51,078 bases of DNA, from positions 1-51,078 of IMG/VR virus record IMGVR_UViG_3300042090_003235; one strand, 5' to 3'. The position numbers and the translations under genes were made by a program. This document shows positions 1-51,078 of the stretch, piece after piece; the stretch's first letter is position 1, and the number at the start of each line of letters is the position of its first letter. Below the pieces are notes generated by a model that saw only the letters and a list, made by a program, of their open reading frames with translations, was not told the DNA's origin and ran no database searches. The stretch comes from a virus.

Positions 1-486
1 GTGGCCCGTTCATCCATCACCCCCGTCGCGCCCTCCAAACCCAACCAAGTCCGCGGGCAGTTGAGCGCCGAGCAGCTGAAAGCCATCGACGTCGCCGTCG
101 GAGCACAGGTCCGACTGCGCCGCATTCTGCTCGGCCTCTCGCAGGAAGCCGTCAGCAAGGTAATCGGCCTGACTTTCCAGCAGCTGCAGAAATACGAACA
201 CGGCACGAACCGGATCAGCGCATCGCGGCTGTATCAGCTGTCGTTGATCCTGCATGTCCCTGTCTCGTACTTCTTCGAGACCGTCGACGTCGAAGGCGGC
301 GCGGAAGTGGCGATGGAAGCGTACGAAGCCACCAATCTCCACGAGATCGAGGGCATGCCGAGCGACCTCATGAAGAAGCGCAAGACCGTCGAGCTGGTCC
401 GCGCGTTCTACGGCATCGAAGACGACCGGCAGCGTGCTGCGGCGCTCAGCTTGATGAAGACGTTGGCCAAGGCGAGCAGCAAGTAA
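1..486 (+). CDS. XRE-family HTH transcriptional regulator (SinR-like, host)
   Basis: This 161-residue protein starts with GTG at position 1. A Cro/CI-type helix-turn-helix covers about residues 30-90, with the core [20 protein letters not shown] followed by [20 protein letters not shown]. The C-terminal tail of about 70 residues contains an acidic linker and a helix ending in MKTLAKA. This N-terminal HTH plus short tail is common in alphaproteobacterial regulators of the SinR/PraR kind, which control symbiosis, biofilm or cell-cycle genes. The specific target here is unknown. It lies outside the prophage, left of the tRNA-Arg, and is followed by a GC-rich hairpin. The upstream region is not in the window, so the start cannot be checked against a ribosome binding site. 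Confidence 0.85.
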
Positions 487-510
487 CACGCTGCCTTTTA
501 GGGGTGGTTC

Positions 511-548
511 GGGGCCGGGCGCGATAGGGCGCGCCGGCCCGAATATCT
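511..548 (+). terminator. GC-rich hairpin after the XRE regulator
   Basis: An inverted repeat begins 25 bases after the XRE stop codon. The arms GGGCCGGGCGCG and CGCGCCGGCCC pair with one bulged base around a short ATAG-type loop. Only a weak T-containing stretch (ATATCTTGTCTT) follows, so this is a moderate candidate for a factor-independent terminator. It also separates the regulator from the converging tRNA-Arg. Confidence 0.5.
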
Positions 549-559
549 TGTCTTCAACT

Positions 560-636
560 TGGCGACCCCGGCAGGGCTCGAACCTGCAACCCCCGGCTTA
601 GAAGGCCGGTGTTCTATCCAGTTGAACTACGGGGCC
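560..636 (-). tRNA. tRNA-Arg (anticodon UCU)
   Basis: Read on the minus strand, this 77-base gene folds as a full cloverleaf. The acceptor stem GGCCCCG pairs with CGGGGUC (one G-U). The anticodon arm CCGGC-CUUCUAA-GCCGG has anticodon UCU. The T arm is GCAGG-UUCGAGC-CCUGC, the discriminator base is G and the CCA is encoded. It is complete and not interrupted by the prophage, which used a different tRNA (Pro) about 400 bases to the right. Confidence 0.96.
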
Positions 637-706
637 CTTTGCTTATCAAGCCTGTCTCGCAGGTCGCGCCGTTCGTCTGTCGGACGCACTCGATTGCGCA
701 TCCCGC

Positions 707-1003
707 TCAGAGAATTCGGTCCGAACGGAAATTATCGGCATAAGCTTTCGGCTTGATCGACCGGCAGTGTGGTTCTTCGATCGAATAGGTCAAGCCATGT
801 TTGTCCGCGAACGCCTTCGCCTCTTCGAGAGTCGCGAAGCGCAGCCGAACCTGGTTGAGCGTATCTTCAGCGCCAATCCAGCCCATCAACGGTTCCGCTT
901 GCCGCCGCGTCGCCTGTTCGTATTCCAGGATCCAGCTTTTCGTGCGCGCCATCCCGGAAGACATCGCCGTCTTCGCCGGGCGGAGAATGCGGGCTAAGGC
1001 CAT
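707..1003 (-). CDS. ETC complex I accessory subunit, NDUFS4-like
   Basis: This 98-residue protein begins at an ATG with the purine-rich AGAGGAC upstream. It matches the alphaproteobacterial homologue of the mitochondrial 18-kDa complex I subunit NDUFS4. Visible landmarks are an N-terminal RILRPAKTAMSSG block, the central PLMGWIGAEDTLNQVRLRF and a C-terminal PKAYADNF. The family supports assembly or stability of NADH:ubiquinone oxidoreductase at the inner membrane. The length is normal for the bacterial members. The reading frame stays open upstream to 1054, but that extension would run through the tRNA-Pro fragment and lacks family similarity, so the shorter start is chosen. This is host DNA just outside the prophage. 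Confidence 0.9.
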   Translation of the reverse strand: MALARILRPAKTAMSSGMARTKSWILEYEQATRRQAEPLMGWIGAEDTLNQVRLRFATLEEAKAFADKHGLTYSIEEPHCRSIKPKAYADNFRSDRIL

Positions 1004-1040
1004 AGGCGGACTTGTCCTCTTGGTTGGAGCTCTCTCGACT

Positions 1041-1090
1041 GGTCGGGGCGACATGATTCGAACATGCGACTTCCAGTTCCCAAAACTGGC
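1041..1090 (-). other. Prophage attachment site: 3' half of tRNA-Pro(UGG)
   Basis: On the minus strand this 50-base piece carries the 3' half of a tRNA. The anticodon arm CCAGU-UUUGGGA-ACUGG (anticodon UGG, proline) is followed by the variable loop, the T arm GCAUG-UUCGAAU-CAUGU, the 3' acceptor strand CGCCCCG, discriminator A and CCA. The 5' acceptor strand and D arm that should lie to the right (above 1090) are missing, and the DNA there is unrelated. This is the usual scar of an element integrated into a tRNA 3' end. The intact tRNA-Pro is therefore predicted on the minus strand just right of 51078, facing the integrase. Confidence 0.85.
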
Positions 1091-1478
1091 GACCGGCCTG
1101 CAAGCTGTTGATTTTGTTCAATTTTCATATGTCGATTACGGACGAATTATGGTCAAAAAGAGCCCGAGTCCCAAACCAAGCCCCAAACAAACGTTCTGTT
1201 GCCGTTCCGCATGACCGTCACCCGTCCATCATCAAAACGCCCGCACCATAACCTCAAGCACGCCCCGGTGTCTCGCTCGAAAAGGGGCTCGGCGGCCTTA
1301 AGGCGTGATTGAAAACGCCGGCAAATAATGGCGCCGATTCGCTGCCGTTCGCCGGCCATTTTCCCCTGCCAAGATCGGCCGTGAGGTTGGCAAGATCGTC
1401 CTCGGCTTCATCATTGTCGAAGGCGTGGTTTGGGTGGTCTATATCGAAGCTGAGGCCAATCGGTAAGGAGGCGCCGAT
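1091..1478. other. Gene-poor prophage left end
   Basis: I find no convincing gene here. Short frames on both strands look like shadows. One plus-strand frame ending at 1466 spells a hydrophobic stretch like a single membrane helix (KIVLGFIIVEGVVWVVYI) but has no start codon after the preceding stop, so it may be the remnant of a small membrane protein. The AT-rich stretch 1105-1160 next to the att piece could hold arm-type integrase sites, but I cannot define a repeat. Confidence 0.5.
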
Positions 1479-1700
1479 ATGACGGAGGAACAAGCCGTGA
1501 TGCTTGCCGCCGAGGTGGCGAAGCGCGAAGGTTGGCCGTGGCGACCGCCTATCCAGGCGACTCTCCGGAAACGATCCTTGTTCTCTCGTCAGAAATATTG
1601 GGAAATCCGGTCGAACGTTGCGATGCGCGGAATGAACGTCACCGTGTCGATCGACGACGCGACCGGCATTGTCGAAGGAGCGGGTTTCCTACCGCGATAG
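1479..1700 (+). CDS. Small hypothetical protein
   Basis: A 73-residue reading frame begins at an ATG with an excellent ribosome binding site (TAAGGAG at 1464-1470, 8 bases upstream), which is the main reason to call it real. The protein starts with a helix (EEQAVMLAAEVAKREGWPW) and continues into a region that could form beta strands and ends in IDDATGIVEGAGFLPR. I recognise no family. The C-terminal half vaguely resembles PepSY-like small domains, but I would not rely on it. It is the only rightward gene at this prophage end and converges on the lysis and tail operon, so it is probably expressed from its own promoter, perhaps in the lysogen. Confidence 0.65.
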   Translation: MTEEQAVMLAAEVAKREGWPWRPPIQATLRKRSLFSRQKYWEIRSNVAMRGMNVTVSIDDATGIVEGAGFLPR

Positions 1701-1827
1701 TTTTCAGTGCGGGGCGCTGTGTTCGCCGAGTACCGTGTCGGCCGTCTCCCCAGCCGGAGCCTCCGGATCTCCCCGTGACGGAAGCGCGCCGCGGCGCGCC
1801 TCCGCGGGTTCGCAGCTTATGGTCCGA

Positions 1828-2319
1828 TCAGCTTCCCGGCGCCGCGATCACGGGCTGGCCGAACGAGGCGGCCGACGCGACCGGGGTGATCACAGTGACG
1901 CCGGCACTCAGCGACACGCCGCCATTCGTATAGGTCACATTGGCCGAACCGACGGCGACCGGCGTGATGGTGAGCGTGCCGCCATCGGCCGAGAGCGACG
2001 GCATCGCGATCGCGCTGTTGTCGATCGCGACCGTGCCGCCGGCCGGAACCGCGATCGGCCTTCCGACCTGGTCGACGAAGACGATCGGGACGGTGACGAT
2101 TGCATCGGTGGGAATGGTGAAAACGATCGTGCTCATGGGATTGCCCTTCAAAGTTTGAGAATCGCCGGGTTCGACGACGAGTTTCAAGACATCGTCGTCA
2201 AACCTGAGCGCTGCGGCAGCGGCACCGGCGATCGCGCCGACCGCCGCCGGAGGGAGTGCCGCGCAGCCCGGCAGCAGCGATGCCGACAGCAGTGCTGCGG
2301 CCAGGCCGGCGCGGCGCAT
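1828..2319 (-). CDS. Phage lipoprotein with Ig-like (Big-type) domain
   Basis: The reading frame gives 163 residues. The N-terminus is a lipoprotein signal with lipobox LLPGC at about residues 15-19. From about residue 62 onward the sequence looks like a bacterial Ig-like domain (GGTVAIDNSAIAMPSLSADG, then GTLTITPVAVGSANVTYTNG). The ATG overlaps the stop of the gene upstream by four bases (ATGA), which supports translational coupling. An internal ATG at 2136 has its own GAAGGG site and would give a 101-residue Ig-like protein alone, so two products are possible. As the last gene of the leftward operon beside lysis candidates, it could be a spanin-like lipoprotein or a virion decoration. Neither role is proven. 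Confidence 0.65.
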   Translation of the reverse strand: MRRAGLAAALLSASLLPGCAALPPAAVGAIAGAAAAALRFDDDVLKLVVEPGDSQTLKGNPMSTIVFTIPTDAIVTVPIVFVDQVGRPIAVPAGGTVAIDNSAIAMPSLSADGGTLTITPVAVGSANVTYTNGGVSLSAGVTVITPVASAASFGQPVIAAPGS

Positions 2320-3167
2320 CAGGTGGCCGGTGCCGCCGCCGGCGGCGACAGCGGTGTGCCGACCGGCAAGCCGGTGCAGAGCGAGCCGGTAGCGGCGGAA
2401 GCGGCCGAGCTGATCGCGGCATTCTTGGTGTCGCCGGCCGCGTCGAAACCCTGCGTCACGGCGTTGGCGGCCGCCTGGGCGAAGCAGGCAAGTTCGGACG
2501 GGATCGTCTGCATCGGCTGCGCCGTCGACGGCGCCGGCGGCAGAGATGCCGAGGCGGCGGGCGCCGGCGCCAGCGGCGTGCCGGGCGGCAGGCCGGTGCA
2601 GAGCGCGCCGGTCGCGGCGGCCGCGGCCGAGCTGATCGCGGCGTTTTTGGTGTCGCCGGCCGCGACGAAACCCTGCGTCACGGCATTGGCGGCCGCGGCA
2701 CCATAGCAGGCGAGGTCGGTCGAGATCGTCTGCGCCTGCTGCGGCGTAACCGAACCGCAGCCGCCGAGCGACAGGGCGACGCCAAGCAGCCCGACACCGC
2801 CGACGATCAAGAGCGCGTCGCGGAGGGCGAAACCGCCCTGCCCGGCACCGGCCGGCGCCGGTGCCGACTCGATCTTGGCCGGGCCGAAGCCGGCGGCCGA
2901 AGCCGGCACCGGCGGCGCGAGCACGGCGCCGTAGGCTTTCGGCAAGGCGTTGGCCACCGCCTGCTCGATCGCCTCGCCGGCGATGACGAAGCGGTTTTCC
3001 GGCCAGAAGAACGCGGCGGCGCCCAGGAACACATGGACGCAGCCCGCGACATGCGCCCAGGCGGCGGGCGGCACGACCGCGGGGATCGCCGCCCCCATGG
3101 CGGCGATGGCCAAGCCGATATAGCTCGTCGGCTCGGTGAGCCGATCGACAAGACGATAGGATTGCAT
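2319..3167 (-). CDS. Membrane protein with duplicated Ala-rich domain (holin or lysis-associated candidate)
   Basis: This 282-residue protein has a hydrophobic N-terminal part (about residues 16-55, two membrane segments) and a further hydrophobic segment at about 118-136 that ends in LSLGGCG, a lipobox-like motif. The C-terminal half contains two near-identical modules of about 48 residues. Each includes a conserved pair of cysteines around NAVTQGF and a GDTKNAAISSA core, and they are joined by a Pro/Ala linker. The arrangement suggests a holin-like membrane protein fused in frame to a lipoprotein-like module that later duplicated. Downstream it overlaps the Ig-like lipoprotein by four bases. 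I know no characterised family with this architecture. Confidence 0.6.
   Translation of the reverse strand: MQSYRLVDRLTEPTSYIGLAIAAMGAAIPAVVPPAAWAHVAGCVHVFLGAAAFFWPENRFVIAGEAIEQAVANALPKAYGAVLAPPVPASAAGFGPAKIESAPAPAGAGQGGFALRDALLIVGGVGLLGVALSLGGCGSVTPQQAQTISTDLACYGAAAANAVTQGFVAAGDTKNAAISSAAAAATGALCTGLPPGTPLAPAPAASASLPPAPSTAQPMQTIPSELACFAQAAANAVTQGFDAAGDTKNAAISSAASAATGSLCTGLPVGTPLSPPAAAPAT
2370..2511. repeat. Direct repeat copy 1 (142 bp) inside the lysis-region membrane gene
   Basis: First copy of a 142-base direct repeat, which encodes one Ala-rich module of the protein at 2319-3167. It starts with GCCGGTGCAGAGCG and ends with GATCGTCTGC. The partner copy begins 222 bases further on. Substitutions are scattered and the reading frame is kept. 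Confidence 0.85.
2592..2733. repeat. Direct repeat copy 2 (142 bp) inside the lysis-region membrane gene
   Basis: Second copy of the 142-base direct repeat. It has the same length as the first and keeps frame, so the duplication is of protein modules rather than a recent slippage product. Confidence 0.85.
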
Positions 3168-3219
3168 GATTGGTCTCCGAATGGTGCCGGGCGCGCCCCG
3201 GCCTTGGGTCAGGCTCGTG

Positions 3220-3927
3220 TCAGTCGCGGGGCGGAGGCGCGTAGGCCGCCATCCCGACCTGGACCGCGTCGGCCAGATCCTTGAGCAGCGCCGGGCGCCG
3301 CGAGATTTCGAGGGTGCGGATCAGATAGGCGTCGAGACCGGCGGCGCCGGCGAGTTCGACCGTCTGGCCGGGCACCAGGCGCGGCGGCGTGCCAGCGGCG
3401 AGCGGCACGGCATCGCCCTCGAGCCAGCGCAGCAGATCCGTCGGCGGGCCGGCGGCGTTGATCCAGATCGCCATGCCGATGAGCGCTTCCGGCGCGATGG
3501 TCGAGCCGTTGCGCGCGGCTGCCGCGACGCAAGCGTCGAGCTCGGGCAGCATGCGGTTGAACACGACCTGATCGAGCGCATCGACACGGCCACGGCCATA
3601 CTCGGACCGCAGCGCCGCATCGGCGGCCGCTTGGCGCGCCGGCGACAGCGGCCGGCTGTGCTGCACCAGGCTCGCCGAAGCGACGATGAACGAAACTTCG
3701 GCAGCCGGCACGCCGTCATGGCCGAGGATATCGGCCAGTACGCTCCGCGCTTCGGCCGTGGCGTGGCAATCATGCTGCAGCGCGCCATAGGACCCGCCGG
3801 ACTGGCCGTCCTCGGCCCAGGACAGTGCATAGATCGCGGCCGCCTGGTCGCGGGTTTCGTGCCATCGGATGGCCGCCCAGATGGCCGCGCAGAGCGGCGC
3901 ATCATCCGCGACGCTGACACCGGTCAT
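3220..3927 (-). CDS. Lysozyme-like protein, candidate endolysin
   Basis: The 235-residue protein starts at an ATG that overlaps the stop of the small membrane gene upstream by four bases. Near residue 35-45 it has WAEDGQSGGSYGALQHD. This resembles the Glu plus GxYGxxQ signature of lysozyme and lytic-transglycosylase folds, where the Glu would be catalytic. The rest is helical, without a signal peptide or a cell-wall-binding repeat that I can name. Its position right after a holin-like gene and after the tail fibre genes is where lambda- and Mu-type phages keep their endolysin. The family call is inference from one short motif plus context; a structural or unknown role remains possible. Confidence 0.5.
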   Translation of the reverse strand: MTGVSVADDAPLCAAIWAAIRWHETRDQAAAIYALSWAEDGQSGGSYGALQHDCHATAEARSVLADILGHDGVPAAEVSFIVASASLVQHSRPLSPARQAAADAALRSEYGRGRVDALDQVVFNRMLPELDACVAAAARNGSTIAPEALIGMAIWINAAGPPTDLLRWLEGDAVPLAAGTPPRLVPGQTVELAGAAGLDAYLIRTLEISRRPALLKDLADAVQVGMAAYAPPPRD

Positions 3928-4163
3928 TGCCGGTCGCCACGGCAGGACGAGCGGCGCGGCCAGGCCGCGCGATAGAGCTTCGCGCCGATCAGGACCCCGC
4001 CGCCGATCGACATGAAGTCCGCAGCACCGTGCGCGAGAACGTCGAGCGCCGGCATGACCGCTTCCAGCGCCGGCACCATCCAGTGCATGGAGAGCGCGCA
4101 GAGACAGAGGACGCCGTCTCCCACGCCGACGACGAAGCGCCAGACACGATCGTGATGGTCCAT
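3924..4163 (-). CDS. Small holin-like membrane protein
   Basis: A 79-residue protein that starts at ATG 4163 with a G-rich site (GGGGGAA) upstream. Two or three hydrophobic stretches are visible: about residues 9-28 (VGVGDGVLCLCALSMHWMV) and two in the second half (around ALDVLAHGAADFM and IGGGVLIGAKLY). The tail is basic (WPRRSSCRGDRQ). Small size, several membrane segments and a charged C-terminus fit a phage holin, and the gene overlaps the lysozyme-like gene by four bases. No sequence family is recognised. The longer frame (to 4226) would read through the upstream terminator hairpin, so the inner start is preferred. Confidence 0.6.
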   Translation of the reverse strand: MDHHDRVWRFVVGVGDGVLCLCALSMHWMVPALEAVMPALDVLAHGAADFMSIGGGVLIGAKLYRAAWPRRSSCRGDRQ

Positions 4164-4178
4164 AGGTTCCCCCAGCGC

Positions 4179-4195
4179 CGCGAACGCCGTTCGCG
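4179..4195. repeat. 17-bp palindrome CGCGAACGCCGTTCGCG, copy 1
   Basis: A near-perfect palindrome with a single central mismatch. It lies between the tail-fibre operon terminator and the holin-like gene. The same 17 bases recur at 27765-27781, and the inner 15 at 21233-21247. It could be a regulator or host-protein site; see the separate finding. Confidence 0.5.
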
Positions 4196-4201
4196 GACAT
4201 G

Positions 4202-4224
4202 AAAAAGCCCGCTCGAAGGCGGGC
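4202..4224 (-). terminator. Factor-independent terminator after the tail operon
   Basis: On the minus strand GCCCGC-CTTCGA-GCGGGC forms a strong hairpin followed by TTTTTC. It lies just after the stop of the tail-fibre chaperone-like gene (4251-4757) and before the holin-like gene. It should therefore separate, or attenuate, structural and lysis gene expression. Confidence 0.85.
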
Positions 4225-4250
4225 ACGGACGGTCGGAATGTTCGGTGGTG

Positions 4251-4757
4251 CTACGGGATAGTCAGCGGCTGCGCCGGCAGCGACGCCGTTCCGCCGGCGA
4301 GATTGGCCGCGAGCGTTTGGCTGCAGCCATAGACGAAGTTCTTCAGCGCCTTATAGGCGTCGAGGAAATTCGATTGGGTGAGCGGCCCATGGGCACCGAA
4401 CGCATCCGTGTAGGTGAATGTCGCTCCGCCGCCCGGCAGGCCGTCGCCATTCGCGATATCGGCGGCGATGGCCGCAGCCTGACCGATGGAAACCGGATCG
4501 ATGCCATAGATGCCGTTCATCGCCGGCGTGCCGCTCGATTGGATCTGCGCGCCTTGCGTCTGCAGGATCGGCAGCACTTGCTGCTGCATGACGCCGGCCA
4601 GGTCCTGGACACTGTCGATCGCCGTAGCGGTGTTGCCCGCCGCGAGCCAGGCGGCATAGGTCGCGTCTGTGGACGGCACGAATTGCAGCCGCTGGCTCGA
4701 CCATACCTGTGTCGTCGAGCCGGCGACGATCCAGTACCAGGCACCGGGATTATACAT
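4251..4757 (-). CDS. Tail fibre assembly / DUF4376-like protein
   Basis: This 168-residue protein follows the large fibre gene. ATG 4757 is chosen because GAGGTG lies five bases upstream; a GTG at 4769 overlaps the fibre stop by four bases and is the alternative. The N-terminal part (YNPGAWYWIVAG, WSSQRLQFVP) resembles the phage tail-fibre chaperone style, with a short receptor-like segment followed by YAAWLAAGNTATAI. The C-terminal part (FTYTDAFGAHGPLTQSNF, then a helix) resembles DUF4376-type domains. The likely role is folding or attachment of the neighbouring fibre. It is the last gene before the terminator at 4202-4224. Confidence 0.65.
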   Translation of the reverse strand: MYNPGAWYWIVAGSTTQVWSSQRLQFVPSTDATYAAWLAAGNTATAIDSVQDLAGVMQQQVLPILQTQGAQIQSSGTPAMNGIYGIDPVSIGQAAAIAADIANGDGLPGGGATFTYTDAFGAHGPLTQSNFLDAYKALKNFVYGCSQTLAANLAGGTASLPAQPLTIP

Positions 4758-4765
4758 GTCGCACC

Positions 4766-6712
4766 TCACGAATAATTGGCGCCGCTGCCGGCCGCCGAGC
4801 CGGGCAGATAGTTCGCACCGCTGCCATTGGTGTAAATCCAGCCGGTGGCCGCCGAGTACCTGGCACCGGTCGCCGCCGATCCGCTGAAGGCCACGACACC
4901 AGCGGGATTGATCTGGCCGCCATTGGTCGCGGTCGCAAATGCCGTCGTGAGCGCTATCGTATTCGTGAGCGTGACGGTGATGCCGACATTGCCGTTGCAG
5001 ATCATGCCGCCGTTCTGGGCGAACCAGTGGGATCCAGACCCGCCCGAGATCGCGTAGCTGCTGCTCAGCATCACGACGCCGCTCTGGGCGACGCCGATAT
5101 GGGCCAGCGCCGCCGACCCGAACACGACACCGGGACCGATGAACACCGTAGCCGTCGTTCCGCTGCCGCTGCCGCCGGCGCCGATGCAGGTCGAGCCGGC
5201 GCCGGAGACGGTAATCGTCATGTTTTGGACGGTAATATAGGCGCCCGAGACGGCCCCGATCCCGCCGCCGGCGGCCGTGGACAGCGTCGTCGAGCCGCTG
5301 GCGCCGCCCGTGATCACGACCGGGCTATCTTGCCCGACGAGCGCGCCGGAACAGGTGATCGGTTGCGTCGGATTGCCGGCGATCGATAGTGTCAGCTGGT
5401 TGCCGCCCAGATCGAGCGCCGCTTGCGCCCAGGCATAGGCATGGCCGCCCGTCGCGAAGGCGGTCGCGGCGGTGATGCCGACATTCGCCGCATCGCTGCC
5501 GGCCGGCCCGGCAAAGATCGTGGTATTGGCCGCCAGGCGCGCGCGGATCGCCAGGCTGAAACATTGGTAATTCGCGCCGTCGCAGGTGAAATTGACCTTC
5601 TCGCCCGGCCCGATCACAATGGCGCCGTTATAGACGTTCGGCCCCTGCAGCGTCGAACCGGCGCCGACCTGGATCGCAAGCAGGCCCGCCGCATCGGCAT
5701 TGACGATCGTGCCCGCCCAGCCGGCGGGCAGTGCGCCGGCCGTGGCGCCGGGCAGCGCGTCGACCATGGCCGCGCCGCCATTCGAGCGCCAGGTCATGTT
5801 GCCGCCATCGGCGGCGCCATAGGTGTAGCCGGCCGCCGCAACCGGGTTTTTCGGCCCGTCGCCGCTGGTCGGCCAGGACAGCATCTGCAGCAGGAAGCCG
5901 TTGCGGGTGGTTTTCGCGACGGCGTCGAACGCCTTTTGTCCGCGAATATCGTTCGGCGCGCAGGCCGTGCCGTCCGGCCGCACCACGCTGTAGGTGGTGC
6001 CGTTGAGCGTGAGCGTGACCGGCCCGGTATTGGCGACGCCCGGCAGAATGCGCAGCGTAACGCCGTTCGCGAGCGTGATGGCGGGCGCGACGGTCGCGCT
6101 CATCGTATTGGCGACGCCGCTGCTATCGACGACGTAATTGGTAGCGGCCGCGGCCGCGATCTGCGACGCGGTTGGCGCCAACAGCAGAAATTGCGTGCCG
6201 GTGCAATAGAGGCGCAGCGGCCGGCCCGCCGGAAGATCGCCGGCGAGCGGCTGCGAGCCGTCCGAGCGCAGCACCGGAAGTGCCGCCAGCCCGTTGACGT
6301 TGAGCGTGACCGTGCCGCCGGTGTTGGTCAGCGCCGGCGTGATCGTCGCCACCTGGCCGCTCTTATAGGATGCCAGCGCCGGGACGGTACCGGGCGACGG
6401 GTTGCTGACGGGGAGCACCGCGGTCGCCACCATGGTATTGGCGACCGTGCTGGTGTCGACCAGGTTCAGCATCGTGCTCGCCAGCGCCGCGATCGACGAG
6501 ACCAGGCCGGTGAACGAGGTCTTCGAGAGCGGGATGCCGCCGGCGACGACGAGGTTGATCAGCTCGTCCATCATGGCGCTGTAGTGTTCGGAGCGCAGAT
6601 CGCTCGGCGGCGAGTTGGTCAGCGGGTTGCCGTCGGTCGGCCAGCCCGGCGTGCCGGGCGGAGTCGAAGCCGGCCGCACGGCGACCGCGGTCGCGTCGTC
6701 ATATTGATACAT
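4766..6712 (-). CDS. Tail fibre protein
   Basis: The 648-residue protein has an N-terminal segment of about 70 residues likely to attach to the baseplate, then several repeated beta-rich units. The unit ANTMVATAVLPVSNPSPGT / VTLNVNGLAALPVLRSDG recurs with variation around residues 85-180 and 195-260 (ANTMSATVAPAITLANG, VTLTLNGTTYSVVRPDG). The C-terminal half is Gly/Ala/Thr-rich with pectate-lyase-like or collar-type low-complexity strands. This is the usual build of receptor-binding fibres. It sits directly after the gp48-like baseplate gene and before its probable chaperone. The receptor specificity cannot be read from sequence. Confidence 0.8.
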   Translation of the reverse strand: MYQYDDATAVAVRPASTPPGTPGWPTDGNPLTNSPPSDLRSEHYSAMMDELINLVVAGGIPLSKTSFTGLVSSIAALASTMLNLVDTSTVANTMVATAVLPVSNPSPGTVPALASYKSGQVATITPALTNTGGTVTLNVNGLAALPVLRSDGSQPLAGDLPAGRPLRLYCTGTQFLLLAPTASQIAAAAATNYVVDSSGVANTMSATVAPAITLANGVTLRILPGVANTGPVTLTLNGTTYSVVRPDGTACAPNDIRGQKAFDAVAKTTRNGFLLQMLSWPTSGDGPKNPVAAAGYTYGAADGGNMTWRSNGGAAMVDALPGATAGALPAGWAGTIVNADAAGLLAIQVGAGSTLQGPNVYNGAIVIGPGEKVNFTCDGANYQCFSLAIRARLAANTTIFAGPAGSDAANVGITAATAFATGGHAYAWAQAALDLGGNQLTLSIAGNPTQPITCSGALVGQDSPVVITGGASGSTTLSTAAGGGIGAVSGAYITVQNMTITVSGAGSTCIGAGGSGSGTTATVFIGPGVVFGSAALAHIGVAQSGVVMLSSSYAISGGSGSHWFAQNGGMICNGNVGITVTLTNTIALTTAFATATNGGQINPAGVVAFSGSAATGARYSAATGWIYTNGSGANYLPGSAAGSGANYS

Positions 6713-6736
6713 GATGCCTCGGAGGCTGGCCGGGGC

Positions 6737-7342
6737 TTAGCCCGGCAGGGTGAAGCCGAAGAGCAGGATGGTGTGGGCCGGCGCTATCGCCTGCAGTTCG
6801 CATTGCAGCACGGCGTTGCCGAAACTCGACCAGGGCTGGCCGAATCGTCCGGCGCCGAATTGCAGCTTGCTTTGCGTCACAGACGGGGCCAGCACCCGCC
6901 AGGCGAAGTTCCAGTCGGGGCCGCCGAAATTCTGGCCGAATCTGGTCTGACCGAAGCGGGCACCGGCCAGTTGCTGGATCTGGATCTGGTATCCCAGCGA
7001 TCCGGCATAGGCGATCATATAGGCTTGGGACTGGCCGCCCTGGTCGCAGAACCGCGCGACGACCTGGTTGCGCGCCTGTTGCAGGCTCTGCACAGGCCCG
7101 GCACAGGGATCGGGCAGGCCCAGCGTCGCTTGCCACTCCGGCAGCAATTGCACGGTGGTGCTGGGTAGCGCCTCGGCGATCAGGTCGACCGCGGCTTCGG
7201 CCGAGCGCACGAAGCTCGGCACCAGGGTCGCCAGCGCCTGCGGCAGCACGGCGTCCGGATCGCGCGGCCAGGCACGGCCGCGCGGCAGCAATTGCAGCAG
7301 CCGCGCCAGGAAATCGGCAGCGGAATATTGCGGGGCCGGCAT
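6737..7342 (-). CDS. Mu gp48-like / DUF2313 (YmfQ) baseplate protein
   Basis: A 201-residue protein with the characteristic N-terminus of the family (ADFLARLLQLLPRGRAWP) followed by VLPQALATLVPSFVRSAE and the conserved LLPEWQATLGLPDPC. In Mu and related contractile tails this protein sits at the baseplate periphery and follows gp47. The C-terminal third carries an RFGQ-type repeat and ends in AHTILLFGFTLPG. The start overlaps the stop of the gp47-like gene by one base in the ATGA arrangement, so the two are translationally coupled. Confidence 0.88.
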   Translation of the reverse strand: MPAPQYSAADFLARLLQLLPRGRAWPRDPDAVLPQALATLVPSFVRSAEAAVDLIAEALPSTTVQLLPEWQATLGLPDPCAGPVQSLQQARNQVVARFCDQGGQSQAYMIAYAGSLGYQIQIQQLAGARFGQTRFGQNFGGPDWNFAWRVLAPSVTQSKLQFGAGRFGQPWSSFGNAVLQCELQAIAPAHTILLFGFTLPG

Positions 7343-8490
7343 CAGGCAGAGAAGCTGCAGGGGCCGAGCACCGGCAGCGAGCCGACCGATGCGACGATCG
7401 GCGCCACCGGTGCGGTGACCGTGAATTGCCCCATGCCGGGAATCGCCGAGATCCCAGCGTTCCAGTCGCTTTCGTCGATCGTGCCCCAAGCGCCGCCGGT
7501 CGCCGGGTTGACGCTGCCGCCGACATTGCCGAGGCGCAGGAACATGTCGGTCAGTGCCGCCTGGATCGCCGCCTGCATGGCCGGCGTATTGTTGGCGCCC
7601 AGATTGGCGATGGTGAAGGGAATCGGCTGCGGCGCAGGTGCCACGAGATAGACCAGCGCCTGCACCGGCTGCACCTGATAGATCGCGTTGGCGACGGTCA
7701 GCTGGTCGCCGGTCGCCGCCGGACCACGAACGTCGTTCGCGGCGACGCCATTGGTGCCTTGCGGGAACCCGCCGAACGCGGCCTCGGCCAGGTCGAGCAT
7801 GATATAGACGACGACGGTGCCGGCGCCCATGCCGAGCGGCGTGACCCAGGCGCGGCTGACGCCGGGCACCGCCCTCGCCCATTGCGGATAATCGGCCCTG
7901 GCCCCGCCATGCGGCGGCGCCTGGTACGCGGCCAGCATGCGCTGGCGCAGCGATTGATCGAGCTCGGCATCGGCGCCGTTGACGATGGCGCCGGCGGCCG
8001 TACCGGTCGAGTTGATGCCGGCGATCGGCGTGGACAAGGTCAAGGTGACGCCGGCACCGGCATTGCCCGCCGCCCCGGAAGTCGTCGCGATGATCGGCAC
8101 CAGCACCGTGTTGCCGGACGCCGTGCCGGGCGCCGTCGAGACATAGGCGAAGTTGTCGCTGCGCGTGATCGAGGTGCCGGCCGGCACCGGAACGTTGTTG
8201 CTCGCCACGAAGCTCGCGGTGCCGGTCGCGAAGGTCGCCGGCTCGCGCACCACGCCTTTCAGCGCCGCCCAGGCTTCGAGGAATTCGGCCGTGGCCGTGA
8301 ACGGCGTGGCCTGACGGAAGCACCAGTCGAGGAAGCCGTAATGCAGCTGGGCGAACCCGGCCACGACCCAGGCGAGCTTCGGCAGGATCGCGTTGCGCAG
8401 AAAGGCGTCGATGCCGGTCAAGGTGCCGGCGGCGATATCCTGTAGTGCCAACTGGCGCAGGCCGGTCAAGGTTGGACGTGCGAACGGCAT
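7342..8490 (-). CDS. Baseplate J / Mu gp47-like protein
   Basis: The 382-residue protein has the family order: an N-terminal helical region (TGIDAFLRNAILPKLAWVVA), a central domain beginning EFLEAWAALKGVVREPA with repeated beta segments (GTASFVASNNVPVPAGT), and the DAELDQSLRQRMLAAYQAPP block that is a hallmark of baseplate J proteins. It forms the baseplate wedge in P2/Mu/T4-type tails. The start overlaps the upstream gp46-like stop (ATGA). A much longer open frame extends upstream in this phase but runs through gp46, so it is rejected. Confidence 0.93.
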   Translation of the reverse strand: MPFARPTLTGLRQLALQDIAAGTLTGIDAFLRNAILPKLAWVVAGFAQLHYGFLDWCFRQATPFTATAEFLEAWAALKGVVREPATFATGTASFVASNNVPVPAGTSITRSDNFAYVSTAPGTASGNTVLVPIIATTSGAAGNAGAGVTLTLSTPIAGINSTGTAAGAIVNGADAELDQSLRQRMLAAYQAPPHGGARADYPQWARAVPGVSRAWVTPLGMGAGTVVVYIMLDLAEAAFGGFPQGTNGVAANDVRGPAATGDQLTVANAIYQVQPVQALVYLVAPAPQPIPFTIANLGANNTPAMQAAIQAALTDMFLRLGNVGGSVNPATGGAWGTIDESDWNAGISAIPGMGQFTVTAPVAPIVASVGSLPVLGPCSFSA

Positions 8491-8942
8491 CAGCCTACTC
8501 CTTTCCAGGCCCAGGAATATTTGAAGCTCTGCGACGTGCCGTTCGGCTCTTTGACCGTGACGGCGATGCCGACATAAGAAGTCGTGATCCACCAGGTCGT
8601 GATCTGGACGCTTGCTGCGACCTGGTCGTCGAGCAGCCATTGCAGCGCGTCTCGGGTCATCTGCTCCACCTGCGCCAGGAAGGCCGGGCCGTTCGAGACG
8701 GCGACGCGTTCCAGCGTCCAGAGCAGCGAGCCGGTCGGCTGTTCCTCGTAAGTGTCGATCCAGCAGCCGCGCGGGTCGTCGCTGCCGTCGGGCGGGGCCT
8801 GGTCGGACGGCAGGCGGCGATCGGTGAAGAGGCTGACGAGAATGGCGGTCGCCAGGTCGTTGCCGGTGGCGAGGCCGCCATTGACCACGGACCAGTCGCC
8901 CCGAGCTTTCGCCTGGTCCCAAGCAAGAGAGATATCGGACAT
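8490..8942 (-). CDS. Mu gp46-like baseplate protein (GP46 / W-like)
   Basis: The 150-residue protein fits the phage GP46 family. It has an N-terminal DISLAWDQAKARGDWSV, then GLATGNDLATAILVSLFTDR, a cysteine-containing RGCWIDTYE and a C-terminal strand-rich half. The family forms an inner baseplate or wedge component like T4 gp25. In a standard Mu-type order gp45 precedes it directly. Here a 2.2-kb block with two foreign genes (9108-10969) is inserted between gp45 and gp46, so gp46-gp48 and the fibre genes need read-through or their own promoter. Confidence 0.88.
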   Translation of the reverse strand: MSDISLAWDQAKARGDWSVVNGGLATGNDLATAILVSLFTDRRLPSDQAPPDGSDDPRGCWIDTYEEQPTGSLLWTLERVAVSNGPAFLAQVEQMTRDALQWLLDDQVAASVQITTWWITTSYVGIAVTVKEPNGTSQSFKYSWAWKGVG

Positions 8943-8967
8943 TGCTCCAGCAAAATCCTAAATTACG

Positions 8968-8995
8968 TTGAAAGGGCTAATATTCTTAATATATG
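8968..8995 (+). promoter_or_regulatory. Candidate promoter of the TonB-like lipoprotein gene
   Basis: In the AT-rich gap upstream of the rightward cargo gene, TTGAAA (8968-8973) is followed after 16 bases by TATATG (8990-8995). TAATAT overlaps just before. This is a plausible sigma70-type promoter and the most AT-rich piece nearby. It is not verified. Confidence 0.4.
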
Positions 8996-9107
8996 CGACA
9001 AGGCGAGGCATCACGCGCGTTTGAAATTACGCGTCTCGATGCTGCTCTTTCCATTCCAGACGCTATCGTTTAGCATGAGTAATCCATGCATGCATTCCGG
9101 TAAAACG

Positions 9108-10133
9108 ATGGTCCGCAGAACTTTCTTACATCTGGCGCCTTTCCTCATTCTCGCTGCTTGTGTTCCCGCGCCGGCCGGTCGTGACTTCCCGTCAAGGCCC
9201 GTCGCAGACCATGGCGTCTCATCCCGGCCGGTCAATGGACCTCCGCTTTTCTATCCGACGAACCTGCTGGTACAGCGCAAAGAAGGTCACGCCATTGTCG
9301 AATGTGTCGTGGCGGCCAATGGGATGCCGCGCGACTGCCATGTTGTCGAGACCGTTGGTGGCAGCGAATTCGCCACCTCCGCGCTCGATTACATTTCCAG
9401 GTCCACCTTTGCGCCAGCTATTCGCGGAGGTGTTTCTATCGAGGCGCAATTGCGCTCGACCGTCACCTTCGCGTTGACGCCCCCATCCGGTGGTAATACA
9501 GGATTTAAGAACATCCTGGCGCCCCGCATGGTCGCAGGGGGACCGCTCTTCTATCCTGAGCGCATGAGGCTAGCCCAGCGGGAAGCCAGTGTCGAAGTCA
9601 CGTGTCGAATCACCGTCGAAGGCTTCGCGAAGGACTGCGTTGCCGTCGAAACCATGATCACAGGCGGAAGCTCAGATTCCCAAACGTTCGAAGACGCTGC
9701 GCTCGACTTCATGAAAAATGCGCGCTTCGCACCGGAGCTCAACCACGGCATACCGGTCGACGTGCAACACAAGTCAGTTATCAACTACCGGCTAACCGGC
9801 AGCACGCTACCTCCTGGCATTCCGGATGTGCCGCCCAGCGAACCGGGCCAGCCCATCATGACACCGGCCTCCGCACAACCGATCGCCGGAACGTCCTTGG
9901 CCTTTCCAGCCAAGATGGTCGCGGGTGGCCGCCAAGGCTCTGTCGAAGTCCGATGCTTCGTCACCGTTCAGGGAACGACCCACAACTGCCTCGTCGTCGG
10001 GAGCACAGGAGACCGCGACTTCGAGGCTGCGGCCCTCGAAATCATATCCCATGCAGTGTTTACGCCTACGTTGCTAGACGGCCACGCCCTCGAAGGCCCA
10101 CGCGAATGGACGCTGCGATATGGCGAGCCGTGA
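9108..10133 (+). CDS. Lipoprotein with three TonB C-terminal-like domains (cargo gene)
   Basis: The 341-residue protein has a lipoprotein signal peptide with lipobox LAAC (Cys18), which fixes the start near ATG 9108; ATG 9075 is possible. Three repeats follow at about residues 45-123, 145-229 and 262-338. Each begins with an LFYP/LAFP-type strand, contains a Cys-x10-Cys pair (66/77, 166/177, 283/294) and continues into a helix and a FAPA/FAPE/FTPT turn. This is the pattern of the TonB C-terminal domain, normally one copy in an inner-membrane energy transducer that touches the TonB box of outer-membrane receptors. Here there are three copies, a lipid anchor, and no membrane helix or Pro-rich rod. 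It is transcribed against the baseplate operon and converges on an ExbD-like gene. Confidence 0.8.
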   Translation: MVRRTFLHLAPFLILAACVPAPAGRDFPSRPVADHGVSSRPVNGPPLFYPTNLLVQRKEGHAIVECVVAANGMPRDCHVVETVGGSEFATSALDYISRSTFAPAIRGGVSIEAQLRSTVTFALTPPSGGNTGFKNILAPRMVAGGPLFYPERMRLAQREASVEVTCRITVEGFAKDCVAVETMITGGSSDSQTFEDAALDFMKNARFAPELNHGIPVDVQHKSVINYRLTGSTLPPGIPDVPPSEPGQPIMTPASAQPIAGTSLAFPAKMVAGGRQGSVEVRCFVTVQGTTHNCLVVGSTGDRDFEAAALEIISHAVFTPTLLDGHALEGPREWTLRYGEP

Positions 10134-10276
10134 GCCAGCATCTTAAGACCCGTAACAGATGCAAAGGTGACGTTCATGTCGGTCGATTTATACGTTTGTG
10201 CGCAACTGCACTCCCACCCTGCTCGCAATAGAGAAGTGCAAGTGGTTACAATGATCAGGCCTTCTTTCGGAAGGAC

Positions 10277-10969
10277 TTACCTAAGGGAAACCAGGCCGAC
10301 TTTGAAAAAGCCATGAGACTCGATTTTCGCGATCGTCGCCGCAACCGCTCGATAGGGAGTTAAAATCTCAGAGTCAATATGAAATTCGGGCTCGTCCTTC
10401 CTTGAGACTTGATCCAGTAGATGATCAAAACGAATATCGGAGGAGATCTCCTCAGAATTCCAAAACACAGTCCCAATGAAGTCCACATGAACTTTGACGA
10501 TGCTGATTGGCAGCGCCGGTCGGTAATCGGGTGGAGGTTGAACAAGGCGAGCCGCGTCTGCTATCAAACGTGCTCGGCGCCTCGGATCAGCCGTGCGTGG
10601 TTCCGCGATAAAGTCAACTTCAGACCATTTCTTTCCCACCCCCCTTACGCATTCCGCCAGGACTTTTGTCACCTCCGAAAAATGTTGGTCGGGCCGAGCC
10701 CAAATAAAAAACCGGACACCTGGTAATTTACCCGCTACAGTCTCAATTTCGGTGTGAAGACTTTCCGAGTCCTTGACCGCTCTTCCATCTAATCTATAAT
10801 CATCTTGACTACCGATCTCAATATCTACATCGATCGTGCCAGCCGGACCAGCAAGCGCTGCTGGTAGTTCTGCCTTAGCTTCCTGATGGCCACAAAAACC
10901 GAAGAAGAAGCATAGAGCTAGAACTGTAGCGCCTGAAGCAATATATCTAAAAAACTGAAAACGCTGCAC
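10277..10969 (-). CDS. Protein with two ExbD/TolR-like periplasmic domains (cargo gene)
   Basis: GTG 10969 is preferred as start because GGAGG lies six bases upstream; the TTG at 10975 would touch that site. The 230-residue product has one N-terminal membrane segment (about 10-26) and then two periplasmic modules of ExbD/TolR type. The first spans about 46-125 (DYRLDGRAVKDSESLHTEI, FFIWARPDQHFSEVTKVL). The second spans about 154-228 (GTVFWNSEEISSD, EFHIDSEILTPYRAVA, KVGLVSL). ExbD normally has one such module plus a membrane Asp needed for proton flow. I see no Asp in this membrane helix, so an ion-driven motor is unlikely. No ExbB is encoded nearby. The gene converges on the triple TonB-C lipoprotein and is AT-richer than the tail genes. 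Confidence 0.7.
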   Translation of the reverse strand: MQRFQFFRYIASGATVLALCFFFGFCGHQEAKAELPAALAGPAGTIDVDIEIGSQDDYRLDGRAVKDSESLHTEIETVAGKLPGVRFFIWARPDQHFSEVTKVLAECVRGVGKKWSEVDFIAEPRTADPRRRARLIADAARLVQPPPDYRPALPISIVKVHVDFIGTVFWNSEEISSDIRFDHLLDQVSRKDEPEFHIDSEILTPYRAVAATIAKIESHGFFKVGLVSLR

Positions 10970-11037
10970 TTTCAACCTCCACGCCGTCTAGAATATTAAC
11001 GGTTTTTGATATCATGCCTGCCTTCAAGAATCGAACC

Positions 11038-11069
11038 GCTTCGTGTGAACACCTAAGCGAACACGAAGC
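11038..11069. repeat. Inverted repeat between baseplate gp45 gene and cargo block
   Basis: GCTTCGTGT (11038-11046) is matched perfectly by ACACGAAGC (11061-11069) with a 14-base spacer. There is no T-run on either side. It lies about 50 bases past the gp45-like stop and about 70 bases upstream of the ExbD-like gene. It could be a terminator of the upstream operon, an operator for the cargo gene, or a scar of the insertion. Confidence 0.55.
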
Positions 11070-11119
11070 TAGCAGGCGACGTGCCGGGAATGGAATGCGG
11101 CCGTCTGGCCTTGAAAAGA

Positions 11120-11668
11120 CTACTGCGGCGGCCCGCTCTTGCCGCCGCCCGGCTGGACCTCGGTCGAGACGTGGTTTTGCAGGCTGATCGAGCCCGCGAC
11201 CACGTCGCCGGTCGTATTGACCTTGCCGTTGACTTGAACATCGCCGTTGATGATCACGTCGGGCGCGTTGATCGTGACCGTGGTTGCCCCGTTGATCACG
11301 ACCGGCGTATTGGCCGCGTTGATCTCGATCGGGCCGTTCGGCACGAAAAACAGAAACCGCTGGAACGCGTCATAAATCTGGGTGCCGCCCGACGCGATGT
11401 TCTTCGGCCGGAGCGCCTGGTTGTTCTGGCCGATCACGGCGACCATGGTCGGGTCGCCTTGCGCCGAGATGGTCACCACATCGGTGCCGATCGGCGCCAC
11501 CGACGAGAACCCGAAGAGATGCACGACCGGCACGCTGTCGCGCAGCGTCAACTGGTTGACCTGGATCTGCACCGTCTGCACCGTCCCGGAATCATCCGGC
11601 ACCGTGGTCGTCGTGCCGAAGCCCAGCGCATGCTGGATGCGCCGGAAGGCTCTGCCGATCGCGGTCAT
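11120..11668 (-). CDS. Mu gp45-like / baseplate assembly protein V (spike)
   Basis: The 182-residue protein matches the gpV/gp45 spike family. The N-terminal OB-like part includes VNQLTLRDSVPVVHLFGFSS and the family signature TISAQGDPTMVAVIGQNN. The C-terminus is a run of beta repeats (VVINGATTVTINAPDVIING, NGKVNTTGDVVAGSI), as in the needle-shaped beta-helix that punctures the outer membrane. The start overlaps the gp44-like stop by four bases. After this gene the operon is interrupted by the foreign cargo block. Confidence 0.9.
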   Translation of the reverse strand: MTAIGRAFRRIQHALGFGTTTTVPDDSGTVQTVQIQVNQLTLRDSVPVVHLFGFSSVAPIGTDVVTISAQGDPTMVAVIGQNNQALRPKNIASGGTQIYDAFQRFLFFVPNGPIEINAANTPVVINGATTVTINAPDVIINGDVQVNGKVNTTGDVVAGSISLQNHVSTEVQPGGGKSGPPQ

Positions 11669-12789
11669 GGCTTGCCGGCTCCCGATTGGGCGATGGCCCG
11701 GCTCACCTGCCAGTCGAAGGGCTGCAAGGGATCGGGCTGCGGCTGGAACGCGGAAGGCGGCATCAGCGTCACCTCGGCACGGGTGCCGCGATCGTCCTTG
11801 GCATAGGTCACCTCGCTGATGACCCACTTCTTGTTGACTAGTTTCAGCGCCGGCAGGGTGACCGGCGCCAGTGTGTTCGGCGCCCAGAGCGCGCCAGCGG
11901 CATCGCGCCAGGAATCGCAGGTCAAGGTCACGGCCTGGCTGCGCCCGATCCGCCGCGCCATTTCCCAACTCGCCCGCGCCTCGGCCAGGCTCTTGCCGTT
12001 GATCGTCTGCTCGGACACGATCAGCTTCCGACGCAGCCGCGGCACCGTGGTGTCGGGCACCGAGGGCAGAAAATACTTGGCGTCGCCCTGGTCGGACAGG
12101 AAGGCGGTGTTGACGGTCGAGCACATGTAGACGCTGAAGCGCTCGTCGCCGCGGAACGTGACCGAGGCGCGTTCGACATTGACGCCCTGGACGAAGCCCG
12201 ACGCCGCCGTGACGCTGCCGACCTGCGCCAGGATCACATTGCCGTCGGTGCCGTCATAGAGCAGCACCTGGCAATAACGGGCGACGCGCTCCAGAATCTC
12301 GTAAGGCGTCTCGCCAAGCGTGACATTGAATTTTGGCAGCACCTGGCTCGGCGGCGCGCCGAGTGCCGAAACGGTAATGCCGTAGTCTTTGCCCAGCTGG
12401 TTGCCGAGGGCGACGGCGTTGACGTTCGAGATCGCCATCATGGGCAGCACGGCCGAGCAATCGACGAGATCTTGCGATTTCGAGCGCCCGATGATCTCGA
12501 CCGTGTGATTGTCCCCTTCGATCGTGCCGACATAGCGGTCGACATAGCCGGTAATCACCGTGTCCGACCCGATCCTGACGACGCAAGGCTGGAAGGGCTG
12601 AATATCGATCTCGCTGGCGGATCCTGGATACTTCTCGGTGACTGAAAGCTGGAAGTCCGCCGGCATTCGTTCGCAGCCACGCGTAATGCGCACACTTTGC
12701 CAGCCCTTCCAGGCCGTGCCGTTGATCACGACCGACACGTCGCTGACGCCGGGCTTTGCCGCCGATGGCGTCGTCGGAACCGCGCTCAT
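11665..12789 (-). CDS. Mu gp44-like baseplate hub protein
   Basis: A 374-residue protein of the Mu gp44 / P2 gpD-like hub family. It opens with a short linker, then VSVVINGTAWKGWQSVRITRGCERM and FQLSVTEKYPG, continues through GRSKSQDLVDCSAV and LGETPYEILERVARYCQVLL, and ends in RGTRAEVTLMPPSAF. In contractile tails a trimer of this hub connects the tube to the spike. It overlaps both neighbours by four bases (gp45-like downstream, the 188-residue protein upstream), as expected for co-translated structural genes. Confidence 0.92.
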   Translation of the reverse strand: MSAVPTTPSAAKPGVSDVSVVINGTAWKGWQSVRITRGCERMPADFQLSVTEKYPGSASEIDIQPFQPCVVRIGSDTVITGYVDRYVGTIEGDNHTVEIIGRSKSQDLVDCSAVLPMMAISNVNAVALGNQLGKDYGITVSALGAPPSQVLPKFNVTLGETPYEILERVARYCQVLLYDGTDGNVILAQVGSVTAASGFVQGVNVERASVTFRGDERFSVYMCSTVNTAFLSDQGDAKYFLPSVPDTTVPRLRRKLIVSEQTINGKSLAEARASWEMARRIGRSQAVTLTCDSWRDAAGALWAPNTLAPVTLPALKLVNKKWVISEVTYAKDDRGTRAEVTLMPPSAFQPQPDPLQPFDWQVSRAIAQSGAGKP

Positions 12790-13352
12790 GAGGAGAGCGC
12801 GCGGAATTCGGTCGGCATGAAGGCCGGATGCGGCGGGTCGGCCCTGGCGGTCAGGTCATCGGCGCGCGTCGCATCTCCATAGAGCCGATAGGCCAGGACC
12901 GGTGCCGGGATCGGCACCGCGATCGTGATCGTCACCAGCTCGGGCAGTTGCGCGCCGCGCGTGTCGAGATCCTGGGCCACCGCAGCGCCGAGCTCGGCCA
13001 GCATCTGGTAGGTGGCGCAATCACCGGCATCGGCCGCAATCGTCGCCTCGGCGTCGAACAAGCGCCTCACCTGGCGCTTCAGCTGCTCGGCATCGTCGTA
13101 GGAAGTGGGCTGGTACCCGGCGCAGGCATTGGCGAGAGAGATCAACGCCGCGCGCCGGCAGAGCGCAGCCGTGCAATTGGTCGCCGTCGCCATGGCAGCG
13201 CCGATCGCCGCCGTGCCGGTCGGCACAGCCGGGGCGAATCCTGCGAGCGAGATCATCAAGCGGATCTGGTCGGACGGGTCCGCGGCCGAGCTTCGCAGCG
13301 CCTCGGTTAGCGCCATGATACCGTCGGCAAACGCGTCGGTTTGGGTGCTCAT
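12786..13352 (-). CDS. Tail-module protein of unknown function
   Basis: A 188-residue, mostly helical, Ala-rich protein between the DNA circulation and hub genes. It has an N-terminal helix (AFADGIMALTEALRSSAADP), an Ala-rich hydrophobic part with several cysteines (TATNCTAALCRRAALISLANAC spans three), a DDAEQLKRQVRRLFDAEA helix, and a C-terminal half with PVLAYRLYGDATRADDL. Proteins of this size occur at this position in many Mu-like tail clusters, where they are annotated only as phage protein. It probably corresponds to the C-terminal portion of larger gp43-type proteins. It is translationally coupled to the hub gene. Confidence 0.75.
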   Translation of the reverse strand: MSTQTDAFADGIMALTEALRSSAADPSDQIRLMISLAGFAPAVPTGTAAIGAAMATATNCTAALCRRAALISLANACAGYQPTSYDDAEQLKRQVRRLFDAEATIAADAGDCATYQMLAELGAAVAQDLDTRGAQLPELVTITIAVPIPAPVLAYRLYGDATRADDLTARADPPHPAFMPTEFRALSS

Positions 13353-13353
13353 G

Positions 13354-14268
13354 TCAAAGCGCCACGGCCAAGGTCGAGACGGCGCCGGCCGCGGTGCTGA
13401 CCGCCGCTGCGCCGGCCGTCGAAGCCGCCAGCAAGGCCGAGGTCGCTGTTGCGGTCTGGATGCCGAGCGGCAGCGCCGTATTGATGGGCGTCGCGATCAG
13501 GGGTGGCGCGGTTAGCCCGCCATTGGCGTAGCGGCCGAAATACCCGCTCGGCACCAGGAAACCGATGCCCTTGACGGCACCGGCGACGCGCGAGGCGTCG
13601 GCGATGAGGCCGGTCACCTGGCCGGCGAATTGCCCGGCGACGCTGGCGACCTGGGCGACGACCGAGGCGCCGACAGCCAGCGACGAAGCGATCGAAGACC
13701 CGAAATCGGACGAGACGGCGCCGCCGGCATTGGTACCCGCGAGCGCCACCTGGCTTTGCGTCGATTGGCCGGAACTCGGCAGCGCCGCGGCCCCTGCCCC
13801 TTCGGTGAACTCAAAATCGACGCTGACCATCCGGCCATCTTCGGCACGCTCGCTCAAGACGGGGTCGCCGACGATCGACACCTGGCGGGCGCCGATCGAG
13901 GGATGCACCAGCGTGCCGGGCCCGGGTTTTTCGATCGCCGCCAGCAGCCGGTCACGCTGCTGATAGACATCGTCGCCGACCAGATAGCCCCGGAAGGCAT
14001 ATTTCCGGGACTTGCGGCCGAGATCTTCGACCCAGACCACGTCGCGGAACGGGTAGTCGTGGATCGCGGTCTTGCGGCCGGCGACAATCCGGCTTTCGAT
14101 CACCACGAATTGGATGCTGCGCCAGCTCGCCGGCTGCAGCATCGCGGCCCAGGGACCGAGGCCGGAAGGCACGCCGCCGGCGCCGAGCAATGCCGCGACA
14201 TTGCCGGCGACACCGGCAATCTGACCCGCCGCTGCGGCGACGCCGACGATCTGACCCAGGATGCTCAT
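13354..14268 (-). CDS. DNA circulation family protein (Mu gp43-like)
   Basis: The 304-residue protein shows the DNA-circularisation N-terminal domain family. After a hydrophobic Gly/Ala leader (residues 1-45) come WRSIQFVVIESRIVAGRKTA, HDYPFRDVVWVEDLGRKSRK and YAFRGYLVGDDVYQQRDRLL, then PGPGTLVHPSIGARQVSIV. Despite the name, in Mu-type tails the protein is a baseplate or tail-tip component next to the tape measure. The C-terminal half is low-complexity Ala/Gly/Val. It is coupled to the tape measure by a one-base overlap. Confidence 0.88.
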   Translation of the reverse strand: MSILGQIVGVAAAAGQIAGVAGNVAALLGAGGVPSGLGPWAAMLQPASWRSIQFVVIESRIVAGRKTAIHDYPFRDVVWVEDLGRKSRKYAFRGYLVGDDVYQQRDRLLAAIEKPGPGTLVHPSIGARQVSIVGDPVLSERAEDGRMVSVDFEFTEGAGAAALPSSGQSTQSQVALAGTNAGGAVSSDFGSSIASSLAVGASVVAQVASVAGQFAGQVTGLIADASRVAGAVKGIGFLVPSGYFGRYANGGLTAPPLIATPINTALPLGIQTATATSALLAASTAGAAAVSTAAGAVSTLAVAL

Positions 14269-17200
14269 CAGGCGAGGCTCGTCAAAGAGGTTTCGACGCT
14301 CGGCGGCGCCGAGAACGCGTTGCCGCTGGCGCTGGCCGTGACCGTGGCGCCGGGCGGCGGGTTGGCATGGGTGATCGTCACGCCGATATTGCCGTTCACT
14401 TCCCCGCCGGCCCCTGCGCCGGAGACGGGCGCCGGATCGATCGGCGCCGCCGAGGCGGGCCGCACGGCAGGCGCCGACGCGGCGGCGACCGGTGTCACCT
14501 GTATCGGAGGCAGATCCGGCGTCTGCGCCGCGATGCGCTCGGCCAGGCGACCGCGTGTGGCGGCATTGCCGTCGGCGTCGCGCGGCCTTTCATAGTAGCG
14601 CGAGATGATCGCCCCGGCCTCGCCGGCGCTTTGCGCCTTGGCCAGCCGATTGCCGGCCGATTTCTCGCCATGCTGCAGCTCGTAGAGCATGAACTCGGCC
14701 TGCTTCATCAGCGAAGCGCTGCGCAGATCCTCGCCGAACGCGGCCTTGAACGACGCGGCGCGATCCTCATGCCATTGCCCGATGCCGATTGCATGGCCGC
14801 CATCGCCCACGGCGCGCGGGTTGAGGCTGCTCTCGACCGTGGCATTCGCGACCAGCCCCGCCGCCTCGATTTTGCTGAGGCCGCGCGATTGGAAGAACGA
14901 CATCAGCTGCTGCGTAGGGTTGGCGCCTGGCGGCGCCTGGATCTCCGAAGGCGGCGCCAGCGCCGGGACTTGCGTCGAGCCTACCTGGCTCGCCGGCCCG
15001 GCAGAAGGCGGCGGCCGGTACACCGCCGGCGTTATCCGAGGTGATGGCGCAGCAACCGTCTGTATCGGCACGGTCCGAGGGATCGCGGGCGGTGCCTGGT
15101 CGAAATTCTGTGCCGACGGCTGGTCAGGCGCTAGCGGAGCGTCAATCTCGGAACGCGGCGCCAATTGTGAAGCCGTCGCGGCGATACCCTCGCCGAAGCC
15201 CGGCCGTGCGAAGGATTGCGGCCACCGCATGGACTCGGCGGAGATCGTGACCTGCGCCGCACGGCGCACCGTCAGCGAGGCGAGATCGAGGATAGGCGGC
15301 CGTGCCGGCTCGTCGCGCTCCGGGACAGAAGCCGGACGGGGCGGCGCCGCCGGGACCTTACCCGCATCGCCCGCCGCTCCCGCCTGTGCCGGCGCATCGG
15401 CTCCGGCAGGCTGAAGATCGGGCAGGTTGAGCCCCATCTGCCGGGCGAAATCTTCGAAACTCGGCAGATCGGCCGCGTCAACGCCGGTCTGAGCCCGCGT
15501 ATCCGCGGCGACGGTGTCCGGCGTCTTCACCGGGACTGCCGTCGGCGATACACCGGTCGTTGCCGCAAGATCGGCTGGTTTCGGCACCACGGGCGCGGCA
15601 ACACCCGTCTGCTCGGTTTTGGTGTCATCGACCTTCGTATCCGGAATCTTGACGCCGGTCGCGTCGGCCGCCTTCTCGACCCTTGTCGTATCGAGCGGCG
15701 GTACGCCAGTCGCCCTGGCCGCATCGTCGCGCTGTTTCTTCAGCGCATCCCAGCGCGCCCGGTCCTCATCCGTCGCCGGACCCAGATGCGTCATCGGATG
15801 TTCGGCGTCCCACTTCGCATCCTCGTCCAGATCGCTTGACGCGAATTGCTGCGCGTTCGCCTTATCCACATCGTCCTTCTGTGCCTGCGACATCGAGAGA
15901 CGATGCGAAATCGCGTAGACACTGCCAGCGGCAAGCGCGGCCGGAAGCATTACGGCGCCGAGTCCGGCCGACGCTGCCGCGCCGGAGGCCGGAGCAGCAG
16001 CGGCCGGCGCGGCAGCGGAGGCCGCCGTCTCCACACCAAGCTGCGTATAGGCCGTCGCGGCAGATTCGACTGCCTGGGCCGCAGCGGGGCCGACGCGCCC
16101 GAACGACGCCGCCAGTGTGATGACCGAGCGGCCGAGCGCCCAGATCATCCGGGAAAGCATGAGGAACGGCTTCAGCATGCCGGTCAGCCATAGGCCGCCG
16201 ACGAAGAGCGCCACCCCCTCCAAGGCCGACTTGACCCGGTCGGTCTGCCCGACCATCAAGCCGAACATCGGGTTGACCAGGCTCAAACCGGCGAAGATCG
16301 GGTCGAAGTAGTTGTTGCTGAAGACACGATCGAGGATGCCGCCGATCCATAGGGCAGTCTGCCCGACCCAGACGATGCCGCGGCCGATGCCGAGTGCGAT
16401 GGCGCCGAACTGCGCCGCCTCCTTCGCGACGCCGGCCCAGTTGACCTTGCGCAGCCAGTCCGCCAGATCCTTCACGGCGACGCCGATATCTGTCGCGATC
16501 CATGTGCGGTTGGCCGCGATCCATTCCGCCATGTCGGTCAGGAGCGGCGTGATGACCGGCGCCAGCTTCTCCGCGACGGAATTGCCGAGGCCTTCGACGG
16601 CGAGGCCGAGCTGCACCTGCGCCTGGCGCATGCGGTTCGCCGCCTCGGCGCCGGCGTCGTTCATGACGCCGTAGCGCTGCGCCATCGCCGAATATTGAGC
16701 GATGCCCTTCGAGCCCAGCCGCAGGAACGGCAGCAGATCTTCGGCAGCACCGCCGAGCAGGCTGGTCGCGACCCGCGCCTGCAGGAACGGGTCGCGGATG
16801 CCGGCGACTTTGTCAGCGATCTCGGGCAGGACTTCCGCGACCGGCCGCGCCCGGCCCGCCGCATCCTGGAATGCGATGCCGAGCGTGTTGAACATCACGA
16901 CCGCTTCGGGCGCCCTGCCGCCGATCGCGTCGGTCATGGTCTGGCCGAGCGTGGTCAGGCCGGAAGTCATGCTGGCGGCACTGCTGCCGGCGAGGCGGGC
17001 GGCACCCTGGAGCGTTTGAAGCTGGCCCGCAGTCGTGCCGAGACGTGCCGCCGAGAAGCCCAGCTTCGAGCCGAATTCGCCCCATTGCTCGACCAGGCGT
17101 TCCATGCCGGCGATCGAGGCCGCGCCGGTGATCGCGCCCAAGGGGGCGATGATGCGCGCGATCGAGCGGAACGCGTCGAGCCCGGCCGAAGCCAGGCCGC

Positions 17201-17372
17201 GGGCGCGCTGGGTCAGGCCTTCGAGGCCCGATTGCTTGGCGAAATTGGTCCATTGCTTGTTCAGACGCTCGACCGGCGCATTCGCGGCCGAGAGGCGCCG
17301 GTTGATCTTGTCCAGCATCTCGCTGGCACGATCGACGGCGCTGATCGTGAAGCTGACCTTGGCTTGAGCCAT
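14268..17372 (-). CDS. Tail tape measure protein with tail lysozyme domain
   Basis: At 1034 residues this is the longest gene, as expected for a tape measure. The N-terminal third is amphipathic helix (ERLNKQWTNFAKQSGLEGL, then ARLGTTAGQLQTLQGAARLA) with hydrophobic blocks typical of tape measures around residues 320-490. A Pro/Ala/Asp-rich, poorly conserved stretch spans about 520-810. At about 816-930 a phage tail lysozyme domain is visible: QLMSFFQSRGLSKIEAAGL, ATVESSLNP with the likely catalytic Glu, GIGQWHEDRAASFKAAFG, and a helix ending in YYERPRD. The domain should cut peptidoglycan during DNA entry. It starts 11 bases after the frameshift product ends. Confidence 0.92.
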   Translation of the reverse strand: MAQAKVSFTISAVDRASEMLDKINRRLSAANAPVERLNKQWTNFAKQSGLEGLTQRARGLASAGLDAFRSIARIIAPLGAITGAASIAGMERLVEQWGEFGSKLGFSAARLGTTAGQLQTLQGAARLAGSSAASMTSGLTTLGQTMTDAIGGRAPEAVVMFNTLGIAFQDAAGRARPVAEVLPEIADKVAGIRDPFLQARVATSLLGGAAEDLLPFLRLGSKGIAQYSAMAQRYGVMNDAGAEAANRMRQAQVQLGLAVEGLGNSVAEKLAPVITPLLTDMAEWIAANRTWIATDIGVAVKDLADWLRKVNWAGVAKEAAQFGAIALGIGRGIVWVGQTALWIGGILDRVFSNNYFDPIFAGLSLVNPMFGLMVGQTDRVKSALEGVALFVGGLWLTGMLKPFLMLSRMIWALGRSVITLAASFGRVGPAAAQAVESAATAYTQLGVETAASAAAPAAAAPASGAAASAGLGAVMLPAALAAGSVYAISHRLSMSQAQKDDVDKANAQQFASSDLDEDAKWDAEHPMTHLGPATDEDRARWDALKKQRDDAARATGVPPLDTTRVEKAADATGVKIPDTKVDDTKTEQTGVAAPVVPKPADLAATTGVSPTAVPVKTPDTVAADTRAQTGVDAADLPSFEDFARQMGLNLPDLQPAGADAPAQAGAAGDAGKVPAAPPRPASVPERDEPARPPILDLASLTVRRAAQVTISAESMRWPQSFARPGFGEGIAATASQLAPRSEIDAPLAPDQPSAQNFDQAPPAIPRTVPIQTVAAPSPRITPAVYRPPPSAGPASQVGSTQVPALAPPSEIQAPPGANPTQQLMSFFQSRGLSKIEAAGLVANATVESSLNPRAVGDGGHAIGIGQWHEDRAASFKAAFGEDLRSASLMKQAEFMLYELQHGEKSAGNRLAKAQSAGEAGAIISRYYERPRDADGNAATRGRLAERIAAQTPDLPPIQVTPVAAASAPAVRPASAAPIDPAPVSGAGAGGEVNGNIGVTITHANPPPGATVTASASGNAFSAPPSVETSLTSLA

Positions 17373-17383
17373 CTTCGATCAGG

Positions 17384-17541
17384 TCACTTCGACTTGGCGC
17401 GCAGCCGGGCGATCCGGTGCGATTCGCGCGTCCACCAGATCAGCTCGGTGCCGGACAGGCCCCACGCCTCGCCCGGCCCCATACCGAAGAAGACGGCCAG
17501 CGGGGCGATCAGATCGCGCCAATTCTCTGGCCAGCGTTGGA
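17384..17541 (-). CDS. GpE-like extension of the tail chaperone, made by -1 frameshift
   Basis: In the -1 frame relative to the chaperone gene, 52 codons run from the slippery site to TGA at 17384-17386. The peptide opens FQRWPENWRDLIAPLA, continues FFGMGPGEAWGLSG, contains TELIWWTRESHRIAR and ends AKSK. The FGM..EAW..S..EL..W motif is typical of P2 GpE-like downstream chaperone pieces. It has no start codon or ribosome binding site of its own, so the expected product is a fusion of about 240 residues (188 from the upstream frame plus 52). This piece links the chaperone to the tape measure in known systems. Confidence 0.8.
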
Positions 17542-18105
17542 AAAATTTTCGATGTACTGGATCGCCTCATTGTGTTGCGTGATCAGCAGGCTTTCGATCA
17601 CGGCTTCCGAGACGCCGGAGACGCGGGAGACCAATGCGACCTCGTAGGAGCGCACCTGGCCGGCGCCGAACTGGCCGCGCAGATGCGATTCCGCGAGCTG
17701 CATTTCCTTCGCCGTCGGCTCGCGCAGGAACAGCTCGCTGACGGTGCGGTTGCTCAACTCGACCGGCGGGTCGAGCGTCAACACATGCGTGTCCGGCTGC
17801 TCGGCCGGCCCCTCCTCGGTCTTGCGATTGATCATCGGCTGAAGCCAGCGCGTGGCCGCGTTGAGGATGCGGATCGGCAGCTTGCTGACATGCTCTTCGT
17901 CGAGCCCGGTCACGCCGGCGACCAGCTTGATCTGGTAGAGGCGCAATTCGGCCTGGCCGTGGCCGGCAATCAGCACCCGCTCGGCCTGGCGGACATGGCG
18001 CACGATCGGTTCGCGCAAGGTGATCGCGGAGATCGACTTGCCCTTGACTTCCAAGGGCGCGGCCAGATCGAGGACGAGATGGTTGGTCTGTTCGACATCG
18101 GACAT
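17509..18105 (-). CDS. Tail assembly chaperone (Mu gp41-like), duplicated domain
   Basis: ATG 18105 overlaps the tail tube stop by four bases and gives 198 residues. Two halves resemble each other and the Mu gp41-type chaperone domain: LDLAAPLEVKGKSISAITLREP with LYQIKLVAGVTGLDEEHV (about 10-75), and LTLDPPVELSNRTVSELFLREP with SYEVALVSRVSGVSEAVI (about 105-180). Family members usually carry one such domain, so this one is a tandem duplication. It coats the tape measure before tube assembly. A fraction of ribosomes should shift frame at 17542-17548 near the 3' end to make the GpE-like fusion. Confidence 0.85.
   Translation of the reverse strand: MSDVEQTNHLVLDLAAPLEVKGKSISAITLREPIVRHVRQAERVLIAGHGQAELRLYQIKLVAGVTGLDEEHVSKLPIRILNAATRWLQPMINRKTEEGPAEQPDTHVLTLDPPVELSNRTVSELFLREPTAKEMQLAESHLRGQFGAGQVRSYEVALVSRVSGVSEAVIESLLITQHNEAIQYIENFSNAGQRIGAI
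17542..17548 (-). promoter_or_regulatory. Slippery heptamer A AAU UUU for -1 frameshift
   Basis: On the minus strand the chaperone frame reads GAA AAT TTT TCC. The seven bases A AAT TTT fit the X XXY YYZ rule for tandem -1 slippage. After a -1 shift the next codons are TTC CAA CGC TGG, which enter the GpE-like frame. The zero frame ends 33 bases later. The position and geometry match lambda G/GT and P2 E/E' frameshifting. Confidence 0.8.
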
Positions 18106-18476
18106 CAGATCGACTCCTCGACCGTATAGCCTTCGAACTTGACCTTGAAGGTGCCTTCCTCGGTCTCGACCTCTTCGAGATCGGTCGACCACATGCCGTC
18201 GCCCGAAACGGTCTTGCCGTTGGCGAGCGTCAACGTGACGGTGACGTTGCGCATGGCGTTCAGCGCCGCCAGGCTGAGAGTGGCGGCGTCGCGGATGGTG
18301 CCGCTGATATAGGGCGCCTCCGGCATTTCCTTGAAGCCGTGGATCGCGTTCTGGCCCTTCAAGGTCTCGCGCTTCACGACATTCGCGAAATACGCGGTGT
18401 TGGTGATGTCGTAGGGCACGCCGTCGATCGACAGGCTGGCGGTACCGGCGCGCGGCACGCCGATCAAATTGGACAT
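18105..18476 (-). CDS. Tail tube protein (Mu gpM-like)
   Basis: A 123-residue protein of the Mu-type tail tube family. It contains TASLSIDGVPYDITNTAYF, the central ETLKGQNAIHGFKEMPEAPY, ISGTIRDAATLSL and a C-terminal FKVKFEGYTVEES strand. The length is standard for the family. It lies between sheath and chaperone, as in Mu, and overlaps the chaperone start by one base. Tube subunits form the inner channel of the contractile tail. Confidence 0.92.
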   Translation of the reverse strand: MSNLIGVPRAGTASLSIDGVPYDITNTAYFANVVKRETLKGQNAIHGFKEMPEAPYISGTIRDAATLSLAALNAMRNVTVTLTLANGKTVSGDGMWSTDLEEVETEEGTFKVKFEGYTVEESI

Positions 18477-18544
18477 GGGAATGTCTCCGGGTCAGGAAAG
18501 GACGGCAGCGCGGCGCTGAACCGTCGGGTCTGGCAGGCTGAGGG

Positions 18545-20026
18545 TCAGGCCGCCTGTTGCAGGTTGATCAGCATACCGACTGCCTCGAGCTGGTCGGACG
18601 GCACGACGGGCAGGTTCAGCTTGACGAGACCGTTGCCGGCGTTGAGCGCTGTCGCGTTTTCCTTGAACTCGTCGAAGTTCTGCATCAGACCGACCGTGCA
18701 ATAGCGGCGATAGCGCGAGATGCAGGCCTTCAGGATGATCGATGCCGTGGTCATCCCCGAGCCGAACGGGATCTGTGTGCCGTCGGCGACCAGGATCGAG
18801 GGCACGAATTTCGACGTGATGAAGTTGCGCAGATCGCGGATACAGAACTGGATCGTGTACACGCGCTCGACATTGAGGAAGCTGGTGTCGGGCGCACCGG
18901 CGGCGTTGGTCTGGTACGCCGTGACCGCGCGTTCGATATGCACGACACCGGCATCGTCGATCGTGTAGGAGCTCAAGCCGCTGTTCAGCAGCGTGTTGCG
19001 CTCCGAGATGGTGAAGCGCGACTGTACCGGCGGCGCCTTGACCGTCAACGCCAGCGTGTTGAGCGGCAGCGCCGGGTTCGCGCGCAAGGAATTCGCCGCC
19101 GCCGCGGTGTAGTCGGCCGCCACTTCCCAGCACGGGTCCGGGAAATCGAACATCGGCATGACGGAAAGGTGCTTGTCGTTGAGGCCGGTGCCGAAGGTGA
19201 CGAGCGCGGAGAGGTTACCGCGATACGCCGTCCAGGCGCCGCCGAATAGTTGTTGCTGCCACGACCAGCGGCCGGCCGTCTCGTTGAGGAAGGCGCTGAC
19301 CGCGGCGATCGAGGTCGGATCGGTGTAGGGGTTGATGATGAAGTCGAAGGTCTTGTCGGCGCCGATATTGCCCAGCGCCGTGTTCAGATTCGGGTTGAGC
19401 GAGCCGCCCGCCATGGCGGTGAAGACGACCGCCACGCCGGACGGGGTGACCTCGCCGCCGGCCATGCCCAGATAATTGAGGCGCAGATCGATATCGTTGC
19501 CAGCCAGGCCCTTGTGCTTGGCGGTCACGGTGACCACGCCTGCATTGGCCGCGACGGTCACGGGCAGGTTCGGTGCGAGCGCGCAAGCCGCGACCAGATT
19601 GGCGGCGATGGTCGTCGCCGTGTCGCCGGCATTGACCATGACCGGCACGCGCTGGCCGGCGATGTAGGGATAGAGCACGCCGGCCACCGTGGCCGGGCCG
19701 GTGATCGTGATCGTGCCGGTCGCCGCGACCGCGCCGGCCGCATCCTGGACCGGCAGCAGCCAGACCTCGCCGAAGGTGTCGATCTTGCGATAGCGCCAGA
19801 GCATCTGCGCCAGCATCGAGCCGAGGCCCGCGCCGGCCTGGGCATCGCCGGTGCCGGTCGCGATCACCGGGATATTCGGCAGATAAGTGCCGGACGCCAG
19901 CGCCTGGCCGATGATCAAGGTGCGCTGGTTGACCTGGCCGGTATTGGCGTTGGACGCGTTCAGAATCGCGAAAATCGAGGGGACGCGGTTAGTGTCGGGA
20001 TAGGGTGCCAGGTTGATGGCGCTCAT
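18545..20026 (-). CDS. Tail sheath protein (Mu gpL-like)
   Basis: At 493 residues it has the length and features of Mu-like sheath proteins. Landmarks are the N-terminal NLAPYPDTNRVPSIFAILN, the early RTLIIGQALASGTY, and WRYRKIDTFGEVWLLPVQD. An inserted beta domain spans about 125-225 (ITGPATVAGVLYPYIAGQRV, VTAKHKGLAGNDIDLRLNY). The conserved C-terminal part has FLNVERVYTIQFCIRDLRNF. The presence of a sheath gene defines the virion as a contractile-tailed (myovirus) type. It is followed by the tube gene. Confidence 0.95.
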   Translation of the reverse strand: MSAINLAPYPDTNRVPSIFAILNASNANTGQVNQRTLIIGQALASGTYLPNIPVIATGTGDAQAGAGLGSMLAQMLWRYRKIDTFGEVWLLPVQDAAGAVAATGTITITGPATVAGVLYPYIAGQRVPVMVNAGDTATTIAANLVAACALAPNLPVTVAANAGVVTVTAKHKGLAGNDIDLRLNYLGMAGGEVTPSGVAVVFTAMAGGSLNPNLNTALGNIGADKTFDFIINPYTDPTSIAAVSAFLNETAGRWSWQQQLFGGAWTAYRGNLSALVTFGTGLNDKHLSVMPMFDFPDPCWEVAADYTAAAANSLRANPALPLNTLALTVKAPPVQSRFTISERNTLLNSGLSSYTIDDAGVVHIERAVTAYQTNAAGAPDTSFLNVERVYTIQFCIRDLRNFITSKFVPSILVADGTQIPFGSGMTTASIILKACISRYRRYCTVGLMQNFDEFKENATALNAGNGLVKLNLPVVPSDQLEAVGMLINLQQAA

Positions 20027-20066
20027 GGCGGGCTCCGATCAGGCTTTCAGGGTCAGGCTTCGCGGG

Positions 20067-20339
20067 TCAGGCGCCGGCCGAGCCGGCGGCAGGCGGGGAA
20101 GACGGCGCAGGGGCTGGCTGTACCGAAGGCGCCGGGCCGGTCTGCACCGGAGCGGCAGCAGGCGGCGAAGTCTGGGCGGCAACGGGTTTCGGCGGCTCGG
20201 CCGTGACGACATCGCCGTGACTGCGGCGACGCGCCCAATAGAGGTCGTCGGGCACGTCTTCGCCCGTAGCGGCGAGAAAACGGCGTGGGTTGTGCTCGAA
20301 CGGCACCTTTGCGCCGGCCTTGGCAGGTCTTACGAACAT
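20067..20339 (-). CDS. DUF2635-like small tail protein (Mu gp38 position)
   Basis: This 90-residue protein begins MFVRPAKAGAKVPFEHNPRR, with a DLYWARRRSHGDV segment by residue 40. That matches DUF2635 proteins, which lie immediately before the sheath gene in Mu-like phages. The family is short (about 50-60 residues). Here a Pro/Ala/Thr-rich tail of about 45 residues has been added at the C-terminus, the sort of disordered extension that may reach the virion surface or be unstructured. The molecular role is not established. Confidence 0.75.
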   Translation of the reverse strand: MFVRPAKAGAKVPFEHNPRRFLAATGEDVPDDLYWARRRSHGDVVTAEPPKPVAAQTSPPAAAPVQTGPAPSVQPAPAPSSPPAAGSAGA

Positions 20340-20354
20340 GGGGCGATCTCCAGA

Positions 20355-20909
20355 TCAGGAGGTGGCGACGGTGATGTCGAAGGATGCGGGTGCCGTGGCG
20401 TCACCAGGCGCCGGCGGATTGGCCTGCACCTCGGCCAGCGGTGTGCCGGGCGGCGGCCAGAACCGCTCGGTCACCTCGATCGCCCAACTCACATCGAGTT
20501 CGGCGCTATGCAGGTTGCCCTCGGAAGTGATGCGGATCTGTTCGTTGATCTCGGGATAGGCCTGGATCACGGCGAGCAGGCCCGGATCGGTGAAGAACAC
20601 CTGCTCGATCTGAAGGCCCAGCGCCTCGGCAGCGGACTGCGCCTGTTCCGGCGTCTTTGCCTCGGCTTGCGCCTGCAGCTCGATCTCGATCACCGAGGTG
20701 TAGATGAACTGCCCGCGCATCATCTGGGATTTGCGCTGACGGGCGCTGCGCACCAGGATCGCCGGCAGACGTTCCTGCGGGGTGCTGGTGTCGCCCGGCG
20801 ATTCGACGGCCGCCGTGATGGTGCCCGCCGCGACCGCGTTCCGAAACGCGGTGACGACAAGCTCGCGCAGAACGGCAGCGGCGTAGACGGGCGGCGGCAG
20901 GCCGCTCAC
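20355..20909 (-). CDS. Neck / tail terminator-like protein (Mu gp37 position)
   Basis: A 184-residue protein that starts MSGLPPPVYAAAVLRELVVTA. It contains a beta-rich part (ERLPAILVRSARQRKSQMM, FIYTSVIEIELQAQAEA) and then a helix with EQAQSAAEALGLQIEQVFF. This alternation of strands and a long helix, with a terminal strand (SAELDVSWAIEVTERFW), is the layout of tail terminator proteins (gpU-like or Mu gp37-like), which cap the tube and join head and tail. The assignment rests on gene order and fold-like pattern. It overlaps the head-tail joining gene by four bases. Confidence 0.7.
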   Translation of the reverse strand: MSGLPPPVYAAAVLRELVVTAFRNAVAAGTITAAVESPGDTSTPQERLPAILVRSARQRKSQMMRGQFIYTSVIEIELQAQAEAKTPEQAQSAAEALGLQIEQVFFTDPGLLAVIQAYPEINEQIRITSEGNLHSAELDVSWAIEVTERFWPPPGTPLAEVQANPPAPGDATAPASFDITVATS

Positions 20910-21229
20910 GATACCTCGTTGAGCATCAGGATCGCGCCGCCATGGCTGTCCGGCCGGACCTCCCGCACTCTATATATAAAGCCGGTGCTGAGCACGGTCA
21001 GGTGATCGCCCTTGAGGGGCATCGCCGGCAGGTCGCGCGGCTGCATGCCGAGCGTGGGTGCGACCGAAGTCATCGGCGAGCCGTCCGGCTTGAGGCCCAG
21101 GACCTCCTTGAAGGCGGCGTCGAAGACGCCGGTGATCGGATACTCGCCGCCCGTGGCCGGGCGGTAGAGGACCTCTTCGCCGAAGATCCGGGTGACGGGT
21201 GCGGTCAGAGCCGCCCAATCGATGGCCAT
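20906..21229 (-). CDS. Head-tail joining protein (FII-like)
   Basis: A 107-residue protein: IDWAALTAPVTRIFGEEVLY, ITGVFDAAFKEV, LPAMPLKGDHLTVL and YRVREVRPDSHGGAILML. This is the strand order of lambda gpFII-type attachment proteins (Phage_attach), which complete the head for tail joining. The length fits. Its place directly after the capsid gene and before the tail terminator is the expected position. The capsid gene stop lies 21 bases upstream, with a 15-base palindrome in the gap. Confidence 0.8.
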   Translation of the reverse strand: MAIDWAALTAPVTRIFGEEVLYRPATGGEYPITGVFDAAFKEVLGLKPDGSPMTSVAPTLGMQPRDLPAMPLKGDHLTVLSTGFIYRVREVRPDSHGGAILMLNEVS

Positions 21230-21232
21230 GAT

Positions 21233-21247
21233 GCGAACGCCGTTCGC
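21233..21247. repeat. 15-bp palindrome GCGAACGCCGTTCGC, copy 2
   Basis: Lies in the 21-base gap between the capsid and head-tail joining genes. It is identical in its 15 bases to the inner part of 4179-4195 and 27765-27781. Confidence 0.5.
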
Positions 21248-21250
21248 CGC

Positions 21251-22291
21251 TCAGGCTTCGGCGCGGCCGGAGAAGAGGACTTCCGGCCGGGTGCAGATAT
21301 GCAGCGGGTAGGAATAGGCCTCCATCTTCCACCAGGCTTTGCGCTGCAGGTCATAGATCGGAATGACGTAGACGGGCTTGCCCAGCGTGTTGACCCATTC
21401 GAAGGTCTCGCCCGGCGCCAGGGCGCGGCGGAAGATGCCCGGCGCCTTGCGCGGGAAGAACTTCACCTTGTCCGGCGGGACCGCGATCGTGGTCGTATCG
21501 TCCGAACCGCGGTAGTTGTACCAGGTGATGCCAGAGAAGCGGAACGAGCTGAAGGCGGCACCGGCGTCGCCGTCGCGAATGTCGCGCGCCGCTTCCCAAT
21601 TGAGGAAGGTGCGGATGACATCCGGGTGATTGACGAATTGGTCGTAGAACAGGTCGCCGCACAGCGCCCAGACTTCGGTCTGCGGCGTGAAGGCACCCTG
21701 GCTCGCCCGCGCCATGTCGCGCACGATGCCGTTGCAGATCGGGCGGAGCGTATTCGGCGTGGCGGCGGCGAGATTGAAGCCGATCTCGGCCGGCGGCGTC
21801 TTGGCGAATTCCGTGTACCAGTTATAGACGATTGTCTTGCCGTCGGCATCGAGCAGCAATCCCTGGATCGCGGCCAGGCGATGGAATTCCCAGGTGTATT
21901 CGATGTTGCGCAAGAGGCCCGTCGGACCGGCCAGGCGCCGCGCCACTTCCCGTTCGACCTGGATCAGTTCGGACTCCTGGCCGAATTCCCGAATGCCCTG
22001 GATTTCCTGGGCGGTGATCGTGTCCGAGGTCATGATGCGCGGCACATTGAAATACCGCGCCTGGCGCAGCTCGGTCGTGCGCTGCACGCCTTCTTCGCCG
22101 CGGTCGCTGAACGGGATCAGCACCAGCTTGCCCTGGCGCTGCTCGATCGCGCAGGCCGTGGTGCGGATCGGATCGTCTTCGAAAAGGTCGAGCTCGCCGA
22201 GGCCGGTCGGCTGGTACGGCACCTTCTCGATCGCCTCGGTCAGCTGCAGCGTGGAAAAGGCGTCTTGCGTGAAGACGTTCAACGAAACCAT
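21251..22291 (-). CDS. Major capsid protein (lambda gpE family)
   Basis: A 346-residue protein matching the lambda gpE-type capsid family in length and landmarks. The N-terminal VFTQDAFSTLQLTEAIEKVP and LDLFEDDPIRTTACAIE are followed by the conserved ELRQARYFNVPRIMTSDTI and EYTWEFHRLAAIQGLLLDAD. The C-terminal half includes VWALCGDLFYDQFVNHPDV and FRFSGITWYNYRGSDDT. The fold is HK97-like. It lies downstream of the decoration gene, as in lambda. It gives the best evidence that the head module is lambda-like while the tail is Mu-like. Confidence 0.93.
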   Translation of the reverse strand: MVSLNVFTQDAFSTLQLTEAIEKVPYQPTGLGELDLFEDDPIRTTACAIEQRQGKLVLIPFSDRGEEGVQRTTELRQARYFNVPRIMTSDTITAQEIQGIREFGQESELIQVEREVARRLAGPTGLLRNIEYTWEFHRLAAIQGLLLDADGKTIVYNWYTEFAKTPPAEIGFNLAAATPNTLRPICNGIVRDMARASQGAFTPQTEVWALCGDLFYDQFVNHPDVIRTFLNWEAARDIRDGDAGAAFSSFRFSGITWYNYRGSDDTTTIAVPPDKVKFFPRKAPGIFRRALAPGETFEWVNTLGKPVYVIPIYDLQRKAWWKMEAYSYPLHICTRPEVLFSGRAEA

Positions 22292-22343
22292 GGAAGCACT
22301 CCTGTCCGGCGCGGCCGGCGACTTGGATGGCGGTGGCCGGAGA

Positions 22344-23654
22344 TCAGCGGGCGATGATCGCGGTCTGGGCGAGCTGCTCGAGCGCGACGGTCATGTCTTC
22401 CGGCCCCATTGACGGGTCCCAGATCAGCTCGGAGGCGTTGACCTCGGCCTCGCGCGTCACGATCGCGCTGGTGACGCTGGTCTGCGTCGCCGGGATGAAG
22501 AGCGTGTCGTAGAGGATGCCGCCGGCGCGCCGATCGCCCTTGGTGCTGACATTGATCGTGCCGGACGCCGGTGTCGTCGGGTTGCCGCCGGCGAAGACGA
22601 GCGCATCGCCATCATCGTAGCCGGCGCCGCCGGTGGCCGCGACCGAGAGCACGCCCCAGCTCGGCGCAAAGAGGGCGCCGGCCCCTTGGCCCGTGGTCGA
22701 GGCCTGGGCGACCGGGGCCGGAGGCAGGACGGTATAGGCGCCGCCGGCGACCAGCGAGACAGTGTTCGGGGCGAAGATCGGCGCGTTGAAGGTAGCGCCC
22801 GCCCCTGCGCCGGAGGTGGCGCCTTGGGTGAACGACACGGCGTTGGCGGTGAAGACGCCGCCATTGGTGACGGTCACGGCATTGACGCCCATGACCAAGG
22901 TCAGCGCCGCGCCGACCAGGCCGGCGCCGGTCACCGGCTCGGCGGCGAGATTGACCGGGTTGACGGTATAGGCGCCAACCTGCGCGATCGAGTTGACCGA
23001 GGCGATGGCGCCGTTGGCGATGGTGACGTTGACCTGGAACTTCGCGCCGGTGCCGGTCGTGCCGGTCAGCACTGCAGCCCCGTTCGCCCCGCCATTGCCG
23101 GGGTTGGATATCGCCGCGCCGACGAGCTTGGTCGAGGCAATCGTCAGCTGCGCCGGCGTGGTCTGGGTACCGCCGGCCGGCCCATAGGTGTCGCCGGGGA
23201 CGTAGCCGGTGCCGGGCGCGTTCGGCGTGACGCCGGCGAGCCTGGTGTTGGTCACGGCGACCTGAACCGGTGCCGAACCGCCGGCCAGGGTCACGATGTC
23301 GTTCGGCTGATAGCTCGAGGTGACGGCGCCGCCGTCCGGCGCCACGGCGACCGCGGTCATGGTCGGCACGAAGGTACCGCCCTGCCCCGAGGCCGCGCTG
23401 ACCGCCGGGATCGCGGTAAAGCCGCCGCCATTGGCGAGGATCGTGGTCGAGCGCAAACTGCCGACGACGCCGGACCGGACGACGGGCGCCCAGCTGCCGT
23501 CGAGCTGTCGCGCCATCACGGTGCCGGCCTGCAGTTGCAGCAGCGCGCCAGTGTTGTTCTCGATCACGCCGCGGTCGATCGACCGATGGCCGTTGGCGCA
23601 AGAGATGATAAATCCACCGCGGTGGCGTTGTTCGATCAGCGTAATGCCGGACAT
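22344..23654 (-). CDS. Head decoration protein (gpD-like) with large Gly-rich insertion
   Basis: The 436-residue protein keeps both ends of a lambda gpD-type decoration protein. N-terminal residues 1-65 include GALLQLQAGTVMARQLDGSW. C-terminal residues from about 365 include GGILYDTLFIPATQTSVTSA and TREAEVNASELIWDP. Normal members have about 110-130 residues. Between the two parts lies an insertion of about 290 residues made of repeated Gly/Ala/Thr/Val-rich beta units (GGGFTAIPAVS, APGTGYVPGDTYG, GGAGYDDGDALVF). Decoration proteins sit on the capsid surface as trimers, so this insertion should project outward. Placement between scaffold and capsid genes agrees with lambda. Confidence 0.82.
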   Translation of the reverse strand: MSGITLIEQRHRGGFIISCANGHRSIDRGVIENNTGALLQLQAGTVMARQLDGSWAPVVRSGVVGSLRSTTILANGGGFTAIPAVSAASGQGGTFVPTMTAVAVAPDGGAVTSSYQPNDIVTLAGGSAPVQVAVTNTRLAGVTPNAPGTGYVPGDTYGPAGGTQTTPAQLTIASTKLVGAAISNPGNGGANGAAVLTGTTGTGAKFQVNVTIANGAIASVNSIAQVGAYTVNPVNLAAEPVTGAGLVGAALTLVMGVNAVTVTNGGVFTANAVSFTQGATSGAGAGATFNAPIFAPNTVSLVAGGAYTVLPPAPVAQASTTGQGAGALFAPSWGVLSVAATGGAGYDDGDALVFAGGNPTTPASGTINVSTKGDRRAGGILYDTLFIPATQTSVTSAIVTREAEVNASELIWDPSMGPEDMTVALEQLAQTAIIAR

Positions 23655-23681
23655 TGACTGCTCCCTGCTTGACCCGCGCCG

Positions 23682-24317
23682 TTACTTCCGGCCCGTCGCC
23701 TGTTTCATGAATCCCACCATGCGGTCCTGGGACGCCCGCTTGGCCGACTGCCCGCCGCCCTCGCCGGCGATGCCGAGATCGGGGTTGCGCCGCGACCGGG
23801 CGACCGGGCTGGCAGCGGCCGGCGCCGGCGTGTCGCGCAAGACCGCGATCGCCTGGCGCCGCGTCATCGTGGTCTTGAAGGCGAGCGAGGCGGCGAGGAC
23901 CGGATTGCGCGCCGCTTCCGGCCGCGCGAAGATCGCGGCACAGCGGGCGCGCTCGCGCCGGCGCGCCTTCGCCGCCGGCGAGTTGCCGCGCATCTCCTCT
24001 TCGTCATCGTCGCGCGACGGGCCGGTGTCCTCGTCGTCATCACCGTCGCCTTCGGCGGCTTGCGGGTCGTCGTCATCGGCCTGGGCATCGGCATCGTCGT
24101 CGGCATACTTGTCGTCGCCGTCATCGGCGCCTTTGGCCTTCTTGCCCTTCTTACCCTTGCCGTCGCCGTCCTGGTCTTCGGCATCGGGCGGTGCGTCCTC
24201 GTCCGGATCCTTGTCGGCGGCCCGGACGCTCCCGGACGGCCCCGTGCGGCCGATGCCGGCCAGATGGGCAAATGACAAGGCGCTCGCGGCGCCCTTGAGG
24301 CGTGCGGTTAACGACAT
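23682..24317 (-). CDS. Capsid scaffold-like protein (Nu3-type)
   Basis: The 211-residue protein lies between the S49 protease and decoration genes, where lambda encodes Nu3. Residues 30-105 are extremely acidic and low-complexity (runs of D, E and K). The C-terminal half holds RERARCAAIFARPEAARNPV followed by LAASLAFKTTMTRRQAIAVL. That block is typical of the C-terminal scaffold part of S49-type phage head proteases. In lambda, Nu3 is nested inside the protease gene; here it is a separate gene. It should guide capsid assembly and then be removed by the protease. Confidence 0.75.
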   Translation of the reverse strand: MSLTARLKGAASALSFAHLAGIGRTGPSGSVRAADKDPDEDAPPDAEDQDGDGKGKKGKKAKGADDGDDKYADDDADAQADDDDPQAAEGDGDDDEDTGPSRDDDEEEMRGNSPAAKARRRERARCAAIFARPEAARNPVLAASLAFKTTMTRRQAIAVLRDTPAPAAASPVARSRRNPDLGIAGEGGGQSAKRASQDRMVGFMKQATGRK

Positions 24318-24344
24318 CGGGACCTCGCTAAGGTTTGGTGACGG

Positions 24345-25208
24345 TCAGTCGAGCTGCTGCAGCAGCGCGGCAAAGGCCTCGTCCGGCGCCATGACGGCGT
24401 CGGCGAAGCCGATCTCGACGCCGGCGGCGCCGAGGAAAGTGGTGGCCTCGGTCGCGCGCACGGCCGAGGCTTTGAGGCCGCGGTTGCGCGCGACGGTCTT
24501 GACGAAAAGCTCGCCCATCGTGTCGACATCGGCCTGGAACCGCGCCAGTGCTTCAGCGCCCAGCGGCTTGAATTCCGAGCCGTCGGATTTGCGGGCGCCG
24601 TACTGGATCAGCGTGACGGCGATGCCGTCGGTCGCCAGCGCTTGGCTGAAATCGACATGCAGGCAGATGACGCCGACCGAGCCGGTGCCGCCGGTGCGCG
24701 GCACGCAGATCCGGTCGGCGGCCGAGGCGATGGCATAGGCGGCGGAAAAGGCGTTCTCGGACAGAATGGCCCAGATCGGCTTTTGCCCGCGCGCGGCCCG
24801 GATCGTGTCGACCAGGTCGAAGCAGCCGGCGACCTCGCCGCCGGGGCTGTCGATGTCGAGCACGATCGCGCGCACGTCGTCATCCTCGAGCGCCATGGAC
24901 AGGCCGGCGCGGATCGCGTCATAGCCGGACATGCCCGAATAGGGCCGCAAGCTGCCGAGCTTCTGCACCAGCGTGCCTTCGACCGGGATGATTGCGACGC
25001 CGGCGACCAGCTCGTAGCCGCGATATTCGGCGGGTTCGTCGTCATAGCCGTGCATTGCCAGCGGGATCGGCTGGCCCGACGCCCCGAACAGCTTGGCGAT
25101 GCCGAGCCGGTCGGCCAGCGCCGCCATGACCAGCTCGGCTTTGCCCGGCAGGATGGCAAGCGGGACGTTGAACAGACGTTGTGCCAAATGGGGATAGGAG
25201 ATCAACAC
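24345..25208 (-). CDS. Capsid maturation protease, S49 / SppA family (gpC-like)
   Basis: A 287-residue S49 peptidase. The family landmarks are IIPVEGTLVQKLGSLRPYSG (about 73-92), the LDIDSPGGEVAGCFDL oxyanion region (117-132), the nucleophile Ser155 in ENAFSAAYAIAS and the general base Lys207 in QYGARKSDG. GTGSVGVICLHVDFS also matches. Both catalytic residues are present, so the enzyme should be active. Its place after the portal gene and before the scaffold matches lambda C. It processes scaffold and perhaps portal during prohead maturation. Confidence 0.93.
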   Translation of the reverse strand: MLISYPHLAQRLFNVPLAILPGKAELVMAALADRLGIAKLFGASGQPIPLAMHGYDDEPAEYRGYELVAGVAIIPVEGTLVQKLGSLRPYSGMSGYDAIRAGLSMALEDDDVRAIVLDIDSPGGEVAGCFDLVDTIRAARGQKPIWAILSENAFSAAYAIASAADRICVPRTGGTGSVGVICLHVDFSQALATDGIAVTLIQYGARKSDGSEFKPLGAEALARFQADVDTMGELFVKTVARNRGLKASAVRATEATTFLGAAGVEIGFADAVMAPDEAFAALLQQLD

Positions 25209-25248
25209 GCAACTCCAAGCATCACGGTCGCGATGGCATTATCACCAA

Positions 25249-26949
25249 TTATGCGGCCACCGGCTCGTCCGGCGGCTCAGACGCCTTGGTCGCGTCCTGC
25301 ATCCCGGCCCAGCTCGGCCGCGGCAGGCCGCGCTCGTCGAAGGCAGCCATTTCGATGGCGCGCTGATCGAGAATCTCGCGCCAGTCGCGGCCGGAATTCT
25401 CCGCGGCCTCGTGCTGCAGCGTCGACAGGCCGGCATCCATGCCGAGCACACTGCCCTGGCGTTCCTTGACCGGATCGATCCAGCCTCTTCCCGGACCGAG
25501 GAAGGTGCAGCGCGCATAGCTGGTCGCGCGCTCGACGAAGTCCGGCGCGTTGCGCGGCAACGGCAGCAGGCGCCGCTCGAACGCTTCGCGCAGCCAGGTC
25601 GCGTAGAGCGGCGCTGCCGTGCCGATGATGAATTCCTCGCGCCGGCGCACCAGCGTCTTCCACGCCTCGAGCAAAGCGGCGCGCGCCGAGCTGTAGTTCG
25701 TCTTGCTCCAATCCTGCGTCACCTGCTCGGCCGAGGTGCCGAGGGCGGCGGCCATGGTGCGCAGCATGGCGGCGGAGAACGCCTCGAACGCGTCATGCGG
25801 ATGCGCGGCCGTCACCGTCTTCACGTCTTCGCCCGGCGACAACACCGGAATCACCGTGCCGTTGAACAGCGCCGGGTTTTCCTGCCGCCAGCCGTCGCGC
25901 ATGTCGAGATAGCGATGCATCAGGCTGTCTTCGTCACCGCCGGTGACCGAGCTGGCCAGCATTTCGTGGTCGAACGGGCTGACCATGAAGAGGCCGAGCG
26001 TCGCCTGCAGCGTTGCCGCCTGGAGCTCGACGCCATAATAGCGAGCGAGCATCTTCATGCGCGCCAAGACCGGCGTGAACACGCCGACGCCGCGGTGCTG
26101 GCCGGCGCGATCGCGCTCATAGGTGTGAATGACGCGGCGCCAGCCGTCTTCGTCCTCGGCGACGACGCGGACCCATTGCATCGATTCGAGCGCATTGTAG
26201 AAGTCGCTCTGATGTGCCCGGCGAATATGGTACGCGACCGGCACACCGTCATCGTCGATCTCGACGCCGCCGCGAAAATGGCGCGTGTCGACGCCGTCAT
26301 AGGGGTTCGACAGCAGGTCCGGGTCGACGACGAGCGATGAGGTCGCGTAGCAAGCGCCGCCATAGCCCACCAGGTCCGGCCGCCAGTAATTCACCAGCAG
26401 GCTTTCGCCGTCGATCAGCTGGTGGCGCAGCGCCAGGCGCTGTTGCTGGCCGACCGTGAGCTGCCGCGCGACATCGTTCCAATGGCCGATGTCGTTCGAA
26501 TATTCGGTATAGAGCGCCTCGGCCGCGGCGCCGAACTCGGCGGCCCATTTGGCGTCGAAGCCCTTCCCATAGAGCTTCAACGCGCTGTAATGCGGAATGG
26601 CCAGCAGCTTCATGCCGGCGCCGACCGTGTTGTCGAGGATGCGCATGACCGAGCCGGCGGCCCAGCCATCGTTGCGCATGAGATCCCGGCTGCGCGCGAC
26701 CATGAGGTCGCGATGCACCGTGTATTCATTGTCGGGCGAGCGTATCCACGGGAACCAGTCGGCCAGCTCCTGGCTGGTCCAGGCCGAGGCCTGGTACGGA
26801 AACCAGCCATTGCCGGGGCCGCGGGCGCGCAGCACCGGGTCGCCGCCGCCGGGCACGGCGCCGCCATCGGCGCTCGGCTTCTGAAGCGCCGATGCGAGCG
26901 CCCGCACTTCCCGCTTGGTGATGCGCTGGTGTCGCGACTTGGCGCTCAT
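25249..26949 (-). CDS. Portal protein (lambda gpB family)
   Basis: The 566-residue portal starts at ATG 26949, eight bases after the gpW-like stop; the longer open frame upstream is rejected because it overlaps gpW-like in another frame. Landmarks are the WFPWIRSPDNEYTVHRDLMV region near residue 66, MVARSRDLMRNDGWAAGSV, the LIDGESLLVNYWRPDLVG block, GVDTRHFRGGVEIDDDGVP, and a C-terminal QDWSKTNYSSARAALLEAW. These are characteristic of lambda-type portals. The dodecameric ring is the DNA entry channel. The C-terminal 35 residues are variable. Confidence 0.93.
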   Translation of the reverse strand: MSAKSRHQRITKREVRALASALQKPSADGGAVPGGGDPVLRARGPGNGWFPYQASAWTSQELADWFPWIRSPDNEYTVHRDLMVARSRDLMRNDGWAAGSVMRILDNTVGAGMKLLAIPHYSALKLYGKGFDAKWAAEFGAAAEALYTEYSNDIGHWNDVARQLTVGQQQRLALRHQLIDGESLLVNYWRPDLVGYGGACYATSSLVVDPDLLSNPYDGVDTRHFRGGVEIDDDGVPVAYHIRRAHQSDFYNALESMQWVRVVAEDEDGWRRVIHTYERDRAGQHRGVGVFTPVLARMKMLARYYGVELQAATLQATLGLFMVSPFDHEMLASSVTGGDEDSLMHRYLDMRDGWRQENPALFNGTVIPVLSPGEDVKTVTAAHPHDAFEAFSAAMLRTMAAALGTSAEQVTQDWSKTNYSSARAALLEAWKTLVRRREEFIIGTAAPLYATWLREAFERRLLPLPRNAPDFVERATSYARCTFLGPGRGWIDPVKERQGSVLGMDAGLSTLQHEAAENSGRDWREILDQRAIEMAAFDERGLPRPSWAGMQDATKASEPPDEPVAA

Positions 26950-26956
26950 GGTCGTC

Positions 26957-27226
26957 CTATCGTCCGAAATACGGCCTGATCGCCCGGCGCGAGTGGTCGC
27001 GGACGCCGAGCTGGGCCTTGAGGGCGGCGATATGGGCGCGCAGCTGCGCCATGTCTCCGCGCGTGAAGGTGATGGATTTGCTGCCCTCGCCCTGGGTATA
27101 GGCGGCGGCCTCGACCTTGCCGCCGATCGACAGCTCATGCAGCGCGGTCTGCGCCTCGCGCAGCCATTGTTCGAGCGTCGGGCGCGGGATGCCGGCCAGG
27201 TCGGATGTCGCCGGGTTGAACCTCAT
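26957..27226 (-). CDS. gpW-like head completion protein
   Basis: The 89-residue protein overlaps the terminase stop by four bases (ATGA), which decides the start. It contains IPRPTLEQWLREAQTALHEL and a strand-rich middle (GEGSKSITFTRGDMAQLRAH), the pattern of lambda gpW. That protein is 68 residues long and plugs the portal so that FII can bind. Placement between TerL and portal is exactly as in lambda. The C-terminal basic tail (DHSRRAIRPYFGR) is somewhat longer than in lambda. Confidence 0.82.
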   Translation of the reverse strand: MRFNPATSDLAGIPRPTLEQWLREAQTALHELSIGGKVEAAAYTQGEGSKSITFTRGDMAQLRAHIAALKAQLGVRDHSRRAIRPYFGR

Positions 27227-29358
27227 TTGAAGCGCCTCGCCATGTCGCGCCAGGTGCTCTTTCGCGGCGCCGGTGCGGCCGCCCGTTCCGCCGACCCTGC
27301 GGCCGGCGCCGCCGCGGCCACGCCCGCCGAGGCGGGCGATTCGACCTTTGCCGGCGAGGCGGCAGCGGTAGCGACAATCATCGAATTCTCCTCCCACGGC
27401 GCCGCCCAGGATGGCGGGGATTGCCAGCCTATGCGCGGAAGCCCGTGCAGATGCGCCAGCACATGGGTCATCACCATCAAATCCAGCGCCTCGTTGCGGA
27501 TGCCCTGGTGCGGCTTGCTCCACTCGCCGAGCGGGCTGCGCGTCTCGGATACCACCTGCTCGAACCACAGATGCGGCGGCTCCTTGCTGCGCAGCCCCGC
27601 CGGGCAATGGACGTAGAAGGCGCCCGGCTCGGCGACCTTCAATTGGCCGTTCAAATCGTCCTTGAAGGCGTTCGGATTGAAGCGCCCGATCGGTACTTCG
27701 CCACGCGCCGCGACCTTGCTCGCCCTGCGGGACGTGTCCGGATAGACCACCGTCAGACGCTGCGCGCGAACGCCGTTCGCGCCCTGCATCGGCAGGACCG
27801 ACCAGGCTTCGCGCCCGCCGATCACGCCGTAATTGCGCACGGCACCCGGCGTCCGGCGCCAGCGCGACCAAGCCTGATAGGCTTGCTGCGTCGTGCCCGG
27901 CGGGCCGTTCAGATCGGCGCCGGCGGCACGGGGCCGCATCGCCCGGCCCGAGCCGTCGCCGAGCGGCCAGGCCTTCGACAACACCTCGTCATAGAGCCGG
28001 TCCCAATCGTCCGGCGCGCTCGCCGGGTCGGCCGGCATCTTGCCGGTCGCGATCACCCAGCTCTCGCCGGCGATGCCCCAGCCGCGCGCCAACCACTCAA
28101 AATGCGCGCCCTGGCAATCGGCCGCCACGGTGATGAACCGCACACCCGGCGGCACGACGCCGAGCGGCACCATCGTTTCATGGCGCGCTCTCTCGGCCAG
28201 GGTGGCGGCATCGACCGAGCCAACCCGGCGCGGCGGCGAGAAGGGCAGGCCCAGCTGCTTGACCGTTACCTCGCGCAGCTCGGTCTCTTCGCCCGACAGC
28301 TCGTAGCCGCGCTGCGCCTTCACGAGCGCGCGCGCCAGGCCGCCGATGCCGCGCAGCAGGAAGGGCGACATCACGCCCAAGATCCAAAACCCGATCGTGT
28401 CGCGCTCGACCGGCGTGCCGGTGACGACGCCGTCCTGGTCGATCTCCTGGCCCTCGCCGATCCAGCGGCCGCGCCGCATCATCGCCAGCCGGTCGCGCTC
28501 TTCGACGACGCAGCCATTGACCGGGCAGCGCAGCGAGGCGCCGGCCTCGACCTCGTCGAGCGTGCCCTCGGCCGGATACTCCAGGGTCATGACCCGCGAT
28601 GCCGTCGGGGCCGGGCTCGACCAGGCGCCGCAATGCGGGCATGGCCACCACCAGATCCGGCGATCGCTGTCGGCGTAGACCGCCATGATGCCGTCGGTCC
28701 AGCCGGCCGGATCGATGCCGCGGGCACGGTCGCAATGGCTCAGGATGCACAGCATCGACTCGTTGCCGAAGGTCTGGCGGCGGATGTCCAAGAGCGCCTT
28801 CGGGTTGCCGAGGCTTTCCGGATAGGCGTCGTACTCGTCGGCCAGGATGCGCGGCGCGCGCTTGTTGATCAGGTTCGACCGGGCCGCGCCCAGGAGCTCG
28901 ACCTTCATGCCGCGAAAGCGCTTGAACCCGAGGCTGTCGTCGATCGCGCGCAGGCCCTGGCACTCACGCATGATCGCGTGCGCGTCGATCATCGGGTTCA
29001 CGCGATCCTTGACGAAAGCCTGGATGCCGGCATCCGTCTGCATGTACCAGAGCATGTCGGCCGAGTCGCACGCGACCGAATAGAGCAGCCAGTTCTGGCC
29101 GATCTCGGTCTTGCCGCACTGGCCCGGCCCGACGATCGCCGCCGTGATGGCGCGGGGCGAGGTCAAGCATTCCATCGGCTCGACCAGGTAGGGCGCGATC
29201 GTGTGGTCCCAGCGGCCGACATAGCCGCCGCCCTCGTTCATCAAGTACCGGTTCTCGGCCGCGTATTCGGCGACGCTCTGGCGCTTCGGCGGCAGGAAGG
29301 CGTCGAGCGTCTCGGCCAGCAGCTGGTGCGCGCTGGCGTAGCGCTCAAGCTCGGCCAT
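27223..29358 (-). CDS. Terminase large subunit (lambda gpA / GpA family)
   Basis: A 711-residue terminase of the GpA family. The N-terminal segment has FLPPKRQSVAEYAAENRYL and the Walker A motif GPGQCGKTE lies at 77-85. The following ADEYDAYPES near residue 173 contains the Walker B-like DE pair. The nuclease half includes RFITVAADCQGAHFEWLARG, with the Asp expected for the metal site. This family packages DNA at cos sites. The gene overlaps terS upstream and gpW-like downstream. A 17-base palindrome (27765-27781) lies within its coding sequence. Confidence 0.95.
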   Translation of the reverse strand: MAELERYASAHQLLAETLDAFLPPKRQSVAEYAAENRYLMNEGGGYVGRWDHTIAPYLVEPMECLTSPRAITAAIVGPGQCGKTEIGQNWLLYSVACDSADMLWYMQTDAGIQAFVKDRVNPMIDAHAIMRECQGLRAIDDSLGFKRFRGMKVELLGAARSNLINKRAPRILADEYDAYPESLGNPKALLDIRRQTFGNESMLCILSHCDRARGIDPAGWTDGIMAVYADSDRRIWWWPCPHCGAWSSPAPTASRVMTLEYPAEGTLDEVEAGASLRCPVNGCVVEERDRLAMMRRGRWIGEGQEIDQDGVVTGTPVERDTIGFWILGVMSPFLLRGIGGLARALVKAQRGYELSGEETELREVTVKQLGLPFSPPRRVGSVDAATLAERARHETMVPLGVVPPGVRFITVAADCQGAHFEWLARGWGIAGESWVIATGKMPADPASAPDDWDRLYDEVLSKAWPLGDGSGRAMRPRAAGADLNGPPGTTQQAYQAWSRWRRTPGAVRNYGVIGGREAWSVLPMQGANGVRAQRLTVVYPDTSRRASKVAARGEVPIGRFNPNAFKDDLNGQLKVAEPGAFYVHCPAGLRSKEPPHLWFEQVVSETRSPLGEWSKPHQGIRNEALDLMVMTHVLAHLHGLPRIGWQSPPSWAAPWEENSMIVATAAASPAKVESPASAGVAAAAPAAGSAERAAAPAPRKSTWRDMARRFK
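27765..27781. repeat. 17-bp palindrome CGCGAACGCCGTTCGCG, copy 3
   Basis: Identical in all 17 bases to 4179-4195, but located inside the TerL coding sequence. The coding context means it could be a chance match. Confidence 0.45.
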
Positions 29359-29935
29359 CGTAGCCCTCGGCCTGCAGCAGGCGCTTCGCCTCCTCGACGA
29401 AGATCCGGCGCTGCTCGTCGATCCGCCGACGGATCGATGCGACCACCTCGTCGGGCAGACCGTGGTGCCGGCCGATCTGGCCCGGCAGCGTGTCCAGAAA
29501 CCGGCCGAAGGCGCCGAGCATCGTCGTCAGCGCCATGCGCAGTTCCGACTTCGTGACCAGCTGGCCGGTTTCCTGGGCGAGCTTCCGCTCGATCAGCCGG
29601 GCGCCGGCGATGTCGCGGCGCTGCTTCGGTGTCAGCCCCTGCCCAGCCTGGAGCTCCGGCGCGTCGTCGATCGGCAGCGAATACTGCTTGCGCAGCTCGG
29701 CCTGGCGGTCCGCCTCGAGCCGCTCGGCCGCCCGGCGCTGCTCGAGATAGGCCGTGACCTCGCCGGCGTCGAACACCCATTCCGTCCCGCGGCCGCCGCG
29801 TGTCACCACCGGCAGGTCCGGATAATCCTCGAGCAAGGTCGCGATGAACGGCAGCGAGCACTTCAGGATCGTGGCGAGCTGGCTCTTGTTGACGAGCAGC
29901 CGATCGTCGGTAGGTCTCGATTGAGCGGACAGCAC
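29345..29935 (-). CDS. Terminase small subunit (Nu1-like)
   Basis: About 196 residues from GTG 29935, which has GAGG five bases upstream; GTG 29941 is in frame but would overlap that site. The N-terminal winged-helix part has LVNKSQLATILKCSLPFIAT and GRGTEWVFDAGEVTAYLEQR, the Nu1-type DNA-binding fold that recognises cosB. A long helical C-terminus (QRRDIAGARLIERKLAQETG, DEQRRIFVEEAKRLLQAEG) should bind TerL. It overlaps the TerL start by 14 bases. The cos site should lie in the DNA immediately upstream (about 29940-30070), where a CAR-triplet repeat and GC-rich palindromes occur. Confidence 0.85.
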   Translation of the reverse strand: MLSAQSRPTDDRLLVNKSQLATILKCSLPFIATLLEDYPDLPVVTRGGRGTEWVFDAGEVTAYLEQRRAAERLEADRQAELRKQYSLPIDDAPELQAGQGLTPKQRRDIAGARLIERKLAQETGQLVTKSELRMALTTMLGAFGRFLDTLPGQIGRHHGLPDEVVASIRRRIDEQRRIFVEEAKRLLQAEGYDGRA

Positions 29936-29946
29936 GGCCACCTCGA

Positions 29947-29973
29947 CAGCAGCAACAACAACAGCAACAACAA
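29947..29973. repeat. (CAR)9 triplet repeat upstream of terS
   Basis: Nine triplets in a row (CAG CAG CAA CAA CAA CAG CAA CAA CAA on the plus strand) lie immediately upstream of the terminase small subunit start. On the transcribed strand they read as a TTG/CTG run. The stretch is non-coding in the chosen annotation and could belong to the cos region or a slippage-prone leader. Confidence 0.75.
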
Positions 29974-30074
29974 GGTATTTTCGATACGACCGCGCCCCAA
30001 AGAACGCGCGCGCGAAATGCCCGTGTTTGCGGGAGGGCCAGGAAGGACCCGCTCGACTTGACCATGCCGGGTGG

Positions 30075-30725
30075 TTACCGGGCGGTCGCTTGGGCCTTCG
30101 CCATCGCCGCGGCGAACTCGCCTTGCAGGTTGGCGCCGACGGTCCGGCGCGCGCGGTCGCCGAAGTGCAGCTTGGCCGGAACCGGCTGCGGGTCGCCCCA
30201 GCGGATCAGCAGCTTGAAGCGGTGCGGTGCCGGCGGGCCATGCGTGCCCCTCGGCAGCTTCGGCACCGGTAAGCGTTGCCAGACGCCGCCAACCATTCCC
30301 GACTTCGTGGGCATCGCACCGATGAAGATATCCTTGCGCCCTTTCAGCCTTGCCAGCGCACCCTTGGGGATGTTGCGGTACTGGTTGAGCTTGATGTCCT
30401 TCGGGTTCAGCAGCGCGCGCTTCGAACCAAGGAACTGGCGCCCGCCATCCTCGTAGGGTGCCAGGTACTTGTCCTGCCGATCCTTTGCGAAGACGACGGC
30501 GTAAGGCACCGACTTGGTCGCTTTCTGGATGCCGAACGCTTTGAGCGTGAACGGCGTCGCCTTGTCGAACACGCTGCTGAGCGCCGCCGTCTCGGCATCG
30601 GCGACCTTCTGCGCGAGCCCATCGAGCGCCAGCTTGGTCGCGAACGGTATCTGCTCGCGCGCCAAGCGCTCGAACGCCCGGCTGACTTCCTTGGCATCGA
30701 TCCGCACGCGCAGCGAGACGCCCAT
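30075..30725 (-). CDS. Minor tail protein Z-like / HK97 gp10-like protein
   Basis: The 216-residue protein starts at an ATG with GAGGTG three bases upstream. It has an N-terminal VSLRVRIDAKEVSRAFERLA, then IPFATKLALDGLAQKVADAE. This is the pattern of phage minor tail protein Z and related gp10-like proteins (self-association helix plus Ala-rich helix). A middle part with APYEDGGRQFLGSKRALLNP follows, then a basic C-terminus. Members usually lie among head-tail connector genes; here it is upstream of terS at the late operon start, so the assignment of role is uncertain. About 110 bases separate it from the 214-residue gene upstream. Confidence 0.6.
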   Translation of the reverse strand: MGVSLRVRIDAKEVSRAFERLAREQIPFATKLALDGLAQKVADAETAALSSVFDKATPFTLKAFGIQKATKSVPYAVVFAKDRQDKYLAPYEDGGRQFLGSKRALLNPKDIKLNQYRNIPKGALARLKGRKDIFIGAMPTKSGMVGGVWQRLPVPKLPRGTHGPPAPHRFKLLIRWGDPQPVPAKLHFGDRARRTVGANLQGEFAAAMAKAQATAR

Positions 30726-30831
30726 GGTCACCTCGCAAGCCGGTGCGCCGTGCAGAAACTCGCTGCGCGCCGCGGACACAATTCTGATTGTTAGGAGGTG
30801 ATGTCAAATCTGTTTCGCAAAACGTGATCTG

Positions 30832-31476
30832 TCAAGGGGTTTGTTCAGCGCCTTCCCACGGTGCTTGAAGACTCGCCGGGCCAGACACCGAAACGCCAAG
30901 TGCCGCCAGTCGTGCGCGCAGCACACCCGATAGCGACGAAACCGCTTCGAACCACGCCGCGTACTGCGCCCGCGCCTCGCTGACGATCTCGGGATGGACG
31001 CCGAGGTATCTAACCTTGCAGGCGTGCAGCGGATGGCCGCTGAGGTCGTAGAGCATCACGACACGGCCGCGCCGCATGACAGGGGCGCAGCGCCACGTCG
31101 CATGCGGCAGCCAGTTGGGCGCGCTGCCGGCGCGCGCGTGATCCATGACGAGGTCGCGCTCGGCCCGTTCGAGGGACAGGACTGCGAGATGGATGGCTTC
31201 GGCCGCCGGGAACACCTCGCGCACCGGCGCCGTCGGCACGAATTGGACCCGCCGCAGCCCGCCTCGCCCGTCGCCGGCCACCGTGGACAAGCGAACGATA
31301 CTGTCCAGCCCGAACCCCTCTGCGCTGTCCCCCGCCCCGACCGCCGCCTCGCGCTCGCGGACCCGGCGGTCGACCTCGTGGACGCGATATGCCCAGGTCA
31401 GCACCTCCTCGATCGAGTATTCCCCGTCTGGGAGGGTTGGGACGGTCAGGGAGGGTTCGGGAGAGTTCGAAGACAT
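30832..31476 (-). CDS. Phage protein of unknown function, first gene after the repeat array
   Basis: A 214-residue protein starting at ATG 31476 with GGAGA six bases upstream. The N-terminus is Pro/Ser-rich and partly encoded by the GGGAGGGTT repeats. Then come EEVLTWAYRVHEVDRRVRER and a central part (LDSIVRLSTVAGDGRGGLRR) with a hydrophobic PAAEAIHLAVLSLERAERDL helix. The C-terminal half contains WRCAPVMRRGRVVMLYDLSG and HACKVRYLGVHPEIV. I do not recognise a family. Its location just before the packaging genes suggests a late-gene regulator or packaging accessory, but that is context only. Confidence 0.75.
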   Translation of the reverse strand: MSSNSPEPSLTVPTLPDGEYSIEEVLTWAYRVHEVDRRVREREAAVGAGDSAEGFGLDSIVRLSTVAGDGRGGLRRVQFVPTAPVREVFPAAEAIHLAVLSLERAERDLVMDHARAGSAPNWLPHATWRCAPVMRRGRVVMLYDLSGHPLHACKVRYLGVHPEIVSEARAQYAAWFEAVSSLSGVLRARLAALGVSVSGPASLQAPWEGAEQTP

Positions 31477-31533
31477 GCGATTTCTCCAATGATCCTAATA
31501 GGTTGCTATACCGTTGGGAGGGTTGGGAGAGTT
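31430..31533 (+). repeat. GGGAGGGTT-type tandem repeats, left arm
   Basis: Three clusters of a roughly 9-10 base unit (GGGAGGGTT followed by a variant such as GGGAGAGTT) lie at 31430-31442, 31449-31467 and 31516-31533, all in the plus orientation. The first two fall in the coding start of the 214-residue gene and the third in its leader. The G-runs are spaced so that a G-quadruplex is possible (GGG-A-GGG-TT-GGG then GGG within seven bases). Together with the opposite-facing right arm this looks like an iteron array. Confidence 0.75.
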
Positions 31534-31603
31534 ATCCCTATGCTACGCATGAAAAATCAGCCCCTAAGACACCATCGCCATACGCGAAAACACGGGGAAA
31601 CCA

Positions 31604-31701
31604 TCCCAACCCTCCCAAACCGATCTAAAGTATTGATCCGTCTAAGCTATTCGGCACGGCACCAACCCTCCCAAACTCTCCCTAACCCTCCCAACCATCC
31701 C
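31604..31701 (-). repeat. GGGAGGGTT-type tandem repeats, right arm (inverted)
   Basis: The same unit in reverse orientation: one copy at 31604-31616 and a run of four units at 31664-31701 that ends at the stop codon of the helicase-primase gene. The region between the arms (31534-31603 and 31617-31663) is AT-richer than its surroundings, with tracts such as ATGAAAAATC and GATCTAAAGTATTGATC. The combination of inverted iteron arms around an AT-rich core next to a replication helicase gene is the layout of an origin, but a promoter control region is equally possible. Confidence 0.75.
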
Positions 31702-31702
31702 G

Positions 31703-33304
31703 TCACATCGGCGGCGGCGGCCCGGCGTCGCGGAAATCCTCGATCATGTCGAGATCCACATACTGCGCGATGCTCGACTTGGATTTCTGATAGCCGCGCT
31801 CGCTCATGATCTTGCCGAAGAGGGTTTGACTGATCGGTTCTCTTGCGTTCTGCTTGGCCCAGGCGCAGTAATTGTTGTAGAGCGGCGTCGCCGAGGTGCG
31901 CGCACCGGCGCGCGGCCGTACCGCCACATCGAGGAAATCGCCGAGAGGGTCGTTTTCGCGCCGATACTCCGCCGCCGCTTCGAGAGCTGTCGCCGGTATC
32001 GACAAGCCGCCTTCGGCCCACAGCCGATAGCCGTCCAGCATCCAATTCAGAATGCCGGGCGCCTCGGCCTGCAACTTGAATTTGAGCCGATCATCCTTCT
32101 CCGCCTTCGAGATAAACTGATCGAAATGCACAAGGATGATGCGCCGCCAGATGCCTTCGTCCTGGCCACGGATCGCCGGCTTTGAATTGAAGGCCAGGAT
32201 GATCTTGTAATTGGGCAGCAGGTCGAAGAAACCACGATAGAGATGGCGCACGGTCATCTTGTCCTGACCGGTCATGAGCTTGATCGAGGCTTCGGAGAAT
32301 TTGGCGCCGATATCGGCCTCGCCGGCCGTGACCATGCGCCGTCCGACCAGGCGGGCCAGATCCGGCGTCGCGTCGGCGCCGCGCCGGCGATCGTCCTGCA
32401 ACAGGCTGGCGAACGGAATCGTCGAGGCATAGTCGCCGAGGATGAACGCCATCGCTTCGAGCAAGGTCGACTTGCCGTTGGCGCCGCGCCCATAGAACAT
32501 GCACAGCACCTGCTCGCCGGTGTCGCCGGTCAGGCAATATCCGAACCACCGCTGCAGGAACACCTGAAGCCCGAGATCCGGCAAGATGCGGTTGAGAAAA
32601 CGCCGGAATGTCGGGCATTGCGCCTGCGGGTCATAGGCCACCGGCGCGCAGCGCGTGACGAGGTGCGCGCGATCGTGCGGCAGCAACGCGACCCCGTCGC
32701 CATCGGGGCCGGGCTTGGTCAGGCGCAGCGTGCCGTTCATGCAGTTGAACAGAAACGCGTCGCCGTCCATCTCCTCCGGCCAGCGCTGCAGATGCGGCTG
32801 CGCTTCCTTGACCATGGCGGAGAGCTTGGCACTGTTGCCGCTGGCGCTCGCCCATTTGCGATGCGCATCGAGGCGCTTGGCGAAATCCTTCGGATCCTCG
32901 CCGCGCCGCGGCCCGCGCTGTTCGAGCACCTTGGCTTCGGCGAAGATGGCGAGCGCGGCCTCCTGGGCGGCGCGATGCACCGCCACCTCGCCGCGCTTCT
33001 GATCCCAGCACTTGCCGTTCCAGCCGTGCCAGCCTTGCTCGGACACATGCAGCAAATCGGCGCCGGACCGCCGCCGCAGGCGGTTGGCATTGCCCAGATC
33101 GTTGCGCAATTCGCGCGCACATTCGAGGTCGAGGCGGTCGGGATCGTCCGGCTCGATCTCCGGCTCTTCGTCGAAATCGAACGGCCCGAATTCTTCCTCG
33201 TCCTGCGGCGGCGGCGGCACGCGCTCGGCCTGCTCGATCGCTTCCCGCACGGCATCCAGGCCGGGCGGCTGATCCGCTGGCGATGTCTGATCGTCGTCTG
33301 CCAC
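31703..33304 (-). CDS. P4/D5-type primase-helicase (SF3 helicase)
   Basis: The 533-residue protein starts with GTG 33304 after a GGGGGGA site. The N-terminal 60 residues are acidic and disordered. D5_N-type sequence follows (LFNCMNGTLRLTKPGPDGDG, FRRFLNRILPDLGLQVFLQR), then an SF3 helicase with Walker A GRGANGKST at 272-280 and the later GRRMVTAGEADIGAKFSEA block. The C-terminus has FGKIMSERGYQKSKSSIAQY, a winged-helix-like segment. This family unwinds DNA as a hexamer at phage and plasmid origins. The CHC2 primase at 37776-38939 probably supplies the primase activity. The gene's stop abuts the inverted repeat array. Confidence 0.92.
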   Translation of the reverse strand: MADDDQTSPADQPPGLDAVREAIEQAERVPPPPQDEEEFGPFDFDEEPEIEPDDPDRLDLECARELRNDLGNANRLRRRSGADLLHVSEQGWHGWNGKCWDQKRGEVAVHRAAQEAALAIFAEAKVLEQRGPRRGEDPKDFAKRLDAHRKWASASGNSAKLSAMVKEAQPHLQRWPEEMDGDAFLFNCMNGTLRLTKPGPDGDGVALLPHDRAHLVTRCAPVAYDPQAQCPTFRRFLNRILPDLGLQVFLQRWFGYCLTGDTGEQVLCMFYGRGANGKSTLLEAMAFILGDYASTIPFASLLQDDRRRGADATPDLARLVGRRMVTAGEADIGAKFSEASIKLMTGQDKMTVRHLYRGFFDLLPNYKIILAFNSKPAIRGQDEGIWRRIILVHFDQFISKAEKDDRLKFKLQAEAPGILNWMLDGYRLWAEGGLSIPATALEAAAEYRRENDPLGDFLDVAVRPRAGARTSATPLYNNYCAWAKQNAREPISQTLFGKIMSERGYQKSKSSIAQYVDLDMIEDFRDAGPPPPM

Positions 33305-33343
33305 AATCCCCCCGATTGGCGCGCGAAACTACAAATCTGTGAT

Positions 33344-33369
33344 ATAAAACAAGCCGTTGTTACGGGCTT
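33344..33369 (-). terminator. Possible weak terminator before the helicase-primase gene
   Basis: On the minus strand AAGCC-(9 bases)-GGCTT forms a short stem followed by GTTTTAT. It lies between the small gene at 33388-33672 and the helicase gene. The stem is only five pairs, so it could be an attenuator or a chance structure. An AT-rich stretch (GATATAAAAC on plus) accompanies it. Confidence 0.35.
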
Positions 33370-33387
33370 CGTGCGACGGGTACGAAC

Positions 33388-33672
33388 TTACGGAGGCGGC
33401 AAAGCGGCTATGGTCGCCGGCACGCGCCGCTGCCATCCGCGTCTTGTCTCGATTTCGACGCCGTGGTGAACCGCCGTAATGACCTGCTCGCCGCCGAGTT
33501 CCACCGCGAGGGCATCGGCGATCTGCTCGTGATAGGCGCTGGGGTGACACCCGCAGGCGGATTTGATGACTTCGACCGGAACCATGAAGTCAGTCGTCAC
33601 GACCAGGCGGTAATAGATGCGCTCGCCATTGTTCGGGCAGATCGCCGAAAAGCCGTATCGGTAGATGTTCAT
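33388..33672 (-). CDS. Small hypothetical protein of the replication operon
   Basis: A 94-residue protein starting at ATG 33672, which overlaps the stop of the TGT-like gene by four bases. It begins MNIYRYGFSAICPNNGERIY, continues YRLVVTTDFMVPVEVIKSAC with a cysteine pair (SACGC), and includes HEQIADALAVELGGEQVIT. The strand-helix-strand pattern suggests a compact alpha/beta fold. No family recognised. Its coupling to the TGT-like gene suggests joint function or at least joint expression. The weak terminator that follows would limit read-through into the helicase gene. Confidence 0.75.
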   Translation of the reverse strand: MNIYRYGFSAICPNNGERIYYRLVVTTDFMVPVEVIKSACGCHPSAYHEQIADALAVELGGEQVITAVHHGVEIETRRGWQRRVPATIAALPPP

Positions 33673-34361
33673 GCCAATAGCTCCAGCTGCTCGGCCGGCC
33701 GCACCCAAGAAGGCGGGCACTGCACGGCATCGATTTCATCGGCCATCCGTTTGGCGTCTTTGCGCGGTGCGCGCTCGCTGCCGGCGTGGTTGCGGGCGAC
33801 ATTCACACTGTCTGCGCTGGCGAGCGGCCACCGCTCGCCGCAGCGCCCGAGCATCCGCAGACCATGCAGCCAGGGCAGCACGCGCCGTTTCGCCAGCGCA
33901 TCGAACGCCTCATCCATGCGCCGTTCCCATTCGGGCGCGCCCACGCGCCAATATGGGCCGGCCGATCCAAGGCAGACACCTGGCCAGTCGTCGGCGAGCT
34001 CGAGCAAATAATCGAGCGGCTTATCGAGATGCCAAACGGGCCATGACAGTTCGCGGGCGAGCGGCCACCGACGACACATAGCCCGTTGTTCGTCCATGTC
34101 GCCGCCGATGCGGTCGAGCACGACCGCGCGATGCGGATGGGCCAGCCGCTGATCGAGCCACGCGAACAGCTCGGCTTCGTCGATCGCCGCACCCTGCTGA
34201 AACACAGAGAACGCCCCGTTGTCGAACAGCACGGACTGCCCGATCCGGGCGCAAACCTCGGCATCGCGCGGCGCCGCAAAGCTGACACAGAAGTGCTTGC
34301 CGGCAAGAGTATAGAGCACATCGCGCGGTGTAATCGGCGTGCCATGGAAGTGAATGGTCAC
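33669..34361 (-). CDS. TGT / DpdA-like protein (possible 7-deazaguanine transglycosylase)
   Basis: A 230-residue protein with a pattern I associate with phage relatives of tRNA-guanine transglycosylase (DpdA-type). It shows HGTPITPRDVLYTLAGKHF, then the LFDNGAFSVFQQG block where the Asp would sit in the base-binding site, VVLDRIGGDMDEQ, PVWHLDKPLDYLLELA, CLGSAGPYWRVG, LPWLHGLRMLG and PLASADSVNVARN. These are the strand ends of a TIM barrel with the usual D/N/H/S residues. TGT and DpdA swap guanine for a 7-deazapurine in tRNA or DNA. No preQ0 biosynthesis gene is visible, so a host supply would be needed. It lies four bases from a DNA methyltransferase gene. Sub-family and activity are inference. 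Confidence 0.5.
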   Translation of the reverse strand: MTIHFHGTPITPRDVLYTLAGKHFCVSFAAPRDAEVCARIGQSVLFDNGAFSVFQQGAAIDEAELFAWLDQRLAHPHRAVVLDRIGGDMDEQRAMCRRWPLARELSWPVWHLDKPLDYLLELADDWPGVCLGSAGPYWRVGAPEWERRMDEAFDALAKRRVLPWLHGLRMLGRCGERWPLASADSVNVARNHAGSERAPRKDAKRMADEIDAVQCPPSWVRPAEQLELLA

Positions 34362-34365
34362 GCGC

Positions 34366-35958
34366 TCACGCCGACATCAGCGCGCCGACCAGCGCCGCCG
34401 CCGTGTTGACGGGAACCGCATTGCCGATCTGCCGCGTGACCTCGGTCTTGTTACCGGTGAAGTGGTAAGTCCGGCCGCCGCCGATGAAGCCCATCGCGGC
34501 CGCGAGCTCGTGCGGCTGGAGCATGCGGAACAGGATGTCGAACTGCTGCGCGCCGGGCTCGACCAGGTTGATCCGGCCCTGGGCGCAGATCTTCGGCGCC
34601 GGCTGGTCGAGAGTGTGGATGCGCGGCGCCTGTCCTTCCCGCTCGCCGAAAGCGGCCGAGATGAAGGCCAGCTCGCCGCGGCGCGCCGTGGTCAATGTCG
34701 GCAGCGGCTGTTCGAGGTTGCGCGCCCGGTTCGACCGGTCGGCATGCGTTACCGGCATGACGATGCCGAACCGCGACCGCGCCGTGAGGCTGTGCAACGG
34801 ATCGGCGAGGCTGGCGCAGGTCAGGCCGGAGCCGCTGCCGTAATAGGGCGCGATTAACGCGTGGGCGCCGTCGGCGGTCGCGGTCGGGATCGGGTCGCAG
34901 ACGGCGCGCGGCGCGCCGCAGCTTGCCTGCGACAGAACGAAGGGCTCGACGAGATAGCCGGCACCTCGGCAATCCGCCGTCGGCATCGGCCCGTCTATCG
35001 AATGCGCGCGGACGCTGCCGTTGTCGCCGTGCCGGTTGAGCAGAATCGGCTGCGCAAGCCCGACATGGTTGCCTTGCGCCGCGATCGTCGGCAGAGGCAG
35101 ATCGATGCTGCGCGCATCCATGTGCTGCCGCAGCATGACGATATAGGGCTCGGGCCACTGAAACCGGGTGACCCCGGCATAGATGCGCCGGATCGTCGCC
35201 GGCGCCAAGGGCCGCCGCCGCGTGAAGATGGACGCGCCCTGGATCGACCAATCGATGATCTCGCGCGCCGGCCGCCAGCGCCGCGCACCATGGCCGAACA
35301 GATCCGACCCGCCATCCCGGCTATGCGAGGGGTCCGGCCAGCGCAGCCGCTTGCCGTCCGATCGTGCCATGATGAACAGGCGCTCGCGGGTCGTCGCATC
35401 GCCGTGATCGGCGCAATTGAGCACGCGCCATTCGACGCGGAAGCCCAGACCCTTGATCGCGGCGATCCAGGCGCGGAAATACTCGCCCTTGCGCGATTTG
35501 AGCGGCCGGCAGGTCCGGGCGCAGACCGGTCCCCATTCCTGGAATTCCGGCACGTTCTAGACCAGCAGCCGGGCGACGCGCAATTCGGTCAGCCAGGTAA
35601 TGATATGCCACGGGTCGGTCCGCTGCTGGTCGCTGGTCGGCTTGCCGCCGCGCGCACGGGAATGATGCGTGCAGCTCGGCGCCGCCATCAGCAGGTCGAG
35701 ATATCCCGCCGGCACGGCCTCGACCGGCCGGACCGTCGCCACGTCCTGGCAATAATGGATCGCGTCGGGATGGTTGCGCAGATGCGTGTCGATCGCTGTC
35801 TGCCAGTGATTGGCGCCGACCATCTTCATGGCCAGTCCGAGCGCTTCGAGCGCGCGCTTCGCCCCTTCCGACAACCCGCCGGCGCCGCAATAGAGGTCGG
35901 CGACGAGCTTCGGGCGGGACGGCCTGTGCGCCGGCAGTTCGACTTCGACCGCGCTCAT
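34366..35958 (-). pseudogene. C5-cytosine DNA methyltransferase, interrupted by an amber codon in the ENV motif
   Basis: Reading 34366-35958 through one stop gives 530 codons of a C5-cytosine methyltransferase. Motif I is DLYCGAGGLSEG (about 21-32). Motif IV is APSCTHHS with catalytic Cys96 in a PSC variant of the usual PCQ. Motif VI is reduced to a stop followed by NVP. Motif VIII is TTRERLFIMAR, and the C-terminal motif X is RQIGNAVPVNTAAALV. Codon 134 is TAG at 35557-35559; one base change from GAG would restore the family's invariant ENV Glu. No frameshift is visible and both halves are otherwise intact, so the lesion is young, or translation relies on suppression. The start overlaps the upstream gene by four bases. 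Confidence 0.85.
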
Positions 35959-36236
35959 TCCGCCGCCACCCTGACCGCGCCCGCGGCGTTGAGCGCGAAC
36001 GCAATCGCGCGGGCGATTTCGAGGCTCGGCACATGCCCGGCGACGGCCCTGCCATCGCCCGCCACGACCGTGAACGGCTCGCACCAGCCGCCGCCGGCGA
36101 GGTCGCGCGTCTTCGAAACGCGATAGGGTGGGGCCGGCAAGCCATCCTCGGCGGAGAGCGCCGGGCCTTCCGGCCGTTCCGCCGGCATGAAGATATCGTC
36201 GCCGGAATCGCGTGCAGGCGGTTTGCGGCGCGTCAT
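35955..36236 (-). CDS. Small hypothetical protein
   Basis: A 93-residue protein, coupled to both neighbours by ATGA overlaps (upstream at 36233-36236, downstream at 35955-35958). Residues 1-35 are polar and probably disordered (TRRKPPARDSGDDIFMPAE). The rest could form a small alpha/beta fold (YRVSKTRDLAGGGWCEPFTV, HVPSLEIARAIAFALNAAG). I recognise no family. Position in the replication operon just before the methyltransferase gene suggests co-expression, nothing more. Confidence 0.7.
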   Translation of the reverse strand: MTRRKPPARDSGDDIFMPAERPEGPALSAEDGLPAPPYRVSKTRDLAGGGWCEPFTVVAGDGRAVAGHVPSLEIARAIAFALNAAGAVRVAAE

Positions 36237-36373
36237 TCCGCGGCCTCGCAGAAGAGCGTGCGCGCCGGCGGCGGATAGTTGAGCAGCGCTGCCTCGGTCT
36301 TGACAGCATTGCGCATGCGCGCCGCGACGCGCACTTTCGAGCCGAATTGCCGGTGAGTCGTGGGCACGACCAT
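36233..36373 (-). CDS. Tiny hypothetical protein (46 residues)
   Basis: The reading frame begins at ATG 36373, one base after the stop of the gene upstream (36375), and ends in an ATGA overlap with the next gene, so it fills the operon exactly. The product begins MVVPTTHRQFGSKVRVAARM and ends LFCEAAE. It is basic in the first half and has no recognised family. The tight spacing on both sides is the main evidence; there is no strong ribosome binding site, so translation would depend on coupling. Confidence 0.55.
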   Translation of the reverse strand: MVVPTTHRQFGSKVRVAARMRNAVKTEAALLNYPPPARTLFCEAAE

Positions 36374-36374
36374 G

Positions 36375-36632
36375 TCAGGCTTCGGCCGCCGCAACGCGGC
36401 GATAGAGACGCCGGCGCGGCTCGCCGGTGAAGGTCACGCGACCATCTTCGACGAGCCATTTCAGCCCCAGCCGCACGACGGCAGCGCTAAATAGCCCCAA
36501 GCGGCGGCGAATCTCTCGCGGTCGAACGCCCGGCTCGTCAGTCGGCACAGCCGCTTCCACCGCGGCCAGAAATTCGGCGCTATCCCTGTACAGTGACGCA
36601 ACACACTGCGCGCGGTCGGCCTCGCTCAGCAT
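36375..36632 (-). CDS. Small winged-helix-like protein
   Basis: An 85-residue protein. The start at ATG 36632 overlaps the stop of the upstream gene by seven bases; the longer open frame upstream is a shadow of that gene. It has an N-terminal helix (EADRAQCVASLYRDSAEFLA), then VRPREIRRRLGLFSAAVVRL and a wing-like strand pair (VEDGRVTFTGEPRRRLYRR). This is a typical winged helix-turn-helix layout, so DNA binding is plausible. In an early operon it could assist replication or repress early genes. Confidence 0.7.
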   Translation of the reverse strand: MLSEADRAQCVASLYRDSAEFLAAVEAAVPTDEPGVRPREIRRRLGLFSAAVVRLGLKWLVEDGRVTFTGEPRRRLYRRVAAAEA

Positions 36633-37255
36633 GGGCGCATCTCCTGCCGCAGCTTCTCGACCAGATGGTGCAGCACGACCTGCCAATTGCGGTTGTGGAG
36701 CACATTCAAGCGCCGGCAAGCCTCGATCGGCGTGATGCCTTCGGCCTGCCAGGCGCGGATCTGCGCCCAAGCGCGTTCTTCGACGGACCGGCGCCGCGCT
36801 TCCTCGGCCTCGATCGCCGCGATTGTGTCGTCGGCGCCCTCGTCCGGACCGTCTTCGATCGTGCCCAGGCGGCACGCCTTGGCGGCACGCGCTTCTTCGA
36901 TCGCGAGACGCCGCCGCCTGTTCTCGGCTTCGGCCAGAGTCGGCGCGGCGATCGCCCGCGCCGCAAAGGAGCCCGGCGCCGGTTTCGCGATGCGCAGCGC
37001 CGCCGCATGCTCTCTCTGGCGATCCAGCTCAAGCGGTCGCCGGCGCGGCGGGCGCGGAATCCGGTGCGCGCTGCAGGCATTATGGATCTGCTCCCACGAG
37101 CAACCGATTTCCGCCGCGACTGCCTCGAGGCATTCACCGGCGAAGGAGAGCGTGCGCAGAGTGCGCACCCGCTCCGCGCTCCAGAATCCGGAAGGCAAGG
37201 AGCCGCAGCGGTCTTCCGGATCGCGCGGCAGCGCATAGGCGTGCATCTGGGCCAT
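36626..37255 (-). CDS. Hypothetical protein with N-terminal GcrA-like HTH
   Basis: About 209 residues from ATG 37255, just before the stop of the cupin gene. The first third contains FWSAERVRTLRTLSFAGECL followed by VAAEIGCSWEQIHNACSAHR. This resembles the WxxERVxxLxxL...IAxxLG helix-turn-helix of GcrA-type and related alphaproteobacterial regulators. The rest is charged helix (EAENRRRRLAIEEARAAKAC, EAEEARRRSVEERAWAQIRA) ending in a second short HTH-like segment (ITPIEACRRLNVLHNR). A role in phage gene control or in hijacking host methylation-linked transcription would fit, but this is inference from a short motif. Confidence 0.65.
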   Translation of the reverse strand: MAQMHAYALPRDPEDRCGSLPSGFWSAERVRTLRTLSFAGECLEAVAAEIGCSWEQIHNACSAHRIPRPPRRRPLELDRQREHAAALRIAKPAPGSFAARAIAAPTLAEAENRRRRLAIEEARAAKACRLGTIEDGPDEGADDTIAAIEAEEARRRSVEERAWAQIRAWQAEGITPIEACRRLNVLHNRNWQVVLHHLVEKLRQEMRPC

Positions 37256-37257
37256 GC

Positions 37258-37779
37258 TCAGGACTCGCCACAGCTGCGGCCAACCTCGCCGGGATTCCCG
37301 GCCTTGACGAAGTCGCGCCAATGCACCCAACCCTTGGGGCAGTGGAAGCCCCAGGCGCGGATGGTCGGACCAGTCAGGAAGATCGAGGTGGCCGGCAGCG
37401 AAAAACTGTGCAGGTCGGACGATCCGCAGAGATAGCGCCGGTCGCGCGCCAGCTCGACCCGATGCGCGGCGGTCGCGCGGCGGACGACGACCGTGCCGGG
37501 CGCGCGCCATACCTTGACCTGGCCCGGCAATTCCTCGGTATAGCCGCCATCGAGGATGATCGAGCAGCTGGCCCAAGGATGGTCGTGCAGCACCCGATCG
37601 CCGTCGTCGCGCAGGAACACATGCAAATAGACGTTGAAGAAGCGGTTGCGCGGAATCACCCACCAGCGGCGCAGATACGGGCTGGCCTCGGACCCGATGA
37701 TGAAGTCCGGGTCACGCTTCCCCATGATCGCCATGGCCCGGCGATGCAGGGCGTTGACGAAGATCTTTGGCAGCTTCAT
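37258..37779 (-). CDS. Cupin-fold protein
   Basis: The 173-residue protein starts at ATG 37779, overlapping the primase stop by four bases. It shows a cupin metal site: VLHDHPWA with His65 and His67, Glu82/83 in the next strand, and His106 in RATAAHRVEL. An N-terminal basic helix (KLPKIFVNALHRRAMAIMGK) precedes the barrel. Small cupins bind Fe, Mn or Zn and act as dioxygenases, isomerases or sugar-binding proteins. The substrate is not visible here. Coupling to the primase and presence in a replication operon suggest a nucleotide- or DNA-related role, but related cupins occur in many phages without known function. Confidence 0.75.
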   Translation of the reverse strand: MKLPKIFVNALHRRAMAIMGKRDPDFIIGSEASPYLRRWWVIPRNRFFNVYLHVFLRDDGDRVLHDHPWASCSIILDGGYTEELPGQVKVWRAPGTVVVRRATAAHRVELARDRRYLCGSSDLHSFSLPATSIFLTGPTIRAWGFHCPKGWVHWRDFVKAGNPGEVGRSCGES

Positions 37780-38939
37780 TGCGCAACTCCCCGCAACATA
37801 TCGTTGAAATCCGTGCCCGGAAGCGGCTTGGCGCGCAGCACCTCGCGGCGTTCGATCTGCGTCCAGCGCCGCACTGCCCGGTCCAGCAACGCGGCACCTG
37901 CATGCGGGTCGCCCATATCGGCGTCTTCGAGCAGCGTGATGCGCCGGCATTCCGCCGGCAGCACGAGGCCCGGCCGCGCCGGATCCGGTACGGCGCTGGG
38001 CAGGCGGCGCTGGCGGTCCGGGTCGATCTGCACCGGGTGCATCTCGCCCTGCCCCTCTCCGCCGCCGCCCAGATGGCCCAGCGAGCCCGCCGCCCAGACC
38101 CCGCAGGGCCGGCCGGCAATGACCGGGCATTCGAGCTCGCCCGACCAGAAGGGTGCGGCACCGGAGAGCGACGTTTCGATCCCTTCGCCCGCCATCATGT
38201 CTTCATGCGCGGGCGTGAGGCGGATCGCGCCGTTCCGCCGATAGCAGGGGCCGAGCGTCTTCTTCGGCTTCTTGACCGGCGCCTTCGCCGACCCGTCGCG
38301 GGCGAGCCAGGTGCGATGCAGGCCGCAGAACCGGCCTTCCGGGTCTTTCATCGGCGCCAGCATCGCCGGCCAGGCGCCTTGCTCGACCCGCACCGCATTG
38401 CCCTCGCGCCAGCGATGGCGATAGGCCAGCGATGCCGCGAAATAGAGCGAGCGCGGCGGCGCCATCGGGAGGCCGCGCGCCCGGAAATAGGTGTCGACCA
38501 GCGTGCCGCGCGCCGGCATGGCGCGGCGCAGGATCTCCGCCGCCTCTTCGAGCTTCGCGGCGTCGTCCGCCGCCTCATCCGCCGCGCGGACATCGTCCGG
38601 CGGGCGCACGACCGGCGCCGGCGGTCTCGCCCGCTGACCCGGCGGTTCGCCCGGCACGGGCAGGCCAGCGAGATCGGCCAATTCGCGCACCGCTTCCATG
38701 AAATCGAGGTCGCGGTGCTCGATCAGGAACTGCACCGCATCGCCATGGGCGCCGCAGCCGAAGCAATGGTAGAAGCCCTTGGTCTCGTTGACCGTGAAGG
38801 AGGGCGAGCGCTCATTGTGGAACGGGCACAGCCCTTCGAACTCGCCGCCGCGCGACTGCAATTTCACATGCCGGCGGATCAGATCGACCAGCGAGGTGCG
38901 CGCCTTGACTTCGTCGAGAAAGCTCTGCTGCAGGGCCAT
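37776..38939 (-). CDS. CHC2-type DNA primase with Toprim-like domain
   Basis: A 387-residue primase. The CHC2 zinc finger has Cys38, His41, Cys59 and Cys62 in LCPFHNERSPSF and HCFGCGAHGDAV. The N-terminal FLDEVKARTSLVDLIRRHV is classic for DnaG. The C-terminal half looks like a phage-type Toprim domain, with GEGIETSLSGAAPFW supplying the acidic residue and LLEDADMGDPHAG the later Asp pair. It should make RNA primers for the phage fork driven by the D5-type helicase at 31703-33304. The start ATG 38939 is chosen because the family N-terminus begins there. Confidence 0.9.
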   Translation of the reverse strand: MALQQSFLDEVKARTSLVDLIRRHVKLQSRGGEFEGLCPFHNERSPSFTVNETKGFYHCFGCGAHGDAVQFLIEHRDLDFMEAVRELADLAGLPVPGEPPGQRARPPAPVVRPPDDVRAADEAADDAAKLEEAAEILRRAMPARGTLVDTYFRARGLPMAPPRSLYFAASLAYRHRWREGNAVRVEQGAWPAMLAPMKDPEGRFCGLHRTWLARDGSAKAPVKKPKKTLGPCYRRNGAIRLTPAHEDMMAGEGIETSLSGAAPFWSGELECPVIAGRPCGVWAAGSLGHLGGGGEGQGEMHPVQIDPDRQRRLPSAVPDPARPGLVLPAECRRITLLEDADMGDPHAGAALLDRAVRRWTQIERREVLRAKPLPGTDFNDMLRGVAQ

Positions 38940-38940
38940 G

Positions 38941-39015
38941 TCAGGCCTCGCCCGGCGCATCGGCGATCCTCGCCGCAGCGCTTAGCAGCCCGATGACAAA
39001 CAGCCTCCCGTTCAT
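38941..39015 (-). CDS. Possible 24-residue leader peptide
   Basis: A short frame from ATG 39015, overlapping the upstream gene stop by four bases, to TGA at 38941, one base before the primase start. The peptide is MNGRLFVIGLLSAAARIADA plus four residues, mildly hydrophobic. The exact fit between two genes suggests a translated coupler peptide that passes ribosomes to the primase. Its reality is uncertain because of its size. Confidence 0.35.
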   Translation of the reverse strand: MNGRLFVIGLLSAAARIADAPGEA

Positions 39016-39446
39016 GGCGCAGCCTCGGCCGCGCGATTGGCAGCTACAGCAATAGTTTGCGCCGCTGCCTTCCGAGCCAGCCGGCGAGGGCGAGAGTCTT
39101 GCCTTGGAGCCAACCGAGCAAACGCCACGCTGCCCGCCGCATCGTCCCGCTCCTTTTCGGCCTCAAGTCGGGAGAGTCGGTGTTCGAGCGCCGACATTTC
39201 CGCCTGCATTGCCGGACACCCGACAAGCGGTTCGCAGATGCTGGAAACGAAACGCCAGCCGAAGCGGTTGACCATACGCGCGAGCGCCGCCGCAGTCGGC
39301 GCTTCGCCGGCTAGCCAACGCTTTGCCGTCGCCTGCGATACGCCGAAATCCTTCGCCACGCGCTTCGCCCGGCTGCCGGAATAGGTCGAGCGTAGCCAGC
39401 CCGCGACATGCGGCCCGAAGCTCAATAATTCGGTCGATTGGCTCAT
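39012..39446 (-). CDS. HTH protein in CII-like position
   Basis: A 144-residue protein from ATG 39446. It carries an HTH-like segment, RVAKDFGVSQATAKRWLAG followed by APTAAALARMVNRFGWRF, preceded by a short helix. A coiled-coil part (MSALEHRLSRLEAEKERDDA) and a basic tail complete it. It lies directly after the Cro-like gene, where lambda-type phages keep a second early regulator such as CII. This would fit a transcription factor, but no sequence family is recognised. The Ala/Arg-rich tail is probably disordered or DNA-contacting. Confidence 0.7.
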   Translation of the reverse strand: MSQSTELLSFGPHVAGWLRSTYSGSRAKRVAKDFGVSQATAKRWLAGEAPTAAALARMVNRFGWRFVSSICEPLVGCPAMQAEMSALEHRLSRLEAEKERDDAAGSVAFARLAPRQDSRPRRLARKAAAQTIAVAANRAAEAAP

Positions 39447-39460
39447 TTTCCGATCCGCCG

Positions 39461-39712
39461 CTAGCCGTGCAGCCGCTGCGGTTGCGGCGTAGAGTTGTCG
39501 TCTCCGGCCGAACTCGCGGTATAGGCGGCAGGCGTGTTCTCGGTGAGCCACGCCATGACCCGCTTGGCGGTGTCGAGACGGCAGCTTCGTCCGGCCGCCA
39601 ACTGGCGGAAGAAGTTCGGGTCGTTAAGGATTTTCTTGCCCACGATGTACGGTTTCTGGCCGGTCCGGGCACAGTAGCGGTCGCAGGCGGAGAGGATGTC
39701 TTCAGTGTCCAT
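39461..39712 (-). CDS. Cro-like early regulator
   Basis: An 83-residue protein starting at ATG 39712, the first gene of the leftward early operon and divergent from the CI-like gene. The sequence DTEDILSACDRYCARTGQKP then IVGKKILNDPNFFRQLAAGR and LDTAKRVMAWLTENTP has the length and helix spacing of a small HTH. The NFFRQLAAGRSCRLDTAKRV part resembles many phage Cro/C-type regulators. It should bind the operators in 39713-39799 and turn down the repressor. The C-terminus is polar (NSTPQPQRLHG). Confidence 0.75.
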   Translation of the reverse strand: MDTEDILSACDRYCARTGQKPYIVGKKILNDPNFFRQLAAGRSCRLDTAKRVMAWLTENTPAAYTASSAGDDNSTPQPQRLHG

Positions 39713-39716
39713 ATCC

Positions 39717-39784
39717 AGAAATTTACGTATATTCACATATTTTGCAACAGGATTTTTCCTGTCTATCGCGGGCTGGAAATTTCC
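39717..39784. promoter_or_regulatory. Immunity switch: operators and divergent promoters
   Basis: Between the divergent cro-like and CI-like genes lie two palindromes: ACAGGA-TTTT-TCCTGT (39747-39762) and GGAAATTTCC (39775-39784). A related half-type site AGAAATTT is at 39717-39724. On the minus strand TTGCAA and, 16 bases on, TAAATT give a plausible promoter for the cro-like operon. The GGA(A/T)TTTCC-like core is shared with 43337-43347 in front of the rightward operon, as expected for a single repressor. Confidence 0.7.
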
Positions 39785-39799
39785 CGATAATCCGGCGCC

Positions 39800-40264
39800 A
39801 TGAGAGAGCCGAAATCCGATATCGCCCGCCGCATCCTCGAAGGCGCGCACGATCTCAATCTAAGCGTCAGCCAGGTTTCGATCCGCGCCGGCAAGGGGAA
39901 GGACGGGCTGACCGACATCATGGACGGCACAACGGCCAATCCGCGCGCCGACACGATCAGGCGAATTGCCGACGCGCTCGGCGTCAATGTCGATTGGCTT
40001 GCATACGGGCTGGGGCCAAAGCGCGGGACTTCCGACCAGACCGAGCCTGACCTGTCCAGTCCCGGTCAGGATCCGTTCGAAATCGCTAGGCGCAGAGGCG
40101 TGAACCCGGAGATCTTGCGGCAGCTTTCCGCCATACTGACGGTGCTGCCGGAAGGTGACGAGGGTCTTCGCATGTCGTTGACGCTGCTCACCAAACTATC
40201 GGAAACGATCAAGGCCCGGCTAGTCGATAGCAAGTCGCGCCCGACCACGACATCAGGGCCATAG
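39800..40264 (+). CDS. CI-like phage repressor (XRE family)
   Basis: A 154-residue protein from ATG 39800. The N-terminal HTH is DIARRILEGAHDLNLSVSQV then SIRAGKGKDGLTDIMDGTTA and ADTIRRIADALGVNVDWLAY (about 7-70), typical of P22 C2/434-type repressors. The C-terminal part is short (LRQLSAILTVLPEGDEGLRM and a final helix) and lacks the Ser/Lys peptidase domain of LexA-type repressors, so induction is unlikely to be by RecA-stimulated self-cleavage. The 3' end overlaps a leftward frame (40066-40503) by 199 bases. Divergence from the cro-like gene and operators between them support the immunity role. Confidence 0.85.
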   Translation: MREPKSDIARRILEGAHDLNLSVSQVSIRAGKGKDGLTDIMDGTTANPRADTIRRIADALGVNVDWLAYGLGPKRGTSDQTEPDLSSPGQDPFEIARRRGVNPEILRQLSAILTVLPEGDEGLRMSLTLLTKLSETIKARLVDSKSRPTTTSGP

Positions 40265-40503
40265 AGCGCCGCCAGCTCGACATAGCGCCAGAACCGCGGC
40301 CGAACGCCCAGCAAGGAAATCCGTGCCTGCCCCGGCATCACGAGCCGGTCGCCGCGCCTGACGAACATCACCTCGAACCGCACCAGTTCGGCGAAGTTGT
40401 AGGACACCATCGTGAAGTCGGCCTGGGGGTCGATATGACCATGCAGTATCGCCCCGTCGAGATTGACGACGACAGGGTCAGGACGGCGTGCGGTTTCTGC
40501 CAT
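40066..40503 (-). CDS. Hypothetical protein converging on and overlapping the repressor gene
   Basis: A 145-residue frame starting at ATG 40503. The first 85 or so residues look like a real globular protein: VVVNLDGAILHGHIDPQADF, MVSYNFAELVRFEVMFVRRG, and RISLLGVRPRFWRYVELAALYG. The last third overlaps the repressor 3' end on the other strand, where its composition becomes Ser-rich (RRPSSPSGSTVS). Either the gene is real and overlaps, or a truncated gene has run into the repressor. It might influence repressor expression through converging transcription. No family recognised. Confidence 0.45.
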   Translation of the reverse strand: MAETARRPDPVVVNLDGAILHGHIDPQADFTMVSYNFAELVRFEVMFVRRGDRLVMPGQARISLLGVRPRFWRYVELAALYGPDVVVGRDLLSTSRALIVSDSLVSSVNDMRRPSSPSGSTVSMAESCRKISGFTPLRLAISNGS

Positions 40504-40699
40504 TATGCTACTCGTGGAACGTTATGGCTGGAGCTGGAGATCGTCGACGGTGGGGGTATCGGGCATGATGAGGCGATGAAGGTTACGCCCTTGGCTATTA
40601 TGGCGTGCATTTTCGGGATAAATCTGCCATCATCATCGCCTCATCCGTAGAGCATGTTTCCACAATTCGATTTTCCGCCGGGCCAAGGATGCAGTCGAA

Positions 40700-42178
40700 A
40701 TGAGGGTCGGATATCGCTTCGGGCCGTTTGAACTGTCGCTCACCGAACGGTTCGTGATGCGCGGCCGTCACCCGGTTCCGCTTAGCCCGAAGGAGTTCGC
40801 CGTCCTGGCGCTTCTCGTTCGGGAAAGCGGCGAAGTCGTCGAAACCGAGGATTTCATCCGCGACGCCTGGGCAGGCGCGCCGATCGAGGAAGGTAGCCTT
40901 CGCTCGTATATTAAGAATTTGCGTCAGGCGATCGGCGAGGATGTGATCCTGACAGTCCGCAAGACTGGCTACAGGCTCGTCCCGCAGGTCGAACGCGCCT
41001 ATACCGCCGCCGAGCAGCGCGCGGTCATGCTTGCCACGACTTTCCTCGAGGCAGAGGTGAAACGGCAGTCCATGCCCGACGCAGAATGGGATGAACTCTA
41101 TAAGCCGCTCATCGATGAAGTTCGCGCCTCGCTTGACTGGTCTTTAGCACATCCTACTCGCCGTCACATTGCCGTCGCCTTAGGCGGCACGACCGCGCGG
41201 TTGTTCGAGCGCCTGTCGCTTCTGCCGGAAGGGCGTACCTATTGTGATCGCGTGCTCGATCTGGTCTACGACCGCGACGCCGATAGCCTCGATGACGACG
41301 TCGATCGCACCGACGCCGCCCGCTTGTTCCAATATGCCGGCATACTCTGGCGCGAGGCAGACCGACCACGGTCGCTATCACTCTTCAAACGCGCCGCCAC
41401 TCTGTGCCGCGAGACCGGCGACACGCGCACGCTCGGCCAGGTGCTGACTCTTGTGGGCGGCGCGCATCTCTATCTCGGCAATTATGCCGATGCCGAACTT
41501 GCGCTCGGCGCGGGGGAGAAGATTCTGCGAACGAGCGACCAGACGAAGTGGCTATGGAACGCTCTTAATGATTCCGGTTATCTTGCGTCGCTGATGAACT
41601 TTCCTGAGAAGGCTCGCCGATACTTTGAACTGGCCCGCGACTTGGCGATAATGCTAAGAGATCCAATTCGCGAAGGCATAGTGATTCTAAACTTCGGTGA
41701 AATGGAGTTCCGCCACAATGCTATTGATCGAGCCATAGAGCGCATGAAAGAGGCAGTTTCGGTGCTTAGGCCGGCACCAGCGTCTTTTGCAGCGAGGCCG
41801 TTGGTTAATCTATCAACATACTATTGTATATCTGGTGATATTCGATCGGCAGCAAGCGCGGTCCGATCGGCCTTTCACACCTTCCGCCAGGAAGGTGGCT
41901 ATTGGCTCCGGCTCTGTCTTCAGCCGTGCGCCCTTATCGCATGTCATAACGGGTATCATGCTGATGCCGCCCGGTTGCTGGGGTTCGTAAATTCAGCCTA
42001 CTTACAGTTCGGAGAGGCATGGCAACTCGCTGAACGTCAGCTCCATGATATAGTCTTGCGCGCTCTCTCTGAGAACCTCACGCCAGAAAGCTTACGTATA
42101 TGGTCAGAAGAGGGTGCTCGCTGGAGTGAGGCTCAAGCGGTCAATTGCGCATCGACACTGTTCGTCTCGACCAATTAG
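40700..42178 (+). CDS. OmpR-type winged-helix / TPR regulator (cargo gene)
   Basis: A 492-residue protein. Residues 1-95 are an OmpR/PhoB-type winged helix: YRFGPFELSLTERFVMRGRH, LSPKEFAVLALLVRESGEVV, then GSLRSYIKNLRQAIGED and ILTVRKTGYRLVP. The rest is helical repeat, apparently TPR-like (ARLFQYAGILWREADRPRSL, LVGGAHLYLGNYADAELALG, ARRYFELARDLAIM). CadC/SARP-type regulators share this build; there is no membrane helix, so it should be cytoplasmic. It lies in the prophage between immunity and early genes, is transcribed rightward, and is followed after 28 bases by a proline-rich mini-protein. It is probably expressed in the lysogen and may act on the host. Confidence 0.85.
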   Translation: MRVGYRFGPFELSLTERFVMRGRHPVPLSPKEFAVLALLVRESGEVVETEDFIRDAWAGAPIEEGSLRSYIKNLRQAIGEDVILTVRKTGYRLVPQVERAYTAAEQRAVMLATTFLEAEVKRQSMPDAEWDELYKPLIDEVRASLDWSLAHPTRRHIAVALGGTTARLFERLSLLPEGRTYCDRVLDLVYDRDADSLDDDVDRTDAARLFQYAGILWREADRPRSLSLFKRAATLCRETGDTRTLGQVLTLVGGAHLYLGNYADAELALGAGEKILRTSDQTKWLWNALNDSGYLASLMNFPEKARRYFELARDLAIMLRDPIREGIVILNFGEMEFRHNAIDRAIERMKEAVSVLRPAPASFAARPLVNLSTYYCISGDIRSAASAVRSAFHTFRQEGGYWLRLCLQPCALIACHNGYHADAARLLGFVNSAYLQFGEAWQLAERQLHDIVLRALSENLTPESLRIWSEEGARWSEAQAVNCASTLFVSTN

Positions 42179-42206
42179 GTCACGGCAACACCATCGGAGA
42201 ATCTTC

Positions 42207-42428
42207 ATGCCAATTCTTCTGCCGCCTACTCAAGTAGATGTCCCTGCGGTCATTCGTATTGCTGCACATGAGCGTGCCGCGCATGTGCAGGTTCAGCATC
42301 CAATGACCCACTTGCCGAAGCAGGCGCCTGCCCCGGCGCCAAATTCCAGCAGCCAAGGGCCGACGTTCGTTGAACAGCCGCCGGCCCCAGTTCCGCCGCC
42401 GGTTCCAACCGCGCCGCCGAACAACTAA
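42207..42428 (+). CDS. Small proline-rich protein behind the wHTH-TPR regulator
   Basis: A 73-residue product with a good ribosome binding site (GGAGA seven bases before ATG 42207). It begins MPILLPPTQVDVPAVIRIA, has a His-rich middle (AHERAAHVQVQHPMTHLP) and ends in a disordered Pro/Ala tail (QPPAPVPPPVPTAPPNN). There is no signal peptide. The short distance to the regulator suggests one transcript. It might be a peptide ligand or effector of the TPR regulator, a scaffold for protein binding, or simply a non-conserved gene. I recognise no family. Confidence 0.6.
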   Translation: MPILLPPTQVDVPAVIRIAAHERAAHVQVQHPMTHLPKQAPAPAPNSSSQGPTFVEQPPAPVPPPVPTAPPNN

Positions 42429-42475
42429 CGATCGGGAGCGGTGCTGCCAGCAATGGCCCTGACGGCGCCGCTTCA

Positions 42476-43183
42476 TCATCGCATTATGGGATTAGTATTT
42501 CCGGCGGAGTATACGCCGCCTTGTACGGCTTCAACTGTCAAGCAGGGTTGATCGGTTGCCACTCCGAATACCTTCGTATTACATGTCGGCTTGGCCCAAA
42601 TGGTAGCAACACAGAACGTGGTCTGAGCTTCGCATTGCAGCAGAATCTTGCGCGTTGCGCGACTGAGGCTACCGACGTCCAGATCTATTTGCTGACCTCC
42701 CATTTCCGAGTTCGTAAAAATTGTCATCTCGCCGAGGCTGAGCATGTAGCCGGAGACAATGAACTTCTCCGACCCTGACATCGTCTTGAAGTCCAAAATA
42801 ATGTCGTCAATGCCGACTTTCTCATAACCCTGCGCGGCATAACCAGCCGACTCCTGTGCGAACCGCGCTTTCTCCTGTTCTTCCGCCAAGTTGGCCTTTC
42901 TCAGATTCTCCGCCGCTTGTTGCGCCTGTGCTTCCTGCTGCTTCCGCACCGCTTCGGTAGCCTGGCGTGCCGCGAGTTCGGCCGGGTCAACTGGCCGCTG
43001 CGCCAAAACCCAAGCCCCAGGACATTGGATGACCTCTGGATAAAACGACCGCAATGCCGGGCAGTACCGTTCCAGATGTGGCGCTCCGCCGTCGCTCCCA
43101 TCCTGTGATTGCGCGCTGGTTCCGTGGCAAAGAGCCACGATCGCCGAAAAAGCCGCTAGGACGGCTAGGTTGGACTTTGTCAT
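42476..43183 (-). CDS. Secreted coiled-coil protein (cargo gene)
   Basis: A 235-residue protein with a clear signal peptide (TKSNLAVLAAFSAIVALCHG, cleavage likely near TSA-Q). The mature part has a Cys-containing N-terminal section (YCPALRSFYPEVIQCPG), then a Gln/Ala/Glu-rich coiled coil at about 75-110 (ARQATEAVRKQQEAQAQQAA). A beta-rich C-terminal domain carries three or four Cys (KILLQCEAQTTFCVATIW, CNTKVFGVATDQPC) that could form disulfides. It should be periplasmic or exported. The family is not recognised. It is transcribed leftward and converges on the proline-rich gene, so it has its own promoter and fits a lysogenic conversion gene. Confidence 0.75.
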   Translation of the reverse strand: MTKSNLAVLAAFSAIVALCHGTSAQSQDGSDGGAPHLERYCPALRSFYPEVIQCPGAWVLAQRPVDPAELAARQATEAVRKQQEAQAQQAAENLRKANLAEEQEKARFAQESAGYAAQGYEKVGIDDIILDFKTMSGSEKFIVSGYMLSLGEMTIFTNSEMGGQQIDLDVGSLSRATRKILLQCEAQTTFCVATIWAKPTCNTKVFGVATDQPCLTVEAVQGGVYSAGNTNPIMR

Positions 43184-43305
43184 GGTTCACCCGCGAAATT
43201 CGAATGTTCGATTGATATGTAGCAACTCTGCCGCGTGGACGCTAGCCGATCGGTGGCCAAAACAACACTGAGGGAGTTGGGCAGCCCCTCGCTGCGCTGA
43301 GATTT

Positions 43306-43358
43306 ATGGATAAATCTCTATTTTCCATATTGACTAAGGATTTTTCCCTATTTAAGCT
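43306..43358 (+). promoter_or_regulatory. Promoter and operators of the rightward early operon
   Basis: TTGACT (43330-43335) and TAAGCT (43353-43358) are 17 bases apart. Between them lies AGGATTTTTCC (43337-43347), identical to the core of the immunity operator at 39749-39759. Just upstream an imperfect palindrome, ATGGATAAAT-CTC-TATTTTCCAT (43306-43328), may be a second operator. Repressor binding between the two hexamers would block this promoter in the lysogen. Confidence 0.65.
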
Positions 43359-43403
43359 TCGCTCCAGTGGTCGATTTCGACCGGTCCGATCTGGAGCGAG
43401 CCC

Positions 43404-43610
43404 GTGCACGAACCGACGCAACAGCCGCACAGCATTGCCGCACGCATCGCCGACGCAATGTTCGGCCGCTACATGCAGGGCGAGGCGCCGACGCGCGCCT
43501 ACCTCCTCGATCGAGGCTTCGAGCCACGCGAGCTTGACCAGCACGGCGACGCGGCCCGCGCGCTCGTCTCCCGCAGCTTGCGCGACCGCGGTATCGAGGC
43601 CGACGCGTGA
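43404..43610 (+). CDS. Small early protein, function unknown
   Basis: A 68-residue protein starting with GTG 43404, with GGAG eight bases upstream. It is the first gene after the repressed early promoter. The product is helical: HSIAARIADAMFGRYMQGEA, then RAYLLDRGFEPRELDQHGDA and ARALVSRSLRDRGIE. This could be a small DNA-binding or regulatory protein. Stop and next start overlap (TGATG). No family recognised. Confidence 0.7.
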   Translation: MHEPTQQPHSIAARIADAMFGRYMQGEAPTRAYLLDRGFEPRELDQHGDAARALVSRSLRDRGIEADA

Positions 43611-43846
43611 TGCCGGGCCACGCCTCGCTCGACCCCGTCGCGGCCAGCCTTGCCGCCAATCTGAACGCGGCCAGACGCGCCAGAAATTCCCATAACCCGC
43701 AAGCCGCCTATTCCCCGGCCCTGATGCTGGGCGCCATCGCGCGGCACGGCACGCGCCGGTCCGAAGTCATCCGCGCCGGCGCCGAGCTGCGCCGCCTGGC
43801 CGCGTGCTTCGGCGACGCGCTGCCGGCGATTGCGCGGGAGGCCTGA
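43610..43846 (+). CDS. Small early protein, function unknown
   Basis: A 78-residue protein from ATG 43610, overlapping the previous stop by one base. A GTG one codon earlier is an alternative start. It is helical and Ala-rich: LDPVAASLAANLNAARRARN then ALMLGAIARHGTRRSEVIRA and GAELRRLAACFGDALPA. Possibly a small HTH (HGTRRSEVIRAGAELRRLA), but not a recognised family. It is part of the tightly packed rightward operon. Confidence 0.65.
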   Translation: MPGHASLDPVAASLAANLNAARRARNSHNPQAAYSPALMLGAIARHGTRRSEVIRAGAELRRLAACFGDALPAIAREA

Positions 43847-43849
43847 CCA

Positions 43850-44047
43850 ATGAAGCGGCCGGCGGCGAAGAAGACAAGGCGGGACGAATGGGTCGTGCGC
43901 ACCTCGCGCGACACTGCGATCGGCCGGGTCGTGCGCTACGGCACCGAGCAATTCCAGGCCGTGCCCTTCGACGGGCGGACCAGCATGCACCGCACGAAGC
44001 GCGACGCCGTCAGCGCCGTCTTTGCCAGCCTGCGGGCCGCGTCGTGA
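43850..44047 (+). CDS. Small basic early protein
   Basis: A 65-residue, strongly basic protein from ATG 43850 with GGGAGG nine bases upstream. The sequence KRPAAKKTRRDEWVVRTSRD then AIGRVVRYGTEQFQAVPFDG and an Arg/Thr-rich helix suggests a short beta hairpin followed by a helix. A nucleic-acid-binding role is possible. The stop overlaps the next GTG start (GTGA). Confidence 0.65.
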   Translation: MKRPAAKKTRRDEWVVRTSRDTAIGRVVRYGTEQFQAVPFDGRTSMHRTKRDAVSAVFASLRAAS

Positions 44048-44652
44048 TCGGCGCCGTGGCCTTCGCCGCCCCGGCCACCGCCCTGGAACCGGCACCGCGC
44101 ATCTGCCGCGTGCCGACCTGGTCGGGGCGGCGGATCAATCTGGCCGATCCCGATCCCGCCGATATAGACCCGTTCGATATCGCCGAGCATTTGTCCAAGC
44201 TCTGCCGGCGCCAGGGCACGGTGCAGAAATTCTATAGCGAGGCGCAGCACGCCGTGATCGTGGCCCGCGCCTGCCCGCCGGAATGGCAGGCCTGGGCGCT
44301 GCTCTATGGCGCCAACGCCTATCTGCTCGGCCGGCAATTGGCCGTACTGCGCATGCTTCTCGAAGATCTGGGCGTGCCGCCAGCGATGAGCGTGCTCGAA
44401 CAGCGCGTCGATACCGCGATTCACGCGCGCTTCGGCCTGGCATATCCGCCGCCCGAGGCGTGCCGCGCCGCCGTGACGGCCGCCGCACACCGGGCGGCGT
44501 CGACCGAGGCGCGCGACCTGATGCCGGCGCATCGCGGCAACCACGGCCCGGCCCTGCCGCGCCGCATCATCCCCTTAGCCCCCGCGCCGGCCGCCGAGCT
44601 TTGGCTCGACGAATGCCGCCGGCTCTTTCCCGGCATCCATGTCCGGCTTTGA
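44044..44652 (+). CDS. HD-domain protein with lost catalytic residues (pseudoenzyme)
   Basis: About 202 residues from GTG 44044, coupled to the previous gene. The frame matches phage YfbR-like HD phosphohydrolases. An N-terminal CRVPTWSGRRINLADPDPAD precedes DIAEHLSKLCRRQGTVQKFY and SEAQHAVIVARA, then the central helix, and a fGL-type motif (IHARFGLAYPPPEACRAAV) with TEARDLMPAH follows. The active family has a LLHDAxEAYLGD motif; here the equivalent reads LLYGANAYLLG, with the HD pair and the acidic metal ligands replaced. The later conserved Asp is also missing. Metal-dependent hydrolysis should therefore be lost, while the fold and the SxAQH segment remain. It may act as a binding protein. 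Confidence 0.75.
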   Translation: MIGAVAFAAPATALEPAPRICRVPTWSGRRINLADPDPADIDPFDIAEHLSKLCRRQGTVQKFYSEAQHAVIVARACPPEWQAWALLYGANAYLLGRQLAVLRMLLEDLGVPPAMSVLEQRVDTAIHARFGLAYPPPEACRAAVTAAAHRAASTEARDLMPAHRGNHGPALPRRIIPLAPAPAAELWLDECRRLFPGIHVRL

Positions 44653-44680
44653 CCGGCGCTTGATCAAGGAGTCATCGCAC

Positions 44681-45034
44681 ATGCTTGCGCTTGCCGACGA
44701 AACCCCTGCCCGCCCGCGCCGGCCGGGCATTACCTTGCCGCCCGGTGTCGCCGCGCTGCCGATCGTCGCCTGCGCCGAGATCACCTGCGGGCGCAGCTTC
44801 CAGGCGCGCACGACCGACCAGAAATTCTGCTGCCCGTCGTGCAAATCGAAGCACCACCAGCGCCGCCGCACGCGCGAAGCCGCCGCTTACGAGGCGCTGA
44901 TCGCGTTCGCCGATCGCAAGAAACGCGGCATCGGCATGACCGATCTATCGCGCCTGGTCCGCTCCTGGACCGAGGAAGACGAGGCGCTGAAGCGGAAGGC
45001 CGCCGAGCGGCGCGCAGCCAAGGGCATCGCGTGA
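44681..45034 (+). CDS. Small zinc-ribbon protein
   Basis: ATG 44681 is preferred because AAGGAG lies nine bases upstream; an ATG at 44639 would overlap the previous gene. The 117-residue protein has a Cys-rich middle, CAEITCGRSFQARTTDQKFC followed by CPSC and KSKHHQRRR, in the arrangement of a zinc ribbon. A helical charged C-terminus follows (LSRLVRSWTEEDEALKRKA). DNA or RNA binding is plausible. Similar small zinc proteins occur in many phage early operons. The stop overlaps the next ATG. Confidence 0.75.
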   Translation: MLALADETPARPRRPGITLPPGVAALPIVACAEITCGRSFQARTTDQKFCCPSCKSKHHQRRRTREAAAYEALIAFADRKKRGIGMTDLSRLVRSWTEEDEALKRKAAERRAAKGIA

Positions 45035-45453
45035 TGTCTGCCGCCCCCGATCTCACCCGCAACGCCGGAGCGCTTGCCATGCCCGATCCCGCCGACAATT
45101 CGCCCGATACTATCCGCAGTTTCGTTCAACTCCTCGCCGCGCTGGAAGACGGCACGCTCTTGGCCGAGCTCAGCCAGGAGCAAAGCGAGATCGTGGCCGC
45201 GCTCAACAACCATCGGGCCGAGTATGGTGGCAAGCCTAAGGCCACTATCGCCCTCAGCTTCGAGTTCACGCTCGACGGGCAGACGATCCAGGTCCGCGTC
45301 AAGCACGATCTGAAGCTGCCGAAGGGCGAGCGCAGCTCGACCGTGCTCTGGACGACGCCGGACAACAACCTCTGCCGCGACAATCCCAAGCAGCAGCGGC
45401 TTCCCTTCGGCGTGCCCGTGGCGGGCGCGCCGCAATCCGGCCGGTCGGTCTGA
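45034..45453 (+). CDS. Phage protein of unknown function before DUF2303 gene
   Basis: A 139-residue protein with the TGATG overlap to the gene upstream. The N-terminal half is helical (IRSFVQLLAALEDGTLLAEL, SQEQSEIVAALNNHRAEYG). A beta-rich part (KATIALSFEFTLDGQTIQVR, KHDLKLPKGERSSTVLWTTP) and a final RDNPKQQRLPFGVPV segment follow. Proteins with this layout commonly precede DUF2303 genes in Alphaproteobacteria phages, so they may act as a pair. The biochemical role is unknown. Confidence 0.75.
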   Translation: MSAAPDLTRNAGALAMPDPADNSPDTIRSFVQLLAALEDGTLLAELSQEQSEIVAALNNHRAEYGGKPKATIALSFEFTLDGQTIQVRVKHDLKLPKGERSSTVLWTTPDNNLCRDNPKQQRLPFGVPVAGAPQSGRSV

Positions 45454-45486
45454 CGCGGCCAAACTTCCACCTGAAAGGATAAGTCC

Positions 45487-46476
45487 ATGGCCGAGAAAAC
45501 TCCGCCTGCGCCGCAGCCGCCGACCTTGCCGACGATCGCCGCCGGCGTCCTGCCCGAAATGCAGGAGCTGATCACCCGCTATTTCGAGCCGCGCGTCGTC
45601 GCGCTGACCTTGCCCAATCAGCGCGAAGGAGCGGTGATCGTCACGCCGGAAGGCATGAATCTCAGGAAGCTCGACGACTACGTCACCGATCTCAGCGAGC
45701 GGCCGAAGCGCCGCATCGGCACAGCGACCTTCGTCGAGCTGGACTCCTTCATCGGCCATGTGAACCGGTTCAAGGATCAGGATAGCGCTGTGTTCGTCAG
45801 CCGTGACCGGGCACAGCCCAGCGCCGTCTGCCTCTTGGACTATCACCGGGCCGGGGCCGAAGGCTTGCCACGCTTTGGCACGCATCGCTCGGTCTACAAG
45901 CCGCCTCTGAGCGATGAATGGAAGGCGTGGTCGCTCTATGACGGCAAGACGCTGGATCAGGACGAGTTCGCTGCGTTTCTGGAGGACCGCATCCTTGACG
46001 TGCGCGCCCAAACGCTTCCAACCGACCAGTCATTGATCGGCGATTTGAGCGAGGCCGATCGCCGCTTCCTGGACTTGGCCGCCCTGCTGCAGGGCACCTG
46101 GGCGACGCCGCATCAGCTCGTCACCTTGTCGCGCGGGCTGAAGACGACGGTCGTCGAGGAGATCCATGAAACCGTGTCGCTGTCCGACAGCCAAGGGTCG
46201 AACGTCTTCACGCGCGAAATCCGTGGCGCCGACGGAAAGAGCAAGATCGCCGTCCCGAACCTATTCATGATCTGCGTTCCCGTGTTCCGCCAAGGCCAGT
46301 GGTACAACGTGGCCGTACAGCTCCGCTATCGCCCGATGCCCGGCGGCAAGGGCGTGAAGTGGCGGTATGACCTCTATCGTACCGACGCCGTGTTCGATCA
46401 TGTCATTACCGACATGATGACCAAGATCCTCGAACAGACGAGCCTCGATATCTTCGTGGGATCTCCCGAGCAGTGA
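45487..46476 (+). CDS. DUF2303 family phage protein
   Basis: A 329-residue DUF2303 protein, starting at an ATG with AAAGGA upstream. Landmarks are REGAVIVTPEGMNLRKLDDY near residue 50, ATFVELDSFIGHVNRFKDQD, CLLDYHRAGAEGLPRFGTHR, the WKAWSLYDGKTLDQDEFAAF block, and a C-terminal beta-rich part (VPVFRQGQWYNVAVQLRYRP). The family is widespread in tailed phages and sits in early or recombination regions; I know no established function. It is part of the rightward early operon, preceded by a partner-like gene. Confidence 0.9.
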   Translation: MAEKTPPAPQPPTLPTIAAGVLPEMQELITRYFEPRVVALTLPNQREGAVIVTPEGMNLRKLDDYVTDLSERPKRRIGTATFVELDSFIGHVNRFKDQDSAVFVSRDRAQPSAVCLLDYHRAGAEGLPRFGTHRSVYKPPLSDEWKAWSLYDGKTLDQDEFAAFLEDRILDVRAQTLPTDQSLIGDLSEADRRFLDLAALLQGTWATPHQLVTLSRGLKTTVVEEIHETVSLSDSQGSNVFTREIRGADGKSKIAVPNLFMICVPVFRQGQWYNVAVQLRYRPMPGGKGVKWRYDLYRTDAVFDHVITDMMTKILEQTSLDIFVGSPEQ

Positions 46477-46529
46477 CGATTATTGGCGCCCGGTGCGATC
46501 CGGGCGCCGCTTCCTTGGAAGGCACCCCC

Positions 46530-47024
46530 ATGGGCGACGAACAGAGGCTGCACCAAGCCGCAGCGGACAGACCGAGCTTGTCCGACGATGTAAAGACGCT
46601 GATCCAGCGCCACGCCTTTGCCGGCGGCGTCTTGGTGGCCTTCGATGTCGATGCAGAGACCGGCAGCGTCACGATCGTCGCCGGATCCTCCCGTGCGACC
46701 TTTCTGCCGCACATGCAGGATCTGGCCGAGAAGATCGGTGTGCGGATCCAGAACGGCGAATTCGACCCCGATCCGCCGAACCAGCTGCCCAAGACGCCCG
46801 CGGACTACGCAGCCGCTTGGATGACCCGACTCTATGCCGACGCCAGGGTCGCGGGCATCGACAGGCCGCGCTTGACGATGATCGTCGCCTCGATGCTCGG
46901 CACCATGATCGGCACGCATTTCCGCCCGGCCGATCGCTCGCGCATCGTCCAGGATTCGGCCGCCGTCATGTCAAGCGCCTGCCGCGCCGCCGGCGGCGCG
47001 TCTCCTAACCGGCACTGGCACTGA
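46530..47024 (+). CDS. Hypothetical protein of the early operon
   Basis: A 164-residue protein from ATG 46530, which has GGAAGG upstream. The frame is open further upstream but without a good site. Features are DDVKTLIQRHAFAGGVLVAF, a strand pair VDAETGSVTIVAGSSRATFL, and a helical C-terminus with TPADYAAAWMTRLYADARVA and SMLGTMIGTHFRPADRSRIV. I recognise no family. Another open frame (46493-47008) overlaps but is Arg-rich and looks like a shadow. Confidence 0.65.
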   Translation: MGDEQRLHQAAADRPSLSDDVKTLIQRHAFAGGVLVAFDVDAETGSVTIVAGSSRATFLPHMQDLAEKIGVRIQNGEFDPDPPNQLPKTPADYAAAWMTRLYADARVAGIDRPRLTMIVASMLGTMIGTHFRPADRSRIVQDSAAVMSSACRAAGGASPNRHWH

Positions 47025-47032
47025 GGCGCGCC

Positions 47033-47728
47033 ATGGCCCATACCTGCCACGCCGAAGGCTGCAGCACGAAGGTCCCGCCGAAGCTGCTCATGTGCGCCCG
47101 GCATTGGCGCCTGGTGCCGAAGGATCTGCAGAGCCGCGTTTGGGCGACGTATCGGCCCGGCCAGGAAGTCGACAAGCGGCCGACCGCCGAATATCTCGCC
47201 GCGGCCCAGGCCGCGATCGACGCCGTCGCCGAGTTGGAGCTCGGGCAAGCCGGCAAGGGTCTCAAGGCCCTGACGGTCTGGCAACCCTGGGCCAGCCTGA
47301 TCATCGGCGGCGCCAAGCCGTGGGAATTCCGCGGCTGGCCGGCGCCAAATGCCCTCGTCGGCCGGCGCATCGTGATCCATGCCGGCGCCCGGCCGGTGAA
47401 GCGCGCGGAGATCCAGGATCTGCTGCTGCGCATGGACAATCCGGACGACGCCTGGACGACGGCACTCGATCCGGCCAAGGCCAGGCCACTGCTCGAACAT
47501 GCGCTCGTCTCGCCCGGATCGCTGCCGCTCGCCGCCGGGCTGGGCACGGCGCTTCTCGGGCGACCCACGCCGGCCGCCGAGACCGTCCCCGCCGATTGGC
47601 GCGATAGCGACCGGGTCGACCATCACCAATGGGCATGGCCGCTGACAGATATCGAGCCGTGGGAACCTGTCCGGCCTATGCGCGGTGCCCAGGGATTTTG
47701 GTTCTGGCCGGAGACGATTCATGGGTGA
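47033..47728 (+). CDS. ASCH-domain protein with N-terminal zinc-knuckle-like motif
   Basis: The 231-residue protein starts at ATG 47033. Residues 1-30 hold a likely metal site (Cys5, Cys10, Cys21, His24 in CHAEGCSTKVPPKLLMCARH). From about residue 78 comes an ASCH-type domain: LKALTVWQPWASLIIGGAKP, WEFRGWPAPNALVGRRIVIH, and a C-terminal HHQWAWPLTDIEPWEPVRPM and QGFWFWPE. ASCH/EVE domains bind modified bases or RNA. Phages use them in several ways, including nucleotide or RNA interactions. The ASCH core seems intact, including the early Trp-Gln-Pro-Trp motif. It overlaps the DUF5131 gene by eight bases. Confidence 0.8.
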   Translation: MAHTCHAEGCSTKVPPKLLMCARHWRLVPKDLQSRVWATYRPGQEVDKRPTAEYLAAAQAAIDAVAELELGQAGKGLKALTVWQPWASLIIGGAKPWEFRGWPAPNALVGRRIVIHAGARPVKRAEIQDLLLRMDNPDDAWTTALDPAKARPLLEHALVSPGSLPLAAGLGTALLGRPTPAAETVPADWRDSDRVDHHQWAWPLTDIEPWEPVRPMRGAQGFWFWPETIHG

Positions 47729-48812
47729 AACCTCGGTCGAATGGACCCGACGGCCGCGCTCGGACGGGTCTCTCATGCCCGGATACAGCTTCAACCCCTG
47801 GACCGGGTGCAGCAAGCTGAGCCCGGCGTGTGACAATTGCTATGCCGAATCCTGGGCGAAGCGCGCCGGCCGCCCGGAGCTATGGCAGGGCGAGAGGCGC
47901 CGCACGACTGATGCCTATTGGCGCCAGCCGTTGCGCTGGAACCGGGACGCCGAGAGCGCCGGTGAACGTCGCATGGTGTTCTGCGCCAGCCTCGCTGACG
48001 TGTTCGACAATCAGTCGGACCCGGCATGGCGAGCCGATCTTTGGACTTTGATCGCCGAGACGCCGAATCTGGATTGGCTTTTGCTTTCTAAGCGCCCGCA
48101 GAACATCGCCAAGATGCTACCGGCACCCACCTTGTTCGGCGACGATCGCGATCATAATCCGAACTATCTTTGGCCCTGGCCGAACGTCTGGCTCGGCACG
48201 ACGGTAGAGAGCCAGGCCGAGGCCGATCGGCGCATTCCTCACCTTCTGTCGGTGCCGGCGCGCATCCGGTTCCTGTCGTGCGAGCCGCTGCTCGGGCCGG
48301 TCGACTTGAGCCGAGTCACCATGCGCGCCGGAGACGGCGTAAGCTATGGATATTGGCCGCTCCTACGCGCCGTAGATCCCTGGCAGCAGGGCCAAAATGT
48401 CGCCGCGCTCTCTGATCGAATGAACCCGGGAATCGATTGGGTGATTGCAGGCGGAGAGAGCGGCGCTAAGGCTCGCCCATCGCATCCCGACTGGTTCAGA
48501 TCACTGCGAGACCAGTGCGCGGCCGCTGGCGTGCCGTTCCATTTCAAGCAATACGGCCAGTTTATGCCAGCGCCGTGGAAATTAGAGCGACTGCCCGGCG
48601 AGACCGATGCCGAATACATCGCGCGGTCAGATGCTGAGGGCGCGACGCATTCGGTTTCGCCATCGGGGTTCATCTACAAACCGGCGCACAAGGCATGGAG
48701 TCTTGAGCGAGCGATCGGCTGCGAGCCACACGCCGGCTTGCGATTGGTAGGGAAGAAGGCGGCCGGCCGGTTGCTCGATGGCAAGTTGCACCACGAATTC
48801 CCGGCCGCGTAA
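47721..48812 (+). CDS. DUF5131 / phage Gp37-Gp68 family protein
   Basis: ATG 47721 overlaps the ASCH gene stop by eight bases and gives 363 residues. The family hallmark is FNPWTGCSKLSPACDNCYAE near residues 25-44, with a Cys cluster (GCSxxSPxCDNCYAE) that resembles the iron-sulfur loop of radical SAM proteins. MVFCASLADVFDNQSDPAWR, WLLLSKRPQNIAKMLP, VWLGTTVESQAEADRRI, RFLSCEPLLGPVDL and DWVIAGGESGAKARPSHPDW follow. All conserved blocks are present. The family is very common in phages, and the reaction is not established. Its constant pairing with an ASCH gene suggests a shared nucleic-acid-related task. Confidence 0.92.
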   Translation: MGETSVEWTRRPRSDGSLMPGYSFNPWTGCSKLSPACDNCYAESWAKRAGRPELWQGERRRTTDAYWRQPLRWNRDAESAGERRMVFCASLADVFDNQSDPAWRADLWTLIAETPNLDWLLLSKRPQNIAKMLPAPTLFGDDRDHNPNYLWPWPNVWLGTTVESQAEADRRIPHLLSVPARIRFLSCEPLLGPVDLSRVTMRAGDGVSYGYWPLLRAVDPWQQGQNVAALSDRMNPGIDWVIAGGESGAKARPSHPDWFRSLRDQCAAAGVPFHFKQYGQFMPAPWKLERLPGETDAEYIARSDAEGATHSVSPSGFIYKPAHKAWSLERAIGCEPHAGLRLVGKKAAGRLLDGKLHHEFPAA

Positions 48813-48819
48813 CCTCGCC

Positions 48820-49158
48820 ATGCCGCGCCGCGCCGCCAACCTCAACACCACCCCCTCGGCCGACCTGACCGTGCGCCAGGTTGCCGACGAGTTGCAGGTC
48901 GATGCGACGAGTGTCTACAAGCTGATCCATGACGGGATCCTGCCCGCCTATTCGCCGCTGGGCGCCGGTGCCGGCGATAGAGCGACGCGCCGGGCACTCC
49001 GCGTGAGACGCGCCGATCTCGACCTGCACAAGGCTGGCAACCTCTACGAGCCGCGCCATGCAGCCGATGCGGCGGCGCCGAAGCGCCGTCCGCGCCTGGC
49101 GGATCATGCCGAGCACCAGGCGGCGCTCGCCTGGCTGCGCGAGCGCGGCATCGCTTGA
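48820..49158 (+). CDS. Excisionase-like HTH protein
   Basis: A 112-residue protein starting at ATG 48820. The HTH of the excisionase/MerR-like family is clear: DLTVRQVADELQVDATSVYK, LIHDGILPAY, SPLGAGAGDRATRRALRVRR and ADLDLH. The C-terminal part is basic and polar. Its position two genes before the integrase fits the directionality factor (Xis) that favours excision. The stop overlaps an upstream start-type codon of the following frame. Confidence 0.85.
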   Translation: MPRRAANLNTTPSADLTVRQVADELQVDATSVYKLIHDGILPAYSPLGAGAGDRATRRALRVRRADLDLHKAGNLYEPRHAADAAAPKRRPRLADHAEHQAALAWLRERGIA

Positions 49159-49193
49159 CCCGTGCTCATCCGGTTAACGCCCATAGGAGATGG

Positions 49194-49538
49194 ATGTTGA
49201 TGACCGTTTTCGCGCTGTTTGCTCCGCTGCTACGCCGCGCGCGGTTTCGCAAGACATGGGATACCCGCGCAGGTGGATTGCGCACCACCGAGTGGCGCCG
49301 CGAGGAGCCGGACGGCCGCACGCTAGTCTGTCATATCTCGGAGGACGGCCAACACAGCCTATCCCACAGCTGGCTTGGATGCGGCGATACGATGCCCACC
49401 TATTTCAAGGCTCCGGAGGATCTGGCTGCCGCTATCGAGTCTGAAACAACACGCGCTGATAGCCGTTACCGAGATCCGGATAATCATTACGCCCCAGGAG
49501 CGCGGGACTTCCTGCTGTCTAAGCGGGCAATGGCTTGA
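49194..49538 (+). CDS. Hypothetical protein between excisionase and integrase
   Basis: A frame of about 114 residues from ATG 49194, with AGGAGA just upstream; ATG 49200 is nearly as good. A hydrophobic start (LMTVFALFAPLLRR) might be a membrane anchor or a short signal. The rest is polar: GLRTTEWRREEPDGRTLVCH, ISEDGQHSLSHSWLGCGDTM, and a helix ending RDFLLSKRAMA. I recognise no family. An overlapping frame from 49190 (84 residues) is less likely. About 50 bases separate it from the integrase. Confidence 0.55.
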   Translation: MLMTVFALFAPLLRRARFRKTWDTRAGGLRTTEWRREEPDGRTLVCHISEDGQHSLSHSWLGCGDTMPTYFKAPEDLAAAIESETTRADSRYRDPDNHYAPGARDFLLSKRAMA

Positions 49539-49587
49539 CCCTGTGCCGCCGTCGGGACGATCATCCCGAATAACAAAGGGGCGAGTT

Positions 49588-51078
49588 ATGTCGGTCTACT
49601 ACAACAGGGCTCGCGGGCACTGGATGTATGATTTCGAGCGCGGCGGCGAACGCCATGCCGGCTATTGTGTCGACCTCGAGACGGATGACCCGGCCCGCAA
49701 CAAGACCGAAGCCAAGCGGATCGAGGAAAAGCTGAAGGTGCGGGCTGGTGCTGCGGCCAAAGCCGCGCGCGATCGGCAATCGGCGTCAGACGCGACCGGC
49801 GTCACGGTCGCGATGATTCTGCAGGAATATCTGTCGCGCGCCAGCCAGCGGAATCGGAGCGCGTCGCTTAACGCGACATATGCCCGCGAGATCGCCGGAT
49901 ATTTCGGCGCCGGCCGGCTGCTCTCCGACATCACGGAGCGCGATATCGACGAATTTCGCCGATGGCTGATGGCGCAGCCCGTCAAGAGCTATCTGGGCGG
50001 CCCGCGGCGCAAGCAGGACATCGAACCGGATCAACGCTTTCGGGCGAGCGGCCGGACCCGCGCGCCGGCCACCGTCAATCACTATCTGCTGGCGCTCCAA
50101 TCGGCCTGGACCAAGGCCCATGCGCGCCATGCGCACCGCCTTCACAGGTTTCCGGCCTGCCCGCCGATCGAGCTTCTGCCGGCGCCGGAGCACATCCCGA
50201 ACCCCGTCCGCAACGAGGATGTTGCGCGGCTGATCGCTGTAGCGCCCCATCATCTGCTCGTGACGATCGCGCTCGCGACGCACACCTCGATGCGCCTTGA
50301 AGAAATCCTCGGCCTCGAATGGAGCGAGGTCAATTTCGACTTCGGCATCATCCGCCTCGAGCCGCGGACCAAGGGCTTCAAGGGCCGGGTCATACATCTG
50401 ACCGAGATGGCGCTCGGCCTGCTTCGCTTCCTGCATGACACGCGGCCGGAGGGGCAGATTCGCGTGGTGCTCTATTGGCCGTCCGGGTTCGGGAACGGGA
50501 CGCCGCGGCCGATTTCAAGCATCCGCACGGCATGGGTGACCGCGCTCAAGGCCACCGGCCTTGAGCAGACCTATCGGTTCCATGACCTCCGCGGTGCCAT
50601 GGGTACCTATTTGGCCGCGCAGGGCGTCAACACGATGACCTTGCAGAAGTGGCTGGGCCATGCGGACATCAAGACCACGCAGCGCTACGTGGCCCTGGCC
50701 GATCTGGGCCAGCGCACCGCCAGCAGGATCGCCGAAGGCTATGCCGGCACGGACGGCGTCCTCGAACAGGTACAGCGCAAACCAATCTTGTCGACCAAGG
50801 ACGAGGCCCGGCGCTTCGTCGGCGTCTATGCGGCAGCAAAGACCCGATACGAGGCAAAGATCACGATCAAGGTCAACGAAAACGGCAAATCGACGCGCCG
50901 TGTCCTCTACCTCGGCAGCTACGGCAGCGCCGAGGACGCGGCCCGTGCCTACGACGCCGAGGCTCTAAAGCACCCCGGCCGGCGCCTGAATTTTCCGGGT
51001 GCGGAACTCGCAAACCGCCCCGACTCCCAAACAGAAAGTCCCAAACGCGCCCGTGATCGCAAACAAGCGTCAGGGTAA
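49588..51078 (+). CDS. int: Tyrosine integrase with C-terminal AP2 domain
   Basis: The 496-residue protein starts at ATG 49588; the open frame upstream lacks similarity. A core-binding domain lies at about 70-185 and the catalytic domain at about 205-385. The catalytic residues are all visible: Arg236 in THTSMRLEEILGLEW, Lys262, His332 and Arg335 in FHDLRGAMGTYLAA, His358 in WLGHADIKTTQ and the nucleophile Tyr367 in QRYVAL. After the normal end, residues 408-471 form an AP2/ERF-like domain (FVGVYAAAKTRYEAKITI, then YLGSYGSAEDAARAYDAEAL and LNFP). AP2 domains are DNA-binding and usually attached to HNH nucleases in phages. It should integrate into tRNA-Pro(UGG). The window ends at its stop codon. 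Confidence 0.95.
   Translation: MSVYYNRARGHWMYDFERGGERHAGYCVDLETDDPARNKTEAKRIEEKLKVRAGAAAKAARDRQSASDATGVTVAMILQEYLSRASQRNRSASLNATYAREIAGYFGAGRLLSDITERDIDEFRRWLMAQPVKSYLGGPRRKQDIEPDQRFRASGRTRAPATVNHYLLALQSAWTKAHARHAHRLHRFPACPPIELLPAPEHIPNPVRNEDVARLIAVAPHHLLVTIALATHTSMRLEEILGLEWSEVNFDFGIIRLEPRTKGFKGRVIHLTEMALGLLRFLHDTRPEGQIRVVLYWPSGFGNGTPRPISSIRTAWVTALKATGLEQTYRFHDLRGAMGTYLAAQGVNTMTLQKWLGHADIKTTQRYVALADLGQRTASRIAEGYAGTDGVLEQVQRKPILSTKDEARRFVGVYAAAKTRYEAKITIKVNENGKSTRRVLYLGSYGSAEDAARAYDAEALKHPGRRLNFPGAELANRPDSQTESPKRARDRKQASG

Follow-up and report, generated by a model that had tools for sequence, protein, structure and literature searches.

Two genes inserted into the baseplate operon of a virus appear, judged from their sequences, to encode proteins that resemble parts of one and the same operon, the tonB-exbB-exbD1-exbD2 operon of Acetobacteraceae. 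One product is a lipoprotein with three TonB C-terminal domains (tonB3), the other a chain with two ExbD periplasmic domains (exbD1-2 fusion). We tentatively favour the reading, though less than half convinced of it, that the insert is phage cargo (a moron) that would disconnect the host Ton relay by double mimicry and serve superinfection exclusion or immunity.

The insert and its site

The window, i.e., the whole stretch of DNA analysed (51,078 nucleotides), is a virus record of 51 kb that encodes portal, large terminase, tail sheath and baseplate proteins and an integrase. The baseplate hub gene most closely resembles that of a metagenomic virus, here called L085 (64%), and, among named phages, that of Komagataeibacter phage phiKM1 (46%), which makes a host in or near the Acetobacteraceae likely, if not proven. 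The integrase ORF (49375-51078, 567 aa), whose C-terminus gives a weak AP2-like match, runs up to the end of the record; the sole tRNA (Arg, 560-636) lies at the opposite end, and no terminal repeat was found. A second low-GC island (40700-42178, about 56-60%) encodes an OmpR-type DNA-binding domain fused to TPR repeats and is likely cargo as well. The segment of interest and its neighbours are:

8943-11119, no strand: inserted cargo segment (by its GC and by comparing the junction to the empty L085 site and to 156 related loci)
8490-8942, minus strand: gp46-like baseplate wedge subunit, downstream of the insert (phrog_180, E 5e-37)
11120-11668, minus strand: gp45-like baseplate assembly protein, upstream of the insert (tblastn to gp45 of phiKM1 and others)

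The insert comprises 2,177 bp and fills precisely the space from the gp45 stop (11120) to the gp46 start (8942) of a Mu-type baseplate operon. Its GC content is 54% versus 66% for the window. A previous sequence-only reading had seen two convergent genes that split a normally contiguous gp45-gp46 order. The split is real: both ORFs are intact, and in L085, the nearest relative, the site is empty, the gp45 stop and the gp46 start overlapping as TAATG. Contiguity is indeed the rule in most relatives; between the end of gp44 and the start of gp46 the median distance in 156 related loci is 556 nt, and 12 of them have more than 900 nt there. The start at 8943 was also correctly placed, but the end had been set at 10984, while the insert runs to 11119. 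Neither cargo protein was matched in any of the 163 loci scanned. The junction tolerates insertions, since three related phages (L142, L152 and L092) carry large additions there: collagen-like repeats in the gp45 gene and fibre or lyase-like genes.

One of the two genes is oriented against the late operon. Because they differ in strand and in GC (60% and 49%), they may not have arrived together, and separate origins are possible. A promoter and terminator scan of the insert stayed at chance level and yielded no credible promoter, and Rfam had no match in the region. The 9-mer TAATATTCT occurs only twice in the window, at 8978-8986 (plus) and 10990-10998 (minus), each copy upstream of one cargo gene and in the orientation of that gene. 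It could possibly be a shared control element, or chance; as both copies lie in locally AT-rich DNA, we keep it as a lead only.

The tonB3 lipoprotein

The features of the first cargo gene are:

9108-10133, plus strand: tonB3, lipoprotein of 341 aa with three TonB C-terminal domains (Pfam/NCBIfam, host-TonB profile, AF2 and fold match, motif scan)
9150-9161, plus strand: lipobox L-A-A-C, Cys18 (read from sequence)
9189-9479, plus strand: TonB_C repeat 1, aa 28-124 (identity to TonB of Acetobacteraceae up to 43%)
9522-9797, plus strand: TonB_C repeat 2, aa 139-230 (Acetobacteraceae TonB profile)
9834-10118, plus strand: TonB_C repeat 3, aa 243-337 (Acetobacteraceae TonB profile)

Pfam finds PF03544 in three stretches of the protein with 128.7 bits against a cut-off of 24.6 (E 1.2e-37). 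A profile built from twelve Acetobacteraceae TonB proteins matches every repeat (i-E 9e-29, 3e-21 and 4e-21). The AF2 model (mean pLDDT 79) displays three TonB folds that agree in the order of their strands and helices; among solved structures, repeat 1 is best matched by 6i97_D, a TonB domain bound to FoxA (Z 12.1, rmsd 2.3, 90 aligned). In the structure ranking TonB stands on top with this Z of 12.1; TolA reaches 7.1 at best. Cys-x10-Cys recurs in all three repeats (Cys 66, 166 and 283), and 32 of 32 host TonB domains have it too; it is a signature of Acetobacteraceae TonB, not a phage oddity. Pfam, host profile and fold agree on the three TonB-C repeats that had been read from the letters, and the motif scan on the cysteine pair in each.

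The lipobox reads LILAA-Cys18 and is followed by Val at position +2, i.e., without the inner-membrane Asp signal. The protein is predicted to be an exported lipoprotein. It is not a complete TonB transducer: in the motif scan the lipobox takes the place of the transmembrane anchor, and neither a PPPP run nor a D-box motif was found.

The exbD1-2 fusion

The second cargo gene was delineated as follows:

10277-10975, minus strand: exbD1-2 fusion, exported protein (as predicted) of 232 aa with two ExbD periplasmic domains (profiles, tree, AF2, fold, motif scan)
10598-10834, minus strand: ExbD1-like periplasmic domain, aa 48-126 (profile bits, tree, fold order)
10286-10513, minus strand: ExbD2-like periplasmic domain, aa 155-230 (profile bits; 8p9r, Z 11.2)

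The 232 residues are counted from a TTG; a GTG at 10969, six bases after GGAGG, looks the likelier start. The N-terminus consists of a hydrophobic stretch followed by AKA/E. The protein had been described as membrane-anchored without an Asp in its membrane helix. The missing acid is confirmed, residues 1-31 containing neither Asp nor Glu; the anchor is less secure, for a cleavable signal peptide appears to be at least as good a reading, and we predict an exported chain. The ExbD transmembrane motif NTTPL.DVM, present in 37 of 40 host ExbD1 and in 40 of 40 host ExbD2 sequences, is missing. The fusion therefore is not a complete ExbD motor subunit, which has a transmembrane helix with a conserved Asp. 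Nor does it reach the gathering score of PF02472 (18.9 versus 25.4 bits), only the periplasmic half being matched.

Profiles of Acetobacteraceae periplasmic halves gave domain 1 18.3 bits for ExbD1, 9.6 for ExbD2 and 6.4 for TolR; domain 2 obtained 50.5 bits for ExbD2, 24.4 for ExbD1 and 12.6 for TolR. Against ExbD1, the best of 1,000 shuffles of domain 1 scored 5.2 bits. The preference of domain 1 for ExbD1, 8.7 bits, recurred in 20 of 20 subsamples, and not one of 667 scored shuffles attained it; the identity of the domain to ExbD1 is at most about 26%. In the tree, domain 1 falls on the ExbD1 side, with a very long branch, and domain 2 inside ExbD2, the two being separated by a branch with a support of 97/100. 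"ExbD1-like" should be understood as nearest to ExbD1 among the three tested types and no more, since ExbD1 could simply be the less derived type.

Domain 2 also matches the TolR model of NCBIfam (1e-5) and superimposes on E. coli ExbD (8p9r) with a Z of 11.2 and an rmsd of 1.8 Å over 73 residues. AF2 gives domain 1 a core pLDDT of about 72-85 and the strand-helix order of domain 2, the last strand not being predicted; no alignment row covered this domain, and the PDB list showed no separate match to it, being taken up by domain 2 matches and middling unrelated folds. Both domains keep the C-terminal strand specific for their paralogue. In domain 1 it reads EVDFIAEP (host ExbD1: typically HVDFITEQ/HVDFITE or RIDFITE), in domain 2 KVGLV (host ExbD2: KLGIV; E. 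coli ExbD: KIGLV). By sequence, domain 2 is clearly an ExbD; domain 1 is a weaker case, yet above shuffles. Of the earlier description, "two ExbD/TolR-like periplasmic domains", the first name stands for both and the second scored lowest for both; ExbD1-like plus ExbD2-like is more exact. Structure predictions and profiles together bear out the TonB-C and the ExbD assignments, so that the first refutation proposed earlier, predicted structures unlike TonB-C and ExbD, does not apply.

Kinship to the host ton operon

In Acetobacteraceae about 2 kb separate the tonB and exbD matches. In 40 of 40 ton loci exbD2 comes after exbD1, and tonB was found upstream in 32 (some loci end at contig ends). 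The domain order in the fusion is that of the host operon. Just after the membrane helix, between prolines, the host TonBs have PPIxTKIIxE (26 of 32 by pattern), which would fit a D-box. tonB3 has no such D-box-like strand, no Pro-rich linker and no membrane helix. Compared with the host ton operon, that of Xanthomonas included, the cargo is alike in the TonB C-terminal sequence with Cys-x10-Cys and in the ExbD1-ExbD2 order. Unlike the operon, it has neither exbB nor any transmembrane anchor, and the ExbD Asp, the D-box and the Pro-rich linker are missing as well; moreover, its TonB domain is tripled and its ExbD domains are fused and, as predicted, exported. The first impression of periplasmic recognition parts in multiple copies, with the motor absent, was correct: all motor modules are missing from the insert.

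Relatives of the pair

A single copy of the pair is known. The search covered samples of genomes and collections, of course, and close relatives of the window may be missing from them. An occurrence of the two genes side by side elsewhere, which had been proposed as a check, did not turn up: the pair is in no other phage, plasmid or sampled genome searched. IMG/VR, phage records and plasmids contained no close relative of either protein, only ordinary host-type operons, and profile-guided IMG/VR scans with Acetobacteraceae-type ExbD2 and TonB domains gave no confirmed match. PHROGs and PADLOC left the cargo unmatched; among BFVD structures nothing had an E below 0.001. No double-ExbD protein was found in 299 genomes of the family and 385 of the class, where only ordinary single ExbDs matching domain 2 were seen, and 397 genomes of the order gave no match at a stricter cut-off. 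TonB/ExbD matches in "Acinetobacter phage MD-2021a" were rejected as bacterial chromosome contigs filed as phage. These INPHARED records, among them L302 (CAKLQH020000011.1), hold cirA-tonB-exbB-exbD-exbD and glcB; because such bacterial chromosome genes are in them, the MD-2021a records look misfiled.

Five Acetobacteraceae chromosomes (L214, L216, L218, L220 and L215) encode exported proteins or lipoproteins with one or two TonB_C domains, Cys-x10-Cys and no motor anchor. Their genes often adjoin those of membrane-bound PQQ-dehydrogenase-like or SDR proteins (neighbours named by eye), and no exbD lies near them in the Acetobacteraceae loci examined. Like tonB3, the proteins of L214, L216, L218 and L220 start with a signal peptide or lipobox, followed by TonB_C with Cys-x10-Cys; unlike tonB3, they have one or two domains, are not on phages and have no ExbD-like neighbour. 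As family chromosomes thus hold exported multi-TonB_C proteins in ordinary contexts without exbD neighbours, tonB3 alone may be an ordinary member of this group. The ExbD1-ExbD2 fusion is the stranger half of the pair.

A possible blockade of the Ton relay

In E. coli, two periplasmic domains of ExbD share one TonB D-box, which they bind via their C-terminal strand, and the ExbD mutation L132Q abolishes both D-box binding and transport (PMC10907165). Since two ExbD domains bind one D-box, the fusion looks like a single-chain D-box trap. It would play the part of a ready-made ExbD dimer and seize host TonB by its D-box, and the captured TonB could not engage the real ExbBD motor. At the other end, tonB3, presumably tethered to the outer membrane, would occupy the exposed TonB boxes of TonB-dependent transporters. 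Such uncoupling would keep out phages or bacteriocins that depend on energised receptors, and the lysogen would pay for it with some loss of nutrient uptake. That both ends of the relay are mimicked at once, the ExbD1-ExbD2 clamp titrating TonB and the triple TonB titrating the transporters, we suggest with more reserve; it is a conceivable scheme about which doubts prevail.

A Ton blocker can bring an anti-phage benefit, as tonB, exbB and exbD1 of Xanthomonas are involved in infection by phage PhiL7; exbD2 is not essential there (PMC3551730). A precedent on the receptor side is Llp of T5, a periplasmic phage lipoprotein that inactivates FhuA, a TonB-dependent transporter (PMC9586334). The idea of decoys or blockers of the Ton and Tol systems gains support for its Ton part because one host operon is matched, motor parts and D-box are absent and the strands that grip the D-box are kept; its Tol part fares badly, TolR being the poorest match of both ExbD domains. 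The precise, off-GC insertion with one gene opposite to the late operon also counts for a blockade. Against it stand the single copy, the weak domain 1, the lack of a credible promoter, the GC difference between the two genes and the nutrient cost to the lysogen. Also, the stand-alone multi-TonB_C exported proteins of host chromosomes suggest that the architecture need not be anti-Ton.

Alternative explanations

The same chromosomal proteins speak for captured host envelope genes without any anti-Ton activity, with another envelope function (scaffold, chaperone for outer-membrane transporters) or as neutral passengers; tonB3 would then belong with these proteins, and the ExbD-like protein would be a further periplasmic orphan. 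Several Acetobacteraceae have such exported proteins or lipoproteins with one or two TonB_C domains, encoded next to PQQ-dehydrogenase-like or SDR genes and without exbD, and the different GC of the cargo genes fits as well. We nevertheless regard this explanation as unlikely: no chromosomal protein with three TonB_C domains or a linked ExbD was found, no genome searched had a stand-alone double ExbD, and it is the ton operon, rather than random envelope genes, that both cargo genes resemble most.

The pair might also help Ton, as adaptors that bridge TonB to particular transporters or tune transenvelope signalling to the benefit of lysogen nutrition. The contact surfaces appear conserved, and Xanthomonas can take up iron without ExbD2 but requires it for a signalling-type response (PMC3551730). 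However, neither protein can be pulled, since a transmembrane anchor, a motor contact, a Pro-rich linker and a D-box are all missing, and two unlinked periplasmic halves are more like inhibitors than couplers. Adaptors are improbable.

A target other than Ton, be it Tol or, on the side of the phage itself, lysis or tail assembly, has in its favour the name TolR of the NCBIfam match and the site within the baseplate operon. It is a poor candidate, since Acetobacteraceae profiles put ExbD over TolR for both domains (18.3 versus 6.4 and 50.5 versus 12.6 bits), TonB structures rank over TolA for tonB3 (Z 12.1 versus 7.1 at best), and relatives build the same tail without the cargo genes. An assembly chimera or decaying junk, suggested by the single IMG/VR virus record and a GC below that of the phage, is hardly credible with an insert exactly between stop and start codon, two frames intact over 1 kb and 0.7 kb, and three repeats that all keep fold residues and cysteines.

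Known systems and implications

Llp of T5 and Cor of T1, phi80 and N15 share with tonB3 that they are phage-encoded exported lipoproteins with a cysteine pair, in the case of tonB3 with the lipobox LAAC ending at residue 18 (read from sequence); a periplasmic action on TonB-dependent transporters would be expected for all of them. Unlike the cargo, Llp and Cor are small, bind the plug, are unrelated in sequence, mimic neither TonB nor ExbD and leave the motor side untouched. The exported TonB periplasmic domain of Howard et al. 2001, a further precedent for a blockade, reportedly inhibited FhuA and FecA transport. Like tonB3, this recombinant construct is a motorless part of TonB; unlike the cargo, it is laboratory-made, has one domain copy, no lipid anchor and no ExbD partner.

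What appears new here is that both cargo proteins can be traced, by sequence, to parts of a single host ton operon. That the phage kept one domain of each ExbD in one chain suggests that ExbD1 and ExbD2 work as a heterodimer. Each of the phage exclusion lipoproteins described so far acts on a single receptor; a mimic of motor coupling, if true, would disable energy-dependent receptors as a class. Nature would also have set up a test of whether the contact between ExbD and the D-box is required, a requirement that a 2026 review lists as not yet known (PMC12905483).
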